From NCBI RefSeq assembly GCF_900105385.1, contig NZ_LT629772.1, forward strand, positions 2,170,001-2,234,000: DNA of 64,000 nt. Reading direction: 5' to 3'. Of this stretch, positions 1 to 64,000 are shown one piece after another (position 1 is the stretch's first letter; every line of letters starts with the position of its first letter). The translations under genes were made by a program, and so were the position numbers. Source of the DNA: Microlunatus soli. GTDB taxonomy: Bacteria; Actinomycetota; Actinomycetes; Propionibacteriales; Propionibacteriaceae. The notes beneath the pieces are model-generated. The model was not told the DNA's origin and ran no database searches. It worked only from the letters and a program-made list of their open reading frames with translations.

Positions 1-1133
1 TCAGCTTCGACACCTGGTTCACCAACGGCAGAGCCGGGACGACCGTCGTCCTTCCTCGCAACGGCGACCCGATCTCGCTGTTCCCGATGGAGATGTTCAG
101 CAAGGATCATCTCGAAGCGAGCAGCAGAGGCGACACGATCTGGATCCCGCCGCAGAACATTCGGGCCGCCCGTGACTCCGGTGCGATCGTCGGCACGCTG
201 CGCGAGCTCGGGTTGGCGAAGGCAACGGTCGGTGTTGTCGGTCTGGAGCCCTATCCCCCGTGGCACCCCGAGGGCATCGTGCCCTACCGACTGTGGAGCG
301 CCGTCCTGGCAGCGCTTCCCGCGGCCCGGTTCAGGCCGGTGGCGATGGCGCTGGCCCGGCTGATGATGCCGTTGAGCGCCGAGGAGATCGCCGTCGTCCG
401 CCGGTCCGCGAGTATCGGCGACGCGATGGCGCGGGCGATGGTCGACACCGCTGCGGCCGGCGTCGCCGAGAGCGAGGTCTACGCGGCGGGAATGGCGACC
501 GGGTACGCGCACGGCACGACCCCGGCGGCGATGCACTTCTGGTCCGGGCCGGACCCGCTCGCCTCCGGGCTGCCGCAGTGGAGCTACCGGCCGCAGCCGC
601 CCCGGAGGCTGGCCGACGGTGATCTGATCTCCGCCGAAGTGTTCAGCAACGTCGGCGGCCGGCACACCCAACACCAGGTCAGCATCACGATCGGCGAACC
701 ACACCCGGATCTGCAGCGTGCCGCGGCCGTTGCGCGCGCCGGCTACGACGCCGGTCTGGAAGCATTGCGTCCCGGTCGGACCTTCGGCGACGCCGTCGAC
801 GCCATCCGCAGACCGTACGCCGCCGCCGACGGCTGGGAGTTCGGCCCCGCGATCCACACCCTGAACCCGATGATCGCCGCGAGCGGCTTCCCCGCCGAAG
901 CCAGCAGGCGGCTGGCCGGAGCGGCCGACTATCCGCCGGAACGCGATCACCCGACGATGGCGAGCGACCTGGAGTTGCGGCCCGGCATGACATTCGCGCT
1001 GGAGCCCAACTATGTCGTCGGGCGACAGTTGGCCTACCTCGGCGGGACGATCATCATCGGTACGGACGAGCCGATCGAGCTCAACCCTTTCACCGCACAA
1101 CTGCTCCGAGCCGCCGGGCGCGCGAGGAGCTGA
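1..1133 (+). CDS. M24 family metallopeptidase-like protein (5' partial)
   Basis: The reading frame is already open at base 3, so the gene starts before the window; the ATG at 87 is internal. About 376 residues are visible: the end of a creatinase-like N-terminal domain, then a pita-bread (M24) domain. Members are Xaa-Pro dipeptidases, aminopeptidases P or creatinase relatives that use two metal ions. The His ligand region (GPAIH) and the first Glu region (MTFALEPN) are recognisable. At the two usual Asp ligand positions I read Glu (ISAEVF) and Gln (HTQHQV), so catalysis may be altered or lost. The family is fairly sure, the substrate unknown. The next gene begins 219 bp downstream after a spacer in which I see no gene. 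Confidence 0.75.
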   Translation, partial: SFDTWFTNGRAGTTVVLPRNGDPISLFPMEMFSKDHLEASSRGDTIWIPPQNIRAARDSGAIVGTLRELGLAKATVGVVGLEPYPPWHPEGIVPYRLWSAVLAALPAARFRPVAMALARLMMPLSAEEIAVVRRSASIGDAMARAMVDTAAAGVAESEVYAAGMATGYAHGTTPAAMHFWSGPDPLASGLPQWSYRPQPPRRLADGDLISAEVFSNVGGRHTQHQVSITIGEPHPDLQRAAAVARAGYDAGLEALRPGRTFGDAVDAIRRPYAAADGWEFGPAIHTLNPMIAASGFPAEASRRLAGAADYPPERDHPTMASDLELRPGMTFALEPNYVVGRQLAYLGGTIIIGTDEPIELNPFTAQLLRAAGRARS

Positions 1134-1339
1134 CCTAGGAGTTCGCTGAACAATTCGCTCGGCTGCGCGCCACGCTGCACGCACACGGGCGGCGCCGCGC
1201 CCGCTCGACGGGTCCCGGCCCGCCTTCACTCCCGCGACGTGCCCGTACACGCACATCGCGGCGCTCGCGACGAGCCAATTGTTCAGCACACTCCTCGGCA
1301 TTGCCGACGGGCTAGCGGCTACGGTCCCCCGGTCGCGGT

Positions 1340-1352
1340 TAGATTGATGATC
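1340..1352 (+). promoter_or_regulatory. -10 element of a leaderless promoter
   Basis: TAGATT at 1340-1345 resembles a sigma-A -10 box and lies exactly 7 nt before the ATG at 1353, so the transcript would start at or next to the start codon. There is no Shine-Dalgarno sequence before this ATG, which fits leaderless translation. No convincing -35 box is visible. Confidence 0.4.
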
Positions 1353-2627
1353 ATGTCCACCTCAGCCGAGTCCACGATCAACGCCTACAACGACAGCTGC
1401 CCCGTCGTCGACTCCGATCTGACCGTGATCAATGCGGTGATCATCGACGGGCTCGGCAACGAGCCGATCCGCGGCGGCGTCCGGATCCGGGACGGGCGGA
1501 TCGTCGAGGTCGGGCCGGATGTGTCGGGCGGGTCGACATCAACAGGTTCCTCGGGTGCCGCCGGCGGTCCGGTGCTGGACGCGGCGGGCGGCAGTGTTCT
1601 TCCGGGCTTGATCGACGCGCACTGTCACGCGTTCGCGACCTATCTGACCGGCAGCGCAGGCATCCCGCTGACCTATGTCGGCATCCACGGCTCACGACGG
1701 TTGACCGCAGCGCTGCGTCGCGGCTTCACCACCGTACGAGATCCGGCCGGCGGCGATCCGGCGTTCGCCCGGGCCGGCCGGGAGGGCCTGTTCGCCGCAC
1801 CGCGCTACCTCTACACCGGCGAACCGCTGAGTCAGACCGGAGGTCATGGCGACCCACGCCCGCCGGAGAGCTCTGCGTGTTTGCACACCTCGGAGGTCGT
1901 CGACGGCGTCGACGCCGTCCGGACTGCTGCCCGGGAGCGCTTCCGGCAGGGTGCGCACGCGATCAAGATCATGACCTCCGGTGGGGTGATCTCGCCGTCC
2001 GACCCGATCGCGGTGCCGCAGTACTCCGCAGACGAGATCCGCGCCGTCGTCGACGAAGCGACCCGCCGCGGCAGCTACGTGATCGCGCATTCCTACTCCG
2101 CGGCGTCGGTCCGGCACTCGGTGATCAACGGCGTCCGCAGCATCGAACACGGCAACCTGATCGACGCCACGACCGCCGAGCTGATGGCCGACCACGACGC
2201 CTTCCTGGTGCCGACCCTGGCCGCCTACGACGCGATGAGCAGACGTGCCGCAGCCCTCGGCCTGCCGGAGGTGTCGATGATCAAGAACGCCGAGGTGCTC
2301 GATGCCGGCCAACAGGCGATCGAGCTCGCCCGCGCCGCCGGGGTGCAGGTCGGATTCGGTTCGGACCTGATGGGTGATCTGGAGGACGAGCAGCTGAACG
2401 GTCTGCGGCTGCAGGCCGAAGTGCTCGGCCTGATCGACACCGTCCGCTGCGCCACCTCGACCAACGCCGACCTGATCCAGCGTCCGGATCTGGGCCGGAT
2501 CGCTGTGGACTGTGTCGGTGACCTGTTGATCATGGAAGCCGACCTGACCGACGATCCGGACGCCCTCTGGGACGACCGCCGACCTCGTACGGTGGTCCGG
2601 TCGGGGCAGGTCGTGTTCGGCTCCTGA
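1353..2627 (+). CDS. Amidohydrolase superfamily protein (imidazolonepropionase-like)
   Basis: Metal-dependent hydrolase of about 424 residues, close to members acting on cyclic amides or peptidic substrates (imidazolonepropionase / Xaa-Pro dipeptidase-like group). Visible metal-binding elements are the HxH motif in LIDAHCHAF, a Lys in AIKIMTSGG that would be carboxylated, His in VIAHSYS and IEHGN, and the catalytic Asp in FGSDLMG. The N-terminal beta-sandwich (DGRIVEVGPD) is typical. The start at 1353 is chosen because it follows a -10 box by 7 nt; ATG 1347 and a far upstream ATG at 1239 are in frame but have no ribosome-binding site. A convergent transporter gene ends 8 bp downstream. Substrate not predictable. 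Confidence 0.85.
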   Translation: MSTSAESTINAYNDSCPVVDSDLTVINAVIIDGLGNEPIRGGVRIRDGRIVEVGPDVSGGSTSTGSSGAAGGPVLDAAGGSVLPGLIDAHCHAFATYLTGSAGIPLTYVGIHGSRRLTAALRRGFTTVRDPAGGDPAFARAGREGLFAAPRYLYTGEPLSQTGGHGDPRPPESSACLHTSEVVDGVDAVRTAARERFRQGAHAIKIMTSGGVISPSDPIAVPQYSADEIRAVVDEATRRGSYVIAHSYSAASVRHSVINGVRSIEHGNLIDATTAELMADHDAFLVPTLAAYDAMSRRAAALGLPEVSMIKNAEVLDAGQQAIELARAAGVQVGFGSDLMGDLEDEQLNGLRLQAEVLGLIDTVRCATSTNADLIQRPDLGRIAVDCVGDLLIMEADLTDDPDALWDDRRPRTVVRSGQVVFGS

Positions 2628-2634
2628 CGCGACG

Positions 2635-3927
2635 TCACGCCAGCACGAAGTAGCGCAACCAGACGTACACCCAGGCGACCGCGAGGGTCGCAGCCGTCAC
2701 CACGATGCCGTAGCGGGTGAACTGCCAGAAGCTGATCGGCTCACCCGCTTTGGCAGCGATCCCGAGCACCACCACATTGGCACCGGCGGCCACCGCTGTC
2801 GCATTGCCGGCAAGATCGGCACCGAACACGAACGCCCACCAGAGCGGGCTGTCGGCGCCGCTCAGGTCGGTCGACGCGACCATCTGCTCCACGATCGGCA
2901 CCATCGCCGCGGTGTAGGGGATGTTGTCGACGAACGCGCCGACAACGGCCGAGCCGAACAACAGCACCGTCGCACCGAGCAATTGGTCACCGGCCATCAG
3001 TCCGGCAGCCACATGCCCGAGCTGCCCGATCACGCCGACCTCGACCAACCCACCGACCAGGACGAACAGCGCCATGAAGAACGCCAGCGTCGACCACTCG
3101 ACATCGGCCATGAACTCCTTGGGCTGGGTCCGGGACACCACAACCATCGCACCGGCACCCAACATCGCCACGACGGACGGATCGAAGTGCGAGACCGTGT
3201 GCAGGGCGAACGCGATCATCACCGCACCGAGCACGACCAGGCAGCGGATCAGCAGCCCTTTGTCGGTGATCGCATCGGTCGGCCGGACCGAGCTCAACTC
3301 CCGTTCGATGTCGACGTCGGTGTGCAGCTGGTCTCGGAACAGCCGGCGGAGCAGGAAGACCAGTCCGATCATCAGGATCACCGTCAGCGGCAGCGCGTGG
3401 ATCAGGAAGTCGTCGAAGGTGAGGCCTGCTCGGCTGCCGATGATGATGTTGGGCGGATCACCGATCAGCGTCGAGGTGCCGCCGACATTGGCGGCCAGCA
3501 CCTGGCTGATCAGGAACGGGGCCGACGGCAGCCCGAGCCGGCGGCACACCGACAGTGTGACCGGAGCGATCAGCAGCACCGTGGTGACGTTGTCCAGGAT
3601 CGGGGAGAACACCGCAGTGACCAACACCAACAAGATCATCAGTCGGACCGGACGGCCGCGCGATGCACGCGCGGCCCACAGTGCCATGAACTCGAACAGA
3701 CCGGTCCGCCGCAACACACTGACGATGATCATCATCCCGAACAGCAGGAAGATCACATTCCAGTCGACGCCGGTCTCGTGACTGAAGAAGGCCGAGTCGG
3801 CGCTGACCAGCCCGATCACCGTCATGGCGGCGACACCACCCAGTGCCGCCGCCACCCGGTGCACCTTCTCGGTGGCGATCAGTGCGTAGCTGATCAGGAA
3901 GATCGCCACGGCAACGACGGTGATCAT
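2635..3927 (-). CDS. ArsB/NhaD-type ion permease (SLC13/CitMHS superfamily)
   Basis: Integral membrane protein of 430 residues with about eleven hydrophobic segments. It has the two-fold repeat of the ion transporter superfamily: DNVTTVLLIAP followed by TLIGDPPNIIIGS in the first half, and FVDNIPYTAAMVPIV with the corresponding loop in the second. Relatives carry arsenite, sodium/proton, citrate or sulfate; no arsenic-resistance gene is adjacent, so the substrate stays open. Its ATG overlaps the stop of the upstream SPFH gene by 4 bp (ATGA), so the two are translationally coupled and probably act together in the membrane. Confidence 0.85.
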   Translation of the reverse strand: MITVVAVAIFLISYALIATEKVHRVAAALGGVAAMTVIGLVSADSAFFSHETGVDWNVIFLLFGMMIIVSVLRRTGLFEFMALWAARASRGRPVRLMILLVLVTAVFSPILDNVTTVLLIAPVTLSVCRRLGLPSAPFLISQVLAANVGGTSTLIGDPPNIIIGSRAGLTFDDFLIHALPLTVILMIGLVFLLRRLFRDQLHTDVDIERELSSVRPTDAITDKGLLIRCLVVLGAVMIAFALHTVSHFDPSVVAMLGAGAMVVVSRTQPKEFMADVEWSTLAFFMALFVLVGGLVEVGVIGQLGHVAAGLMAGDQLLGATVLLFGSAVVGAFVDNIPYTAAMVPIVEQMVASTDLSGADSPLWWAFVFGADLAGNATAVAAGANVVVLGIAAKAGEPISFWQFTRYGIVVTAATLAVAWVYVWLRYFVLA

Positions 3928-4490
3928 CTTCTGCCCTCCACCCGGTCGCCGAGCAACACCTCGATCTCAGCGATCACGGCAGAGTTGATCTTCGTCCCGG
4001 AGTCGAGCCGACGGTCCTCCAGCACCGGCAACAGACCCCGTTCACCGTCCAACAGATCGTCCAGATCCCGTTCGGCAACGGCTTCCTCGACGATCATCGA
4101 GAGCTCCTCGACGGCTACCCCGACCGGCTCGGCGTAGGCCGCGCCGATCTGCGGCGGGGACAGTCCCAGCGTGACCTCGGCGAGCACCCTGACCTCGGCG
4201 CCGTCGTCGGTCCGGGACCGGACCTGCAGCGCTTCGTCCACCGTGGTCGTCGGCCAGCCGACCACCTGGTCACGTCCCGGCAGAACGACGACGAGCCGTC
4301 CGCGCGGCGTACGACGGACCACGCCACGCCGCAGCACCACCAGCCGGTGACCGGCCGGCACCAGCCGGATCGTGCCGATCGACAGCAGCACCAGCACGAT
4401 GATGACGATCAGCAGCAGTGCCCGTTCCTCGGAGCCGTCCAGCAGGTGCTCGGCGGGATGGGTCGACTGGAGTGTCGAGGGTGGCAGCAT
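3924..4490 (-). CDS. SPFH/Band 7 (stomatin-like) membrane protein
   Basis: 188 residues. One N-terminal transmembrane helix (about residues 26-41, rich in Leu/Ile/Val) is followed by a short SPFH domain with the typical VPAGHRLVVLRRG start and an ADV/LAEVTLGLSPP core. Stomatin-like proteins scaffold or regulate membrane partners. At 188 residues it is shorter than usual (250-400) and lacks most of the coiled-coil tail. The ATG is preceded by a strong GGAGGAGG Shine-Dalgarno. It is followed with a 4-bp overlap by the permease gene, which it may regulate. It is divergent from the sensor kinase. Confidence 0.75.
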   Translation of the reverse strand: MLPPSTLQSTHPAEHLLDGSEERALLLIVIIVLVLLSIGTIRLVPAGHRLVVLRRGVVRRTPRGRLVVVLPGRDQVVGWPTTTVDEALQVRSRTDDGAEVRVLAEVTLGLSPPQIGAAYAEPVGVAVEELSMIVEEAVAERDLDDLLDGERGLLPVLEDRRLDSGTKINSAVIAEIEVLLGDRVEGRR

Positions 4491-4589
4491 CCAGACCTCC
4501 TCCGGGCAGGGTCACGTGTCTGGCGCCGGGAGATCCGGCGCCGGTTGTCGTGACGATGTATCCATGAGTCAACGTGATCGACGGCCGTT

Positions 4590-4617
4590 CCTGAATGGGT
4601 GCTGCCACCCATTCAGG
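4590..4617. promoter_or_regulatory. Perfect 12-bp inverted repeat in a divergent promoter region
   Basis: CCTGAATGGGTG (4590-4601) and its exact reverse complement (4606-4617) are separated by 4 bp. The site lies between the divergent SPFH gene (start 4490) and the histidine kinase (start 4663). It could be an operator, for instance for the NarL-type regulator encoded next door, or a hairpin in the kinase mRNA leader. Confidence 0.55.
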
Positions 4618-4662
4618 AGCCGGCGCTGGCCGGAGATGCTGGGCGATGGGAGGCTGGCGGGT

Positions 4663-5700
4663 ATGGGTAGGCATCAGCTGTCGCTGTATTGGAAGGTCTG
4701 TCTGACCAACGGCGTGGTCTTCCTGCTCGGTTCGCTCGCGCTGGCCTTCTCACCGATGCGGGTCTCGGAGCAGGTGTTGTTGTCCGAGGCGGTCGTGCTC
4801 GCGGTCGGTCTGGGCGCGATGTTCGCGCTGAACGCGCTACTTCTGCGGCTCAGTCTGGCTCCGGTCGACAAGGTGATCCGGCAGATGGACGCGATCAGGA
4901 TGCCCGAGCCGGGCCATCGACTGGACGTGCCGGCATCGCGGTCGGGAGCTCGACTGGTCCGCAGCTACAACGCGATGCTGGGTCGGCTGGAGTCCGAACG
5001 CAGCACCAGCAACGCCAACGCGTTGGCCGCCCAGGAGGCCGAACGACACCGGATCGCCCAGGAGTTGCACGACGAGATCGGACAGAACCTGACCGTCGTC
5101 CTGCTCGGTCTCAAACAGCTCGAGTCGCGGATCCCCGACGACCTCACCGACGAACTCTCACTGATCCGGGAGTCGGCCCGGACCGGACTGGACGACGTCC
5201 GCCGGGTGGCGCGCCGACTCCGACCTGGCGTACTGGAGGATCTTGGACTGCACAGCGCACTGGCCGCCCTCTGCACCGACCTGACGACGGTCGGGCCGCT
5301 GCAGGTCCGCCGCATCTTCGGCCGTGGTCTGCCGCAGCTCAACCATCAGACCGAGCTGGTGATCTACCGGATCGCCCAAGAGGCGTTGACCAACGTCGCC
5401 CGACACGCGCAGGCCAACAACGTGACCTTGTCGCTGACCAAGATCGGAGACAACGCAGTGTTGGAGGTGACCGACGACGGACGCGGAGGCGCCGAGATCG
5501 TCCCCGGTTCGGGGATCGGCGGGATGCGGGAGCGTGCGCTGCTGATCGGGGCCGACCTGATGATCACGTCGGCCCCGCGGCAGGGCACCGAGATCCGCCT
5601 CACCGTGCCGCTCGCGTCCGCCACCACGCCGGACCCCGCGCTGAGCATCCAGACCGACGACGTCTCCGCTGCGGCGGCCGGACACCAGGAGGACTCATGA
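4663..5700 (+). CDS. NarX/NarL-type sensor histidine kinase (HisKA_3)
   Basis: 345 residues. Two transmembrane helices (about 12-31 and 40-64) with almost no extracytoplasmic loop are followed by a HAMP-like linker, a HisKA_3 dimerisation domain with the phospho-acceptor His136 in ELHDEIGQ, and a HATPase_c domain (QEALTNVARHA N-box, DDGRGG, GSGIGGMRERA G-box). The ATG at 4663 follows GGGAGG (4648-4653). The stop overlaps the response regulator ATG (ATGA), so kinase and regulator are coupled. The tiny loop suggests that it senses the membrane or a small ligand rather than a large external domain. Confidence 0.9.
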   Translation: MGRHQLSLYWKVCLTNGVVFLLGSLALAFSPMRVSEQVLLSEAVVLAVGLGAMFALNALLLRLSLAPVDKVIRQMDAIRMPEPGHRLDVPASRSGARLVRSYNAMLGRLESERSTSNANALAAQEAERHRIAQELHDEIGQNLTVVLLGLKQLESRIPDDLTDELSLIRESARTGLDDVRRVARRLRPGVLEDLGLHSALAALCTDLTTVGPLQVRRIFGRGLPQLNHQTELVIYRIAQEALTNVARHAQANNVTLSLTKIGDNAVLEVTDDGRGGAEIVPGSGIGGMRERALLIGADLMITSAPRQGTEIRLTVPLASATTPDPALSIQTDDVSAAAAGHQEDS

Positions 5701-6398
5701 TCAGTCGAGAGCCGTACGGTCCGGACAATCCGATCCGGATCGTGCTGGCCGATGATCATCAACTGGTCCGTCGCGGGATCCGGTTGATCTTGGAATCGGA
5801 ACCGGATCTCAAGGTTGTCGGTGAGGCGTCGGACGGCGCCGAGGTGGTTGCCCTGCTGCGCGATCTGGACTGCGACCTGGTGATCTTGGACGTGTCGATG
5901 CCACGGATGACCGGGCTGCAGGCGGCCCGGGAGATCGCCCGCCGGACCGGAGGAAGTGCGCTCAAACCGTCCGAGGGTCCACGGTTGTTGATGTTGTCGA
6001 TGCACGACAACGAGCAGTATTTCTTCTCCTCGCTGCAGGCCGGTGCCAGTGGCTATGTACTCAAGTCGGTGGCCGACGAGGATCTGGTCGGTGCCTGCCG
6101 GGCGGCGATCCGCGACGAGACGTTCGTCTACCCGGGGGCGATGCGGGCCCTGGTCCGCGACTACCTGGGACGGATCTCCCGTGGCGAGCAGGTGCCCGAC
6201 ACGCTGCTCACGCCGAGGGAGGACGAGGTACTCAAGTTGATCGCCGAGGGCTACCCGTCCAGGGAGATCGCCGAGACCCTGGTGATCAGCATCAAGACCG
6301 TCGAACGACATCGCGCCAACATCATGTCCAAACTCGGCATGCGGGACCGGACCCAGGTCACCCGGTACGCGATCCGCGCCGGCCTGATCGAGCCCTGA
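5697..6398 (+). CDS. LuxR/NarL-family response regulator
   Basis: 233 residues. A receiver domain with the acidic pair Asp19/Asp20, phospho-acceptor Asp65 (VILDVSMPRMTG) and the conserved Lys in YVLKSV is followed by a GerE helix-turn-helix (LTPREDEVLKLIAEG, VISIKTVERHRANIMSKLG). It is the cognate regulator of the overlapping kinase. The ATG at 5697 sits after AGGAGG (5687-5692). A short insert rich in Gly/Ser (RRTGGSALKPSEGPR) follows the phospho-acceptor helix. Target genes are unknown; the palindrome at 4590-4617 is a candidate site. Confidence 0.92.
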   Translation: MISREPYGPDNPIRIVLADDHQLVRRGIRLILESEPDLKVVGEASDGAEVVALLRDLDCDLVILDVSMPRMTGLQAAREIARRTGGSALKPSEGPRLLMLSMHDNEQYFFSSLQAGASGYVLKSVADEDLVGACRAAIRDETFVYPGAMRALVRDYLGRISRGEQVPDTLLTPREDEVLKLIAEGYPSREIAETLVISIKTVERHRANIMSKLGMRDRTQVTRYAIRAGLIEP

Positions 6399-6467
6399 TC
6401 GCCGCCCCGCGCCGTCCGCCGCCCCGCTACGCCCGCTGCCCTGCTTCGCCCGAACCGCAGCTCGCGG

Positions 6468-6770
6468 GGGCGATTTGGTAACACGTACTGCGACCTGACC
6501 CCGCCACGACGCATCCCAGGGGCGATCTCGTACCACGTGCTGCCACCTGACCCCACCCACGCCCCAAGGGCGAATTCGTACCACGTGCTGCCACCTGACC
6601 CCATCCACACCCCAAGGGCGAATTCGTGCCACGTGCCGCCACCTGACGGACGTGTGCGCCGAAGCCGAGTGTCGATCGCCGGACTCGGACGGAACTCCAC
6701 ACGTGATGCCAAATCGCCCCCGAGGACACACACCCAGGGACCGAACGCCACACGTGTTACCGAATCGCCC
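6468..6770. repeat. Intergenic repeat array A (six copies of a 19-bp core)
   Basis: The 498-bp spacer between the convergent response regulator and clpC holds no gene but six degenerate copies of ACGTGTTACCRAATCGCCC. Four read in reverse complement (6468-6486, 6520-6538, 6568-6586, 6616-6634) and two directly (6701-6719, 6752-6770). Units two to four repeat at exactly 48 bp and share a further downstream CCACCTGACCCC-like stretch. The same core returns at 19871-20064. Confidence 0.8.
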
Positions 6771-6838
6771 CTGGCTGCGGTAGTGGACTGCGTGCGGTAG
6801 TGGTGCCGCGTTGCTGACCACTCAGGGCGGCGACCGGA

Positions 6839-6874
6839 CTGCGGCCCCGCCGATGATCATCGACGGGGCCGCAG
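6839..6874 (-). terminator. Strong hairpin downstream of clpC
   Basis: Arms CTGCGGCCCCG (6839-6849) and CGGGGCCGCAG (6864-6874) are perfectly complementary, and the interior is itself the palindrome CGATGATCATCG (6851-6862) with a single mismatched pair between. It begins 22 bp past the clpC stop. There is no U-tract, so it may be a U-less (I-shaped) terminator or an mRNA 3' stabiliser. Confidence 0.6.
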
Positions 6875-6896
6875 CCTGGGTGTTATCGGGTGAGGG

Positions 6897-9422
<2,526 letters not shown>

Positions 9423-9961
9423 TTGCGGTTCTCCTCGCTGGTGATGCAGCTCGACCCGGTCCGGGGTGCGCGGCTCAAGCCACGAGCCCTGGCGCCGGGT
9501 CACATCGCAGTCAACTCTAGTCGCCGAACGGCCGGACAGCTTGATGCCGATCATCGGATGGCCGACACCATCCGACGAGATTGCACCGCTGCTGGCGATC
9601 ACGTCGCCGGATCGGACGATGATGGCCAACAGATGACGGATAACTCCGCCGATCGATCGACTCGACACCGTGCACAACCGCCGTCGGCGGGTCGGTGTTC
9701 CGGTTCCTCCGGCCCAGCCAGTTCGCTATCAGCGAAGCGATTCGCGGCGCCGGCGCCCTCCCGAACCGCCGATCGGGCCCATCTCGCTGCGCCCGCCGGG
9801 TCGGCGGGCCGTACGGAGGTCCGGGACGGGCAGGGTCGCGGGCGCATCGCTCCGCCCCTCGGGAGTCGCCTCGAATCGGGGCCCTCGAATGTGCAATGGC
9901 ATTCGTGATCTGTTCGACAACGCGTCGAATATCTTCATCGTCGATAGCGACCGGGTTGGAC
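9423..9961. other. clpC upstream region without a gene
   Basis: About 540 bp between clpC and the lsr2 terminator. I see no supportable coding sequence on either strand: long frames here lack start signals and recognisable protein. It should hold the clpC promoter (reading left). I cannot point to a specific HspR/HAIR-type or CtsR-type operator. Confidence 0.4.
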
Positions 9962-10000
9962 AAAAACATTGGGCGCCGGGTGTGTCCGCACCCGACGCCC
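9962..10000 (-). terminator. Rho-independent terminator of lsr2
   Basis: On the minus strand a GC-rich hairpin (9971-10000: GGGCG, bulge, CGGGTG paired with CACCCG, bulge, CGCCC) is followed by AATGTTTTTG. It lies 55 bp past the lsr2 stop and should separate lsr2 from clpC transcription. Confidence 0.75.
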
Positions 10001-10054
10001 TTGTTTAGGAGAACCGAACCGAGTCGGCAGATCGGCTCGGTCACCCGTGTTTGT

Positions 10055-10378
10055 TTAGCTGTGTGCCTTTGCGTACGCCTCGCGCACCTCCGCCGGAACC
10101 CGACCGCGAGCCGACACCTGCATCCCGTTGTCCTGTGCCCAAGCACGGATTTCTGCAGAACCGGGGCCCGACGCCTGGCGTGCGCCACGCCGTCCGCGGC
10201 GTCCGCCGGTCTTCCGCGCACTGGCGACCCATGGTGCCAGTGCGTCACGCAACTTTGCTGCGTTGTCGCCGGACAGATCGATCTCGTAATCGGCCCCATC
10301 CAGGCCGAACGCAACCGTCTCGTCGGCTTCGCCGCCGTCAAAATCATCCTCGAGAATGATCTGAACGCGTTGTGCCAT
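10055..10378 (-). CDS. lsr2: Lsr2-type nucleoid-associated protein / xenogeneic silencer
   Basis: 107 residues, typical Lsr2. The N-terminal dimerisation domain has the MAQRVQIILEDD strand and an EIDLSGDNAAKLRDALAPW stretch; a basic linker (GGRRGRRGARQ) leads to the C-terminal DNA-binding domain with the AT-hook-like ARGRVP motif and the IRAWAQDNG helix. It binds the minor groove of AT-rich DNA and silences acquired genes. The ATG is preceded by AAGGAGGAAG. The upstream spacer is AT-richer than its surroundings (around 10460-10520) and carries a 14-bp palindrome, so autoregulation is plausible. Possible targets include the less GC-biased genes near 50-54 kb. Confidence 0.97.
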   Translation of the reverse strand: MAQRVQIILEDDFDGGEADETVAFGLDGADYEIDLSGDNAAKLRDALAPWVASARKTGGRRGRRGARQASGPGSAEIRAWAQDNGMQVSARGRVPAEVREAYAKAHS

Positions 10379-10472
10379 GTTGCACTTCCTCCTTCTGCAC
10401 GCGAGGTAATCCCCCTACGAAGACCTTACCGGAGCGATCGGTCCGTTCATCGTGCGGAGGTCAATTAATGCT

Positions 10473-10486
10473 CTGCAGATCTGCAG
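10473..10486. promoter_or_regulatory. 14-bp perfect palindrome upstream of lsr2
   Basis: CTGCAGATCTGCAG at 10473-10486, inside an AT-richer stretch 95 bp before the lsr2 start and 89 bp before the divergent methyltransferase start. It is a candidate operator for either gene. Confidence 0.35.
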
Positions 10487-10574
10487 TTCTCTCCATTCTT
10501 CAAGTGGTTCACAGGTCGATCGCCGTTAGCGCCCTCTCGATCGAGTGCCCGATGCCGGCGATAATGGATGTGCA

Positions 10575-11582
10575 ATGCCTTCCGAATCAGTGACACCTCG
10601 ACCGTGGTACGACGCGTGGATCGATGCGGCGACCGGCCGGACGGGATTCTGGGGACGCTCCCGGCCGGATGACCATTTCCGGACCGCCTCGCAGTCATCG
10701 GTGTTCGTCGAAGCGGTGTCGGAGTTGCTGGCGAGTGGACCGTACGCCGATTTCGGGACCGTCGTGGAGATCGGCGCCGGGGACGGGTGGTTGCTCGACG
10801 GGCTGCGCAGTAGAGATCCGGACCGCCGCTTCGTCGGTGTGGACCTCCGCCCGAGGCCGGACGGACTCGGAGTCGACTGGTGCACCGGAGCGTGGGACGT
10901 CCGCACCGACAGCTGGCAGTCCTCGGTCGCCGACCTGCTCGGAACGCTGCCGAGCCCGACCATGATCATCTGTGCCGAGTGGCTGGACGATCTGCCCTGC
11001 CCGATCGTCGCCCCGACCTCCGGTGGACGGCAGGGGCCGGACTGGCGAGCTGTACAGGTCGGTCCGGACGGTTCGGAGTCTTTGGGGGGCCCGGTCGCCG
11101 AGGAGGACGCCCGCTGGCTGCAACGCTGGTGGCCGGCCGTCACCGACGGCTCGTTGCCGATGCCGCGACGGGCCGAGTCCGGGCGGACCCGGGACAGCGC
11201 CTGGGCGACCGTGATCCGAGCCCTGCGGCGCTCCGGTGGCGCGGCTCTGATGATCGACTACGGACACCTGCGGGCCGCTCGGCCGCCGGCCGGCACCCTG
11301 ACCGGCTTCGTTGCCGGCCGTCAGGTCCCGGCACGGCCGGACCCGGCGATCAATCTGACCGCCCACGTCGCGGTCGACGCGGTCGCGGCGGCCGGCGAAC
11401 GGGCCGGAGCCCGGACCAGCTTCCTGATCGACCAGCGAACCGCGGTCCGGCGATTCCTGCCCGATCCTCGGCCAACGGGTCCGGACCCGTTGGCCGAGCT
11501 GCAACGACGCGGTGAACAGCGGATGCTGACCGCGACTCTCGGCAGTCACTATTGGCTGCTGCAGGACGTCCCGTCCCCGTAG
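10575..11582 (+). CDS. MidA/NDUFAF7-family SAM-dependent methyltransferase (DUF185)
   Basis: 335 residues. Family hallmarks: GRTGFWGRSRPDDHFRTAS near residues 21-39 (the GFY...HFxTAPE region), the SAM-binding glycine motif VEIGAGDG at 64-71, and AEWLDDLP corresponding to NE(F/W)xDALP. Mitochondrial NDUFAF7 and bacterial MidA methylate an arginine of the 49-kDa/NuoD subunit of complex I. Directly downstream (128 bp, same strand) is a NuoD-like gene, which suggests that the pair is enzyme and substrate. The start at 10575 follows GATAAT by 9 nt, so the leader is minimal; an in-frame ATG at 10545 is less likely. Confidence 0.8.
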   Translation: MPSESVTPRPWYDAWIDAATGRTGFWGRSRPDDHFRTASQSSVFVEAVSELLASGPYADFGTVVEIGAGDGWLLDGLRSRDPDRRFVGVDLRPRPDGLGVDWCTGAWDVRTDSWQSSVADLLGTLPSPTMIICAEWLDDLPCPIVAPTSGGRQGPDWRAVQVGPDGSESLGGPVAEEDARWLQRWWPAVTDGSLPMPRRAESGRTRDSAWATVIRALRRSGGAALMIDYGHLRAARPPAGTLTGFVAGRQVPARPDPAINLTAHVAVDAVAAAGERAGARTSFLIDQRTAVRRFLPDPRPTGPDPLAELQRRGEQRMLTATLGSHYWLLQDVPSP

Positions 11583-11710
11583 CCGCACCGATAGCAGCCC
11601 GGTCGGATGATGATCAGCGGCGACCGCCGCCCGGCGGCAGAGGGCTGTGACTCAGCGGTGAGCCGCGGGCCGAGTTCGGTTGTCGACCGAGGCTTGGGCA
11701 GACTGCTGCC

Positions 11711-12907
11711 ATGACCGACGCAGCGACCGAGCATCTGCGCGTACTGATCGGCTCGCCGGCGATCGGCACCGTCGCCACACCCGAGCCGCACGGCGTGCTG
11801 TTGCTCGATCTCGGCGCCGACCATCCCAGCCGCGCCGGGCTGTTGGAGCTGCGGATCTGGCGCGGCAGCGATGCAGCCGGAACCGGCGTCGTCGAGCGCG
11901 CCGAGGTCGTGGTCGGGGCGATGCATCGCGGCGTGGAGAAACTGTACGAGGTGCGGGACTACCGGCAGATCCTGATGTTGGCCGACCGGCACGACTGGCA
12001 GGCACCGGCGGCTGCCGAGTTGTCGATCGCGTTGGCCTGTGAACGGCTGCTCGGTTTGCAGGTTCCCGAACGGGCGACCTGGCTGCGGACCCTGCTCGCC
12101 GAGCACACCCGGCTGCTCAGCCATCTGGGTTTCCTCGGCTACCTGTGGCACCGCACCGGTGACAGCTCGCCGGTCCACGAACTGCGTGAACGGCTCCGCA
12201 ACCTGCTGCAACGGTGGACCGGCAACCGGGTCCATCCGATGATCAACCGACTCGGTGGCCTGGCCGCCGACGTCGACGACGGCTGGCTGGACGATGAGGC
12301 CGCGCTGATGATCATGGTCCGCAGCGTTGCCGACGCCGCCGCGCAGTTGCTTGCCGAGCCAGGACTGTCGGCCGGTTCGGCAGCGATCCCGGCCCTGACC
12401 CCGGCCCTGATCAGCGAGTACGGGGTCAGCGGCCCGGCGGCCCGCGCGGCGGGAGTCGATCTTGATCTTCGACGGGATCAGCCCTATCTCTGCTATGCCG
12501 AGCTGCGGGCCGAGCTGACCGACCAGCACGGTCTGGCAGCCGAGCTGCCAGCCGGCACGGCGGCGGCGCGACTGGCGACCATGATCGACGAGCTGCGCAA
12601 CAGCGCGACCATGATCAACACGATGACGCAGCGACTGCGCGCCATCCCAGGACCGGTCGGTGTCCGGCTCGCCAAGATCGTCAAGCTCCCCGAGGGTGAG
12701 ATCTACGCCGCGACCGAGGCGCCGCTCGGAATGGCCGGCTGTTATGTCGTCTCTCGTGGCGAGAAGACGCCATGGCGGCTGAAATTGCGGACCCCGAGCT
12801 TCAACAACGTGTCAGCGCTCGAAGCGATGTTGCCGGGTTGCCCGGTATCGGAACTGGAACTTGCGCTGGCCTCGGTGGGATACGTGGTCGGCGACATCGA
12901 CAAGTGA
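11711..12907 (+). CDS. Orphan NuoD-like protein (complex I 49-kDa subunit family)
   Basis: 398 residues, recognisable along its length as the NADH-quinone oxidoreductase subunit D / NiFe-hydrogenase large-subunit fold, but no other nuo gene is near. MHRGVEKL (71-78) matches the HRGxEK motif whose Arg is dimethylated in bovine NDUFS2 (Arg85). The quinone-contacting His of QHPxxHG (His59, bovine) is Ala42 here (DHPSRAG), and the quinone Tyr of DRxDY (Tyr108) is Trp96 (DRHDW). The spacing between the two motifs is the same as in bovine NDUFS2. It is probably not a working quinone-site subunit; it may be a specialised paralogue. The methyltransferase upstream supports a modification link. Confidence 0.8.
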   Translation: MTDAATEHLRVLIGSPAIGTVATPEPHGVLLLDLGADHPSRAGLLELRIWRGSDAAGTGVVERAEVVVGAMHRGVEKLYEVRDYRQILMLADRHDWQAPAAAELSIALACERLLGLQVPERATWLRTLLAEHTRLLSHLGFLGYLWHRTGDSSPVHELRERLRNLLQRWTGNRVHPMINRLGGLAADVDDGWLDDEAALMIMVRSVADAAAQLLAEPGLSAGSAAIPALTPALISEYGVSGPAARAAGVDLDLRRDQPYLCYAELRAELTDQHGLAAELPAGTAAARLATMIDELRNSATMINTMTQRLRAIPGPVGVRLAKIVKLPEGEIYAATEAPLGMAGCYVVSRGEKTPWRLKLRTPSFNNVSALEAMLPGCPVSELELALASVGYVVGDIDK

Positions 12908-12956
12908 GCCGCGGCATCGGACGGGCCGGCACGAACGTCCGTCTGCTCAGTCGTCA

Positions 12957-12976
12957 GAACTGCTGTGCAGCAGTTC
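12957..12976. repeat. 9-bp inverted repeat after the NuoD-like gene
   Basis: GAACTGCTG (12957-12965) and CAGCAGTTC (12968-12976) are separated by 2 bp, 49 bp past the NuoD-like stop. No U-tract follows. It may be a weak terminator or an operator for the downstream exporter. The rest of the 296-bp spacer shows no gene. Confidence 0.35.
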
Positions 12977-13203
12977 GAAGGCTGTTCAGCAGCTCGGCTG
13001 CCTGCCGATAGGCGGCCCGCTGCTCCACGATGCTGGGCCACACCGCACCTCGGTCGACGATCCGACACCACCCTGGCGTGGCATCGTCGATCATGAACGC
13101 GGGCCGGTGGTCGGATGATCTTCATAGTGCTGCCGGCACGCCCCGCTCACCGGCACGGACTCGGCGACGCCGGGAATCGACATGTTTCTGACAGACTGCC
13201 CTT

Positions 13204-14598
13204 GTGACAGAAGCGGATCCGGGTCACATCCCCAGCGAGGAGACGCTGCGCCAGCAGGAGACCCAAGAGACGATCAAGAGCCTCGATCTGACCCTTCGGG
13301 TCGGCGAAATGCTGCTCTCCAACGGCGCCGGTGCCGCCGACGTGGCCGCGACGATGGACTCCATCCTGCGACACCTCAGTCTCCGCGGCGCCGACGTCGA
13401 TGTCACCTATACCGCTCTCACGGTCTCGCATCAGACCAGCCCGGACGAACCGACCCTGGTACGGCGCCGTACGGTGCAACAGCGCGATGTCGACTACGAG
13501 GACCTGACCAGCGTCGATCACCTCGTCACCGATCTGCTGCTGGGCCGGATCAACCGCGACGAGGCACGATCCGAGCTAGCGCAGATCACCTCCTCCGGAC
13601 ACGCGCGACCGCGCTGGGCGGTGATGCTCGGCTGGGGTGCGCTGGCGCTGGGGATCTCGATGCTGCTCGGCGGCGACCCGTACGTGATGATCATCGCGGT
13701 CATCTCCGGGATCGGGCTGGATCGGCTGCTCCGGGTGTTGTCGTTGGCCCGGCTGCCGTCGATCTATCAGCAGATGGCGGGCGGGCTGATGGCGACCGTG
13801 CTCGCGATCGTGGTCGCTGCCACCCCGATCCCGTTGAACCCGTCCGTGGTCGTCAGCGCCAGCATCATCGTGCTGCTGGCCGGGCTCGGTCTGATCGGTG
13901 CCGCCCAGGACGCCCTGACCGGTTTCTATCTGACCGCCAGCGCCCGCATCCTCGAGGTCTTGTTGTCGACCGTCGGGATCGTGATCGGAGTCAGTGGCGG
14001 GCTGGCCATCGGCAAGGTGATCGGCGTCCAGCTCTTCCTCGATCCCGGCGCGGCCGGTCTGTCCGACCTGCCGGTGATGCTGCTCGGGGCGGCGCTGTGT
14101 GCGACGGCGTTCGGGTATGTCTCCTACGCCCCGATCCGGTCGCTGATCCCGATCGGGCTGATCGCGGCGGTCGGTGCGGTGCTGTCCTACGTGCTGCAGG
14201 ATCAGGGCTTCGGGCGGCCGTGGGCGGCGGCGGTCGCGGCGGTGGCGATCGGCGTGGTCGCCTACGGTGTCGCCGGCCGGGTCCGGGTGCCGCCGCTGGT
14301 GATCGTGGTCTCCGGCATCACCCCGTTCCTGCCCGGTTTGGCGATCTACCGAGCACTGACGCTGTTCACCGAGGGCGATTCGGCCGGCCTGGTCGACCTC
14401 GCCACTGCCGGTGCGGTCGCCATCGCCCTGGCCTCCGGCGCGATCCTCGGTGAGTACATCGCGCAGCCGCTGCGCCGGGAGGCCCGCAAGATGGAGAGCC
14501 GGCTCTCCGGTCCGCGGCTGGTCGGTCCGCTCCGGCTGCAGACGCTGCGGCGCCGCGCCAAGGAAGAACGTGAAGAGCGCGAGGAACGCGAGGAGTGA
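13204..14598 (+). CDS. ThrE-family threonine/serine exporter
   Basis: 464 residues. An N-terminal cytosolic ThrE domain (SLDLTLRVGEMLLSNGAGAADV, typical DUF1212 region) is followed by about ten transmembrane helices split into the ThrE and ThrE_2 halves, as in the Corynebacterium exporter. It exports threonine and serine by proton antiport. A charged C-terminal tail of Glu/Arg repeats (KEEREEREEREE) is unusual. Translation starts at GTG 13204; no obvious ribosome-binding site precedes it. It stands alone on its strand. Confidence 0.88.
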   Translation: MTEADPGHIPSEETLRQQETQETIKSLDLTLRVGEMLLSNGAGAADVAATMDSILRHLSLRGADVDVTYTALTVSHQTSPDEPTLVRRRTVQQRDVDYEDLTSVDHLVTDLLLGRINRDEARSELAQITSSGHARPRWAVMLGWGALALGISMLLGGDPYVMIIAVISGIGLDRLLRVLSLARLPSIYQQMAGGLMATVLAIVVAATPIPLNPSVVVSASIIVLLAGLGLIGAAQDALTGFYLTASARILEVLLSTVGIVIGVSGGLAIGKVIGVQLFLDPGAAGLSDLPVMLLGAALCATAFGYVSYAPIRSLIPIGLIAAVGAVLSYVLQDQGFGRPWAAAVAAVAIGVVAYGVAGRVRVPPLVIVVSGITPFLPGLAIYRALTLFTEGDSAGLVDLATAGAVAIALASGAILGEYIAQPLRREARKMESRLSGPRLVGPLRLQTLRRRAKEEREEREEREE

Positions 14599-14654
14599 GC
14601 CCGGACGCCGGACGCCGTCGCCGCGGGTCCGGAACTTTGACGAGGAGCACAACA

Positions 14655-14747
14655 ATGACCGAACGACGGTCCGACTCGGCGCGGACGCCGTACCGCCGGC
14701 CCGTCACGGTCAAGGCCGCCGATACGGATGGTCCTCGCCGTGGCTGA
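14655..14747 (+). CDS. Possible 30-residue leader peptide
   Basis: A short frame beginning MTERRSDSARTPY follows a good ribosome-binding site (GAGGAG about 8 nt before ATG 14655) and overlaps the ATG of the thioesterase (14728) by 20 nt in another frame. It could couple translation of the thioesterase or be the true start of that gene if a frameshift exists here. It is rich in Arg, with no known family. Confidence 0.3.
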   Translation: MTERRSDSARTPYRRPVTVKAADTDGPRRG

Positions 14748-15219
14748 CGGCGCGGCCCCGCGGAGCGGCCTGTTCTGGGCCAGCATCGAGGGTCGGGCGC
14801 CGGTCCCGCCCGCCGCCCGGACGCTCGGCTTCACCTTCCTGGAAGCCGATCCGGACAACGGGACCATCCGGCTCGAATTCGACGGGTCGCCGGACTTCAC
14901 CAACCCGCGCGGAGAGATCCTCGGTGGCTTCCTGGCCGCGATGCTCTACGACACGGTCGGCCCGGCACTGCTCGCAACGATCGGCGCCAACGAATTCATC
15001 GAGACCGACGACTTGGCCGTCAGCTTCCACCACCCGGCCCGGCCGGGGACCATCACCGGTCACGGCGAGATCGTCGACCGCGACAATCGGCAGGTCTCGC
15101 TCGCGGCGCGGCTGTGGGACCACACCGGGACCCTGGTGGCTTCCGCAACCGCCCACGCCCGGGTCGTCCCGCTGCAACGACCCGAGGGTGTGGACAGGGA
15201 TCGGCCCAAGACCGACTGA
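14728..15219 (+). CDS. PaaI-type hotdog-fold thioesterase
   Basis: 163 residues. Hotdog domain with the hallmark NPRGEILGGFLAAMLYDTVGPAL (about residues 59-81: Gly-Gly then a long helix with Asp) and central strands DDLAVSFHHPARPGTITGHGEIV. Such enzymes hydrolyse acyl-CoA or aryl-CoA thioesters in the cytosol. The ATG at 14728 has no clear ribosome-binding site; expression may depend on the overlapping upstream 30-codon frame. Substrate unknown. The spacer downstream holds a three-copy repeat. Confidence 0.8.
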   Translation: MVLAVADGAAPRSGLFWASIEGRAPVPPAARTLGFTFLEADPDNGTIRLEFDGSPDFTNPRGEILGGFLAAMLYDTVGPALLATIGANEFIETDDLAVSFHHPARPGTITGHGEIVDRDNRQVSLAARLWDHTGTLVASATAHARVVPLQRPEGVDRDRPKTD

Positions 15220-15281
15220 GCAGACCGGGTCGTCGGCGACGTAGACCTCCCCGTCCACTCGGCAGGCTCGTCCGCTCGTCA

Positions 15282-15428
15282 GAATTCCGGACACTCGGCC
15301 GCTTCCCCCACCCCGGTCCCAGCCATCACCGCCCGTCGCGCTGCGCGAATTCTGGACACTCGGCTACTTTTCCGCACCCACCCAGCCACGAGCCGCAGCC
15401 CGATGACGCGAATCTCGGACACTCGGCC
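15282..15428. repeat. Intergenic repeat family B (three copies)
   Basis: The 436-bp spacer between two convergent genes (15220-15655) holds three direct copies of a GAATTCNGGACACTCGGC-like core at 15282-15300, 15347-15364 and 15410-15428. The periods are 65 and 63 bp, and each copy is followed by a related pyrimidine-rich stretch. No coding sequence is supported. The family differs in sequence from the array at 6468-6770 but has the same setting. Confidence 0.75.
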
Positions 15429-15655
15429 GGTTTTCGAGCATCAGAGATCGGTCCGGACGGTCGCCGGCCCCGCCGACCGTGGGCGGCGGGCGGTACGGCG
15501 GCGACGGAGCCCCGAGACGTCCGGCAGCCGAACGGTTCGAGCAGCCCGCATCTCCTTCGACGCCGAAAGCAAAATCCACCGCCCGCGGCGAGGGACCGCG
15601 CGAACGGTGGATCTGTTGCAGAGCTGGGCGTCGGTGCCCCGACGGGCAAGGTGCC

Positions 15656-16378
15656 TCAGGCGTGCTTGCGCTGCGGCTCGACCTCGAGGTTGGGCATCGC
15701 GGTCTCGATCGCCCGCATGTCCACCACGGTCGGGTGCTCGTCGTCGGACCAGAGATCCTTGTCGTCCTTGGCGTCTTCGCTCTGGCCGGCCTTGGACTCG
15801 GACTTGTCGTCGGATCGTTCGATGTGCCGGGGCAGCGCGTGCACGTCACCGATCGGGTCGCTGATGGCTTCCAGGTCGAGGTCTGCTCGGAGCAGCTGGA
15901 TCTCGGTGTTGCGGGAGCGTACGGTCTCACGCAGCCCGGCGATGGTGATCTCGCGGGACTTCAGCTGGCTGCGCAGACCGGCGTTGTCGCCGGTCAGCTC
16001 GGTGACCTTGGCGTTCAGCTCACCGATCCGGACCCGCTGCTTGGAGGACTGCTCAGCGGTGGCCTGAACCCGGTTGGTCAGCACCTCGACGACCTCGGCG
16101 TTGCGAGTGCGCTCGGTACTCAGGGCGGCTCCGTGGTCCTTGGTCATCTTCAGCAACCGGGACGCGTTCTCCCGACGCATCGCGCGGATGTGCCGGAAGG
16201 CCAGCAGCAGAGCGACGACCGCGGTGGTCACGGCCAGCCCGATGCCGACCCGGGTCACCGAGATCGGTCCGAAGGCTGCGGCCGCGCTGATCACCGCACC
16301 GCCGATCAGGACGAGCTGACTGGCGCGCAGGAGTTGGGGCATGGAGGCATGACGACGTGCTGGGGAAGGCGTGCTCAC
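15656..16378 (-). CDS. Membrane-anchored coiled-coil protein of unknown function
   Basis: 240 residues from the GTG at 16378 (the frame extends to 16495, but the upstream part has no hydrophobic or conserved character). Two adjacent hydrophobic helices near the N-terminus (LRASQLVLIGGAVISAAAAF and VGIGLAVTTAVVALLLAF) are followed by a long heptad-rich coiled coil and an acidic, Asp/Lys-rich C-terminus. I recognise no named family. It is downstream of the folate operon genes on the same strand, separated from the DUF3180 gene by about 150 bp. It could be a scaffold; function unknown. Confidence 0.65.
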   Translation of the reverse strand: MSTPSPARRHASMPQLLRASQLVLIGGAVISAAAAFGPISVTRVGIGLAVTTAVVALLLAFRHIRAMRRENASRLLKMTKDHGAALSTERTRNAEVVEVLTNRVQATAEQSSKQRVRIGELNAKVTELTGDNAGLRSQLKSREITIAGLRETVRSRNTEIQLLRADLDLEAISDPIGDVHALPRHIERSDDKSESKAGQSEDAKDDKDLWSDDEHPTVVDMRAIETAMPNLEVEPQRKHA

Positions 16379-16531
16379 GGAACGAAATCTAACGACGGGA
16401 ACCGCACGAACGGCGGCGCCACGCGGCGTACCGACCAATTCGTGACCGACGTCTCGGTGCCGGTCGACGCAGAACCCACTGACAACAGCAGTCACAGCGG
16501 CAACAACGGCACGTCGGGCCGCGCCGCCGGA

Positions 16532-16963
16532 TCAGTCCTGCTTCTCGTCGTCGTCTCGGGGTGGGACCATGCAGGCCCGTTCGATCCGCAGCGCGGCAAC
16601 GGTGATCGCGACGCCTCCGATCACCGCAACCATCGATCTGATCACCCGTTCCCGGGGTGCGTCGGTCTGCAGGTCACCGAGGAAGCGGACGGCAAAGCCG
16701 AGGTACCCGCCGGCCATCAACATCCCCAGCAGCGCGGCGGCCTTGCCGAGCGCGAGCCAGGCGACGGCCTGTCGGTCGTCCACCCGGATCCGGTTGACCT
16801 GCATCCGCTGATGCAGCACGTAGGCGATGCAGACCAGTACGGCGGCGGCCGCGAGCAACGTGATCGGCCCGGACCAGGCGACCCGGATCGGGATCCCGTC
16901 CCGGCCGCTGATGGCCGCGATCGACCAGCCGATCAGGGCCCCGACCAGGGCTCCGACCGCCAA
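16532..16963 (-). CDS. DUF3180 family membrane protein
   Basis: About 143 residues with four predicted transmembrane helices (one near the start, others about 30-50, 68-90 and 110-130) and a polar acidic tail. Members of this actinobacterial family typically follow folK, as here. The start is uncertain: the frame has no ATG or GTG and runs open up to the folK stop, so the candidates are TTG 16963 or CTG 16987 (giving LRRTSKQLL, closer to the basic start expected before the first helix), or a CTG overlapping the folK stop. Function unknown. Confidence 0.75.
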   Translation of the reverse strand: MAVGALVGALIGWSIAAISGRDGIPIRVAWSGPITLLAAAAVLVCIAYVLHQRMQVNRIRVDDRQAVAWLALGKAAALLGMLMAGGYLGFAVRFLGDLQTDAPRERVIRSMVAVIGGVAITVAALRIERACMVPPRDDDEKQD

Positions 16964-17115
16964 CAGTTGTTTGGATGTACGCCGCAGGTTGCCCTGCGGG
17001 CCGCCCCCACCCGAGTCCCGGCCCGGGTCCTCGTCGTTCGGGCGGCGGCCGTCACCGCCGCCGCGCCGAGGATCGGGATCGTCGGGGCGACCAGGGAGCT
17101 GGCTGTCGCGCAGTG

Positions 17116-17676
17116 TCAGTCCTCTTCGATGAGCAGGTCGTCACGCTTGACGACCGCGTGGTCGGACAGGTCCTGCACCAGCGGGGAGATCGGACCGCGT
17201 CCGGGCAGCTCGGCGGTCGGATCGATCTCGACCCAGGGCAGCAGCACGAAGCCGCGCTGGTGGGCCCGCGGATGCGGCAGCGTGAGGTCGTTCTGTTCGG
17301 TCTCGGTGGTGCCGACCATCACCAGGTCGACGTCCAACGTCCGCGGCGCGTTGGGCTCGGAGCGTTCCCGGCCGAACGCGTCTTCGATGGCTTGGGCGCG
17401 TTCCAGCAGGGTCCGCGGTTCCAGGGTGGTCTCCCCGACGATCACCAGGTTCAGGAATTCGGGGCTGTCCTCGGGCGCATCGACCGGCGCGGTCTCGTAC
17501 ACCGAGGAGATGTCGACGACGATCACGTCCGGGGTGTCCCGGATCGCGTCCACCGCACCCTGCAGATTGGCCAGCCGGTCGCCGAGGTTGGATCCCAGCG
17601 AGAACACCACCTTGCGTAGCGGTTTCATGCCGCTCAGGGTGTCGGCGTCGATCGCGTGGGGGTTGGGGCTAGTCAC
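17116..17676 (-). CDS. folK: 2-amino-4-hydroxy-6-hydroxymethyldihydropteridine diphosphokinase
   Basis: 186 residues. HPPK transfers pyrophosphate from ATP to 6-hydroxymethyl-dihydropterin in folate synthesis. Signatures: SLGSNLGDR near residue 26, PRTLDVDLVMVG (the catalytic RTLDxDIL motif) and LPHPRAHQRGFVLLP. The ATG overlaps the 3' end of folB by 8 bp, and the DUF3180 frame follows at once, so folB-folK-DUF3180 form one operon. The 16 N-terminal residues before MKPLRKVVFSLGS are an extension; the Met at residue 17 is an alternative start. Confidence 0.96.
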   Translation of the reverse strand: MTSPNPHAIDADTLSGMKPLRKVVFSLGSNLGDRLANLQGAVDAIRDTPDVIVVDISSVYETAPVDAPEDSPEFLNLVIVGETTLEPRTLLERAQAIEDAFGRERSEPNAPRTLDVDLVMVGTTETEQNDLTLPHPRAHQRGFVLLPWVEIDPTAELPGRGPISPLVQDLSDHAVVKRDDLLIEED

Positions 17677-18148
17677 GAGTTCTGCTCCTTGTCAGCGTCA
17701 CGGCCACATCGGCCACCTCTGCGTGCCGCTTCGCGGCGGTGATCACATCGATCGGCGCTTCGGGTTTGTGCACAGTGACCTCCACCGACTCGACCAGCGG
17801 TGAATCCAGGCAACTGCCCGCGATCCGGCCGGCCAGGGCTTCGATCAGGTTGAGTGGCGGGCCCTCGATGTCGGCCACGATCGCCTGGGCGAGCGTGCCG
17901 TAGTCGAGGGTGTCGGTCAGGTCGTCGCTCGCGGCAGCCCGCCCCAAGTCGAGCCAGCAGGTGACATCCACGACGAATCGCTGTCCATTCTCCCTTTCGA
18001 AGTCAAAAACGCCATGGTTGCCGAACCCTGAGATCCCACGCAGGCTGACCCTGTCCGTCACCGTCGTGGTGCGGTCGGGCATCGTCCTCGCGGCATCGGG
18101 CGCCGGCTCCCCCGCCATCGGCGCAGTGGCGCGATCGTCGACCGTCAT
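17669..18148 (-). CDS. folB: Dihydroneopterin aldolase
   Basis: 159 residues. FolB converts dihydroneopterin to 6-hydroxymethyl-dihydropterin plus glycolaldehyde. Typical elements are ISGFGNHGVFDFERENGQRF (substrate-binding loop), the DTLDYGTLAQAI helix and NLIEALAGRIA, with the conserved Lys in TVHKPEAPI. A strong AGGAGGTGAC before the ATG at 18148 supports the long start, giving a 30-residue extension rich in Ala, Asp and Thr before the usual domain (usual length about 120). It overlaps folK. Confidence 0.95.
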   Translation of the reverse strand: MTVDDRATAPMAGEPAPDAARTMPDRTTTVTDRVSLRGISGFGNHGVFDFERENGQRFVVDVTCWLDLGRAAASDDLTDTLDYGTLAQAIVADIEGPPLNLIEALAGRIAGSCLDSPLVESVEVTVHKPEAPIDVITAAKRHAEVADVAVTLTRSRTRD

Positions 18149-18582
18149 GTCACCTCCTTCGCTTTGCCGTGAAGCCTAGAGCGCATCGACAAACGTGCTT
18201 CCGGACTCGGGTCGGGCGCAGCTTCGCGACCACACCCGAGTGATCTGAGTCTGCTGATCGGTCCGTCTGCCGTGCTGCGCAAGGCGACTCACGCAACTGG
18301 CCGACAGCTCGTTCAGCACCCTCTCGGACACCCGCTGAGCAACGGGCACCCGGGCGAGTCTTTCACAGCGACCCGACATTGATCATCCCCGACCCAGTCA
18401 CCGGACAGCTCGGAACGGCCTTGTCGAACGCCATTGCGCTCGGTGCCGGGCGACCCCGGCGGGCCGGCGTGGTACGCCTCCGGACCGCTTGTTCCTCGGG
18501 TCCGAAGGCCCGTCCCGGACCGAGTCGTGCGTCGCGAGCCCCGCCGCAAGAGCAGCGACCGACAGCCGGCGGCCAACGCCCA

Positions 18583-18614
18583 GCGGTCTGCGGTCTGCGG
18601 TCTGCGGTCTGCGG
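18583..18614. repeat. Heptamer tandem repeat in the folP-folB spacer
   Basis: GCGGTCT is repeated four times plus GCGG (18583-18614). It lies in the 532-bp spacer 18149-18680 between folP and folB, in which I see no gene. Slipped-strand length variation is expected here. Confidence 0.8.
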
Positions 18615-18680
18615 AAACCATGAACAGCTGTTCTCGTCGTCCGCCGTCTCCTTGAGCGCTCGTAACGCGCCCTCAGCGGG

Positions 18681-19556
18681 CTATCCGCCCGACGTGAGCC
18701 GGTCCATCACGGCGATGGTGTCCCGACTCGGTCGTACGGTGTGCACCCGGACTCCCCAGATCCGGTGCTGCGCTGCCCAGCCGGTGAGCGCGGCGGAGGC
18801 GTCGTCGCGTTCCTTTGCCGGACGTGGCGTGCCGTCGTCGGCGGCCAGCAGCGTACCCAGGAAGCGTTTGCGGGACAGCCCCAACAGCAACGGTCGGCCG
18901 AGGGGGTCCAGCACGTCGAGACGTTGCAACAGGTCCCAGTTGTGTTCGCCGGTCTTGGCGAAGCCGAAGCCGGGGTCGAGGATCAGCCGGTCGGCGTCGA
19001 CTCCGGCGGCAACCGCCTGCTCGATCTGCCGGGCCAGTTCGTCTCGGACCTCGGTCGCGACATCCTCGTAGTGCGCCCGGGACTGCATCGTCGCGGAGTG
19101 GCCGCGCCAGTGCATCAGTACGTAGGCACATTCCAGGTCGGCAGCCGTCGGGATCATCGCCGGGTCGGCCTGTCCGCCGGAGATGTCGTTGATCAGGGCC
19201 GCGCCGGCCCCGACCGCCGCACGCGCGACCGCCGCACGCATCGTGTCGACGCTGATCGCCACCGTCCCGGAACGGACCTCGGGGTCTGCGGCCAGTGCGG
19301 TGATCACCGGCAACACCCGGCGCTGTTCCTCCTGCTCGTCCACCCGGACGGCACCGGGTCGGGTCGACTCACCTCCGACGTCGACGATGTCGGCGCCCTC
19401 GGCGATCAACTCCCGGCCGTGCCGGATCGCCGCCTCATGATCGAACCAGTCGCCGCCGTCGGAGAACGAGTCCGGGGTCACGTTGACCACGCCCATCACC
19501 ACCGTGCGGCCCGGCGCCGGCAGTCCCGGAACACTCACGAACCCGCTCACCCGCAC
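18681..19556 (-). CDS. folP: Dihydropteroate synthase
   Basis: 291 residues. DHPS condenses 6-hydroxymethyl-dihydropterin pyrophosphate with p-aminobenzoate and is the sulfonamide target. Motifs: MGVVNVTPDSFSDGG (about 21-35), DVGGESTRPGA (pterin-PP loop), the ISVDTM strand, NDISGG, LDPGFGFAKTGEHN and GLSRKRFLG with the Lys/Arg of the pABA site. It starts at GTG 19556; in-frame GTG codons at 19550 and 19538 are alternatives. It lies downstream of folE but separated by a 770-bp repeat-bearing spacer, so it may have its own promoter. Confidence 0.97.
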   Translation of the reverse strand: MRVSGFVSVPGLPAPGRTVVMGVVNVTPDSFSDGGDWFDHEAAIRHGRELIAEGADIVDVGGESTRPGAVRVDEQEEQRRVLPVITALAADPEVRSGTVAISVDTMRAAVARAAVGAGAALINDISGGQADPAMIPTAADLECAYVLMHWRGHSATMQSRAHYEDVATEVRDELARQIEQAVAAGVDADRLILDPGFGFAKTGEHNWDLLQRLDVLDPLGRPLLLGLSRKRFLGTLLAADDGTPRPAKERDDASAALTGWAAQHRIWGVRVHTVRPSRDTIAVMDRLTSGG

Positions 19557-19813
19557 AGCCTATTGCGCCGGTGCGATATTGCCGCGGGTCCGCCCGCCGA
19601 ACCACGTCGTCAGCAGTTCCCGGCGTACCGATTCGCAGTGTCCGCGCTGCCGACACGCCGTCCTTGGACTCGGCACCTGCGTCGATATCGCCGTCAACAG
19701 GGCCAACATCCGGTCGCAGCACCCCGCGATGACTTTCGGCGCGACGCCCCAGCCTCGTGCCGTTGACCGCCGACGAACCGCTCGGCAACACGGCCGTCGA
19801 GCGGCGCTGGTCG

Positions 19814-19851
19814 GGGCGATCGGGCGATCGGGCGATCGGGCGATCGGGCGA
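19814..19851. repeat. Octamer tandem repeat (GGGCGATC)n
   Basis: Four full copies plus GGGCGA of GGGCGATC. The unit contains GGGCGAT, the reverse complement of the ATCGCCC end of the repeats that follow at 19871-20064, so it may be a local expansion of that core. Confidence 0.8.
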
Positions 19852-19870
19852 GGGACATTTCCCACCACCA

Positions 19871-20064
19871 GTTACCGAATCGCCCGAGGACCCGTCGGCG
19901 GGCTCAGGTGGTCGGCGGGACAGGACATCTCCCAGCACGTGTTACCGAATCGCCCAAGGACTCCGCCCGCCCGGCGAGGGACATCTCCGCACACGCGTTA
20001 CCAAATCGCCCCGAGGACTCCGGCCGGCGAGGGACAACTCCCAGCACGTGTTACCAAATCGCCA
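19871..20064. repeat. Intergenic repeat array C (same core as array A)
   Basis: Four direct copies of the core ending GTTACCRAATCGCCC: 19871-19885, 19937-19955, 19993-20011 and 20046-20063, at 52-70 bp spacing, three of them preceded by ACGTG or ACGCG. They lie in the 769-bp gap 19557-20325 between folE and folP, which holds no supportable gene. The core is the one at 6468-6770, 13 kb away. Confidence 0.8.
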
Positions 20065-20325
20065 TTGGACACGGGCGGGGAAGATATCGCAGCGCCCGCG
20101 GAGTTGTCGCCCTATGGCACCGGCACCGGCACCGGCACCGACACCGACAACGGCAGCGGATCAGGGCACGGCTGGACGCAGCGTGGGGATGGCCGGCGCG
20201 GCAACCCGCAATAACGCGATCTCATCGAGCCCTTGACGAGCGGTTCAGGCGTGGCGCGGCCCGGTTCGAGCCGATGAGATCGCGAATATGCGTGAACGAC
20301 GGATTGGGCAGGTTGCTGGGGCGGC

Positions 20326-21171
20326 TCAATCGGTGATCAGGCTCATCGCCTCGGCGCGGGTGACGGGGTCACGCATGCCACCGCGTACGGCGCTGGTGAC
20401 GGTCTTCGAGCCGGGTTTGCGGACGCCGCGCATCGTCATGCACTGGTGTTCGCATTCGAGGACGACGATCACACCCCGCGGTTGGAGGGTGCTGACCAGT
20501 TCGTCGGCGATCTGGGTGGTCAGCCGTTCCTGCACCTGCGGGCGCTTGGCGTAGACGTCCACCAGCCGGGCCAGCTTGGACAGCCCGGTGATCCGTCCGT
20601 TCTCCCCCGGGATGTAGCCGACATGGGCGACTCCGGTGAACGGCAACAGGTGGTGCTCGCAGACGCTCCACAGCTCGATGTCCTTGACCAGGACGAGTTC
20701 GTCATGCGGCAGGTCGAAGGTCGTCGCCAATGCCTCGGCCGGTTCCTGGTGCAGCCCCGCGAACAGTTCGGCATAGGCCCGCGCGACCCGCTGCGGCGTG
20801 TCCCGCAGCCCGTCCCGGTCGGGATCCTCGCCGATACCGATCAGCACTTCGCGGATTCCCGCCGCGATCCGGTCGGCGTCGAACGGAGCCGCATGCCCGG
20901 GACCGAGCAGTACGCCGTTGGTGCCGGGCCGCTGCACCGGCGCGCCATCCTGCCCGCCTCCGTCGCTGGCACTGCCGTCACCGGCCGGCCCACGGACGCC
21001 GGACTGCCGTCCCTCGATGCCTGCCGGCCGGCCGGCACGACCGGCCCGTACGTCGTTCGGTGCGCCGGTGTCGCTCGATGCGCCGGTGCCGTTCGAGCCA
21101 GCAAACCCGTTGGAGCCTGCAGACCCATTGGAGCCTGCGGACCCGCTGGGTCCCGATGGTGTGCTGTTCAC
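20326..21171 (-). CDS. folE: GTP cyclohydrolase I with a long low-complexity N-terminus
   Basis: 281 residues from GTG 21171, 43 bp after the ftsH stop. The C-terminal ~185 residues are a complete GTP cyclohydrolase I (GTP to 7,8-dihydroneopterin triphosphate): [20 protein letters not shown] with the zinc Cys and His, [21 protein letters not shown], and [16 protein letters not shown] with the second zinc Cys. The first ~95 residues are Gly/Ser/Asn/Ala-rich, including tandem GSAGSNG units, with no domain. The true start could be further in, but no better start codon or ribosome-binding site is seen. It is the first folate gene after ftsH. Confidence 0.93.
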
Positions 21172-21214
21172 ACCATCACCGTATCCGTCGCCACCCGCCG
21201 CGGCGGGTCGACGA

Positions 21215-23653
<2,439 letters not shown>

Positions 23654-23776
23654 GACCTGCCTTGGAGATTCCTACGCTGACGTCTGGATCGTGCCTGATT
23701 CATGCCGCCAGTCCAGCGCGGCTCCGCAGGCGGGACGAACCGCCTGTGGTCTGAATCATCAGACCGTACACGGGGC

Positions 23777-23938
23777 TGGGGCGTGTTGCTAACTCTGGGG
23801 CCGTAGCGAACGGCGTCCAGGTATGTGTTGTGGTGCGCCGGAGGAGGTGAGCATGCCGGGGCATGTCATCCGACGCCGGTGCGGCACAACACGTGCCTGG
23901 GCGCCGTGCAGTAGGCCGCAGGGTTAGCAACACGACCC
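23777..23938 (+). ncRNA. Candidate structured RNA or MITE-like element: 160-nt imperfect inverted repeat
   Basis: Arms 23777-23841 and 23876-23938 are complementary over ~62 nt with few interruptions, ending in exact GTGTTGCTAAC / GTTAGCAACAC. The 34-nt loop contains its own hairpin (CATGCC, GG, GGCATG; 23852-23865). Four to five differences between the arms are G-U pairs if the plus strand is transcribed, which favours an RNA read rightwards. A GGAGGAGGTGA followed by ATG 23853 opens a 24-codon frame (to 23927) within it. It lies in the 332-bp spacer between ftsH and hpt. The strand is an inference. Confidence 0.45.
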
Positions 23939-23985
23939 TAAGGCTAGCTTCCGAATCCAAGCCCTCTGATGGGACGAGGCTCCGA

Positions 23986-24537
23986 TCAGCTGTAGATGTG
24001 CGGCGAAAGGGTGCCGACGGAGGTGAGATTGCGGTAACGGCCGTCGTAGTCCAGCCCGTAGCCGACGACGAATTCGTCGGGAATGTCGTAGCCGACCCAG
24101 CGGACGTCGACTTCGCTCTTGGCCGCCTCCGGCTTGCGGAACATCGTCATGATCTCCAGGCTCGCCGGATCCCGGGACCGCAGGTTGCTGATCAGATAGG
24201 ACAACGTCAGACCGGTGTCGATGATGTCCTCGACCACCAACACGTGCCGGTCGGCGATGTTGGTGTTCAGGTCCTTCAAGATCCGTACGACGCCGGACGA
24301 CTGGGTGCCCGAGCCGTAGGACGAGATCGCCATCCAGTCCATCTCGCAGTGGATGGTCAGGGCGCGGGACAGATCGGCCATCACCATCACCGCTCCGCTC
24401 AGGACGCCGACCAACAACAGATCCTTGTCCTTGTACTCCGCGTCGATCTCGGCCGACAGCTCCTTCAGCCGGTCGGCGAGCTGCTCGGGGGTGTACAGAA
24501 CCTGCGTCAGATCGCTGCTGACGTGCGTGTCATCCAC
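23986..24537 (-). CDS. hpt: Hypoxanthine phosphoribosyltransferase
   Basis: 183 residues. Purine salvage enzyme joining hypoxanthine or guanine to PRPP. Signatures: LVGVLSGAVMVMADL, SSYGSGTQSSG and the PRPP motif VLVVEDIIDTGLTL, with the C-terminal DEFVVGYGLDYDGRYRNL. The start at GTG 24537 is supported by TACACT exactly 7 nt upstream (leaderless) and by family length; the frame stays open far upstream but overlaps the divergent methyltransferase. It lies between tilS and ftsH as in other actinobacteria, though extra genes separate it from tilS. Confidence 0.95.
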   Translation of the reverse strand: MDDTHVSSDLTQVLYTPEQLADRLKELSAEIDAEYKDKDLLLVGVLSGAVMVMADLSRALTIHCEMDWMAISSYGSGTQSSGVVRILKDLNTNIADRHVLVVEDIIDTGLTLSYLISNLRSRDPASLEIMTMFRKPEAAKSEVDVRWVGYDIPDEFVVGYGLDYDGRYRNLTSVGTLSPHIYS

Positions 24538-24544
24538 GCTCGGC

Positions 24545-24550
24545 AGTGTA
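24545..24550 (-). promoter_or_regulatory. -10 element of hpt (leaderless)
   Basis: TACACT on the minus strand, 7 nt before the GTG of hpt. Same geometry as several other genes in this window. Confidence 0.45.
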
Positions 24551-24700
24551 GAGGTCGGACACTTCGGTGGGCCACCGCACTCCCCCTGGGGCCCGAGCCC
24601 GTCGAAGAAGCGGCCCTCGCATCGACGAGATGACCAGCCGATCGGGCGAGCAGCTGGCAGCGGGCGCAGAAAATGAACGGCGCCGCTCGCCCGTGCGACG

Positions 24701-24706
24701 TAATCT
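24701..24706 (+). promoter_or_regulatory. -10 element of the divergent methyltransferase (leaderless)
   Basis: TAATCT, 8 nt before GTG 24715. No ribosome-binding site is present. Confidence 0.4.
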
Positions 24707-24714
24707 CGGCGGCT

Positions 24715-25473
24715 GTGAACGACACTGCGTCGGACGATCCCTTCGACGACCCGCGCGTGGCCGCGCTCTACGATCTCGACAATCCGCCGGGCGATGATCA
24801 TGCCCACTTCCGCGCCGTCGCCGATCGGGTCGCGGCTCGCGTCATCGTCGATCTCGGCTGCGGCACCGGAAGCCTGACGGTGTCGCTGGTCGGCGACGGC
24901 CGTACGGTCTACGGCATCGATCCAGCGGCGTCGATGCTGGACGTCGCCCGCACCCGGGCCGGCGGCGACCGGGTGCACTGGCAGCAGGGTGATGCGACGG
25001 CGTTGGCTGCACTGGTCACCGATGGCACTGTCGACCTGGTGACGATGACCGGCAACGTCGCCCAGCACATCATCGGCGCCGCTTGGCCCGAGACCCTCGC
25101 CGCGATCACCCGAGCGCTGCGTCCCGGCGGATTGGTCGCGTTCGAGACCCGCAACCCCGCGGCCCGCGAGTGGGATACCTGGACCCGGGACAACACGTAC
25201 GGCAGTCGGGACACCGCCGAGGGACGGCTGACCGAATGGCTGGACGGCACGACCCTCGACGACGTCGTGGTCAGCTTCACCGCGCACAACGTCTGGGAGT
25301 CGACCGGCGAACACCAGGCTCTGGTCAATCGGCTGCAGTTCCGGACCCGGGACGAGCTGACCCGGGATCTGGAAGCGGCCGAGCTGACGCCGACCATGAT
25401 CAACGGCGGCTGGCACGGCGAACCGGTCACCGACTCGAGCAGGCTGTTCGTCGTCACCGCGACCAAGAGCTGA
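24715..25473 (+). CDS. Class I SAM-dependent methyltransferase
   Basis: 252 residues. Rossmann-type methyltransferase with motif I VIVDLGCGTGSLTV, motif II YGIDPAASMLDVAR, an acidic motif VDLVTMTGNVAQHI and LRPGGLVAFETRNP. Small-molecule methyltransferases of the Methyltransf_11/25 group look like this; the substrate is not predictable. The start at GTG 24715 rests on the -10 box; an ATG at 24673 is in frame without a ribosome-binding site. It is divergent from hpt and inserted between hpt and the tilS side of the core block. Confidence 0.85.
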   Translation: MNDTASDDPFDDPRVAALYDLDNPPGDDHAHFRAVADRVAARVIVDLGCGTGSLTVSLVGDGRTVYGIDPAASMLDVARTRAGGDRVHWQQGDATALAALVTDGTVDLVTMTGNVAQHIIGAAWPETLAAITRALRPGGLVAFETRNPAAREWDTWTRDNTYGSRDTAEGRLTEWLDGTTLDDVVVSFTAHNVWESTGEHQALVNRLQFRTRDELTRDLEAAELTPTMINGGWHGEPVTDSSRLFVVTATKS

Positions 25474-25544
25474 CGTCAGCGCGACAACGGGGAGCCGAGC
25501 GCTCCGGAAGCAGATCACCAGAGTGCCGACGCGTCTGATTCACG

Positions 25545-25904
25545 TCAGCCACGATGCAGGTAGATGATCTGCCAGTTGCCGGCGAGGACCTTGAACAGCA
25601 TGGTGACGTGGTCGGCTCCGGAGCGGGCCGAGCACACTGCCTCCCAACGGCCAGTGCCGACCTTCCACTCGATCTCGGTCAGCGGCACCGCTGCGCTGCT
25701 GGACAGTTCGTTCGGCACAACGTTCCGCCCGCTGAATTGGCGTCCGCCCGACCAGAGGGTGACCGATTCGCAGAGCAACTCTGCAAGGTCGGCGGATGAC
25801 GCCTCCAGGGCGTCGGTCAGCGCGATGATGAAGGTGTCGAGTTCACGCGCAGTCTCCTGACGGGCATCGATCGTGATCGGATCTCCCGTCCTGATCGGCC
25901 GCAG
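25545..25904 (-). pseudogene. Frame-shifted C-terminal part of the SET protein (post-SET strand plus NTF2-like domain)
   Basis: This frame has no usable start codon (no ATG, GTG or TTG near 25900). Its first residues, ALRPIRTGDPITIDA, are the strand that normally follows NHSxxPN in SET domains (ALRDIxxGEEITxDY). The rest (ELDTFIIALTDALEASSADL to NWQIIYLHR) resembles an NTF2/SnoaL-like alpha+beta domain. It therefore continues the SET reading frame at 25912-26169, interrupted by a one-base shift at a run of six C (25917-25922). It may be a true mutation, a programmed shift or a sequencing error. The gene ends 72 bp from the convergent methyltransferase. Confidence 0.65.
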
Positions 25905-25911
25905 TGCAACA

Positions 25912-26169
25912 TCACACCCCCCGGTCGAAGTCCTGGTAACAGGACGGATCGTCCGAGTGATTGACGAAACGAGCCGGCGGCGGATACAGGTACCGTCGGC
26001 CGCCGTAGCTGTGGACGAACAGCTCTTCCCCGCCGGGCAGATCGTCATAGTCCGTGTCCGTCAGCGGCTGCAGCTCGTAGCGGATCACCACGTCACCGGG
26101 TGCGAAGTCGCGACTGGCGTAGATCCCGGTTCCGGCGAGATCGCCCGCCCCCACGGTGACGCCATCCAT
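25912..26169 (-). CDS. SET-domain protein, N-terminal part (frameshifted)
   Basis: 85 residues from ATG 26169: GTGIYASRDFAPGDVVIRYE and ARFVNHSDDPSC are the SET-domain SAM-binding elements (GxG and NHS motifs). SET proteins transfer methyl groups to lysine. The stop at 25912 comes just after the NHS motif, before the ITxD strand, which is found in another frame downstream, so the gene is broken or shifted. The start is supported by TACACT 6 nt before the ATG (leaderless); the frame extends to 26253. It is divergent from the PNPOx-like gene. Confidence 0.7.
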   Translation of the reverse strand: MDGVTVGAGDLAGTGIYASRDFAPGDVVIRYELQPLTDTDYDDLPGGEELFVHSYGGRRYLYPPPARFVNHSDDPSCYQDFDRGV

Positions 26170-26316
26170 CGGCGTAGTGTAGGCCCGATCCTGACATTCG
26201 CCGCTGAGCGACGTTCCCACATCCCCGGCACCCGTATGGTGAGGAACGGACAACAGCGGCTGGACGGACCCAAACGCGGAACGCTCCCGCCGCCAGCTAC
26301 CGGCACGGGAGGTCCG

Positions 26317-26811
26317 ATGACGGCAGAGCAGACGGCGTCGTGGCAGGAGTTCAGCGAGATCGCGGCGGCGCTGAACTACTTCGTCCTGGCCACCGCGGAC
26401 GGGGACGGTACGCCGTGGGCGACGCCGGCGTACTTCCGCAGCGACGATGCGGGTGATCTGTATTGGGTGTCATCGCCGGACAGCCGGCATTCGCTCAACA
26501 TCGCCGCCCGCGCAGCGGTCTCGGCCACGATCTTCGACTCGACGGTCCCGATCGGCGGCGCCCGAGCCGGCTATGTCACCGGGCAGGCTGGACGGGTCGA
26601 CGACGACGAGATCCCGACCGCCTTGGCGATCCTCAACCGCGGCATGGTCGACGACCGGCTCCTGGTCGACGCCGATGTGCGAGGTGACGGTGGACTGCGG
26701 ATCTATCGGCTCCGGGTCCAGCAGCGTTGGATCCTGGTCCCCGGTCGTGACCCCCGGACCAGCAGCCCGATCGACGGCCGTCTCCCGGTCGATCCACCTC
26801 CGCGGGCCTGA
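26317..26811 (+). CDS. Pyridoxamine 5'-phosphate oxidase-like (FMN-binding split barrel) protein
   Basis: 164 residues. Split-barrel fold: ALNYFVLATADGDGTPWATPAYF (strands 1-2), DLYWVSSPDSRHSLNI and SATIFDSTVPIGGARAGYVTGQAG. Relatives bind FMN or F420 and reduce or oxidise small molecules; some only bind heme or flavin. A good ribosome-binding site (GGGAGG, 26307-26312) precedes ATG 26317. It sits alone, convergent with tilS. Substrate unknown. Confidence 0.82.
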   Translation: MTAEQTASWQEFSEIAAALNYFVLATADGDGTPWATPAYFRSDDAGDLYWVSSPDSRHSLNIAARAAVSATIFDSTVPIGGARAGYVTGQAGRVDDDEIPTALAILNRGMVDDRLLVDADVRGDGGLRIYRLRVQQRWILVPGRDPRTSSPIDGRLPVDPPPRA

Positions 26812-26845
26812 TCATCAGGAATGCGGGGAAGTCAGGGCTGGCTAC

Positions 26846-28018
26846 TCACAGCCCGGACTTCCCCACAACCCGCAGTTCGCCGGCGATGCGGCGGACGGCG
26901 ATGCCGCGCACCTGCACCTCCTGTTGGCCGTGCCAGTCGGTGATCAACGCCTCGACGGCGCGGACGTGGGCATACGGCACCTCGGCCGCGCCGCCGTCGG
27001 TCAGCCAGCGCTTGATCACCCGGGTACGGAGTGCGGCATCGGCGTCGGCGAGGGGTGCGCAGGACAGGGCCGGCTGCCCGGGTCGGCGAGCCGCGTCGGC
27101 GTCCGGGTCGGCACCCGCGATTCGACCTGCGTCGGCGCTGGAGTCCCGATCCTTCGACGAGCCCAGGCCGCCCGACGAGCCCAGGACTCCCGACGAGCCC
27201 AGGACCCCCGGGAGTTCGGCGGACCGCTCGGTCGCGCGCGGATCGCGATCCTGCGGCGAGTTCGCGACCTCGGACGGGATCAGGACCCGGGCGTACAGGT
27301 CGCCGGCCAGCCGGTCCAGCAGGTCGGCATCGGCGCGGGCCAGGTCGGCGGTGCGGGCCAACGCTTCGGGGATGCCCGGGCCGAGTTCGTCGGCCAGCAA
27401 CGGCAGCAGCCGCGCGCGGATCCGGGAACGGGTGAAGCGCGGGTCGCTGTTGTGCGGGTCGTCCCACACCTGCAGCCCGAGCTCGGCACACGCCGTACGG
27501 GTCCGGTCCCGACGCAACCACAGCAGCGGCCGCAGCCGGCGGCCGGATCGCACCGCCATCCCGGCCAACGACCGCGAACCCGACCCCCGCAGCAACCCGA
27601 GCAGCACCGTCTCGGCCTGATCGTCCAGGGTGTGCCCGAGGACCAGGTCGGCGCCCCGTGCTGCCGCCGCGGCATCGAGCACCGCATACCGGGCGGCCCG
27701 GGCGTCGCCCTCGGGTCCGGCCGGACGGCCTGCCGGTGCCACCTCGACCCGTTCGATCACCACGTCGCTGTAGCCCATCGCCCGTAGTTGCTCGGCAACC
27801 GTTGCGGCCCGTTCGGCCGAACCGTCCTGCAGTCCGTGATCGACGGTGACGGCGGCGTACGGCAGGTCGCGTTCGGCGCCGACATGGGCCACGGCGTGGG
27901 CCAGGGCCAGCGAGTCGGCACCACCGGAGACCGCCGCCACCATCGCACCGGTGGCGTGGCCTCGGACGGCCTGGACGATCTCCAGCGTTGCCGGGCCGAG
28001 CGCTTTACGAGCCATCAT
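26846..28018 (-). CDS. tilS: tRNA(Ile)-lysidine synthetase
   Basis: 390 residues. TilS converts C34 of the AUA-reading tRNA-Ile to lysidine. N-terminal N-type ATP-pyrophosphatase domain with the P-loop AAVSGGADSLAL near residue 30, then VDHGLQDGSAE, GHTLDDQAETVLLGLLRGSGSRSLAGM and RSRIRARLLPLL. A non-conserved linker after about residue 255 contains three LGSS units encoded by an 18-bp tandem repeat (27150-27203) related to the intergenic repeats around it. The short C-terminal domain is present. The ATG overlaps no neighbour; the metalloprotease lies 52 bp upstream. Confidence 0.95.
   Translation of the reverse strand: MMARKALGPATLEIVQAVRGHATGAMVAAVSGGADSLALAHAVAHVGAERDLPYAAVTVDHGLQDGSAERAATVAEQLRAMGYSDVVIERVEVAPAGRPAGPEGDARAARYAVLDAAAAARGADLVLGHTLDDQAETVLLGLLRGSGSRSLAGMAVRSGRRLRPLLWLRRDRTRTACAELGLQVWDDPHNSDPRFTRSRIRARLLPLLADELGPGIPEALARTADLARADADLLDRLAGDLYARVLIPSEVANSPQDRDPRATERSAELPGVLGSSGVLGSSGGLGSSKDRDSSADAGRIAGADPDADAARRPGQPALSCAPLADADAALRTRVIKRWLTDGGAAEVPYAHVRAVEALITDWHGQQEVQVRGIAVRRIAGELRVVGKSGL
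27150..27203. repeat. In-frame 18-bp tandem repeat inside tilS
   Basis: Three 18-bp units at 27150-27167, 27168-27185 and 27186-27203. The first, TCCTTCGACGAGCCCAGG, is nearly identical to the dispersed intergenic repeat (TCCTTCGACAGGCTCAGG). On the coding strand the units give repeated Leu-Gly-Ser-Ser. Confidence 0.75.
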
Positions 28019-28038
28019 TCATTCGAGGTCGGAGTGCG

Positions 28039-28058
28039 GTCCTTCGACAGGCTCAGGA
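28039..28058 (-). repeat. Dispersed stem-loop repeat D, copy after the metalloprotease gene
   Basis: On the minus strand TCCTGAGCCTGTCGAAGGA begins 13 bp past the metalloprotease stop. It is the same element, in the same orientation to the upstream gene, as at 34289 and 35380. It may act as a terminator or mRNA 3' end. Confidence 0.7.
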
Positions 28059-28070
28059 GCCCGGCTGGGA

Positions 28071-29150
28071 TCAGGACTGCTGGGTGTCGTGGTGGACGCG
28101 GTCGACCCAGAGTTGCGGGTCGGCGATCTCGGCCGGCGTGGGCAGGGTCTTCGGCCCGATCCAGACGCGGTTGAAGCCGTCCATGCCGACGGCGTCGATG
28201 ACGTGGTTGCAGAATTTGGCGCCGTCCCTGTACTGCCGCATCTTGGCGTCCAGCCCGAGCAGCTTGCGGACGATCCGATCCAGTCCCTGGGACTGGCGGC
28301 GGACGTTGAACCGCTTCCGGATGGTCTCCACCGACGGCACCACGTCGGGACCGACGCTGTCCATCACGACATCGGCGTGGCCCTCCAGCAGGCTCATCAC
28401 CGCGGTGATCCGTTCGACGGTCGCGCGCTGCGCCGGGGTCTGCACCAGATCGACGATGGAGAGGTCGCGGCCATTGCGGACGGCGTCGCCGACCTGGCCG
28501 ACGGCGTTCTTGATCATGTCCAGCAGCGCACCCGGATCGAGGTCGGTGCCCTCGACGATCTCGTTGACCTGCTCGTTGAGGTATTCCCGCAACCACGGTA
28601 CGGCGGTGAACTGGACGCGATGGGTCTCCTCGTGCAGGCACACCCAGAGCCGGAAGTCGGCGGTGTCCAGCTTGAGCTCGCGTTCGACCATCACCACATT
28701 GGGCGCGACCAGCAACAGCCGACCACCCGGTTCCCCCGGCGCACCGGGATAGAAGGGATCGAACTGGCCGAGGATCTTGGGTGCCAGATAGCTGAGCAGC
28801 GCACCGACCTCGGCGCCACTGACCCGGGAGCCGACGGCCTGCATCTGGGCACCGCCGCGACCGGCGGCGATCTTCTCGTTCGCCTTCACAGCAAGGGGTT
28901 CCATCACGACCCGGAAGGCGTCGGCATTGGCCTGGATCCAGCCCGGCCGATCGACCACCAGCACCGGAGCAGTGGCACTCGGCACGGTCAGACCGGTGAC
29001 GTCCTGGACGTAGGACTCGGCCCGTTGGGCGGCATCGCGCAACTCCGAGACCGCCGACAGGGCGCCCTCCATGGAGATCTCCGGACCGGGCTTGACCAGC
29101 TTGCGGGCGGTCTTCACTGCGACATTCCAGTCGACCATGGCAGTGCTCAT
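28071..29150 (-). CDS. Zinc-dependent metalloprotease (DUF2342 family)
   Basis: 359 residues. It belongs to the actinobacterial family once labelled F420-biosynthesis-associated, now zinc metalloproteases. The zincin motif HEETH lies at 173-177, and a candidate downstream ligand is in LLEGHADVV. There is no signal peptide, so it is probably cytosolic. In many actinobacteria it stands between dacB and tilS; here tilS follows directly while dacB is displaced by an inserted glycosyltransferase. Natural substrate unknown. Confidence 0.88.
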   Translation of the reverse strand: MSTAMVDWNVAVKTARKLVKPGPEISMEGALSAVSELRDAAQRAESYVQDVTGLTVPSATAPVLVVDRPGWIQANADAFRVVMEPLAVKANEKIAAGRGGAQMQAVGSRVSGAEVGALLSYLAPKILGQFDPFYPGAPGEPGGRLLLVAPNVVMVERELKLDTADFRLWVCLHEETHRVQFTAVPWLREYLNEQVNEIVEGTDLDPGALLDMIKNAVGQVGDAVRNGRDLSIVDLVQTPAQRATVERITAVMSLLEGHADVVMDSVGPDVVPSVETIRKRFNVRRQSQGLDRIVRKLLGLDAKMRQYRDGAKFCNHVIDAVGMDGFNRVWIGPKTLPTPAEIADPQLWVDRVHHDTQQS

Positions 29151-29365
29151 GACCGAACTCTATGCGCCCCGTGGGGCCGTGACACAGGGTCCGTTCCCTG
29201 ATCACTCCCTCAAAACCTGCCGTCGGCGGAGTTGTCGAGGAGTTCACCGGGACCGGCCCGAGGCCGCGGCCCAGCCCTTACGATGAGGCGTTGTGATCGC
29301 GCCCGCCCGACGCGGCACACGACGGGGATCGGGTACGGGGCATCGGGCACGGGGGAACAGCACAC

Positions 29366-31369
29366 ATGCAGACAGCGGGGACAACCATCGCGCTGGTCGT
29401 GGTCAACTACGGCTCCGCGGCGCTGATCGATCGCAACGTCGGCGACCTGGCCGGCGGGTCGGGCGCCGGTCATCGGATCGTCGTCGTCGACAACTATTCC
29501 GGCGAGGCCGAACGCGCGCGGGTCGACCGACTGTGTCGTCGGCACGGCTGGACGTCGGTGCTGCTGGACAGCAATACCGGCTTCGCCGGCGGCGTGAACG
29601 CTGGGCTGGTGGCCGCTCGTGGTCTGGGCGCCGACGCGTTCCTGCTGCTCAATCCGGACGCGATGATCACGGCGGAGACGATCACCGCGCTCCATGATCA
29701 GGTCCGGGCCAATCCGTTGCAGCTGGTCGCGCCACGGGTGACCCGGCCCGACGGCAGCACCTGGGCGGTGGGCTCGTCGGTCGATCTGCGGACCGGTCGG
29801 ATGCGGCGCCGTGCGGGGTTGCAGGGGTTGACCGCCGACGAGGCACCGTGGGTGAGCGGCGCCTGCCTGGCCTTCTCCCGAGAGCTGTTGGAACGGACCG
29901 GCGGGCTGCCGGAGAGTTACTTCCTCTACTGGGAGGACGTCGACTTCAGCCAACGCGTACGGCAGGTCGGCGGCAGTCTGTTGGTGCGCTCGGACCTGAC
30001 GGTCGTGCACGACGAGGGCGGCACCCAACGCGGCGCCGGCGATCGGCGACTCAGTGATCGCTACTACTACTTCAACTGTCGCAATCGGCTGCTGTTCGCG
30101 GCCCGTCAGCTGGACCGTCGCGGCGTCCTGCGGTGGATGGCGAGCACACCCCGGCAGAGCTGGCAGATCCTGCTGCGCGGCGGCCGGCGGCAACTGCTGC
30201 AGTCCCCCGCACCGTTGCTCGCCGCGATCAAGGGATCGGTTGCAGGCTTGGGAATCGCGGCCCGTTCACTGCTGCGCCGACACCGGATCGAAGATGATCA
30301 TGGACTCGACCTTGCTGCCGAACGGGTCGGAGCGACGGGCGGCGGAGCGCTGTCCGGCAGCGACAGTCCGATCACCGCGCTGATGTCGTTCCCGCAACGT
30401 CCGCCGAAGGCCAATCCCTACCGGCTGCTGCTCGAACGGGGACTCCGCAACGCTCCCGGTCTCAAGATCAAGTACTTCTCCTGGCGGACCGCATTGTTCG
30501 GCGACTACGACGTGTTCCACGTGCACTGGCCGGAGATCCTGCTGGAGGGTTCGACGCCGCTGAAGTCCGCGGTCCGGCGGGCGCTGTACCTGCTGTTCCT
30601 GGCTCGCATGCGGCGCCGCCGGATCGCGATCGTCCGGACCATGCACAACCTCGAGCTGCCCCGCGACATCGACCGGGTCGAGATCGCGCTGCTGCGGGCG
30701 ACCGAACGGCAGACCGGGCTGTGGATCCGGCTGAACACCAGCACCGAACTGCCGGCCGACCGTCCGGGCGCGACCATCCTGCACGGCCACTACCGGGACT
30801 GGTACGGAGATCATCCGCGGTCGGAGATCGTCCCCGGCCGGGCGATCTTCTACGGTCTGATCCGCCGCTACAAGGGTGTCCCCGAACTCGTCTCGGCCTT
30901 CACCGCCGGCACCGATCAACAGCTGAGTCTGCACGTGCTCGGACGGCCGTCCACCGAGGAGTTGGCCGACTCGATCCGGGCCGCCGCCGGTGATGATCAT
31001 CGAGTACAGCTCCGGCTGGGTTTCGTCGAGGACCCCGATCTGGTCGCCGAGATCACCGCCGCCGAGTTGGTCGTGCTGCCGTACCAGGAGATGCACAACT
31101 CGGCCGCGGTGCTGACCGCGCTGTCCCTGGACCGGCCGGTGCTGATCCCCGACAACGAGGTGAACCGCAAACTCGCCGCCGAGGTCGGGCCCGGCTGGAT
31201 CCACACCTACGACGGTCCGTTCAGCGCGGCCGTACTGCAGAGGGCAGTGACCGAGCTGCGGACCAGCCCGCCGAGCGGCCGCCCGGATCTGGAGCAACGG
31301 GACTGGGACCTCGGCGGCGTCCAGCATGCCGACGCCTACCGGGTCGCCCGCCGGATGGCGCGACGCTGA
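29366..31369 (+). CDS. Two-domain glycosyltransferase (GT2 fused to a GT-B-type domain)
   Basis: 667 residues. Residues ~7-300 are a GT2 (rhamnosyltransferase-like) domain: ALVVVNYGSAALID, NTGFAGGVNAG, LLLNPDAMI (DxD-like site) and the acidic ESYFLYWEDVDFSQR motif. From ~365 a second GT-B-like domain begins (YDVFHVHWPEILLEG, IVRTMHNLE, FYGLIRRYKGVPELV, YQEMHNSAAVLTALS). One chain could add two consecutive sugars to a lipid-linked glycan. It is transcribed against the core block and separates the metalloprotease from dacB, suggesting insertion into the conserved order. The ATG at 29366 has no strong ribosome-binding site. Confidence 0.85.
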   Translation: MQTAGTTIALVVVNYGSAALIDRNVGDLAGGSGAGHRIVVVDNYSGEAERARVDRLCRRHGWTSVLLDSNTGFAGGVNAGLVAARGLGADAFLLLNPDAMITAETITALHDQVRANPLQLVAPRVTRPDGSTWAVGSSVDLRTGRMRRRAGLQGLTADEAPWVSGACLAFSRELLERTGGLPESYFLYWEDVDFSQRVRQVGGSLLVRSDLTVVHDEGGTQRGAGDRRLSDRYYYFNCRNRLLFAARQLDRRGVLRWMASTPRQSWQILLRGGRRQLLQSPAPLLAAIKGSVAGLGIAARSLLRRHRIEDDHGLDLAAERVGATGGGALSGSDSPITALMSFPQRPPKANPYRLLLERGLRNAPGLKIKYFSWRTALFGDYDVFHVHWPEILLEGSTPLKSAVRRALYLLFLARMRRRRIAIVRTMHNLELPRDIDRVEIALLRATERQTGLWIRLNTSTELPADRPGATILHGHYRDWYGDHPRSEIVPGRAIFYGLIRRYKGVPELVSAFTAGTDQQLSLHVLGRPSTEELADSIRAAAGDDHRVQLRLGFVEDPDLVAEITAAELVVLPYQEMHNSAAVLTALSLDRPVLIPDNEVNRKLAAEVGPGWIHTYDGPFSAAVLQRAVTELRTSPPSGRPDLEQRDWDLGGVQHADAYRVARRMARR

Positions 31370-31851
31370 CCTTCGTACCGACTGCTCCCGCGCAGCTGAT
31401 CCCGCACCGACCGAGTCCCCGGTAGCCGCCGTGGGGCCGACTCGGAGCTCGCGGACAGCCGGCCGGCCCAGGTGAGAGCGGGTCGTTCGGGCCGAGCCCG
31501 TAGGGCCGAACGAACTTATTTGCCCAGTAAAGCTGCCACCCCGAGGCGTTGGTGACATCCTGAACGTACGGCTCTGGTGGAGCGCGCCGCCGGCTCGGGG
31601 GATTCGGGGGAACATCTGAGTAGATGTGCGCGATCCATCGGAGCCGTACACCGATTTCGACACGGATTTCGACGAAAAGATGCGAAGCCGTGCGGGAACG
31701 ATTAACCTAGCCAGTGGCTGAGGTCGTGAACCCCCGAGCTCGATCTCAGCCACCTAAACGATCGGTTGCCCCGTCGGCACCTGGGTCTCAGCCCACGTGC
31801 CGGCGGGGCATCGTCGTTCCTGGATCCGGGGCCTGTCCCACCCGGTGGCGG
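31370..31851. other. Spacer between the glycosyltransferase and dacB, with one hairpin
   Basis: Convergent spacer of about 480 bp. TCGTTCGG (31483-31490) pairs with CCGAACGA (31506-31513), followed by AACTTATTT, a plausible terminator for the glycosyltransferase. I see no coding sequence in the remainder. Confidence 0.45.
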
Positions 31852-33408
31852 TCAGCTCTTCCGACAGCCGCAGGTGGCGACGGCCGCGGACACCTTGTCC
31901 AGCCAGACGACGGCGTTCCATTCGTTCTTGGCGTTGTTGACCAGGAACGCATAGACCAGCAGTTCACCGTCGCGGGTGTAGGCGTAGCCGGCCAGCGAGT
32001 GCACCTCGCGCAACGTCCCGGTCTTGGCCCGGACCAGGCCGCGACCGGCGGCCGCATCGTCGGAGCCGAGCCGGTAGCGCAGGCTGCCCTCGACACCGGC
32101 GACCGGCAGACCGGTCAGCAGCGCGGACAGCTTCGGCCGGTCACCGGATGCGGCCAATCGGATGATCTTGACCAGGGCGTCGGCCGACACCCGGTTGCCG
32201 CGGGACAGTCCGCTGCCGTCGTCGGTGTGGGTCGTGGACACCCAGGCATGCAGTTTGCTGAGTGTGCCGCGGACCGCTGCGGTCCCGCCGGTGAAGGATC
32301 CGCCCTTCCCGGCGGCGATCCCGGCCTGCCGCAGGATCACTTCGGCGGCGTCGTTGTCGCTGGACATCAGCAGCCGCTCGACGATCCGTTCCAGGGTGAG
32401 CGAGGGGACCGTGGCGACCGCCTCGGCCTTGCTGCTCGGTCGGGTCTGCGCGATCGTTCCGACCTTGATGCCCTGCTTCTTCAGCTGGCCGGCGAAGGCC
32501 TCGGCCGCCGACTTGGCCGGTTCCGGCTGCCGCGGGCCGATGCTGCCGTACAGCCTGCCTTCGTCGACCCAGAGCGCACTGGTCGGAGTGACCACGTCGC
32601 TGTAGCCGTCCGGCCAGTGCGGATTCCAGGACGGGCCGGTGAACAGGGACGCGTCGTAGCCGAGCTGGACCGACCCGATCCCGGCCTTGCGAAGTCGTAC
32701 GGCGGTGTCGGCGGCCAATTTCTGCAGCGACGCCTGACCGACGTCGGTGGTGTCGGCGGCGTTGTCGGTCAGATACGGATCTCCGCCACCGACCAAGATG
32801 ATCTTGCCCGAACGCTTGGCCGTGCTCGGCGACGCGGACGCGCCGGCGCTGGCCTCGGCCGACGGCGAGGTGCTCCGGCGCGAAGAGGACGGGGAGGCGG
32901 CTGAGGACGAAGAGGTCGATGCCGACGGGGTCGCGATGTCGAGCGGGGTGCTGGACACCACGCTGGTGCTGAACCGGTGTTGTGGGCCGAGCAGCTCCAG
33001 CGCCGCGGCGGCGGTCAGCATCTTGTTGGTGGAGGCCGGGATCAGTGCACTGTCGGCGCCGCTGGAGTAGAGCAGCTTGCCGCTGTCCGCCGACATGACG
33101 GCGGCGCTCGCCTTGCCACCGGACTTGCCGGCGCCGGCGATCCGCTGAGCCAGCTTCTTGGCGTCGGTGGCTTCGACCGAGGACTCGGGACGGAGCACCG
33201 GCGACAGCGACGGCTCCGGTGCCGGCGGCGCGGACGGTGTCGGTGAGGCCGTGGCCGTCGGTGCAGCAGTCGCCGAGGGTACGGCCGTCCGCTGAGCAGA
33301 GCCGGCGGCGCGGCGGTCGTGCCGCAACGCCAGCAGACCGGCGGAGATCACCGCCAGCGCCACCACCACGACCGCACCGATCACCAGTGCTCGACGCTTG
33401 CCCACCAA
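31852..33408 (-). CDS. dacB: D-alanyl-D-alanine carboxypeptidase/endopeptidase (PBP4, S13 family)
   Basis: 518 residues. An N-terminal membrane anchor (about 7-28) and a Pro/Ala/Thr/Ser-rich linker lead to a penicillin-binding S13 domain with the SxxK serine Ser126 (STNK), the SxN motif (SSDN) and KTG (RAKTGTLREVHSLAG). It trims or cleaves peptidoglycan crosslinks outside the membrane. A Ser-rich low-complexity stretch (about 160-195) interrupts the domain where S13 proteins carry extra domains. It is divergent from ppa, the usual actinobacterial arrangement. Confidence 0.94.
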   Translation of the reverse strand: MVGKRRALVIGAVVVVALAVISAGLLALRHDRRAAGSAQRTAVPSATAAPTATASPTPSAPPAPEPSLSPVLRPESSVEATDAKKLAQRIAGAGKSGGKASAAVMSADSGKLLYSSGADSALIPASTNKMLTAAAALELLGPQHRFSTSVVSSTPLDIATPSASTSSSSAASPSSSRRSTSPSAEASAGASASPSTAKRSGKIILVGGGDPYLTDNAADTTDVGQASLQKLAADTAVRLRKAGIGSVQLGYDASLFTGPSWNPHWPDGYSDVVTPTSALWVDEGRLYGSIGPRQPEPAKSAAEAFAGQLKKQGIKVGTIAQTRPSSKAEAVATVPSLTLERIVERLLMSSDNDAAEVILRQAGIAAGKGGSFTGGTAAVRGTLSKLHAWVSTTHTDDGSGLSRGNRVSADALVKIIRLAASGDRPKLSALLTGLPVAGVEGSLRYRLGSDDAAAGRGLVRAKTGTLREVHSLAGYAYTRDGELLVYAFLVNNAKNEWNAVVWLDKVSAAVATCGCRKS

Positions 33409-33729
33409 CTACCCCGTTCCCTCTGTGGGCCCGTCCGATGCCCTGACCTGAGATGCCCGATCGCTGAACCGCCGATCCTGAACCGCTGCCCCGTGACCGT
33501 ACGCGGTCGACCCGATCAGCGAACGCTTCGGCGGACCAGCCGCTCCCCCGCACACCAGAACTGATGCGTGAGAGTGCTCACAGTAGCCGCCCACAGAGCC
33601 GACCTGGGTTCGTACCAGTGGCCATGGTGGCGTTACGCTCGATCCCTGCCGTCGCAGTCCTGGACAATGATCGTCGGGGTGGCGGGCGTCGGCCGAGATG
33701 TGCGCGCGCAACAGAAAGGGTCCAGATCC

Positions 33730-34275
33730 GTGACCGGATTGAATCCAGGAGCTTCACCGTCGGTACCCAGCAAGCCGTTGAGCGGTTTGACCTTCGACGT
33801 CACGGTGGAGATCCCCAAGGGCGAGAAGAACAAGTACGAGGTCGACCACGTGACCGGCCGGATCCGGCTGGACCGCACCCTGTTCACCTCGACCCAGTAT
33901 CCGGCCGACTACGGCTACATCGAGGGCACCCTCGGCCAGGACGGCGACCCACTGGACGCGTTGGTCCTGGTCTCCGAGCCGACCTTCCCCGGATGTCTGA
34001 TCGAATGCCGCGCGATCGCGATGTTCCGGATGCGGGACGAGAAGGGCGAGGACGACAAGGTGCTCTGCGTGCCGGCCGGTGACCAGCGGCGTGATCATCT
34101 GCGCGATGTGATCGACGTCCGGAAGTATCAGCTGCTGGAGATCGAGCACTTCTTCCGGGTCTACAAGGACCTGGAGCCCGGCAAGTCCGTCGAGGGCGCC
34201 AGCTGGGTCGGCGTCGAGGATGCCGAGGCCGAGGTCCGGGCCAGCTTCGAGCGGATCAAGACCGAAGGCCACTGA
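33730..34275 (+). CDS. ppa: Inorganic pyrophosphatase (family I)
   Basis: 181 residues from GTG 33730, after AAAGGG. It hydrolyses pyrophosphate in the cytosol. Signatures: [37 protein letters not shown] (including the DGDPLD metal site) and [24 protein letters not shown]. The frame is open back to 33568, but the upstream part is not conserved. Family members normally start close to the [14 protein letters not shown] segment, so about 15 residues are extra; the TTG at 33778 is an alternative. A repeat-D hairpin follows 13 bp after the stop. Confidence 0.96.
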
Positions 34276-34288
34276 TTCCCCGCCCAAG

Positions 34289-34311
34289 GGTCCTGAGCCT
34301 GTCGACGGACC
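34289..34311 (+). repeat. Dispersed stem-loop repeat D, copy after ppa
   Basis: GGTCC (34289-34293), a 13-nt loop TGAGCCTGTCGAC and GGACC (34307-34311), 13 bp past the ppa stop. The stem bases covary with the copy at 35380. Confidence 0.75.
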
Positions 34312-34333
34312 GCCGTTCCGAGCCGGACCACAC

Positions 34334-35374
34334 ATGTCGCGCTATCTGATCTTGGTCACCCCGGCCGCCAACCGGGTGTTCGCCGGCCAGGCGGCCGAGC
34401 TGACCGCCGCCGAACTGGAGGCGTGCGCCGGCGAGTTGCCGATCTCCGATGTCGGGACCAGCACCGTGGCCGGGATCGACTACGTCGGCTTCGACCTGCC
34501 GGGACCGGCCCCCGCCGATCAGAGAACCGGTGTTGATCAGGCGGGGGACGCTGATCTTGGTCGGGTGATCGGCGGGCTGTCCTCGGCGTACGCGTTGTTC
34601 GAGCTCGACGATGATCGACTTCGTCCGGTCCGACTGATCGACGACGACCGGTTTGCCGACGACCTGGTGACCATCCCGAAGTATCAGGGCAAGACCAACG
34701 AGCAGTTCACCCGGCTGCTGACCAACGTCACCGCGGCGGCGGCCGATCGGCCGGCGGGGCGGCTCAGTCTGCTCGACCCGTTGTGCGGGCGCGGCACCAC
34801 GTTGAGCGTCGGTTTGATGCTCGGCTACGACGTCGCCGGGGTGGAGGCCGACACCAAGTCGGTGGAGGCGTACACGGCCTTCCTGAAGACCTATCTGCGG
34901 CGCAAGCGGATCAAGCACAAGGCCGAGCTGCAACCCGTACGACGGGAGGGTCGTAGCCTGGGCAAGCGGCTGGTCGCCGATATCGCCGCCGAGGGTTGCG
35001 GCCCGAGCCAGCAGTTGACCGTCTTCACCGGCGACACCCGCCAGTCTGCCGCGCTCTTCGGCAAGCGCACGTTTGATCTTGTGGTGACCGATGCGCCGTA
35101 CGGAGTGGCGCACGAGAGCGGTGGCCGTGGAGCCAAGGGTGCGTCGGCGGGGCTGCTCGGTGAGGCGATCGGCGTCTGGGCCGGTCAACTCCGGGCCGGC
35201 GGCGCGCTCGGGATCAGCTGGAACACCTACCGGCTGACCCGCGAGGAGCTCGCCGAGATCATGATCAACTCAGGGCTGCAGCCGATCATGGACGGCCCGT
35301 ATGCCCGTTTTGCCCATCGGGTCGACTCCTCGATCAACCGCGACATCATGGTCGCCCGGCGCCCCCGCAGCTGA
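34334..35374 (+). CDS. TRM11-like SAM-dependent RNA methyltransferase
   Basis: 346 residues. The C-terminal half is a methyltransferase domain with motif I LLDPLCGRGTTLSVGLMLGYD and motif IV VVTDAPYGV, the (D/N)PPY-like signature of TRM11/TrmN/RlmKL enzymes that methylate guanine N2 in RNA. The Pro-Pro of the motif is Ala-Pro here. The N-terminal ~150 residues resemble the ferredoxin-like/THUMP-like part but without clear THUMP motifs. The RNA target is unpredictable. ATG 34334 has no good ribosome-binding site. It follows ppa by 58 bp and is itself followed by a repeat-D hairpin. Confidence 0.78.
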   Translation: MSRYLILVTPAANRVFAGQAAELTAAELEACAGELPISDVGTSTVAGIDYVGFDLPGPAPADQRTGVDQAGDADLGRVIGGLSSAYALFELDDDRLRPVRLIDDDRFADDLVTIPKYQGKTNEQFTRLLTNVTAAAADRPAGRLSLLDPLCGRGTTLSVGLMLGYDVAGVEADTKSVEAYTAFLKTYLRRKRIKHKAELQPVRREGRSLGKRLVADIAAEGCGPSQQLTVFTGDTRQSAALFGKRTFDLVVTDAPYGVAHESGGRGAKGASAGLLGEAIGVWAGQLRAGGALGISWNTYRLTREELAEIMINSGLQPIMDGPYARFAHRVDSSINRDIMVARRPRS

Positions 35375-35379
35375 TTCTG

Positions 35380-35401
35380 GGCCCTGGGCTGTCGAAGGGC
35401 C
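35380..35401 (+). repeat. Dispersed stem-loop repeat D, copy after the TRM11-like gene
   Basis: GGCCC (35380-35384), a 12-nt loop TGGGCTGTCGAA and GGGCC (35397-35401), 5 bp past the stop codon. Compared with 34289-34311 the stem changed T-A to C-G on both sides. Confidence 0.75.
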
Positions 35402-35420
35402 GATGGCCAACCCCGAACGA

Positions 35421-35816
35421 TCACCGCCGATCCGCAGCGATCAGCGGCATCGACGGCCGCCGGGCCGCGATCATGAACAGCACTCCCCCGAGTACGAACC
35501 ACGGCTCGACCCACAGCGTCGGATCGGCCGAATAGCTGCCGGTGATCAGCTGCTGGACCAGCAGACCGATACCGATCAGCCCGCGGACCAGCGGCACCGC
35601 TCCGACCACGATCAACATCCACCGACGACCCCAGAGCGCGACCGCCACCCCGATCAGGCAGCCCGCCGCGACCGCGACGTCGTAGGCCAGGAACCATCCC
35701 CGCATCGGCGGTGTCGCGCCGAGCCCGATCGGCACGCCGGCCGCCCAGATGACGTGCAGCGCGGCGAAGACGAGTGCCCAGCCCGCCGCGATGATCCGGA
35801 TCGGGGAGAAGTTCAT
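35421..35816 (-). CDS. Four-helix membrane protein (DUF3995-like)
   Basis: 131 residues with four hydrophobic helices (about 8-28, 44-63, 68-90 and 105-122) and a short basic C-terminus. ALHVIWAAGVPIG in the first helix-loop resembles the DUF3995 signature, which is why I name that family; confidence in the family is moderate. The start at ATG 35816 places the first helix at the N-terminus; the frame runs open to 36122 without similarity. Divergent from the next gene, which encodes a comparable small membrane protein. Confidence 0.62.
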   Translation of the reverse strand: MNFSPIRIIAAGWALVFAALHVIWAAGVPIGLGATPPMRGWFLAYDVAVAAGCLIGVAVALWGRRWMLIVVGAVPLVRGLIGIGLLVQQLITGSYSADPTLWVEPWFVLGGVLFMIAARRPSMPLIAADRR

Positions 35817-36031
35817 ACCCGTGACGCTATTCGCGCCGAGCCGGTCGGAGTATCGGCAAGATCCCCTATCGAATCCCCGATATGCCCCTTCCGGCGGCCT
35901 GCGGCGGCGAGAATGGTGCGGCGGCCCTCGGGCTGCGCCACCCTCTCGGTCGGCCGGCTGCCCCCGAGTCGGGGCCCGGCCCCCTCGACCGGGGGATGTG
36001 GCGGGCCGGTGTCGCGCTGTGGAATGGCCGC

Positions 36032-36546
36032 ATGACCAGAGTGAGCAGCGCAGAGCGGGCCGTGCGATCCGCGGGCACCGCGGTAGCACGATCGGCACGC
36101 CCAGCAACCGTTGGCGATGCACCGGGCGTCGGACGGTTCCGGATCGCCGGAATCGCCGGCTTCCTGCTCGGCGGTGGCTATGCGGTCTTGGTGCGGTTCT
36201 ACCAGGCTGCCGGTGGCTCGATCGGGCCGTCGCCGTGGGACACGGCGCCGGCGGTGGGCTGGCGAAGATGCTGGAGGCGTTCGGGTTCGGCAGCGCTTCG
36301 ATCCACGACGGGGCCCGGCCCGAAACGCTGGCCAGTCTGCGCTGGGAGTTGGCCTTCTACGAGCCGTGGTTCCTGGCGTTCGGGATCTGCATGGCCGTCT
36401 CCGCCATCGGATACCTGCACGAGGCAGGGCTGTCGGCGTCGACCGTCCGGCGCGTCTCGATCGTCCTGACGATCACCGCGGTGCTGTCGGCGGTCACGGT
36501 CCTGCTGGCCATGATGCTGCACTGGAATCTGGACGTCGGACTGTAG
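36032..36546 (+). pseudogene. Small membrane protein interrupted by a frameshift
   Basis: From ATG 36032 one frame encodes VGRFRIAGIAGFLLGGGYAVLVRFYQAAGGSIGPSPWDTAPAVG; near 36250-36260 (GCGGTGGGCTGG) the coding sense moves to another frame, continuing LAKMLEAFGFGSASIHDGARPETL and two more hydrophobic helices up to 36546. Read together the product would be about 170 residues with three to four transmembrane helices, similar in plan to the neighbouring 35421-35816 gene. Each half alone is too short and ends abruptly. A real mutation or a sequence error cannot be told apart. I recognise no named family. Confidence 0.5.
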
Positions 36547-36582
36547 GTCTCGGCACTGTGCCTGCCGACACCGTCGCGATGA

Positions 36583-37506
36583 TCATGATCGGCCCGCTGT
36601 TTCGGGACGTTCGGCCAGCCAGTCCTCCAGGCCGGCAACCCGTTCGGGATGGCGTCGGCTGCGGGCCAGGAAGCCGGCGCCGTGCTGCGGCATCGGGTCC
36701 TGGTCGGTCGGCTGGTAGCGCAGGTCGACACTCCACCGGACGTGATCGGAGTCGTTCGGTGTCGAGCTGTGCACCAGCCGGTCGTTGAACAGGATCGCTG
36801 TCCCGGCCCGGACCGGGAGCGCGACCGGCTCTCGTGCGACCGAGCCGAGCTCGGCGACGTCGACCTCCAGGAAGCCGGTGCCGCTGTAGTTCTCCTGGTG
36901 ATACCCGAGCACCCGCTGCCGCTGAGTCCGGGGATAGACGTGCAGGCAGCCGTTCTCCAGGGTGGCATCGACGAAGGAGATCCAGACGGTGATCACCGGG
37001 TTGGAGTTGGCGTCCGGCCAGTAGGACTTGTCCTGATGCCACGGTACGGCGCCGGCCGCGATCTTCGGCACCTTGGGGCGGACGTTGTAGACCGGATTGG
37101 AGAAGATCTCCGGACCGATCAGGCTCTCCACGGCGTCCAAGATCGTCGGGTTGCTCATCAGCGTGTAGTAGCCGGCGATCCGGTCCCGCCAGCTCCGGCC
37201 GTGTTCCAGGAAATGCTCCGGCTCGAGCCCCTCGAAGAGCCGCGCCAGCCGATACGGGAAGGCGACCTCGGTCAGCGGGTCGTCGATCAGCCCGGCCGCC
37301 AGCAGGTCGGCCGCGACCCGGTCCACCTTCTCGGTGAGCGCCGCACGGACGGGTGCCATCTGCTGCTCCGACAGCAGGTCGGGTAGCACCAGGTAGCCCT
37401 CGGTGTCGTACTGCCGGACCTGTTCCTCGCTGAGCGATCCCTGGTTTCCGGCGCGCATCCGGGCGTTACCCGACAGATCATCCTGGCGCTTGATGGCAGC
37501 TCTCAT
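36583..37506 (-). CDS. Phytanoyl-CoA dioxygenase (PhyH) family oxygenase
   Basis: 307 residues. Fe(II)/2-oxoglutarate oxygenase of the PhyH family: the metal HxD motif His157-Gln-Asp159 in VPWHQDKSYWP, the distal His in FNDRLVHSSTPNDSDHVRWSVDLRY and the 2-OG-binding Arg after it. Members hydroxylate lipids, amino acids or natural products. The ATG at 37506 lies within ATGACAAGTCAT, a near-palindrome in the 72-bp region shared with the divergent AraC regulator, which probably controls it. Substrate unknown. Confidence 0.87.
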   Translation of the reverse strand: MRAAIKRQDDLSGNARMRAGNQGSLSEEQVRQYDTEGYLVLPDLLSEQQMAPVRAALTEKVDRVAADLLAAGLIDDPLTEVAFPYRLARLFEGLEPEHFLEHGRSWRDRIAGYYTLMSNPTILDAVESLIGPEIFSNPVYNVRPKVPKIAAGAVPWHQDKSYWPDANSNPVITVWISFVDATLENGCLHVYPRTQRQRVLGYHQENYSGTGFLEVDVAELGSVAREPVALPVRAGTAILFNDRLVHSSTPNDSDHVRWSVDLRYQPTDQDPMPQHGAGFLARSRRHPERVAGLEDWLAERPETAGRS

Positions 37507-37566
37507 GACAAGTCATCGTAGGAATCCGGGGCGCTGCTGTCGTGGTGCCGACGGATCGTGTAGTGG

Positions 37567-37573
37567 TAATAAT
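37567..37573 (+). promoter_or_regulatory. -10 element of the AraC regulator (leaderless)
   Basis: TAATAAT ends 5 nt before ATG 37579, so transcription would start at the ATG. It lies in the 72-bp divergent region shared with the PhyH gene. Confidence 0.4.
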
Positions 37574-37578
37574 CGCGC

Positions 37579-38394
37579 ATGGCTGATTCCGCGGGTGAGC
37601 AGACGATCACGCTGCCGCTGCAGCATCCACCGCAGGTGATCAACGCCGGCTTCGGTCTGCACGGGGTCCGTGATCGGGTCGAGCGCTGGTTGCTGCCCGA
37701 GCTGTGGGCGTTGCACCTGTACGACTGGAACGGCGAACTGCTGATCGGCGATGTCTGGCATCGGATCCGGCCCGGCGATCTCAGCATCGTGCCCGCGGGG
37801 ACACCGCTGGAGTATCGATACGCCGGCCCGTCACAACACATCTACGCCCATTTCCGGCAGCAGCCGCGATCGGCCGGACGCAGGGTGCCGACGGTCCAGG
37901 AGCTCGGTCACGACGCGGCCGAGCTGCGAGCCCGGCTGAGTCGGATCGTCGCGATCTCCGACGAGGGGCATCGGTCGGCCGAGCTGTGGTCGGTGTTGTG
38001 GACCGTTGCCACCCGCACACCGGCGGCGGCGCAGGCCGATCACCCGGCGGTGAGTGCTGCCGTGGACCACATCGACCGCAATCTGGCCGGCCCGCTGCGG
38101 GTCACCGAGGTCGCACGCGTTGCCGCGATCTCACCGAGTCAGCTGAATCGGCTGTTCAACGCCCGCTATCGGACGAGCGTCAACGGCTACATCCAGGACC
38201 GGAGGCTCCGCGAGGCCAACCACCTGCTGCGGGACACCACACAGCCGATCAGCTCGATTGCGGCCAGTGTCGGCATCGCCGACCTGCAGGCCTTCAACAA
38301 GTTCTGCCGGACCCACTTCGGCGAAGCGCCGAGCAAGCTGCGAGCAGCAGTACGCGACCGGTCCGGGCTCGCCGAACCTGGCGACACCGCCTAA
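37579..38394 (+). CDS. AraC-family transcriptional regulator
   Basis: 271 residues. An N-terminal cupin-like sensor (WALHLYDWNGELLIGDVWHRIRPGDLSIVPAG, about 44-75) is followed by two C-terminal helix-turn-helix motifs: LRVTEVARVAAISPSQLNRLFN and QPISSIAASVGIADLQAFNKFCRTHFG. Such proteins usually activate a neighbouring catabolic operon upon ligand binding. The divergent PhyH oxygenase with only 72 bp between the starts is the obvious target. Confidence 0.9.
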   Translation: MADSAGEQTITLPLQHPPQVINAGFGLHGVRDRVERWLLPELWALHLYDWNGELLIGDVWHRIRPGDLSIVPAGTPLEYRYAGPSQHIYAHFRQQPRSAGRRVPTVQELGHDAAELRARLSRIVAISDEGHRSAELWSVLWTVATRTPAAAQADHPAVSAAVDHIDRNLAGPLRVTEVARVAAISPSQLNRLFNARYRTSVNGYIQDRRLREANHLLRDTTQPISSIAASVGIADLQAFNKFCRTHFGEAPSKLRAAVRDRSGLAEPGDTA

Positions 38395-38448
38395 CGACTC
38401 ACTCACGCGGAGCCGGTTGCACGCCGGTCATGATCAACGCCGTGATGA

Positions 38449-39237
38449 TCACCGCGGATGGGCAACCACCAGCGTCGCCACCCAATGCCGGGTGAGCAGC
38501 CCGTCGGGACGTCGACCGAGGATCGCCCGGACGGCGTCGAACAGCCGCTCCCGGGATGCCGGCGGCATCGCGATGTGACCGGAGAAGGTGTTCAGCAGTG
38601 CGATGTAGCTGTCGGCGTCGTACTGCTGAGCCCAGACGTAGCGTCGGACGGCGTCGACTGTGAAGTACCCGGACGCCTCGTAGTCCGATGACGGATCGGG
38701 CAGCTGGTCGGGCGGTGGCGGTGGCCAGACACCGTCCACTCCCTCGCCGATCTCGTCGTAGGTCTGCTGGATCTCGGTGAAGAAGGGATCGAACCCTTCC
38801 GGGAACGCATGCCCGGCGCCGAACACCGCCAGGTGGCCTCCCGGTGCCAGCAGCGACGCCGCCTTGGCCCACTTCACCTCCGGATCCACCCAGTGCCAGG
38901 AGGTGGCGGCATAGATCAGGTCGAATCGATCGCCCGTCGGCTGCCAGTCCTCGAACGAACTCGCTTCGACCTCGACATCGAGCCCTACCAAATTGTGCCG
39001 AGCCTCTTCGGCCAGTCGCGGTCCCGGTTCCAAGGCAGTGATTTGGAAGCCCTGACCCGCCAGCGGCCCTGTTGCCTTGCCTGGACCACAGCCGATCTCC
39101 AACAGCCGAGCCGGACGCCGCAATCCAGTCAGGTCGAGTAGGTCCTGATACAACGCCGACGGATAGGCCGGCCGAGCCGATTGGTAGCCGGCCGCGGCCG
39201 TGTCGAAGGTCCGGGACAGATCCCCTTTAGCATCCAT
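38449..39237 (-). CDS. Class I SAM-dependent methyltransferase
   Basis: 262 residues. Motif I RLLEIGCGPGKATGPLA near residue 45, ALEPGPRLAEEAR, FDLIYAATSWHWVDPEVKW (the SWHW acidic loop region typical of this Methyltransf_11 group) and LLAPGGHLAVF. Small-molecule methyltransferase, substrate unknown. Convergent with the AraC gene (54 bp) and divergent from the polysaccharide operon. Confidence 0.87.
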   Translation of the reverse strand: MDAKGDLSRTFDTAAAGYQSARPAYPSALYQDLLDLTGLRRPARLLEIGCGPGKATGPLAGQGFQITALEPGPRLAEEARHNLVGLDVEVEASSFEDWQPTGDRFDLIYAATSWHWVDPEVKWAKAASLLAPGGHLAVFGAGHAFPEGFDPFFTEIQQTYDEIGEGVDGVWPPPPPDQLPDPSSDYEASGYFTVDAVRRYVWAQQYDADSYIALLNTFSGHIAMPPASRERLFDAVRAILGRRPDGLLTRHWVATLVVAHPR

Positions 39238-39445
39238 GCCGCGATCCTGCCACGGACCATCGACCCGCCGAAGGTCCCGAATAGCATTCGGGGAGCTCGG
39301 CGAAGTTGATCATGACTGCCAGCAAGATCAAGATCACCGGAAACCAGGGCTCTCGCGGTCCGAGATCCCTTCACTTGCAGGGGATCCAGAACTTGTCCCC
39401 ACAAATTTCTCAATCTTCCGACGGCGCATCGAGCGGACCCTTAGC

Positions 39446-39482
39446 CTTGTCGCATACGGACAAGTCGGGGGGCTTGTACAAG
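39446..39482. promoter_or_regulatory. Two phased palindromes upstream of the polysaccharide operon
   Basis: CTTGTC (39446-39451) with GACAAG (39459-39464), and the perfect CTTGTACAAG (39473-39482), share CTTGT/ACAAG half-sites. Their centres are about 22 bp (two helical turns) apart, 130 bp before the first gene. They lie in the 372-bp spacer 39238-39609, which holds no gene. Likely operators. Confidence 0.5.
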
Positions 39483-39609
39483 TTTGTCTGTGGCCGCGCT
39501 CTGGACGCGCGACGCTCGGGCTGGGTTGACGCCTGGGTCCGGTTTCGCACGTCCAGGCGCACCTCCCGACGAGCAACAACGTGGGTTCGGGTCTATCGGG
39601 AGGAAGTCT

Positions 39610-40686
39610 GTGAACCAGCGTCTCTGCGTGGCCGTGGTCGGGGCCGGGTATTGGGGTCCCAACCTGGCGCGCAACTTCAGATCAAGCCCCGATTGGGAAC
39701 TCTCGACGATCTGCGATCTCGACTCCGAACGCGCGCAGCGGGTCGCCGATGCCGTCGGCGGCGTACCGGTCACCACCAGCCTGGACGACGTCCTCGCCGA
39801 CCCGACTGTCGACGCGATCGCGGTGGCCACTCCGGCTCGGACCCACCATGCCGTCGTGATGTCGGCTTTACGGGCCGGCAAGCACGTGATGGTGGAGAAA
39901 CCGCTGGCCGACCAACGCGGGCGCGGCGTCGACATGGTCCGCGAGGCCGAGCGGCGGGGCTTGACGCTGATGGCCGACCACACCTACTGCTACACCCCAG
40001 CGGTCCTCAAGATCAGGGAACTGGTCCAGGAGGGCTTCCTGGGCGACATCCTCTTCGTAGACAGCGTTCGGATCAACCTTGGCCTGATCCAACCCGACGT
40101 CGACGTCTTCTGGGACCTCGCGCCGCACGACCTGTCGATCTTGGACTTCGTCCTGCCGAACGGGCTGGACGCGGCGACGGTCGCGGCCCACGGCGCAGAT
40201 CCGTTGCGGACCGGCAAGTCCTGTGTCGGCTACCTCAGCCTGCCGCTGGCCGGCGGCGCGATGGCGCACATCCACGTCAACTGGCTGAGCCCGACCAAGA
40301 TCAGGCAGATGGTCATCGGCGGCACCCGCCGGACCCTGGTCTGGGACGACCTCAACCCACAGCAACGGGTGAGCGTCTACGACCGAGGTGTCGACCTCGC
40401 CCTACAGTCAAAGGGATCCGCCGACAGCACGGCCTCCAACATCTCCTATCGACTGGGTGACACCTGGGCGCCCGCGCTGCCCGAGACCGAGGCGCTCGCC
40501 GGTGTTGTGAGCGAGTTTGCGATCTCGATCCGGGACAGCCGACCGGCGCGCACCAGCGGCGAGTCCGGACTCCGGGTGCTGTCGGTGCTCGAGGCCGCCA
40601 GCGCCAGCCTGCGCTGCTCGGGCGCACCCTCGCCGATCGCCAGCACGGAGGCGATCGAACCGATCCTGGCAGGAGCAGAAGCATGA
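39610..40686 (+). CDS. Gfo/Idh/MocA-family NAD(P)-dependent oxidoreductase
   Basis: 358 residues. Rossmann N-terminus VAVVGAGYWGPNLARNF, then the family EKPLA motif (HVMVEKPLADQRG) and a C-terminal alpha/beta domain with the conserved HDLSILDFVL. In sugar-nucleotide clusters such enzymes oxidise C3 of UDP-GlcNAc-type sugars (WlbA/WbpB-like) ahead of transamination, which fits the two DegT aminotransferases downstream; this role is inferred. The start at GTG 39610 follows GGGAGGAAG. It is the first gene of an operon in which the next six genes overlap or nearly touch. Confidence 0.9.
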   Translation: MNQRLCVAVVGAGYWGPNLARNFRSSPDWELSTICDLDSERAQRVADAVGGVPVTTSLDDVLADPTVDAIAVATPARTHHAVVMSALRAGKHVMVEKPLADQRGRGVDMVREAERRGLTLMADHTYCYTPAVLKIRELVQEGFLGDILFVDSVRINLGLIQPDVDVFWDLAPHDLSILDFVLPNGLDAATVAAHGADPLRTGKSCVGYLSLPLAGGAMAHIHVNWLSPTKIRQMVIGGTRRTLVWDDLNPQQRVSVYDRGVDLALQSKGSADSTASNISYRLGDTWAPALPETEALAGVVSEFAISIRDSRPARTSGESGLRVLSVLEAASASLRCSGAPSPIASTEAIEPILAGAEA

Positions 40687-41678
40687 GTGACCTGGAGGCA
40701 GCCGAGGTGCTGGTCACCGGCGGAGCCGGGACGATCGGATCCACCCTGGTCGATCAACTGTTGGACGCCGGCGTCGCGCACATCGACGTGCTGGACAACC
40801 TCGTCCGGGGCCGAGTGGCCAACCTCGACGATGCCTTGGTGTCGGGCAAGGTCAACCTCTATCGCGGCGACATCGGCGATCGTGATCTCGTCCATGATCT
40901 GACCAAGGGCAAGGACCTGGTGTTCCATCAGGCCGCGATCCGGATCACCCAGTGTGCCGAGGAGCCGCGGTTGGCCCTGCAGGTGCTGGTCGACGGGACC
41001 TTCAACGTGGTCGAGGCCGCTGCCGATCACAAGATCAACAAACTGGTCGCCGCGTCGAGCGCATCGGTCTACGGGATGGCCGAACAGTTCCCCACCTCGG
41101 AGCGACATCATCACCACAACAACGACACGATGTACGGCGCGTCGAAGTCGTTCAACGAAGGCCTGATCCGCAGCTTCCGGGCGATGCGTGGACTGGACTA
41201 TGTCCTCTTGCGCTACTTCAACGTCTACGGGCCGCGGATGGATGTTCACGGCCTGTACACCGAGGTGCTGGTGCGGTGGATGGAACGGATCGCCGACGGC
41301 AAACCGCCGTTGATCTTCGGCGACGGTCAGCAGACGATGGATTTCGTCTGCGTGCCCGACATCGCTCGGGCCAACGTACTGGCGGCCGGCAGCGACGTGG
41401 TCGAAGGTGTCTACAACATCGCCAGCGGCGAGGAGACCAGTCTGCTCGGACTGGCCGAGGCGCTGTTGAAGGTGATGGACTCCGATCTCGGTGTCGAGTT
41501 CGGACCCGAGCGGGCGGTGAACAATGTCGTACGACGGCTCGCCGACACCACGGCAGCCCGTCGCGATCTGCACTTCGAGGCACGGATCGGGCTGCAGGAA
41601 GGCCTGGCCCGACTGGTCGACTGGTGGCGGCCACTCCGGGCGGAGATCGCTGCGCAACGAACGGCCGTACCGGCATGA
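40683..41678 (+). CDS. NAD-dependent nucleotide-sugar epimerase/dehydratase
   Basis: 331 residues. Extended short-chain dehydrogenase: VLVTGGAGTIGSTLVDQLL, the ASSASVYG strand and catalytic Tyr-x-x-x-Lys in MYGASKSFNEG, then LLRYFNVYGPRMD, typical of UDP-sugar 4-epimerases and related 4,6-dehydratases. A His-rich patch (ERHHHHNN) lies in the substrate loop just before the active site. The ATG overlaps the previous stop (ATGA). It supplies an activated sugar to the polymer. Confidence 0.9.
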   Translation: MSDLEAAEVLVTGGAGTIGSTLVDQLLDAGVAHIDVLDNLVRGRVANLDDALVSGKVNLYRGDIGDRDLVHDLTKGKDLVFHQAAIRITQCAEEPRLALQVLVDGTFNVVEAAADHKINKLVAASSASVYGMAEQFPTSERHHHHNNDTMYGASKSFNEGLIRSFRAMRGLDYVLLRYFNVYGPRMDVHGLYTEVLVRWMERIADGKPPLIFGDGQQTMDFVCVPDIARANVLAAGSDVVEGVYNIASGEETSLLGLAEALLKVMDSDLGVEFGPERAVNNVVRRLADTTAARRDLHFEARIGLQEGLARLVDWWRPLRAEIAAQRTAVPA

Positions 41679-42835
41679 CGACGGCCGCCGAGGCGTTGCC
41701 GCGGATCAACGTCATGAAGCCGTGGCTCGGTGAGGATGAGGTCGCGGCCGTCACCGAGGTGCTGCAGTCCGGTTGGGTCGCCCAGGGCCCACGGGTGGCG
41801 GAGTTCGAGCGTGCGTTCGCCGAGGCCATGCAGGCCACCGACGCTGTCGCCACGTCCAGCTGCACCAACGCGCTGCAGGTGGCGTTGCTGGTCGCCGGTG
41901 TCGGTGCAGGCGACGACGTCGTCGTCCCGTCCTTATCGTTCATCGCGACGGCCAACGCGCCGACCTACGTCGGCGCCCGTCCGGTGTTTGCCGACGTCGA
42001 CGCTGCAACCGGCAACGTGACTGTCGACACTCTGCAGGCAGCCGTCACCGATGCCACCCGAGCAGTGATCGTCGTCGATCAGGGTGGAATCCCTGTTGAT
42101 CTTGATCCGATCCGTGCGATCTGCGATCCGCGCGGGATCGTCGTGATCGAGGACGCGGCGTGCGCGGCCGGGTCGACCTACCACGGGCGGCCTGTCGGAT
42201 CGGGCGCGGAGATCGCGGCCTGGTCGTTCCATCCGCGCAAGATCTTGACCACCGGTGAGGGGGGCATGATCACCACCAGCCGCCCGGACTGGGCGATCCG
42301 AGCGCGTCGGCTGCGGGAGCACGCGATGAGTGCCTCGGCCGCAGACCGTCACGCCGACCTGGTGTCACCGCCGGAGGAGTTCGGCGAGGTCGGCTTCAAC
42401 TTCCGGATGACCGATCTGCAGGCGGCGGTCGGACTGGTGCAACTGGCCAAACTGCCCGACGCCGTGCAACGGCGCCGCCAGAATGCGGCCTACTACCGGC
42501 AGCAGCTGACCGACGTCCGCGGGATCCGACTGGTCGACGACCCGGCCTGCGGCACCGCGAACTTCCAATCCCTGTGGCTGGAGGTCGACGCCGACTACCC
42601 GTTGGACCGGGAGGGCCTGCTGCTCGCGTTGGCCGAAGTGGGCATCTCCGCGCGGCGCGGGATCATGGCCGCGCATCGGCAGCCCGCCTATCGCGGACGC
42701 GATACCGGGACCGCGCCGTTGCCGGTGACCGATCGGCTCACCGACAACACGCTGATCCTGCCGCTCTTCCACCAGATCGAACAGACCGAGCTGGACCGGG
42801 TGATCACCGTGATCCGCAGCGCCGGAGCGATCTGA
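41675..42835 (+). CDS. DegT/DnrJ/EryC1/StrS-family sugar aminotransferase
   Basis: 386 residues. PLP-dependent sugar aminotransferase: the internal aldimine Lys is in WSFHPRKILTTGEGGM, the pyridine-contacting Asp in VIEDAACAAGS, and the C-terminal FNFRMTDLQAAVGLVQL is typical. It would aminate a keto-sugar nucleotide made by the upstream oxidoreductase or epimerase. Overlaps the epimerase stop by 4 bp; the NeuD-type acyltransferase follows after 2 bp, so the pair may make an N-acyl amino sugar. Confidence 0.93.
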   Translation: MTTAAEALPRINVMKPWLGEDEVAAVTEVLQSGWVAQGPRVAEFERAFAEAMQATDAVATSSCTNALQVALLVAGVGAGDDVVVPSLSFIATANAPTYVGARPVFADVDAATGNVTVDTLQAAVTDATRAVIVVDQGGIPVDLDPIRAICDPRGIVVIEDAACAAGSTYHGRPVGSGAEIAAWSFHPRKILTTGEGGMITTSRPDWAIRARRLREHAMSASAADRHADLVSPPEEFGEVGFNFRMTDLQAAVGLVQLAKLPDAVQRRRQNAAYYRQQLTDVRGIRLVDDPACGTANFQSLWLEVDADYPLDREGLLLALAEVGISARRGIMAAHRQPAYRGRDTGTAPLPVTDRLTDNTLILPLFHQIEQTELDRVITVIRSAGAI

Positions 42836-42837
42836 TC

Positions 42838-43458
42838 ATGGCCGTGTTGCTGGTGGGGGCCGGTGGCCTGGCGCGTGAGGTGATCGCGGTGCTCCGGGAG
42901 GCCGGACGCGATCTGCTCGGGGTGGTGGACGACCGACATTCGCTGCTGCCGCCGACACTTTCCGGGGTCCCGGTGCTAGGCGGCATCGACGACGTCGTCC
43001 ACTATCCCGACGCCGAGGTGATCATCTGCGTCGGCAGCGGCGAGACCCGCGCAGCGATCAGCGAGCGAATGAGCCTCGCGCCGGGCCGATACATCTCGGT
43101 GCTCGATCCCTCGGTCCGCAATCCGGCCGGCTGCCCGATCGGCGAGGGATCGATCCTGCTGGCCGGCGTCACCTTGACCGCCGACGTCGAGATCGGCGCC
43201 CATGTGGTCGCCATGCCCCACGTGACGATCCCGCACGACTGCGTGGTCGATGACTTCGCGACCTTCGCGTCCGGTGTGGCTCTCGGTGGCGGCGTGCAGG
43301 TCGGTCGTGCCGCCTACCTCGGCATGAACGCCGCCGTCCTGCCGGGCCGCAAGATCGGCGCCGGCGCCACCGTCGGCATGGGTGCGGTCGTGCTCGACGA
43401 CGTACCCGACGGACAGACCTGGGCCGGCGTACCTGCGCGGCGACTGGAGAGCGACTGA
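42838..43458 (+). CDS. NeuD/PglD-type sugar O/N-acyltransferase (left-handed beta-helix)
   Basis: 206 residues. An N-terminal Rossmann-like sugar-nucleotide part (VLLVGAGGLAREVIAVLREAG) is followed by hexapeptide repeats forming a left-handed beta-helix (IGEGSILLAGVTLTADVEIGAHVVAMPHVTIPHD) and the catalytic His in VTIPHDCVVDDF. It acetylates an amino sugar with acetyl-CoA, like PglD. Placed immediately after the aminotransferase, so they likely act in succession. Confidence 0.9.
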   Translation: MAVLLVGAGGLAREVIAVLREAGRDLLGVVDDRHSLLPPTLSGVPVLGGIDDVVHYPDAEVIICVGSGETRAAISERMSLAPGRYISVLDPSVRNPAGCPIGEGSILLAGVTLTADVEIGAHVVAMPHVTIPHDCVVDDFATFASGVALGGGVQVGRAAYLGMNAAVLPGRKIGAGATVGMGAVVLDDVPDGQTWAGVPARRLESD

Positions 43459-44498
43459 TGCGGATCACCAGAGCTGTCCCCCTCGTCGGCGCGTCCACGG
43501 TGAGCGTTGTCGTGCCGTGCTACAACTACGGTCGCTATCTCCCTCAGCTCCTGCGTTGGGTTGTTGATCAACCGGGGATCGATGTCGAGGTGATCATCGT
43601 CGATGACGCCTCACCCGACGGCAGCGGTGATCAAGCCGAAGAACTGGCCGCCGACTATGAGCAGGTCAAGGTCATCAGGCATCTCACGAACCGCGGTCAC
43701 ATCCAGACCTACAACGACGGGCTGGAGGCCGTGACCGGCGAGTTCGTGACCCTGCTGTCGGCTGATGATCTTGTGCCGCCGGGCGCCCTGAGCCGAGCCG
43801 CAGCCCTCTTGAGTGCCCATCCTGACGTCGGGATGGTGTACGGGTACGCACCGTCGTTCTCCGGCGAACCGCCAGCACCCAACGCATCTGTTCGCAACTG
43901 GACGATCTGGAGCGGATACGAGTGGCTGCGACATTCCGCACGTCGGGCCCGGAACTTCATCTCCAGTCCCGAGGTCGTGATGCGAACCGCTGCGCTTCGT
44001 GAGGTCGGCTTGTACGACCCCGGACTGCCGCACTCGGGCGATCTCGACCTGTGGCTGCGCACGGCTCTTCACTGGGACATCGGCCGAGTGAACGGCCCGG
44101 ACCAGGCCCTTTACCGCGTGCACGACGCGAACATGCACCTGACGACGTTTGCCGGGACCCTGCTCGATCTTCACGCTCGGCGGACAACCTTCGACCTGCT
44201 CTTCACCAGGCATGCCCGTCGGCGAGCGGACATCGCACGCCTGCGGCCATCGGTGAGTCGTGCGCTCGCCCGCGAGGCCGGCCGGGCCATCACTCTCGGC
44301 CAGCTCGATCGACTCCCGCTCGAGGAGCTCCAGCCGTTGGCCGACTTCGCGGTCGACACCGATCCGTTCGCGCCGCAGAGCCGGCAGATCAGACGGCTTC
44401 GCTCGGGCCGGCGCCTGCGGCAGCCAGGATTCACCCGCTTCTTCCTGCAGCTGCAGCACCATCTTCGCTGGCGACGAGAACGGCGGTACGGCATATGA
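43458..44498 (+). CDS. GT2 family glycosyltransferase
   Basis: 346 residues. GT-A fold: VSVVVPCYNYGRYLPQLL, VIIVDDASPDGSGD, NRGHIQTYNDGLEAVTGEFVTLLSADDLV (DxD-like ADD) and GDLDLWLRTAL. It adds a sugar to the growing repeat unit on the cytoplasmic membrane face; the C-terminus is basic. ATG 43458 overlaps the previous stop by one base (TGATG). Acceptor and donor unknown. Confidence 0.9.
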   Translation: MRITRAVPLVGASTVSVVVPCYNYGRYLPQLLRWVVDQPGIDVEVIIVDDASPDGSGDQAEELAADYEQVKVIRHLTNRGHIQTYNDGLEAVTGEFVTLLSADDLVPPGALSRAAALLSAHPDVGMVYGYAPSFSGEPPAPNASVRNWTIWSGYEWLRHSARRARNFISSPEVVMRTAALREVGLYDPGLPHSGDLDLWLRTALHWDIGRVNGPDQALYRVHDANMHLTTFAGTLLDLHARRTTFDLLFTRHARRRADIARLRPSVSRALAREAGRAITLGQLDRLPLEELQPLADFAVDTDPFAPQSRQIRRLRSGRRLRQPGFTRFFLQLQHHLRWRRERRYGI

Positions 44499-45964
44499 CC
44501 GATATGGCCGTGCCGTCGACTCGGCCGACCGCCGCGCGAGGCCTCGGCTGGAGCACCAGCGCAAACATTGCGCTCCGACTCGGCAACTTCGCGGTCGGAG
44601 TGGTGATGGCGCGACTTTTGGCACCGGAGCAGTTCGGCGTCTTCGCCGTTGCCCTGACTGTGTGGACGATTCTGGGAACGTTGGCCGAGTTCGGATTCGG
44701 CACTGATCTTGTTCGCGCCACCGATCCGATCCGTCGCGCACCTGCCGTCGGCATGCTCGGCTTGCTCAGCTGTGGCGCACTCGGTGTCGGCATGGCACTC
44801 GCCGCTCCATTGCTCGCGACAGCATTCGAGTCACCACAGGCAGCGCCGGTGTTGCGCCTGATGGCCGTGTCACTGGGGGTCTTCGGCCTCACCATCGTGC
44901 CGGCCGCACTGCTGCAGCGGGAGTATCGCCAGGGACGGATCTTCCTCGTCAACGGGATTGCCCTGGTGACCTCCGCGATGATCATGATCCCGCTCGGGCT
45001 CGGTGGTCTCGGTGCGTACGCGTTGGCCATCGGTCAGATCGCCACACAACTCGTGGTCGCCGTCGGTCTGCACCTCGCAGCCCGACATCGTCCGCAGTTC
45101 CGGTGGAACACCCGCATTGCCGGCGAGTCGCTCCGGTTCTGTGCACCGCTGGCTGTCGCCAACCTGCTGTCCTGGGTGCTCATCAGCGTCGACAACCTGA
45201 TCGTCGCCAGAGCGCTGACGCCGATCCAGCTCGGGCTGTACGTGTTGGCCTTCAATGTGTCCTCCTGGCCGATGAACGCAATCGGCCAGGCCGTCCGAGT
45301 CGTCGCCCTACCCGGATTTGCCCAACATGGCTCGGAGACAACTCGCAACCTCACCTTGGCCAGGGCTATCGGGCCGCTTTGGGCGGTCGGGCTGCTGATC
45401 GGCGTGCTGCTCGCAACGGGGGCACGCCCGGGTATCACGCTCCTCTACGGAAAGGACTGGATCGGGGCGGCGGTGCCGTTGGTCGGACTCGCCCTCTTCG
45501 GCGCGGTCCGGGTGGGGTTCGATCTGCTGGCCACCTTCCTGATCGCGGTCGGTCGGACCCGTGAGGTGCTCGTTGTGCAGGTCGCCTGGCTTGTCGGCAT
45601 GGTGCCGTCGATGTACGTCAGTGTGCGTTTGTTCGGGCTCGTCGGCGCCGGATTCGCTCACCTGGTCGTCGCCATTGCCATTCCGCTGCCGCTCTATCTC
45701 TACTTTCTCCACAGGGCTTCGGTCCCGGTGCGGCAGCTCTTGCGCGGCTGCCTCGTCCCGACGATCGTGGTCCTTCCACTGGCAGCCGCAGCCTGGTGGA
45801 CGAGCTCGACGATTTCCTGGCCACTGCCTGCGGTTCTGGCGGCTGCTGGACTGGCCGCGTTGCTGTACGGGCTCCCGTTGAGCCGCTGGTGGCTCAGACG
45901 AATCCACGCCCTCCGCACGGCGCCGCTCACCTCTTCTGCCCTCGAATCGGGGCCCTCAGCATGA
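44495..45964 (+). CDS. Wzx-type oligosaccharide flippase (MOP/PST family)
   Basis: 489 residues with 12-14 transmembrane helices. Typical features are the amphipathic start LGWSTSANIALRLGNFAVGVVMARLLAPEQFGVFAVAL and the basic cytosolic loop near LQREYRQGRIF. It flips the lipid-linked repeat unit to the outer membrane leaflet for polymerisation, working with the Wzy-like protein at 55636. Overlaps the upstream stop by 4 bp, and its own stop overlaps the next ATG. Confidence 0.9.
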   Translation: MTDMAVPSTRPTAARGLGWSTSANIALRLGNFAVGVVMARLLAPEQFGVFAVALTVWTILGTLAEFGFGTDLVRATDPIRRAPAVGMLGLLSCGALGVGMALAAPLLATAFESPQAAPVLRLMAVSLGVFGLTIVPAALLQREYRQGRIFLVNGIALVTSAMIMIPLGLGGLGAYALAIGQIATQLVVAVGLHLAARHRPQFRWNTRIAGESLRFCAPLAVANLLSWVLISVDNLIVARALTPIQLGLYVLAFNVSSWPMNAIGQAVRVVALPGFAQHGSETTRNLTLARAIGPLWAVGLLIGVLLATGARPGITLLYGKDWIGAAVPLVGLALFGAVRVGFDLLATFLIAVGRTREVLVVQVAWLVGMVPSMYVSVRLFGLVGAGFAHLVVAIAIPLPLYLYFLHRASVPVRQLLRGCLVPTIVVLPLAAAAWWTSSTISWPLPAVLAAAGLAALLYGLPLSRWWLRRIHALRTAPLTSSALESGPSA

Positions 45965-47274
45965 CGACCTCCAGCACGACAGCCGAGTCGACGAACGACG
46001 CCCGCGGGCCACGGAGCGTCATCACCGGACCACTTCGGAGGACGGCGCCCACTCGACGAGTGCGGCGAATCACGGCCACGATGCGAGCAGACGGTCCGAC
46101 TGCGCTGCTCCGGAAGATCATCAACGTCGCCGATCGTCGCCTCGGGACACCTGCCCCGCGTCTTCCGATCCAGCCAGACGAGATCAGAGACTCCGTCAAC
46201 CTCAGTCTCGCCCAACCCGATCACAAGGCCCCGCGATCACGTCGGCTCCGGATCGGGTGGGTCTGCACGCCACCGAGCACCGGCTCGGGCGGCCACACCA
46301 CGATGTTCCGGATGATCAGCGCGTTGGAGACTGCCGGCCACGAGTGCACGCTCTTCCTGTTCGACGCCCCCGGAGGACTTCCGTCCGATCATGAGGCGAC
46401 AATCCGAGCAGACTGGCCCCAGGTCAAGGCACGAGTCCGTGATGCCAAGGATCTTGCCGCTACCGGCTCCGCCGGCGACGCTGGGGTCGACGGCGCCGTC
46501 GCGACAAGTTGGGAGTCGGCTCACATCCTCGCGACGTATGGCATCCAGCCGATGCGACGGCTCTACTTCGTCCAGGACTTCGAGCCGATGTTCTATCCAC
46601 GAGGCACCGAGTACCAGCTCGCCTTGGACTCCTACCGCTTCGGCTTCCGGCACATAGCCCTCGGTGGAATGATCAAGGAACAGATCGCGCAGCAGGCCGG
46701 TGCAGAGTCCGACGAGGTCCCGTTCGGATGCGACACCTCGACCTACTTCCTGATCGAGCCTGAGGTCCGCCGGCGTGGGGTCGTCTGGTACGCCCGTCCG
46801 GAGAATCCACGTCGCGGGTACTGGCTGGCTCGGATGGCTCTGGCCGAGTTTCACGCGAAGCATCCCGATGTACCGATCGTCATCTACGGCAGCGATCTGC
46901 GCGATCTTCCGTTTCCAGCGGACGTCCATCCCCACCTGAGCCCACGGGAGCTGAACCGTCTGTACAACCGCAGCATCGCCGGGTTGTCCATCTCGTTCAG
47001 CAACGTGTCGCTGGTGCCGGCCGAGCTGATGCGAGCCGGTGCCATACCTGTCGTCAACGACAGCCCCGAGCCGCGGGCGGTCCTTGACAGCCCGTTCGTC
47101 GAATGGGCGTTCCCGTCACCCTCCGGTCTGGCTGATGCGCTGGGCCGGGTCGTGACCGATCCACAGACGGCTGCTCGCGGGAGATGCGCCGCCCGTTCCA
47201 GCAGCGTCGATTGGCGCGATACCGAAGCAGAGGTATTGAGGATCATCGAAGACGATCTGTACGGCCCAACGTAA
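45961..47274 (+). CDS. WsaF-like glycosyltransferase (GT4-type)
   Basis: 437 residues. A ~95-residue basic N-terminal region is followed by a GT-B enzyme resembling the WsaF rhamnosyltransferase: IGWVCTPPSTGSGGHTTMFRM, RRLYFVQDFEPMFYPRGTEYQ (the QDFEP motif), VPFGCDTSTYF and AGLSISFSNVSLVPAELMRAG. Presumably transfers a (deoxy)hexose to the repeat unit. Overlaps the flippase; a 158-bp gap follows before the next gene. Confidence 0.85.
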   Translation: MTTSSTTAESTNDARGPRSVITGPLRRTAPTRRVRRITATMRADGPTALLRKIINVADRRLGTPAPRLPIQPDEIRDSVNLSLAQPDHKAPRSRRLRIGWVCTPPSTGSGGHTTMFRMISALETAGHECTLFLFDAPGGLPSDHEATIRADWPQVKARVRDAKDLAATGSAGDAGVDGAVATSWESAHILATYGIQPMRRLYFVQDFEPMFYPRGTEYQLALDSYRFGFRHIALGGMIKEQIAQQAGAESDEVPFGCDTSTYFLIEPEVRRRGVVWYARPENPRRGYWLARMALAEFHAKHPDVPIVIYGSDLRDLPFPADVHPHLSPRELNRLYNRSIAGLSISFSNVSLVPAELMRAGAIPVVNDSPEPRAVLDSPFVEWAFPSPSGLADALGRVVTDPQTAARGRCAARSSSVDWRDTEAEVLRIIEDDLYGPT

Positions 47275-47432
47275 TTATCTGGTCGACCCCCACGGCCGAG
47301 AGGAACCCGACGCCAGTAGCGCTTCTTCAGCGCACAACACCAGCTGGCACAGCGCTATCTGGACGAGGACGCGCCCCGTTCAGCATTCAGGACCCGGACG
47401 ACATGTCCGACGCAACAAGTGGGAGTCAATTC

Positions 47433-48638
47433 ATGAATGTGCCATTCCTGGACCTACCAGCACAGCAAGCCGAGATTGCGGACGAAGTGCTGCCGAGGTG
47501 GCGGCAACTCTTCGAGACAGCGGCCTTCATCGGAGGCCCCGAGGTAGCGTCTTTCGAGGACGAATATGCCGACTACATCGGGGTCGGGCATTGTGTCGGT
47601 GTCGGCAACGGGACAGACGCGATCGAGATCGCGCTGCGGGCAGCAGGCATCGTCCCCGGGGACGAAGTGATCCTGCCGGCCAACACCTTCATCGCCACGG
47701 CCGAGGCGGTGTCGCGAGTCGGCGCTGTGCCAGTGCTGGTAGACGTCGACGACGAACACCTGTTGATTGATCCCGCCGCCGTCGACGCAGCGATCACCCG
47801 GCGAACGAGAGCGATTGTTCCGGTCCACTTGTTTGGTCAGACTGCACCGGTCGAAGGACTGTACCCGATCGCACAGCGGCATGATTTGGTGATCATCGAA
47901 GACGCGGCTCAGTCGCAAGGGGCAACGTCCCCCTTCGGACGTGCCGGTGCGCTCGGCACGATTGCCGCCACCAGCTTCTACCCCGGAAAGAACCTGGGGG
48001 CAGCCGGCGACGGCGGTGCCGTGCTCACCGACGACGGGGGGCTCGCCGACTTCGCCCGCAGTGTCTCGGCCCACGGGTCGAGGACGCGCTACGTGCACGA
48101 CAGGATCGGATTCAACTCTCGGCTCGACGCCATCCAAGCAGTCGAACTCCGGGCCAAGCTGCGCCGGTTGGACAAGTGGAACGATCTTCGCCGCGAAGCG
48201 GCACACCGCTACGCCGAGTTGCTTGCCGACATATCAGGGGTCCGACTGCCGACTGTCCGTGCGGGCAACTCCGATGTCTGGCACCTGTACGTCATCCGGG
48301 TTGAGCAACGAGATCGTGTGCTCGCCGAGCTGTCAGCCGATGGCATCGGTGCTGCGATCCATTACCCGACGCCAGTTCACCTGACTGCTGCGTACGCCGA
48401 CCTGGGATACAAGACGGGCGCGTTCCCGGTTGCAGAGTCAGCTGCGACACACATCCTGTCACTGCCGATGTTCCCCCACCTCGCTGAAGATCAGCAACTG
48501 CGAGTGGCCGACGCTCTCCGCCACGCCGTCAACGGTGATCAACAAGATCGCCCAGCGGCTGTTGTCCATGACCGGCCGAACACCATGTCCCACCACTCAT
48601 CTCAAGTCCCGGCGCTCTCGAAGGTGGCAGTGCCATGA
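47433..48638 (+). CDS. DegT-family aminotransferase (WbpE/FdtB-like)
   Basis: 401 residues from ATG 47433, which follows GGGAG by 7-8 nt; an ATG at 47403 is in frame. MNVPFLDLPAQQAEI is the start typical of 3-amino sugar transaminases (WbpE, FdtB). PLP Lys in TSFYPGKNLGAAGDGGA, Asp in IIEDAAQSQGA. The C-terminus carries about 35 extra polar residues. The N-acetyltransferase at 61792 is WbpD-like, so a 3-acetamido sugar is a reasonable guess. Its stop overlaps the next ATG by 4 bp. Confidence 0.92.
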   Translation: MNVPFLDLPAQQAEIADEVLPRWRQLFETAAFIGGPEVASFEDEYADYIGVGHCVGVGNGTDAIEIALRAAGIVPGDEVILPANTFIATAEAVSRVGAVPVLVDVDDEHLLIDPAAVDAAITRRTRAIVPVHLFGQTAPVEGLYPIAQRHDLVIIEDAAQSQGATSPFGRAGALGTIAATSFYPGKNLGAAGDGGAVLTDDGGLADFARSVSAHGSRTRYVHDRIGFNSRLDAIQAVELRAKLRRLDKWNDLRREAAHRYAELLADISGVRLPTVRAGNSDVWHLYVIRVEQRDRVLAELSADGIGAAIHYPTPVHLTAAYADLGYKTGAFPVAESAATHILSLPMFPHLAEDQQLRVADALRHAVNGDQQDRPAAVVHDRPNTMSHHSSQVPALSKVAVP

Positions 48639-50056
48639 GCATCCTCAAGGGCGGGGCGAGGCCGGCGACTGAGCCGTCGACACACCGCTTGTCGACCGCC
48701 GATCACGGGCACAAGATCATCGACACCGACCAGGCGCCCCCGCATGTCCTGATCATCGTGCAGAACCTGCCGGTGCCACTGGACCGGCGGGTGTGGTTGG
48801 AGTGCCAGGCGTTGATCAACCGAGGCTACCGGGTGAGCGTGATCTGCCCCAAGGGACCGGGAGATCCTTCACGGCAGTGCATCGATGGGGTCAACATCTA
48901 CAAGTACAAGCCGGCACCCGACGCCGAGGGACTGCTGGGCTTTGCTCGGGAGTTCAGCTACAGCTGGGTGCGGACCGCCCTGCTGTCCCTGCAGGTTTGG
49001 AACGCCAGTCCGTTCGACATCATCCAGGCTTGCAATCCGCCGGATACCTACTGGCTGCTCGCCCGGATGTGGCGCCATCGTGGCGTGAAGTTCGTATTTG
49101 ATCAACACGATCTCAATCCGGAACTGTTCCTGTCCCGATTCGGTGATCACGACGTGGGGTTGTCGAGTGCAGAGCTCACCGGCCTGCTGTGGCTCGAGCG
49201 CCGAACGTATCGAACGGCCGATCGGGTGATCTCGACCAACCAGTCCTACAAGGCGATCGCGCTGATGCGGGGCCGCCGGCGCGCCGGCCACGTCACCGTC
49301 GTGCGCAGTGGCCCCGATACCCAGCAAATGCGACCGATCTACCCGGAGCATCCGAGACCGATCGATGGCATCGAGCTTGCTTACCTCGGGATCATGGGCC
49401 CGCAGGACGGCGTCGACCAAGCGATCCGGGTGATCGATGTGCTGGTCCATCAACGCGGACGGACCAACATCCATGCCACACTGATGGGCTTCGGTGACGC
49501 GTTGAACGATCTGAAGGCGCTCTCCACCAAGCTCGGACTGGATGATCACATCACCTTCACCGGACGGGTCGATCGGGACGCGATCGCCGAGCATCTCAGT
49601 GCCGCCGACATCGGTCTCTGCCCCGACCTGAAGACTCCGTTGAACGACATCTCGACGATGAACAAGACCATGGAGTACATGGCCTATGGGCTCCCGTCGG
49701 TCTCCTACGACCTCGTGGAGACACAAGTCTCAGGGGCGGACACGGTGCAGTACGTTCCATCCGGCGACGTCGAGGCCTTCGCCACCGCCGTCGAGCGGTT
49801 GATCGACAATCCGGCGCTCCGCGTCGAGCTCGGGCGCAAGGCCCGCGCCCGGGTTTCGTCGGAGCTCGATTGGCGGCCCCAGGCTGAGGCGTATGTTTCA
49901 GTCTTCGACGAGCTCTCCGGCTTCTCGCAACCCGGCCCCGCCTTGTCTGCAAGCGATCTGGGCGGCCGAACCGATCCACAGGGCCGCCGCTACGTCGATC
50001 TGGACGATCATCAGGAGTTCGAAAGCTACCTGCAGCATCGACGAGCCGCGCAATGA
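48635..50056 (+). CDS. GT4 family glycosyltransferase
   Basis: 473 residues. GT-B fold: N-terminal HVLIIVQNLPVPLDRRVWLEC, middle FVFDQHDLNPELFLSRF, and the C-terminal donor domain with GIMGPQDGVDQAI, FTGRVDRDAIAEHLSAADIGLCPD and the EX7E-type region MNKTMEYMAYGLPSVSYD. Actinobacterial relatives occur in capsule and teichuronic-acid-like clusters. An N-terminal 35-residue polar extension precedes the domain. Coupled to the preceding aminotransferase by a 4-bp overlap. Confidence 0.92.
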   Translation: MSILKGGARPATEPSTHRLSTADHGHKIIDTDQAPPHVLIIVQNLPVPLDRRVWLECQALINRGYRVSVICPKGPGDPSRQCIDGVNIYKYKPAPDAEGLLGFAREFSYSWVRTALLSLQVWNASPFDIIQACNPPDTYWLLARMWRHRGVKFVFDQHDLNPELFLSRFGDHDVGLSSAELTGLLWLERRTYRTADRVISTNQSYKAIALMRGRRRAGHVTVVRSGPDTQQMRPIYPEHPRPIDGIELAYLGIMGPQDGVDQAIRVIDVLVHQRGRTNIHATLMGFGDALNDLKALSTKLGLDDHITFTGRVDRDAIAEHLSAADIGLCPDLKTPLNDISTMNKTMEYMAYGLPSVSYDLVETQVSGADTVQYVPSGDVEAFATAVERLIDNPALRVELGRKARARVSSELDWRPQAEAYVSVFDELSGFSQPGPALSASDLGGRTDPQGRRYVDLDDHQEFESYLQHRRAAQ

Positions 50057-50153
50057 CGCATCGCTGACGCGAAGCATGGCCGGAGCGCGGGACCGGACAG
50101 GTTCCGACTATTGAACAACACGTACCAGCGACACCCGTTGATTGGAGCGCCAC

Positions 50154-51032
50154 ATGGCTGTCGTCACACCCGCTGGAATCAGGCGCCGCGTGGTCGGCAT
50201 GCTGGCATGGGCACGTTGGGGTGTCACGCCATACCCGCCTGGGCACTACCACTCACCGATACCGAGCTTGAAGGATGTCGCGAATTCAACTGAGCTGGCC
50301 GTCCCGGACTCCGTGCCCGGTATTGACCTTCACCGCGAAGACCAACTGTCGCTAGCGCGCGCATTTAGCGATCTCACAGCAGACATGCCGTTCGGCGCAG
50401 AGCAGCGTGCCGGCCTACGCTACTGGCTCAACAACACGTGGTTCGGTTACGGCGATGGAATCGCACTCTACGGCATGCTCCGCCACCTTCGGCCGAAGCG
50501 GTATATCGAGATCGGCTCCGGGTTCTCCAGTGCCTGCACGCTTGACACGGCCGATCGTTTCCTGGACGACCTCGAGATGACCTTCTATGAGCCGAATCCT
50601 GCGCGGTTGCGCAGCCTTCTCCGACGGAGCGATCGAGTCCGGATCGTCGACTCCCCACCACGGCACTACCGCTCCGAGGACTTCGCCGAGTTGGAGGCAG
50701 GCGACATCCTGTTCATTGACTCGTCTCACGTCGTCAAGTTTGGCTCGGAGGTAAACGACCTCATGCTGGATGTGATCCCACAACTCCCTGCGGGAGTTCA
50801 CGTGCACGTGCACGACATCTTCTGGCCCTTCACATACCCGGCGCACTGGATCCGGCTGGGGCGTGCTTGGAACGAGGCATACCTTCTCCGCGCCCTGCTC
50901 TGCGGCAACTCTTCCCTCGACGTGACGTGGTTCGCAGACTACCTGGGAAAGACCGCTCGGGCCGAGGTCGCTAGGACACTGCCTCTGTGGGAGATCGACC
51001 CGGGTGGATCCGTCTGGCTGAGACGCGTATAG
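50154..51032 (+). CDS. Class I SAM-dependent methyltransferase of the polysaccharide cluster
   Basis: 292 residues from ATG 50154 (GGAG 7 nt before; an upstream TTG at 50142 is in frame). Motifs: RYIEIGSGFSSACTLDTADRF, TFYEPNPARLRSLL, DILFIDSSHVVKFGSEVN and VHVHVHDIFWPFTYP, as in Methyltransf_24-type proteins. It may methylate a sugar or terminate chains. Codon use is less GC-biased than the core genes, suggesting later acquisition. Last gene of this strand before two opposite-strand beta-helix genes. Confidence 0.83.
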   Translation: MAVVTPAGIRRRVVGMLAWARWGVTPYPPGHYHSPIPSLKDVANSTELAVPDSVPGIDLHREDQLSLARAFSDLTADMPFGAEQRAGLRYWLNNTWFGYGDGIALYGMLRHLRPKRYIEIGSGFSSACTLDTADRFLDDLEMTFYEPNPARLRSLLRRSDRVRIVDSPPRHYRSEDFAELEAGDILFIDSSHVVKFGSEVNDLMLDVIPQLPAGVHVHVHDIFWPFTYPAHWIRLGRAWNEAYLLRALLCGNSSLDVTWFADYLGKTARAEVARTLPLWEIDPGGSVWLRRV

Positions 51033-51089
51033 CCACGCATCAGCAGGAAGGCGCCAACAGCCGACCGCCAGTACTTCGCAGATCGGGGC

Positions 51090-52139
51090 CTACTGAGCAA
51101 CCGAGTTGCCGGCTTTGTCGGCAGCGGTCGGGTTGAAGATGTAGTTACGAGCGAACTGCGTGAAGCCTTCGCCACCTTGGATGCTCAGCGGGCCGTAGCC
51201 CGTACCAGTCATGCGGTTGTTCACCGCGCGAATGTTGCTGTAGGGGCTGTTCATCTTGTTCAGCTGGAGCTGATAGTTGTTCCCCTCCAGCAGGTTGCCT
51301 TCGATGAGGACGTTGTCGATCGGCCCGGAGTAAGTCTGGAGGAACAACGCCCCCGTGTCGTTGCCGGACCGACAATCGAACCGGTTGTTCTTCACGTCCA
51401 GCTTCCGATCAGATCGCTTCGCTGCCGAGAAGTCACGAATCGTGAAGGCGTCGGAGTGATTCCCAGTGGTCGCAGGATCCCCCCAAGCGACCAGCCGCGT
51501 GACGTAGTTGCGCTCGATCACAGCATCCAAGCTGGTGCCGGTGTTCATCAAACCGATCCCGCTGCCGAGACCGTGGATGTAGTTGCGTGCTAGATCTGCC
51601 ACACCGATGAAGGCGGTCGACTGCGCTGCTGCCTTGGCTCGGAGCTTCGAGCCATCGATCTCGCTGTCACGAATGATGACGCGACCCGTCGTCACCTTCA
51701 TCGTGTTGTAGTTCGTGGTAGCCAACACGGGCAGGCCTTGCCCGACCGACGTTGGCTGAATACAACTTCGCTCCAGGACGATGTTTCCGGCCGAGAGATT
51801 CAGAGGCGTCGTGATCAGGACTCCACTGATGCGGGTGCCGCGTGGCACGGCGGGCTTCCCTTTGTATCTAGGAAGATCGGAGCAGACCAGACCATACGGC
51901 GCAAGACCCACCGTCGACCTGGTGACAGTCCAACCAGCGACAACCGGCGCCGGTGACACGTGCGGGGCGGCGGATTGTGCGTGCGTTGGCACCGGCGTCT
52001 CCTGTGCCTGGGGCGGATCACCTGTGCTTGAACATGCCGAGAGGCCAAGGCCGAGACTGGACAGGACGAGCGCCGTCCCGGCAAGCGAGCGACTCCGCCG
52101 CCGCCGGGTGGGCGGCGGTGCCAATGCGTGCGATCCCAC
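51090..52139 (-). CDS. Lipoprotein with right-handed parallel beta-helix
   Basis: 349 residues from GTG 52139 (after GGGGGAAA). A basic N-terminus with a hydrophobic segment ends in LSACSS, a lipobox, so it is probably a membrane-anchored lipoprotein. The remainder is a beta-helix similar to pectate-lyase-like folds: RVIIRDSEIDGSKL, ARNYIHGLGSGIGLMNTG, VIERNYVTRLVAWGDPA, GNHSDAF and KNNRFDCRSGND. Closely related to the next gene. May bind, cleave or epimerise the surface polysaccharide; activity unproven. Confidence 0.83.
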   Translation of the reverse strand: MGSHALAPPPTRRRRSRSLAGTALVLSSLGLGLSACSSTGDPPQAQETPVPTHAQSAAPHVSPAPVVAGWTVTRSTVGLAPYGLVCSDLPRYKGKPAVPRGTRISGVLITTPLNLSAGNIVLERSCIQPTSVGQGLPVLATTNYNTMKVTTGRVIIRDSEIDGSKLRAKAAAQSTAFIGVADLARNYIHGLGSGIGLMNTGTSLDAVIERNYVTRLVAWGDPATTGNHSDAFTIRDFSAAKRSDRKLDVKNNRFDCRSGNDTGALFLQTYSGPIDNVLIEGNLLEGNNYQLQLNKMNSPYSNIRAVNNRMTGTGYGPLSIQGGEGFTQFARNYIFNPTAADKAGNSVAQ

Positions 52140-52269
52140 GTTTCCCCCGAAGTGTCGCTCCGCCCCCACGACGCGACACCTGACTCTAACTCCTCTCGCA
52201 CGGTGACGCTGGTGGTTCGATGATCAGATCCACGAGCGACGACAACGACCTGACAGCTTGGGGTGCAAC

Positions 52270-52293
52270 GAAGAAGCGGGGCTGTCACAGCCC
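52270..52293 (-). terminator. Probable terminator of the DUF4082/beta-helix gene
   Basis: On the minus strand GGGCT, GTGAC, AGCCC forms a hairpin (52279-52293) followed by a T-rich CGCTTCTTCGTTG, about 110 bp past the stop. Confidence 0.5.
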
Positions 52294-52405
52294 GGCGCAT
52301 TCGCAGAACGGCGACGGATCATGATCAGCGCATCGCCGCTCCAATGGAGCAGCACTCAGGGTCGACTCCAGTCCCACAGACCGCAGCCAGGCAGGCGATA
52401 GATCC

Positions 52406-53947
52406 CTACTGGTCGACGCCGCGGCCCTTGCCGTCAGCAGCACCCGCACTATAAATGGCGTTGCCGATGAACTGCGCGAAACCTGGTCCGCCCTGCACAT
52501 TCAGCGGACCGTACCCAGTTCCTGTCATTCGGTTGTTGATCGCCCGAATGTTGGAGTACCGGTAGTACAGGTCATTCAGCTGGAGTTGGTAGTTATCGCC
52601 CTCCAACAGGTTGCCTTCGATCAGGACGTTGTCGATCGGGCCGGCGTAGGTCTGAATGAACAACGCACCCGTGTCGTTGCCGGACCGGCAGTCGAACCGA
52701 TTGTTGCGCACGACGAGCTGGCGGTTCGGCTTGGAGCTTGCGGAGAAGTCGCGGACCGTGAAGCCGTCGGAGTGGTTGCCGTTCGTCGCAGGGTCGCCCC
52801 AAGCGATCAGATCGGTGACGTAGTTCCGCTCGATCAGCGAGTCCAAGGTGGTGCCGGTGTTCATCAACGCGATTCCGCTTCCGAAGCCATGCACGTAGTT
52901 CCCGACAAGATCAGCAATGCCGAGGAACGCAGTCGCCTGTGCTGCCGACTTGGTGTCGAGCTTGGACCCGTCGATCTCGCTGTTGCGGATGATCACCTTC
53001 TTGGTGGTGATCTTCATCGTGTCGTAGTTCGTGGTCGACACGATCGGCATCCCTGCGCCGGCCGTTGTGGGTTGGATACAGCTCTTCTCGACGATGATGT
53101 CGCCAGCTGAGAGATCAAGCCCGCCGTCGATCCGGACGCCTGAGATGCGGCTGCCGGCAGGGACCTTGGAGCTTCCGGTGTATGTGGGCATTGATGCGCA
53201 GGAGAGACCGAGAGGGGCTAACCCGACAGTCGACACATCCACCGTCCAGCCCGCCTTCGCGGTTGTGGCGTCTCCGGTCACTGGCGTCGGCTTCGTCGGC
53301 TTTGCTGACGGTGGGGTCGGCGACGCGCTCGGCGTGGGCGGTGAAGCGTCTGCCTTCGGCTTGAAGACAACATCGACGAAGTAGTTCGTGCCCTGGTACG
53401 ACTCCGCCGGGAATCCGCTGGCGCGGCCGTAACGGTAGACACCGCCATCGGCTGGCACCGAGAGTCCGTGTGAGCTCATGCTCGAGCGGAAGGCCCCGCT
53501 GGTCGCTGCGTAAGCACCGCCGGCCGCGTAGTAGGAGGCCACCAAGGTCTTCCCCTTGGCAACCGCGACCGGCTTGCTGAGCTTGGCGGTCTGCCACCCG
53601 GTGGCTGACGATGCAGGGAAGGTGACCTTTGCGAGCCGTGCGCCGCTTGCCGACCAGAGCGAGCCGGTGTAGGCGCGATGCTGCGCGGCACTGCGGTAGA
53701 ACTGCAGCGCACTGACCGATCCCGACACCGAGCTGGACCACTTGACGCCGAGTTCGACGCTCGATCGGTCGGGATCCACGGCGACCTCAGGTTTGACACG
53801 GTGATCAAGGATGCTGACGGCAGCGGGCGCAGCCTGCGCGGATGTGGTCACCAGTGCTGCAACGAGCCCGAGCACGGTGGTGATTGCCGCTGCACGCTGG
53901 ATGATGAGAGCGCGGCGACTGGACGGTCTCTTTGCAAGGAAGGACAT
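52406..53947 (-). CDS. Secreted DUF4082 plus beta-helix protein
   Basis: 513 residues. Sec signal peptide (hydrophobic 19-36, cleavage near SAQAAPA), then a DUF4082 domain of about 140 residues (SVELGVKWSSSVSGSVSALQFY, TGSLWSASGARLAKVTF, ATGWQTAKL, GVYRYG), a Pro/Ser/Thr linker and a beta-helix domain strongly similar to the upstream lipoprotein (EIDGSKL, GNHSDGFTVRDFSA, NNRFDCRSGND, MTGTGYGPLNVQGG). DUF4082 often occurs in secreted carbohydrate-related proteins. The two are tandem paralogues; this one is secreted, the other lipid-anchored. Divergent from the Wzz-like gene. Confidence 0.87.
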   Translation of the reverse strand: MSFLAKRPSSRRALIIQRAAAITTVLGLVAALVTTSAQAAPAAVSILDHRVKPEVAVDPDRSSVELGVKWSSSVSGSVSALQFYRSAAQHRAYTGSLWSASGARLAKVTFPASSATGWQTAKLSKPVAVAKGKTLVASYYAAGGAYAATSGAFRSSMSSHGLSVPADGGVYRYGRASGFPAESYQGTNYFVDVVFKPKADASPPTPSASPTPPSAKPTKPTPVTGDATTAKAGWTVDVSTVGLAPLGLSCASMPTYTGSSKVPAGSRISGVRIDGGLDLSAGDIIVEKSCIQPTTAGAGMPIVSTTNYDTMKITTKKVIIRNSEIDGSKLDTKSAAQATAFLGIADLVGNYVHGFGSGIALMNTGTTLDSLIERNYVTDLIAWGDPATNGNHSDGFTVRDFSASSKPNRQLVVRNNRFDCRSGNDTGALFIQTYAGPIDNVLIEGNLLEGDNYQLQLNDLYYRYSNIRAINNRMTGTGYGPLNVQGGPGFAQFIGNAIYSAGAADGKGRGVDQ

Positions 53948-54138
53948 CGGGGGCGTCCTGTCTCAGGGGAACCCTATTGCAAGGGCATTTCTGAACTTGA
54001 CGCTAGCAGCGGCTGCTCAGTGCATCCACAACGCCGGCCGAGGTTGTTCGCTTTTGCCCTTCAAGGGCAGCGTCACCGAAGTACGCTTAGCTCGCGTGTT
54101 GGTGGGGGACCAACGCACATTGCAAGGGGGTCGGGGGC

Positions 54139-54834
54139 GTGACGTTTCGCGACATCATCGGGGTGATGCTGCGTCGGTGGTACCTGTGCGTGCTGATCCT
54201 GGCTGCGGCCGGTTCGCTCGCCTGGACCTACGACAGGGACAGTGGCGGCTACACAACCGACACCGTCGTCATATTCACCAAGCCCGCCACGTCGACGCTC
54301 CAACCTGACAACGGAGCCGGTGACGTCAGCGTCATCTCCTTCGCCGGCGCGATCGCCAATGACATCAACGGCGCCAACACAACGCCCTTGTATGCCGCCC
54401 CCGATGCGCCGCTTTACGGCGCCGGGGTCAGAGAGGGGATTCTGGTCGGCGTTCCCAATGCCGGCGGCCAGTGGTCGACCAGCTTGACCACAGCGGAGAT
54501 CGATATCCAGATCGTGGGGCGCTCGCCGGCGTGGGTGGCGCAGCAGCAGCACAGGATTCTCGCCGAGATCCACAGATCGACGGCAGCTCAGCAGAGCGGG
54601 ACACGCCTCAAGGCCCGCATCTCCGCCACCACGGAACCGTTGTCGACTGAGATCACCCACATCATGCCGGCACCGTCGAGCCGGCTGACGGCGTTCGCCG
54701 CGATCGGAATTGCCTCGATCCTGGCCGCCGGGGCAGTAGCGATCATGTTCGATCGTTTGGTCGAACTGGCGCGAAACCGCAGGACACAGGGCGGCCACAC
54801 CCTTTCGTCACCAGCTGTCGAGGCACTCTCATGA
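54139..54834 (+). CDS. Wzz-like chain-length/polysaccharide co-polymerase membrane protein (first)
   Basis: 231 residues from GTG 54139. MTFRDIIGVMLRRWYLCVLILAAAGSLAW is the typical start with helix 1 (about 14-30); an external domain is followed by helix 2 (about 182-206). It lacks the Walker kinase domain and is much smaller than most Wzz proteins. Likely regulates polymer length together with the overlapping second protein. Stop and next start overlap by 4 bp (ATGA). Confidence 0.72.
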   Translation: MTFRDIIGVMLRRWYLCVLILAAAGSLAWTYDRDSGGYTTDTVVIFTKPATSTLQPDNGAGDVSVISFAGAIANDINGANTTPLYAAPDAPLYGAGVREGILVGVPNAGGQWSTSLTTAEIDIQIVGRSPAWVAQQQHRILAEIHRSTAAQQSGTRLKARISATTEPLSTEITHIMPAPSSRLTAFAAIGIASILAAGAVAIMFDRLVELARNRRTQGGHTLSSPAVEALS

Positions 54835-55625
54835 CCCTGTCCGAAACGCTGCGAGGACTACTTCGCCGCTGGTACGTGGTGTTGGTCGGCCTCCTTCTTG
54901 CCGGCGTTGCCGGCTATGGCACCTGGACCCACATCTCGCCGACCTACGTCCGTTCGGCGTCCCAGCTCCTGTTGCCGGGAACCGGATCACTGCCGCCGGG
55001 CGAGAACAACCCGTATCTGTATCTGGGCGGACTCGTGCAGGCCACCGAGGTCGTGGCCCGGGTAGCAGCCTCGAACGACGCCGTCAGCGCGATCGTCGAC
55101 GAGCATCCAGGCACCCAGATCACCGTCGTACGTGACCCGTCGACCTCCGGGCCCGTCATTCTCATCACGGTGATGGCCAACTCCGACCAGGTCGCGGCAG
55201 ACGCTATCGACAAGGTCGTTGCCCAGACACCGGTTGAGTTGGCGCGGCTGCAGGACACCAAGTCGATCCAGGCCAAGAACCGGATCTCGGTGAGAACGCT
55301 GACCGTCGACCAGCAACCCACGCTGGAGCAACGGAAGAGACTGGTGGCGACCGGTGGGGCGACGGCGGGCATCGTCGCGGTCTCCCTCCTGCTGGCGAGC
55401 CTCCTCGATGGGCTGCTCATGCGGCGTCGCCGCAAGGTGGGCAATTCGTCGGCCTCAGACCGTGGCGTCGACCCCGGGGAGCAGACGGCGTCGGCGGACG
55501 ACCTTGACGGCGCTAGGTCGATCGCGAGTCCTGCCGAGGGCGAGCCGCTCAAGGCAGCCGACGCAGACGATGAATCGGAAGCGCAGCAGGCGAAGGTCCT
55601 TGAATCGGCAACACGACGACGCTGA
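54831..55625 (+). CDS. Wzz-like membrane protein (second)
   Basis: 264 residues. ETLRGLLRRWYVVLVGLLLAGVAGYGTW mirrors the first Wzz-like protein (helix about 13-30), with an external domain of about 130 residues, a second helix (about 175-195) followed by MRRRRK and an acidic cytosolic tail. There is no kinase domain. The two proteins may form a heteromeric co-polymerase. The Wzy-like gene starts 10 bp downstream. Confidence 0.72.
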   Translation: MTLSETLRGLLRRWYVVLVGLLLAGVAGYGTWTHISPTYVRSASQLLLPGTGSLPPGENNPYLYLGGLVQATEVVARVAASNDAVSAIVDEHPGTQITVVRDPSTSGPVILITVMANSDQVAADAIDKVVAQTPVELARLQDTKSIQAKNRISVRTLTVDQQPTLEQRKRLVATGGATAGIVAVSLLLASLLDGLLMRRRRKVGNSSASDRGVDPGEQTASADDLDGARSIASPAEGEPLKAADADDESEAQQAKVLESATRRR

Positions 55626-55635
55626 CACGATCACC

Positions 55636-57057
55636 ATGGCACTCGATCGAGAGATCTCCGATGGGAGCGCACGGCCGCCGCGCCGGATCATCAGTGCGGC
55701 GATGATGCTCTCGATCTATCTCGTACTGCTTTTCGGCGTCCCGTCCAGCTTGACGATCGCTGGGCTCGCCTCGGTCGGCAGGCCGTCGTTCCTGTGGGGA
55801 TTGGTGCTCGCCTTCTGGTGGCTGCTGGCACAACTGCAGCGTTATCGGCCGACCCGGATCCGAGTGTGGCAACCAGTCCGCTTCGCGTTGCTGGCCTTCG
55901 TGATCATCGTTCTCGTGAGCTTCGGCGCGGCGCTGCTGCGGGGCCAGCCGGCCGATCAGATCAGCCCTGCGACCACGGCCGTCCTCCGGGTCGTGTCCTG
56001 GCTCGGGGTTCTGTTGGTGACGATGGACGGGATCGCCACCCGCGGCGAGATGATCAAGGTCGTCCGCGGTCTGACGATCGGAGCGGGCCTCGTCGCTCTG
56101 CTCGGTCTGGCCCAGTTCATCACCGGACGGACGCTTCTCGACTGGGTCGTCGGCCTGCCGGGAATCGACTACGACACAGAGCTCACAGCGCGTGGCGAGT
56201 TCACGCGCGTCGCTGGCACGGCGACGCATCCGCTGGAGTACGCGGTGATCGTCACCGGGTGTCTACCGCTGGCGCTGTTGGCAGCGATGACGGATGGGTT
56301 CCGTCGACAGGAGGACCGGTTAATCCGTCTCAGTTGGTGGCTTCCGGTTACCTTCATGATTGTCTCCTCGCTGTTGTCGGTGTCCCGCTCGGCGATCATC
56401 GGTCTGGTCATCGCGATCCTGGCGACCCTGCCGGCGATGAGTCGCGCCTACCGACGGCTGACAATCATCGGAGGGGCATTCGCTGCAGTGGTCGTGGCCA
56501 TCGTCGTGCCGGGGATGGCTACGACCATGATCACGTTGTTCCTCGGCGGTCCAGAGGAGCCGAGTGCGCAGTCCCGGAGCAACGCGCTCGAGCGGTTGCC
56601 CGAGTTCCTGTCATCGTCACCGTTGATCGGTCAGGGCCTGGGGACGTTCATGCCGCGCTACTACATCTTCGACAACGAGTGGGCCTTGTTGACGGTCGAG
56701 CTCGGAATCCTCGGGGTCACCGCCTTCGCGGCGATCGCGGTCGCTGCCATCGCGAGTGCGGCCTGCTCGGCACGTCGGTCCCGCGACCCTGAGATCATCA
56801 CGATCGGACGAGGGGTAGCCGCGGCGATGTTGACCACAGCGGTGCTCTTCGCCTTCTTCGATGCGATGGGATTCCCGATCTCCGCCGGCATGTACTTCTT
56901 CTTCGCCGGCCTGGCCGCCGCCCTCGGCCGACTCTCGCAGACCGAAGACCTCAGCGGCTTCCCGATGATCAAGGAACCGATGCGTGATCAGGTGCGGAAA
57001 TCGCTCCCAGGTGGGCGCGCAGCGGCGGGTCCGATGACTACCGAAGAACGATCATGA
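55636..57057 (+). CDS. Wzy-like O-antigen ligase/polymerase
   Basis: 473 residues with about ten to twelve transmembrane helices and the large extracytoplasmic loop of Wzy_C proteins, including ARGEFTRVAGTATHPLEYAVI (the H in ATHP is typical) and RLPEFLSSSPLIGQGLGTF. It polymerises flipped repeat units at the outer face of the membrane. The start at 55636 has no ribosome-binding site; the frame reads back into the Wzz-like gene (55570 ATG), so the exact start is open. Confidence 0.85.
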   Translation: MALDREISDGSARPPRRIISAAMMLSIYLVLLFGVPSSLTIAGLASVGRPSFLWGLVLAFWWLLAQLQRYRPTRIRVWQPVRFALLAFVIIVLVSFGAALLRGQPADQISPATTAVLRVVSWLGVLLVTMDGIATRGEMIKVVRGLTIGAGLVALLGLAQFITGRTLLDWVVGLPGIDYDTELTARGEFTRVAGTATHPLEYAVIVTGCLPLALLAAMTDGFRRQEDRLIRLSWWLPVTFMIVSSLLSVSRSAIIGLVIAILATLPAMSRAYRRLTIIGGAFAAVVVAIVVPGMATTMITLFLGGPEEPSAQSRSNALERLPEFLSSSPLIGQGLGTFMPRYYIFDNEWALLTVELGILGVTAFAAIAVAAIASAACSARRSRDPEIITIGRGVAAAMLTTAVLFAFFDAMGFPISAGMYFFFAGLAAALGRLSQTEDLSGFPMIKEPMRDQVRKSLPGGRAAAGPMTTEERS

Positions 57058-57075
57058 CAGTCGATCTGACCGCGG

Positions 57076-59037
57076 TCACCGTGTTGCATGCTGGGTTGCC
57101 GGTCGACGGATACGTTGTGCCCAGGACTTCACGCGATCCAACCCTTCCTTGCCAACCGTGCGGACCAAGACGGATCGCGCCGTGCGGCGAAGGATGTCAC
57201 GGCCGTCCCGAAGCGGCACCCGAAGGACAGCGTCTGCCGCCAGGGCGACTCCGGTCGGTGTCGGCAGTTCATCGAGCACGCCGGGGAAGTCGGTGACATA
57301 GTTCGCCGGATCAACCAGCCGGCCGCGAACGACGTTGCTCACGTTGCGGCTGTGTACCACCTGCAGCCACCCGGGTCGGCCTCGTTCGAATCGCACCGGC
57401 ATATGTCTGCCGAGCATGTTGTGCCAATCGCGCCAGGCACTCACGGCACCGTCCCACGGCTCGGCGACGCTGCAGAAGGCGTTCTCCCGGTCGGCTCGGA
57501 GGTAGCACCGATCGCCGGACAGGATCAGCCCGTCGGCGAGGTAGAGTGCTGCTCGCTCCCCTCTCCGCGCCGCCATCTGCACTCTCTGCACGAAGTCGAT
57601 GGCCAGGCCGTCATCATTGTCGAGGTTCGTCGTGATCAACATCTCCCCCGCCGCCCCTGTCGTGGCGCGAGCATCCTCGACCACGTGCTCCCACGTGGCG
57701 ACGTCTCGGTAGACCGGCGTGAACACCTTTTCGGCGATCAGCGGAGCGAGCCGTTCGCGCAACCAGCTCGGACTCTGCGGATCGAGATAGACAATCCAGT
57801 CGAACCGACCACCAAAGGTTTGCGCTCGCACTGCCGGAACCGTGTAGCGCTCGAAGAGCTGGATGCGATTCTGGAGCCATCCGTCTTGGGCACGGATCAG
57901 GCTCTCCGGCCCCGGAGACGGAAGGTTGAAACGGGTCACCAGCACGTGATCAATTCCCACTCCATCGACGATCGAGCGAGACACTGCGACTCGGACGCCG
58001 GTATCCGCACGCATCGGGCTCGTCTGCTCCCGCTGCGCGAGAGATTCGTCGCTCGGATCGGTGCTGCGTGTCCCTGATGGGCCTGGCAGATCCGCCCACC
58101 GACGGCGTGACCACAACGCCTTGCGGGCTTGGACATGTGTTGCGTCACCGCGCCGCAGCTCCTCGTGAATGATCAGGATGGCGCGGTGCAGTCCGGCAGT
58201 CAGCGGCCGGTGTTTCTGCAGGTACCGAACGCGATTGATCATCAGGAGCGCGATCAACTCATTCGAACTGCCAGAGCCTCCCTGTCTGTGCTCGACGACG
58301 GCCTCGGGCTCGTACCAGACGTCCCAGCCTGCGTCGCGGATCCGGCGGAAGAAGTCGGTCTCCTCCGAATAAAGGAAGAACCGTTCGTCCCACGGCCCGA
58401 TCCTCTGCCAGGCTTCGCGCGAGACGAGCAGCGCTGCACCGGTTGCCCAGTCGATCCGGCGAGCCGTGTCATATGCGCTCGGCTGTCGCACGAACTCCGA
58501 CAGCCATTCCGGTCGCTGCAGCCAACTGCTTCCCAGAAACGCATCGCCGAGCGCCCGAGTCAGTGTCGGCTCTCTACGCAATGACGTGTAGGTCAGTCCA
58601 GCGCTGTCCACGATGCGTGGGACTACGATTCCGGCGCCAGTGGAGTCAAGGCGTGTCGCCATCCTCGCGATGCTGCCCGGACGCACCGTCAGGTCGGGAT
58701 TGAGCACCAAGATCATCCTGGCCTCACCCACCCGGCTCGCCGCCACATTGATCCCGGCTGCATAGCCGAGGTTGCCGCCTGTCTCGAGGGTGATCACCCC
58801 ATCCTCGGCGGCAGCGAGCTCAACAGATCGATCCGTCGATGCGTTGTCGGCAAGAATCACCCGCAGTCTCATGTGGTCCGCTTCGCGCCGTAGCGAGGCA
58901 AAGAGGCCTGGCAGGTCCGCTGCGGAGTTGTAGCTGACGATCAGCACGGCCACATCTGCGGCGTCGTCTAACCCCACGAAGCCGTTGCCCACCTGATGAG
59001 AGCGCACCGAGCGCTCGTGGTTCTGTCCCCCCACCAC
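57076..59037 (-). CDS. Two-domain glycosyltransferase (GT2 plus putative rhamnosyltransferase domain)
   Basis: 653 residues from GTG 59037. Residues ~25-300 are GT2 (rhamnosyltransferase-like): AVLIVSYNSAADLPGLF, ADNASTDRSVELA, NLGYAAGINVAA, LVLNPDLTV and ERFFLYSEETDFFRRI. Residues ~375-640 match the putative rhamnosyltransferase family (Rhamno_transf): HVLVTRFNLPSPGPESLIRA, WLQNRIQLFERYTVPAVRAQ, TTNLDNDDGLAIDFVQ. It may add two consecutive sugars. The start is set by TAGCGT 7 nt upstream; the frame is open to 59229 but overlaps asnB. Encoded against the neighbouring Wzy and asparagine synthetase genes. Confidence 0.86.
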   Translation of the reverse strand: MVGGQNHERSVRSHQVGNGFVGLDDAADVAVLIVSYNSAADLPGLFASLRREADHMRLRVILADNASTDRSVELAAAEDGVITLETGGNLGYAAGINVAASRVGEARMILVLNPDLTVRPGSIARMATRLDSTGAGIVVPRIVDSAGLTYTSLRREPTLTRALGDAFLGSSWLQRPEWLSEFVRQPSAYDTARRIDWATGAALLVSREAWQRIGPWDERFFLYSEETDFFRRIRDAGWDVWYEPEAVVEHRQGGSGSSNELIALLMINRVRYLQKHRPLTAGLHRAILIIHEELRRGDATHVQARKALWSRRRWADLPGPSGTRSTDPSDESLAQREQTSPMRADTGVRVAVSRSIVDGVGIDHVLVTRFNLPSPGPESLIRAQDGWLQNRIQLFERYTVPAVRAQTFGGRFDWIVYLDPQSPSWLRERLAPLIAEKVFTPVYRDVATWEHVVEDARATTGAAGEMLITTNLDNDDGLAIDFVQRVQMAARRGERAALYLADGLILSGDRCYLRADRENAFCSVAEPWDGAVSAWRDWHNMLGRHMPVRFERGRPGWLQVVHSRNVSNVVRGRLVDPANYVTDFPGVLDELPTPTGVALAADAVLRVPLRDGRDILRRTARSVLVRTVGKEGLDRVKSWAQRIRRPATQHATR

Positions 59038-59044
59038 GACAGCA

Positions 59045-59105
59045 ACGCTAACCGAACTACGTGTTTGTCGTAGCCAGCTTGAGAAATCCGTTCCACTGCT
59101 AGCGT
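59045..59105. promoter_or_regulatory. Divergent pair of leaderless -10 boxes
   Basis: TAGCGT occurs on the minus strand at 59045-59050 and on the plus strand at 59100-59105, each exactly 7 nt before the start codon (GTG 59037, ATG 59113). TTGAGA at 59079-59084 could be the -35 of the rightward promoter with a short spacer. Confidence 0.45.
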
Positions 59106-59112
59106 TTGTGGC

Positions 59113-60984
59113 ATGTGCGGAATTGCTGGTGAGCTCCGCCTCGACGGGCGGCCGGCACGCGCAACCGTGGTCGAGGCGATGGCTGATTCGTTGGTTCACC
59201 GCGGCCCGGACAGCGGCGGTTGCTGGCACGACGGATCAGTGGCACTCGGCCACCGGCGGCTTTCGATCATCGACCTGGACGGTTCGGCCCAACCGATGAT
59301 CAGCACCGATGGTCGTTGGGCGTTGGTGTTCAACGGCGAGATCTTCAACTATCGCGAGCTGCGCCAACAGCTGCGTGGATACCCGTTCTGCACCGGTGGC
59401 GACACGGAGACCATCCTTGCTGGGATCGTCAAGCATGGCGTCGGATTCGTCGACAGACTGGTCGGCCAGTTCGCGATCGCCGTCTACGATCGGCGATCCC
59501 GAATCATGCATCTCGTGCGGGATCGGCTCGGAATTCTTCCGCTGTACTACTACCTGGACTCCCACCAATTGATCTTCGGATCCGAGATCAAGGCGATCCT
59601 GTCCGGCCTCGATTCGCGCCCTGGGGTCGATCTGTCGAGCCTGGACGACTACCTGTGGGGTCGTTCGGTCCCTTCGCCGCACACGCTTTTCGACGGCATC
59701 TACAAGGTGCAGCCGGGACACCGGATCGAAGTGGCAGTCGGTCGAGAACTGAGTGATCACTGCTACTGGCAACCACCTGCGCCTACCTCGGTCGGGTGGA
59801 GTGCGGGGGCTGCAGTGGAGGCCGTCGATGCTGCAGTCGGTGACGCCGTTCGGTCCGCCCTGGTTGCCGATGTGCCGGTCGGCGCATATCTGAGCGGTGG
59901 CGTCGACAGCAGTCTGATCGTGGCGAAGGCGGCGAGGTTTCATCCTGGACGGCTGAAGACCTTCGCTGCGAGTTTCGGCGATCCACGTTATGACGAGCTG
60001 GATTATGCCCGGCAGGTCAGCGAGCATGTCGGCACCGATCATCATGAGGTGCGCGTGGACGCGGCAGACTTCGAGGAACTCTGGCCGACCCTTACCTGGC
60101 ACCGTGATGCGCCGATGTCGGAGCCGGCGGACTTCGCTGTGTTCCGATTGGCTCAGGCAGCACGAGCAGAAGTGAAGGTGGTCCTGTCCGGCGAAGGCGG
60201 TGACGAACTCTTCGGGGGCTACCCGAAGTATCGCGTAGCCCGCGCCATGGCGACCGCGTCTATTGTGCCAGGTGGCGTCCGTCGAGCTATCGGCGGACGC
60301 CTCGACCAGCACCTGCCGGAGCGACTGGCACGTCTCCGGATCGCCTTGCGCGTTTGGTCCACACCAGGTCGCGATGAGCAGTATCGAGCCTGGTTCGCAC
60401 CGTTCAGTGTCGCGGAGCGGATGGATCTCCTCGGTCAAGTCGCCGCGCGCGACACAACCCAGAAGTCCCACACCCGCGACCCGATCCGAGCAATGTTACT
60501 CTCCGATCTCCACGTCTGGCTGCCGGACAATCTCCTGGAGCGCGGCGACCGGATGTCGATGGCCACATCATTGGAGCTTCGGCCGCCGCTTCTCGATCAC
60601 CGGCTGACCGAGCTGGCGTTCCGGTTGCCGTCGTCGGTCAAAGTCCGCTCCGGACAGACCAAATGGGTGCTGAAGGAGGTGGCCCGTCGCTACCTGCCCG
60701 CCCAGATCGTGGATCGCCGCAAGATCGGATTCCGAGTGCCGCTGGATGCCTGGTTCCGGACCTCGTTGCGAGACACCATGTTCGACCGGCTGAGCGGGCC
60801 GGGCTCGTTTGTCGGCGAGGTCTTCGATCGGTCTGCAGTCCGACGGCTCCTGGAACGCCACGACAGCGGTGCGTTCAATGAGGAGATCCGGATCTGGACG
60901 CTGATGTCTCTGCAGGTCTGGCACGAGACCTTCTTCTCAGCCTCACGGCCCAGCGCCACAACCTCTACCCGACGCGAGAGCTGA
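59113..60984 (+). CDS. asnB: Asparagine synthase (glutamine-hydrolysing)
   Basis: 623 residues. N-terminal class II amidotransferase with nucleophile Cys2 (MCGIAGE) and FNGEIFNYREL, then the ATP-pyrophosphatase synthetase domain with SGGVDSS at 261-267 and SGEGGDELFGGYPKY. Next to glycan genes such enzymes often amidate uronic acids or other sugar carboxylates rather than making free asparagine (WbpS-like role); this is an inference. Leaderless start. Its last 20 bp overlap the convergent glycosyltransferase gene. Confidence 0.9.
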   Translation: MCGIAGELRLDGRPARATVVEAMADSLVHRGPDSGGCWHDGSVALGHRRLSIIDLDGSAQPMISTDGRWALVFNGEIFNYRELRQQLRGYPFCTGGDTETILAGIVKHGVGFVDRLVGQFAIAVYDRRSRIMHLVRDRLGILPLYYYLDSHQLIFGSEIKAILSGLDSRPGVDLSSLDDYLWGRSVPSPHTLFDGIYKVQPGHRIEVAVGRELSDHCYWQPPAPTSVGWSAGAAVEAVDAAVGDAVRSALVADVPVGAYLSGGVDSSLIVAKAARFHPGRLKTFAASFGDPRYDELDYARQVSEHVGTDHHEVRVDAADFEELWPTLTWHRDAPMSEPADFAVFRLAQAARAEVKVVLSGEGGDELFGGYPKYRVARAMATASIVPGGVRRAIGGRLDQHLPERLARLRIALRVWSTPGRDEQYRAWFAPFSVAERMDLLGQVAARDTTQKSHTRDPIRAMLLSDLHVWLPDNLLERGDRMSMATSLELRPPLLDHRLTELAFRLPSSVKVRSGQTKWVLKEVARRYLPAQIVDRRKIGFRVPLDAWFRTSLRDTMFDRLSGPGSFVGEVFDRSAVRRLLERHDSGAFNEEIRIWTLMSLQVWHETFFSASRPSATTSTRRES

Positions 60985-61792
60985 GGTCCCGCTCCCAACG
61001 CTCGGACGGGTGGGAGGTGCGTGCACTGAGCCGCGCGTAGATGATCACGGCTGCGTAGACCGCTGCGTCGAAAGCGCGCCACGGGGACTTCCTGATCATC
61101 ATCCCGAGGTCGGTAAGCTGCGAGCGTTGTCCGTCTGACAGCCCGACTCCTCCCTGCGCTACCTCGGCCTGGGATCTGTACGTACGTCGCAGGATCCGCA
61201 GCAGATCCGCTGATCGGCGAGGAGTTTTGACGACGACCGGGTCGGTGTCAATGATGGCGATCTCATCGTGCCGGAACTGGCTGTCGATGAACAGATCATC
61301 GGAGACGATCTCGGGAAAGTCTCGGAATCTTGCCCGTCCGGCCTCAGAGAGCGCGTAACAACCCGCACCCCACAGGGTCGAGGAGATCGAGGGCAACTGT
61401 TCCCTGACCCGATACCACCGACGCACGAGCCAACTGGCTCCCGTGGTGTCAAAAACGTGGGCAGGTCGACCAGCAAGCACGCCTCGACAGAGCGTGCCGA
61501 TCACGTCCGCTGCCGCCTTGCTGGTCAGCGTGATGTCGGCATCGAGGTAAATCCTCGGTCCCGGGCCCGCGCGCCGTTCACCCTCCCGGAGCGCGGCGGT
61601 CTTTGACGCTACCCCGATCTCGACGACCTCGACATTCTTATGCGCACGCGCTGTCGCGGCAGTCCGGTCTGCACATCCATTGGGCACGACGATGACCTGC
61701 AGGCCGGCCTGCATCGCCTCGTCCAGCGCCGCGAGCGTGCGCCCGATGACCCTCTCCTCATCATGCGCGGCGATGATGACCGACCCAGTCAT
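60965..61792 (-). CDS. GT2 family glycosyltransferase
   Basis: 275 residues. SVIIAAHDEERVIGRTLAALDE, VIVVPNGCADRTAATAR, RIYLDADITLT (DxD) and VSDDLFIDSQFRHDEIA are GT2 features. Starts at ATG 61792, sharing one base with the stop of the acetyltransferase upstream, so the two are coupled: an acetylated sugar may be made and then transferred. The gene's end overlaps the convergent asnB by 20 bp. Confidence 0.86.
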   Translation of the reverse strand: MTGSVIIAAHDEERVIGRTLAALDEAMQAGLQVIVVPNGCADRTAATARAHKNVEVVEIGVASKTAALREGERRAGPGPRIYLDADITLTSKAAADVIGTLCRGVLAGRPAHVFDTTGASWLVRRWYRVREQLPSISSTLWGAGCYALSEAGRARFRDFPEIVSDDLFIDSQFRHDEIAIIDTDPVVVKTPRRSADLLRILRRTYRSQAEVAQGGVGLSDGQRSQLTDLGMMIRKSPWRAFDAAVYAAVIIYARLSARTSHPSERWERDLSSRVG

Positions 61793-62463
61793 CACGCCGA
61801 CTCGCTTGCATGATCGCCGGCGACTTCGATGGTCCCGGCAGCGCCGCGGAACCGCCGGTCGCACACCCGGCAGACAAGATCGTCGGCGAGCCGGGCGCCG
61901 CAGATGCACACCCAGCCGACCTGTCTGGCCGGGCTGCCGACGACGAAGGCGTGGGCCGCGACATCTCTGGTGATCACCGAGCCGGCGCCGGCGAAGGCGT
62001 ACTCGCCGATCGTCACGCCGCAGACCACTGTGCTGCGGGCTCCGAGCGTGGCACCGCGATGGACCCAGGTGCCGAGCAGTGCCTCACCTTCGCGTTTGAT
62101 GAACGCTCGCGGTCGGAGGTCGTTGGTGAAGGTGACACCCGGCCCCAGGAAGACGTCGTCGGCAATGTCGACGCCATCGAAGATCATCACCTGATTCTTG
62201 ACGGTGACCCGATCCCCGATCCGCACCTGCCCCTCGACGTAGGCACCATCGCAAATGTTGCAGTCCGCGCCGACGCGCGCCCCGGGCAGCACATGAGCAA
62301 ACGCCCAGATACGACTGCCCGAACCGACGGTTTTGCTTTCACACAAGGCATTTTGGTGTATGAAGACACCTGGAGGCCTCATCGTCACCATGACATCACA
62401 ACTCCCCCGAGGTGCGGTGAGCGACTCGTGCCGGCGCATTGCCGACATCCTTACTTTAGCCAT
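61792..62463 (-). CDS. WbpD-like sugar N-acetyltransferase with C-terminal zinc ribbon
   Basis: 223 residues (start uncertain: ATG 62382, at MRPPGVFIHQNALCES, is a good alternative). Left-handed beta-helix of hexapeptide repeats: VFIHQNALCESKTVGSGSRI, ICDGAYVEGQVRIGDRVTVKNQVMIFDGV, FTNDLRPRAF (catalytic Asn-Asp region) and GVTIGEYAFAGAGSVI. The end carries Cys pairs, VCICGARL and CRVCDRRF, forming a zinc ribbon usual in actinobacterial relatives. It N-acetylates 3-amino sugar nucleotides. Coupled to the glycosyltransferase downstream. Confidence 0.88.
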   Translation of the reverse strand: MAKVRMSAMRRHESLTAPRGSCDVMVTMRPPGVFIHQNALCESKTVGSGSRIWAFAHVLPGARVGADCNICDGAYVEGQVRIGDRVTVKNQVMIFDGVDIADDVFLGPGVTFTNDLRPRAFIKREGEALLGTWVHRGATLGARSTVVCGVTIGEYAFAGAGSVITRDVAAHAFVVGSPARQVGWVCICGARLADDLVCRVCDRRFRGAAGTIEVAGDHASESA

Positions 62464-62501
62464 TGCACAGGGCTTCGCGGGCGGAATCGAAGGGACTGAC
62501 C

Positions 62502-63539
62502 ATGACCGTCGGCAACGACTGCTACGACGCGTCGGACCGACATGGACCCATCGCTGTGGTGGCCAACGGGACGGCCGGCTGGGTGCCGCCCAGGTCTCTT
62601 GCTCCGTGGCTGGACGACCCTACGGACGTCGCTCGAATCCGCTGGATGTCAGACGTCACCGGAGTCGACCTGATCCACCTGGGAACCGTTGCTGGCCAGC
62701 GGGACCTGAGCGATCCCGCGTCCAATCAGCCGTTGGCAACGGCCCTGCAGATCCTTGTCGGCGAACAACTCCTGAGAACCGCCGACCCGGCGGAGATCAT
62801 TCTTGCTGGGCATGGCACGGGCGAGATCGCCGTCGCCGTCCTTGCCGGAGCATTGGCCCCGGAGGCTGGGCTCCAACTTGCCGTCCGTGTCGGGCAGGCC
62901 CAATCAGCGGCAGCCAGCCGTCGACCAGGCGGCCAGGTCGCCTTGTTGGGCGGCGATCCGGACGACATCACAGAACGTGCGCACGAGCTGGGATTGTCCG
63001 TCGCAGCGTACAACGGCGGTGGTGCCATCGTTGTTTCTGGGCCGTCTGACGCGCTCGACGAACTGCTCACCGCTCCCCCACTCCACGCCCGAGCCGAGCG
63101 GCTGCCCGCCAGCGGCGCCTATACCAGCGAGCTGATGACGGACGTGACATCTCAGGTCCATCGGGCACTGTCCGATCTGAGGATTGGTGCACTACGCCAC
63201 CCTGCTGTCTCGGGCTTCGACGGCCTCCTCGCGGAAAGCGCTGACAGCTACATCAACGGCATCGTCGCCCAGCTGACCGGGCCGGTTCATTGGGACCTGA
63301 TCATGGACAGCCTGGCCAAAGCCGATTCGGTCGCCATCCTGGAACTGCCACCTGCAGGTGCGCTCTCCGCGCTGGTGGTGCGGGGTATGCCCGGAGTGCA
63401 GGTCACGCCGATTCGCACGCCTCTGGACCTTGTCGAAGCCACGGCTCGAACGATGCCCCTCGGAGGACGACATCTAGCCCAGAAGTTAAGCCAGGAAGAG
63501 TTTCCTGGTTCTGCCACGGTCCCGGACAGGCCGCTGTAG
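62502..63539 (+). CDS. FabD-like (malonyl-CoA:ACP transacylase family) pseudoenzyme
   Basis: 345 residues. It aligns end to end with actinobacterial FabD (LAPWLDDPTDVARIRW, GVDLIHLGTVAG, QPLATALQILVGEQLL, LLGGDPDDI, LTGPVHWDLIM, ILELPPAGALSALV). The nucleophile motif GHSxGE is GHGTGE (103-108), so the Ser is Gly105. The catalytic His of GAFHT is Thr208 (GAYTSEL), and the N-terminal PGQGxQ loop is lost. The Arg following (about 129) and the Gln of the VAQLTGPV segment are kept. Catalysis by the usual route is excluded; a binding or regulatory role is possible. Start at ATG 62502 after GAAGGGAC. Confidence 0.82.
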   Translation: MTVGNDCYDASDRHGPIAVVANGTAGWVPPRSLAPWLDDPTDVARIRWMSDVTGVDLIHLGTVAGQRDLSDPASNQPLATALQILVGEQLLRTADPAEIILAGHGTGEIAVAVLAGALAPEAGLQLAVRVGQAQSAAASRRPGGQVALLGGDPDDITERAHELGLSVAAYNGGGAIVVSGPSDALDELLTAPPLHARAERLPASGAYTSELMTDVTSQVHRALSDLRIGALRHPAVSGFDGLLAESADSYINGIVAQLTGPVHWDLIMDSLAKADSVAILELPPAGALSALVVRGMPGVQVTPIRTPLDLVEATARTMPLGGRHLAQKLSQEEFPGSATVPDRPL

Positions 63540-63604
63540 CCTGATCGCGGGTCACCCGAGATCGACGGTTCGCCGGGGGCCTTCGGAGTCGGGGGGCAAC
63601 GATA

Positions 63605-64000
63605 GTGACGAACAGAACCGATGGGCGGTCGCGCCCGGGATCGGACGGGCGACAAGGCACCGACGCGCGGCGATGGACCTTCAGTCGACGCAGGCTTCTC
63701 GGCTCGGCGGGGCTGGCGGCCGCAGCGGGATCGGCATGGCCCGGTCTGCGTCCCAGCACGGCCGCGGCAGCCGGCGAGACCAACTCCATCGAGCAGGAGA
63801 ACGCTCTACCCGGCAACGATCAAGACGAGTGGGGATCCTGGAACCGGGACAGCATCCAGGGTTACACGACCAAATACAGCTATCTGCCCGGCGAGACCGT
63901 CAAGTTCAAGGTCAAGACCGACTCGGCCAACTGGCGGATCCGGATCTACCGGATGGGGTGGTACGGCGGTGCCGGCGCGCGCCGATTCGACGACGTCACG
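63605..64000 (+). CDS. Tat-exported N,N-dimethylformamidase beta-subunit-like protein (3' partial)
   Basis: Starts at GTG 63605 and runs open to the window end (132 codons). The N-terminus has a twin-arginine signal, FSRRRLLGSAGLAAAAGSAW, followed by an Ala-rich cleavage region. The mature part NSIEQENALPGNDQDEW, SIQGYTTKYSYLPGETVKFKV and WRIRIYRMGWYGGAGAR is the start of the DMFase large-subunit-like domain found in secreted proteins of unknown role. It may be a wall- or polysaccharide-associated exoprotein. The remainder lies outside the window. Confidence 0.75.
   Translation, partial: MTNRTDGRSRPGSDGRQGTDARRWTFSRRRLLGSAGLAAAAGSAWPGLRPSTAAAAGETNSIEQENALPGNDQDEWGSWNRDSIQGYTTKYSYLPGETVKFKVKTDSANWRIRIYRMGWYGGAGARRFDDVT

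Follow-up and report, generated by a model that had tools for sequence, protein, structure and literature searches.

There is one question that this locus raises, namely why a gene for a putative complex I methyltransferase stands beside a gene for a NuoD-like protein, and which enzyme the two would serve. The window is the whole stretch of DNA that was analysed, 64,000 nucleotides of the Microlunatus soli genome (positions 2,170,001-2,234,000). Its sequence had suggested a MidA-family gene followed by a NuoD-family gene on the same strand, and both are confirmed by Pfam matches (open reading frames 10545/10575-11582 and 11711-12907). A GTG at 10545 is an alternative start of the MidA reading frame. 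Genes such as the second one have already been named nuo2/nuoD2 in Streptomyces (PMC3765725, PMC8388888), and the name NuoD2 is used here. Comparisons were made with 57 relatives and with a class sample of 197 genomes, the class search being limited to genomes at least 95% complete. Statements credited to a PMC number refer to the passages available from that paper. The features of the locus are as follows.

10575..11582, + strand: MidA/NDUFAF7-type (DUF185/COG1565, PF02636) SAM-dependent methyltransferase; PF02636 E 6.4e-9
11583..11710, + strand: intergenic gap between MidA and NuoD2, 128 bases; no match to a sigma-70-type promoter or a terminator, both looked for here
11711..12907, + strand: NuoD2, 49-kDa-type subunit of a putative second complex-I-like enzyme; PF00346 E 1.1e-43
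11834..11836, + strand: Ala42 codon, quinone-His position, by alignment with canonical NuoD
11927..11929, + strand: Arg73 codon in HRGVEK, equivalent of NDUFS2 Arg85 by alignment, predicted target of MidA
11996..11998, + strand: Trp96 codon, quinone-Tyr position, by alignment; Trp in NuoD2 homologues

The MidA and NuoD2 genes

The MidA protein scores 36.1 bits against Pfam Methyltransf_28 (PF02636; gathering score 23.3), which places it in that family, and it is the one PF02636 match in the whole 6.73-Mb genome. Its AF2 model has a pLDDT of 92. The top six PDB chains found by Foldseek come from five COG1565/DUF185/MidA entries (4g67, 1zkd, 4f3n, 5ztz, and 5zu0), with E values of 4e-17 to 3e-15 and query TM of 0.69-0.72, and the next match reaches only 2e-6. 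The protein thus has the MidA fold. The GxG of the SAM motif, EWLDxxP, and DYxH do not vary among 20 aligned MidA sequences. The MidA-NuoD2 pair is flanked by lsr2, with clpC further out, and by a threonine exporter gene. The genes clpC, korB, most of the canonical nuo genes, and the transporter genes that lie between MidA and NuoD2 in relatives were named by eye.

NuoD2 scores 149.7 bits against PF00346 (gathering score 24) and belongs to the NuoD/NDUFS2 family. It is below all the curated NCBIfam cut-offs for NuoD that were listed (230.3 against 360 bits and 210 against 459.35 bits), and the quinone His and Tyr of the canonical NuoD equivalog are replaced by Ala42 and Trp96. An identity as a [NiFe] hydrogenase large subunit was rejected (PF00374, 10.2 bits against a cut-off of 25.8). 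The AF2 model has a pLDDT of 82, falling below 50 in the HRG loop (residues 70-75), and it matches complex I D-type chains at E 3e-20 to 2e-17 among the 50 Foldseek matches listed. The residues named in the preliminary description, Ala42, Arg73 in HRGVEK, and Trp96, were all found by alignment. The interval from Arg73 to Trp96 is 23, and the stretch is gapless against two solved NuoD chains. Positions 42, 73, and 96 are what we take to be the counterparts of bovine His59, Arg85, and Tyr108. Arg73 and Trp96 are invariant in NuoD2 homologues (93/93 in one set and 56/56 in the class set, which may overlap in genomes; 14 of the 72 class NuoD2 genes were left out of the residue reading). Arg93 and His175, presumably bovine Arg105 and His190 near cluster N2, are also kept in 93/93.

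A second complex-I locus elsewhere in the genome

It had also been noted that there are no other complex I genes. This holds for the window, where the NuoD-like reading frame was the only match to probes made from the genome's own nuo genes and from a relative's second operon. The genome as a whole, however, contains both a canonical nuo cluster and a second NuoB/NuoC/NuoI locus. The canonical cluster lies at about 3.742-3.755 Mb and was read from A to M, with NuoN beyond the stretch. The second locus, at 3.821 Mb and about 1.6 Mb from NuoD2, encodes NuoB2 (PF01058), NuoC2 (PF00329), a YCII protein, and NuoI2 (two 4Fe4S motifs). The adjoining genes, korA and korB of a 2-oxoacid:ferredoxin oxidoreductase, run divergently from it, and korA matches TIGR03710 over its cut-off. 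A nuoD was sought at this locus and none was found, and probes for E, F, and G had no match there. There is one copy of NuoH in the genome; the other membrane subunits were probed at the second locus only. Thus, B2, C2, D2, and I2 were found, and not the full set of an 11-subunit type without E, F, and G.

NuoB2 was found in 38 of the 57 relatives, exactly those with NuoD2, and is missing from the other 19. In the class, NuoD2 is present in 72/197 genomes, with a clear gap in score between the NuoD2 matches (E no higher than 7.4e-98) and the others (E no lower than 2.3e-63). NuoB2 is present in 71 of these 72, 67 by score (126 bits or more; the best canonical NuoB has 125.2) and four by the presence of a second NuoB copy rather than by score (G091, G138, G173, and G182). 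The exception, G061, has NuoD2 and no NuoB2 match. Among the 125 class genomes without NuoD2, two NuoB copies occur in G059 only, and both are of the canonical type. The second locus and this co-occurrence rule out NuoD2 as an orphan.

The second locus is not the same in all genomes. In the relatives' group f4, the three loci read (G044, G047, and G035) contain A2, B2, C2, H2, I2, J2, K2, and L2, and D, E, F, and G were sought in them without a match. With D2 encoded separately, these loci are close to nuo2 of Streptomyces as it has been described, a second nuo set without E, F, and G with D2 elsewhere (PMC3765725, PMC8388888). Membrane subunits are also present at the second operon in G064, G192, G147, G119, G158, and G210. 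In G147, D, B, and NuoH are each present once and in the type 2 form, and the second enzyme seems to be the sole one kept there. In contrast to Streptomyces nuo2, the window's family (f1) has B2, C2, D2, and I2 only; the 16 f1 loci read besides that of M. soli itself contain B2, C2, and I2 only, and korA lies in the stretch in 14. Overall, korA was found in 29 of 41 NuoB2 stretches (17/21 in one set and 12/20 in another), some of which end early. An 11-subunit enzyme such as that of Desulfitobacterium likewise has no NADH module, and ferredoxin from pyruvate oxidation has been proposed as its donor (PMC11238625). Unlike in those enzymes, a canonical complex coexists here, kor is adjacent, and NuoH2 is absent in the window's family.

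The arginine/threonine switch and the distribution of MidA

NDUFAF7 dimethylates Arg85 of NDUFS2 (PMC3829151). The mark has been found in Paracoccus as well, and not in Escherichia coli (PMC3750175), and it has been suggested to allow docking of NDUFS2 with NDUFS7 (PMC9006661). The MidA-type fold, the HRG motif, the NuoD-type substrate, and the Arg next to N2 are shared between the pair described here and NDUFAF7-NDUFS2 of human, bovine, Pichia, Yarrowia, and Paracoccus. Unlike in those systems, the likely substrate here is in a second complex-I-like enzyme, and the canonical NuoD is without the Arg. NuoD2 also differs from NDUFS2 in having Trp for the quinone Tyr.

The genome's own canonical NuoD reads HTGIEK, with Thr at the position of the methylated Arg, which leaves NuoD2 as the one NuoD found in the cell with an HRG motif. 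HTGIEK and its Thr are present in 41/41 canonical NuoD read, the genome's own and 40 fetched (31 from NuoD2 genomes and nine from NuoD2-less ones). At the facing site, canonical NuoB has Arg in 21/21 read (own and 20 fetched; the own Arg was aligned to Thermus residue 83 by manual count on the alignment), and NuoB2 has Thr in 40/41, the exception being G146. The same two D and B positions form the intersubunit Arg switch described for Thermus and Yarrowia. In Yarrowia, Arg121 of the D subunit faces Thr122 of NDUFS7, and in Thermus there is Thr in the D subunit and Arg83 in Nqo6, the two arginines occupying the same space (PMC8042128). Thus, one genome holds both published switch states, which in Thermus and Yarrowia are found in separate organisms, and the matched pairs tie NuoD2 to NuoB2 at the level of residues.

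These pairs bear on two other readings. One is that NuoD2 acts alone or in a non-respiratory role, as a repurposed paralogue, and co-occurs with NuoB2 through shared ancestry only. Its place apart from other nuo genes and the replaced quinone His and Tyr positions would suit such a role. However, the co-occurrence persists despite the absence of NuoH2 and the chromosomal separation, and Arg and Thr are matched at the presumed D-B interface, which leaves this reading very unlikely. The other is that in some circumstances NuoD2 takes the place of canonical NuoD within the ordinary complex, which would then be quinone-inactive or altered. Exchange of NuoL2/NuoM2 subunits has been proposed in Streptomyces (PMC3765725). 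Against it, canonical NuoB has an Arg of its own at the facing site, to which NuoD2 would probably bring a second one, and in G147 NuoD2 exists with no canonical complex to enter, only D, B, and NuoH of type 2 being present. Such a replacement is highly improbable. The claim of a repurposed 49-kDa paralogue outside canonical complex I thus stands as to the place of NuoD2 outside the canonical complex, and gives way as to its nature: NuoD2 appears to belong, as subunit D, to a second complex-I-like enzyme that has its own NuoB2, NuoC2, and NuoI2 and, in many relatives, membrane subunits.

MidA goes with the Arg-in-D state: it is present in 66 of the 72 class genomes with NuoD2, and the other 125 have only two decayed remnants of it. 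As had been expected of a functional pair, the two genes are conserved together. Both genes occur in 66 class genomes, NuoD2 only in six, a MidA remnant only in two, and neither in 123 (Fisher p 1.5e-42, kinship ignored; these counts come from related and hence non-independent genomes). PF02636 matches were found in 64/197, every one of which has NuoD2, and PF02636 had no match in 14 control genomes, E. coli and Thermus composti included. The count of 66 was obtained with a more sensitive profile, A3, which also found MidA in two genomes without NuoD2 (G043 and G181). A3 matched 105/197 genomes at E <= 1e-4, and 68 were kept at 84 bits or more; the 37 set aside had best matches below 30 bits, most of which cover a short SAM-binding stretch. 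Three of the 66 copies, those of G073, G182, and G064, are partial or broken by a contig end. Model positions of about 30-119, the part that includes the SAM-binding motif, are missing from the copies in G043 and G181, and in G181 the match is also interrupted by a stop. MidA is present in 32 of the 57 relatives, always with NuoD2; six relatives have NuoD2 and no MidA, and the 19 without NuoD2 are all without MidA.

The two genes are also close together. They share a contig in 65 of the 66 class genomes, with a median gap of 1953 bases (at most 500 bases in 28 and at most 10 kb in 64), on the same strand in 48/65 and on opposite strands in 17/65. A strict operon was rejected, as the strands are often opposite and other genes often lie between in relatives; the gap in the window is the 128 bases given above. 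Among the best 80 of 557 confirmed NuoD2 loci, which come from Streptomyces, Kribbella, Actinomadura, Nonomuraea, Janibacter, and other genera, 70 have MidA, one of them a Streptomyces locus (L154) whose NuoD2 is of the same clade as that of the window, and each of the ten without MidA has less than 5 kb of DNA before NuoD2.

It could be that MidA serves canonical complex I, as in mitochondria, and that its site next to NuoD2 is incidental. The human enzyme acts on the 49-kDa subunit of an ordinary complex I (PMC3829151), and a canonical nuo cluster is present in this genome as a possible target. However, the target Arg is missing from every canonical NuoD read, for which reason this action of MidA was rejected, and MidA is missing from 19/19 NuoD2-less relatives and from 123/125 NuoD2-less class genomes, 114 of the 125 having a NuoD match. 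This explanation is extremely improbable. MidA could also modify another protein or nucleic acid, with NuoD2 a mere neighbor; Wolbachia MidA expressed in E. coli has been reported to methylate DNA (PMC12455994). Against this, intact MidA is limited to NuoD2 genomes among those searched, and modification of such another target is quite unlikely. The proposal of a dedicated methyltransferase-substrate pair is, by inference, well supported: there is a sole MidA, canonical NuoD has no target Arg, the co-occurrence is nearly one-way, and MidA is found only decayed where NuoD2 is gone.

Arg73 itself is kept in twelve NuoD2 genomes without detectable MidA (6/38 relatives and 6/72 of the class), which means that the Arg does not depend on methylation, as has been reported for E. 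coli. HRG has become HRS in 3/6 of the MidA-less class genomes against 1/50 of the MidA-bearing ones read, with the Arg staying; the single MidA-bearing case is G182, whose MidA match is partial.

MidA, nuo2, and the Arg/Thr switch are each already known. The available text of the Streptomyces nuo2 accounts (PMC3765725, PMC8388888) has no mention of MidA or of the residue switch. A link between MidA and NuoD2 or a BCDI module without a membrane arm was not recognized in the accessible open-licence full texts. Among the complex I variants in the available passages of PMC12361115, PMC4859585, PMC7117926, and PMC12142623 the present one does not appear, and PMC4255298 had no match for the terms sought. 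Their combination in one cell, the limitation of MidA to the partner with Arg in D, and the loss of the quinone His in forms without NuoH2 did not come up in that literature as it was available.

Proposed role of MidA and a probable reduced form of the enzyme

It is likely, from sequence comparison, that MidA dimethylates Arg73 of NuoD2 for a second complex I without an NADH module, here B2C2D2I2, that is probably fed by the 2-oxoacid:ferredoxin oxidoreductase. NuoD2 would be the D subunit of this enzyme, which has no NuoE, F, or G, and NuoB2, NuoC2, and NuoI2 would be supplied from the distant locus beside korA/korB. NuoB2 would bear cluster N2. Arg73 of NuoD2 would lie against N2 and face the Thr of NuoB2, as in Yarrowia, with the canonical complex arranged the opposite way. 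Homology, the uniqueness of the substrate, and co-occurrence all suggest MidA as the enzyme that methylates Arg73, and symmetric dimethylation may take place before or during docking of NuoB2, as is thought for NDUFAF7 on NDUFS2/NDUFS7. Going by what is known of these families, KorAB could reduce NuoI2, either directly or through ferredoxin, and electrons could then reach N2. In relatives with NuoH2 and other membrane subunits, quinone would receive the electrons. The window's family probably has a soluble B2C2D2I2 with another acceptor, or else an altered access of quinone.

This would make the organism a setting for asking what the poorly understood Arg modification of complex I is for. In Yarrowia, the R121M/K mutants lose both the N2 signal and activity (PMC8042128), so mutation alone is silent on the role of the methyl groups. 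These actinobacteria look like a natural experiment, with both switch states in one cell and the methylase with one state only; in some related genera the NuoD2 subunit has been kept although the methylase is gone. If the reading given above is true, deletion of midA would touch the second complex only. The forms without NuoH2, some of which are without the quinone His, would tell a role of the modification in the cluster or in assembly from a role with quinone.

Evidence for such a reduced form can be found in the NuoH genes and in position 42. A second NuoH of the complex-I type (334-343 bits) is present in all 16 relatives of groups f2 and f4 with NuoD2. The 22 f1 genomes with NuoD2, some of them incomplete assemblies, have one NuoH, with weak extras of 110-132 bits in G002, G012, and G025. 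In the 21 f1 NuoD2 that reach position 42 (20 tree rows and G015; G001 is truncated) the residue is never His, being A, T, S, or P. Of the 56 NuoD2 fetched from the class, five have Q or N in place of the His, all of group f30 and all with a single NuoH, so that among the NuoD2 read the loss at position 42 occurs in two family groups only. The absence of a second NuoH and the loss of the quinone His together suggest that the module of the window's family is probably soluble or has altered quinone access. A more specific form of this is tentative, and we hold it to be somewhat doubtful: the window's family, and perhaps f30 independently, may have a free-standing soluble NuoB2-C2-D2-I2 that works with KorAB to pass electrons from 2-oxoacids to a non-quinone acceptor, keeping the MidA-methylated Arg. 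The methyl-Arg would then act on N2 or on D-B docking rather than on the chemistry of quinone.

A quick tree of 81 NuoD2, with long branches and an unsure root, places position 42 at four changes. Whether the membrane arm was lost or gained is, given those branches and that root, a matter of inference. Residues other than His occur in 25/44 rows without NuoH2 and in 0/37 with it. Every observed loss of the quinone ligand thus goes with the absence of a second NuoH, but the reverse does not hold: 19 of the 44 rows without NuoH2 keep the His, and a rule of no membrane arm, no quinone His fails in that direction. For f1, the state "no NuoH2" was taken from the NuoH search of the relatives; for the class, NuoH2 was called present at two or more NuoH matches, which may include hydrogenase-type or split copies. 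G147 was recoded as positive, its single NuoH lying in the second operon. The NuoH2 state is unsure in G066, G073, G084, and G217; near NuoB2 in G084 and G217, only B2, C2, and I2 were found.

Complex-I-like enzymes of G147 and G036

The 3.2-Mb genome G147 (stretches L284 and L239) was searched for NuoB, NuoD, and NuoH. All of the matches were to the type-2 subunits and no others were found. It appears that this genome has retained the second complex-I-like enzyme and has lost canonical complex I. In G036, of the related family f2, NuoB2, NuoC2, and NuoH2 were the only second-operon genes detected within 20 kb (L175), and other genes are interspersed among them. This operon is perhaps an intermediate stage in the loss of the membrane arm.

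NuoI2 and its neighbors

In the window's own genome, a further gene lies between NuoC2 and NuoI2:

L160:9852-10190, YCII-domain protein

With a YCII probe, none of the 40 other NuoB2 stretches read had such a protein at the corresponding place. NuoI2 (L160:10227-10559) matched the PorD/KorD delta subunit at 38.7 bits, below the cut-off of 60.05 bits. Because of this resemblance in sequence, NuoI2 might have a second role as a ferredoxin-like subunit of the adjacent Kor enzyme.

MidA in other genomes

Two genomes without NuoD2 contain MidA remnants from which the SAM-binding stretch is missing, and the match in G181 has an internal stop:

L237:5571-6395, MidA remnant (G043)
L238:5966-6760, MidA remnant (G181)

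In two near relatives, genes named by eye lie between MidA and NuoD2:

L066:7230-9228, regulator and ABC-transporter gene set
L067:7513-9508, regulator and ABC-transporter gene set (second relative)
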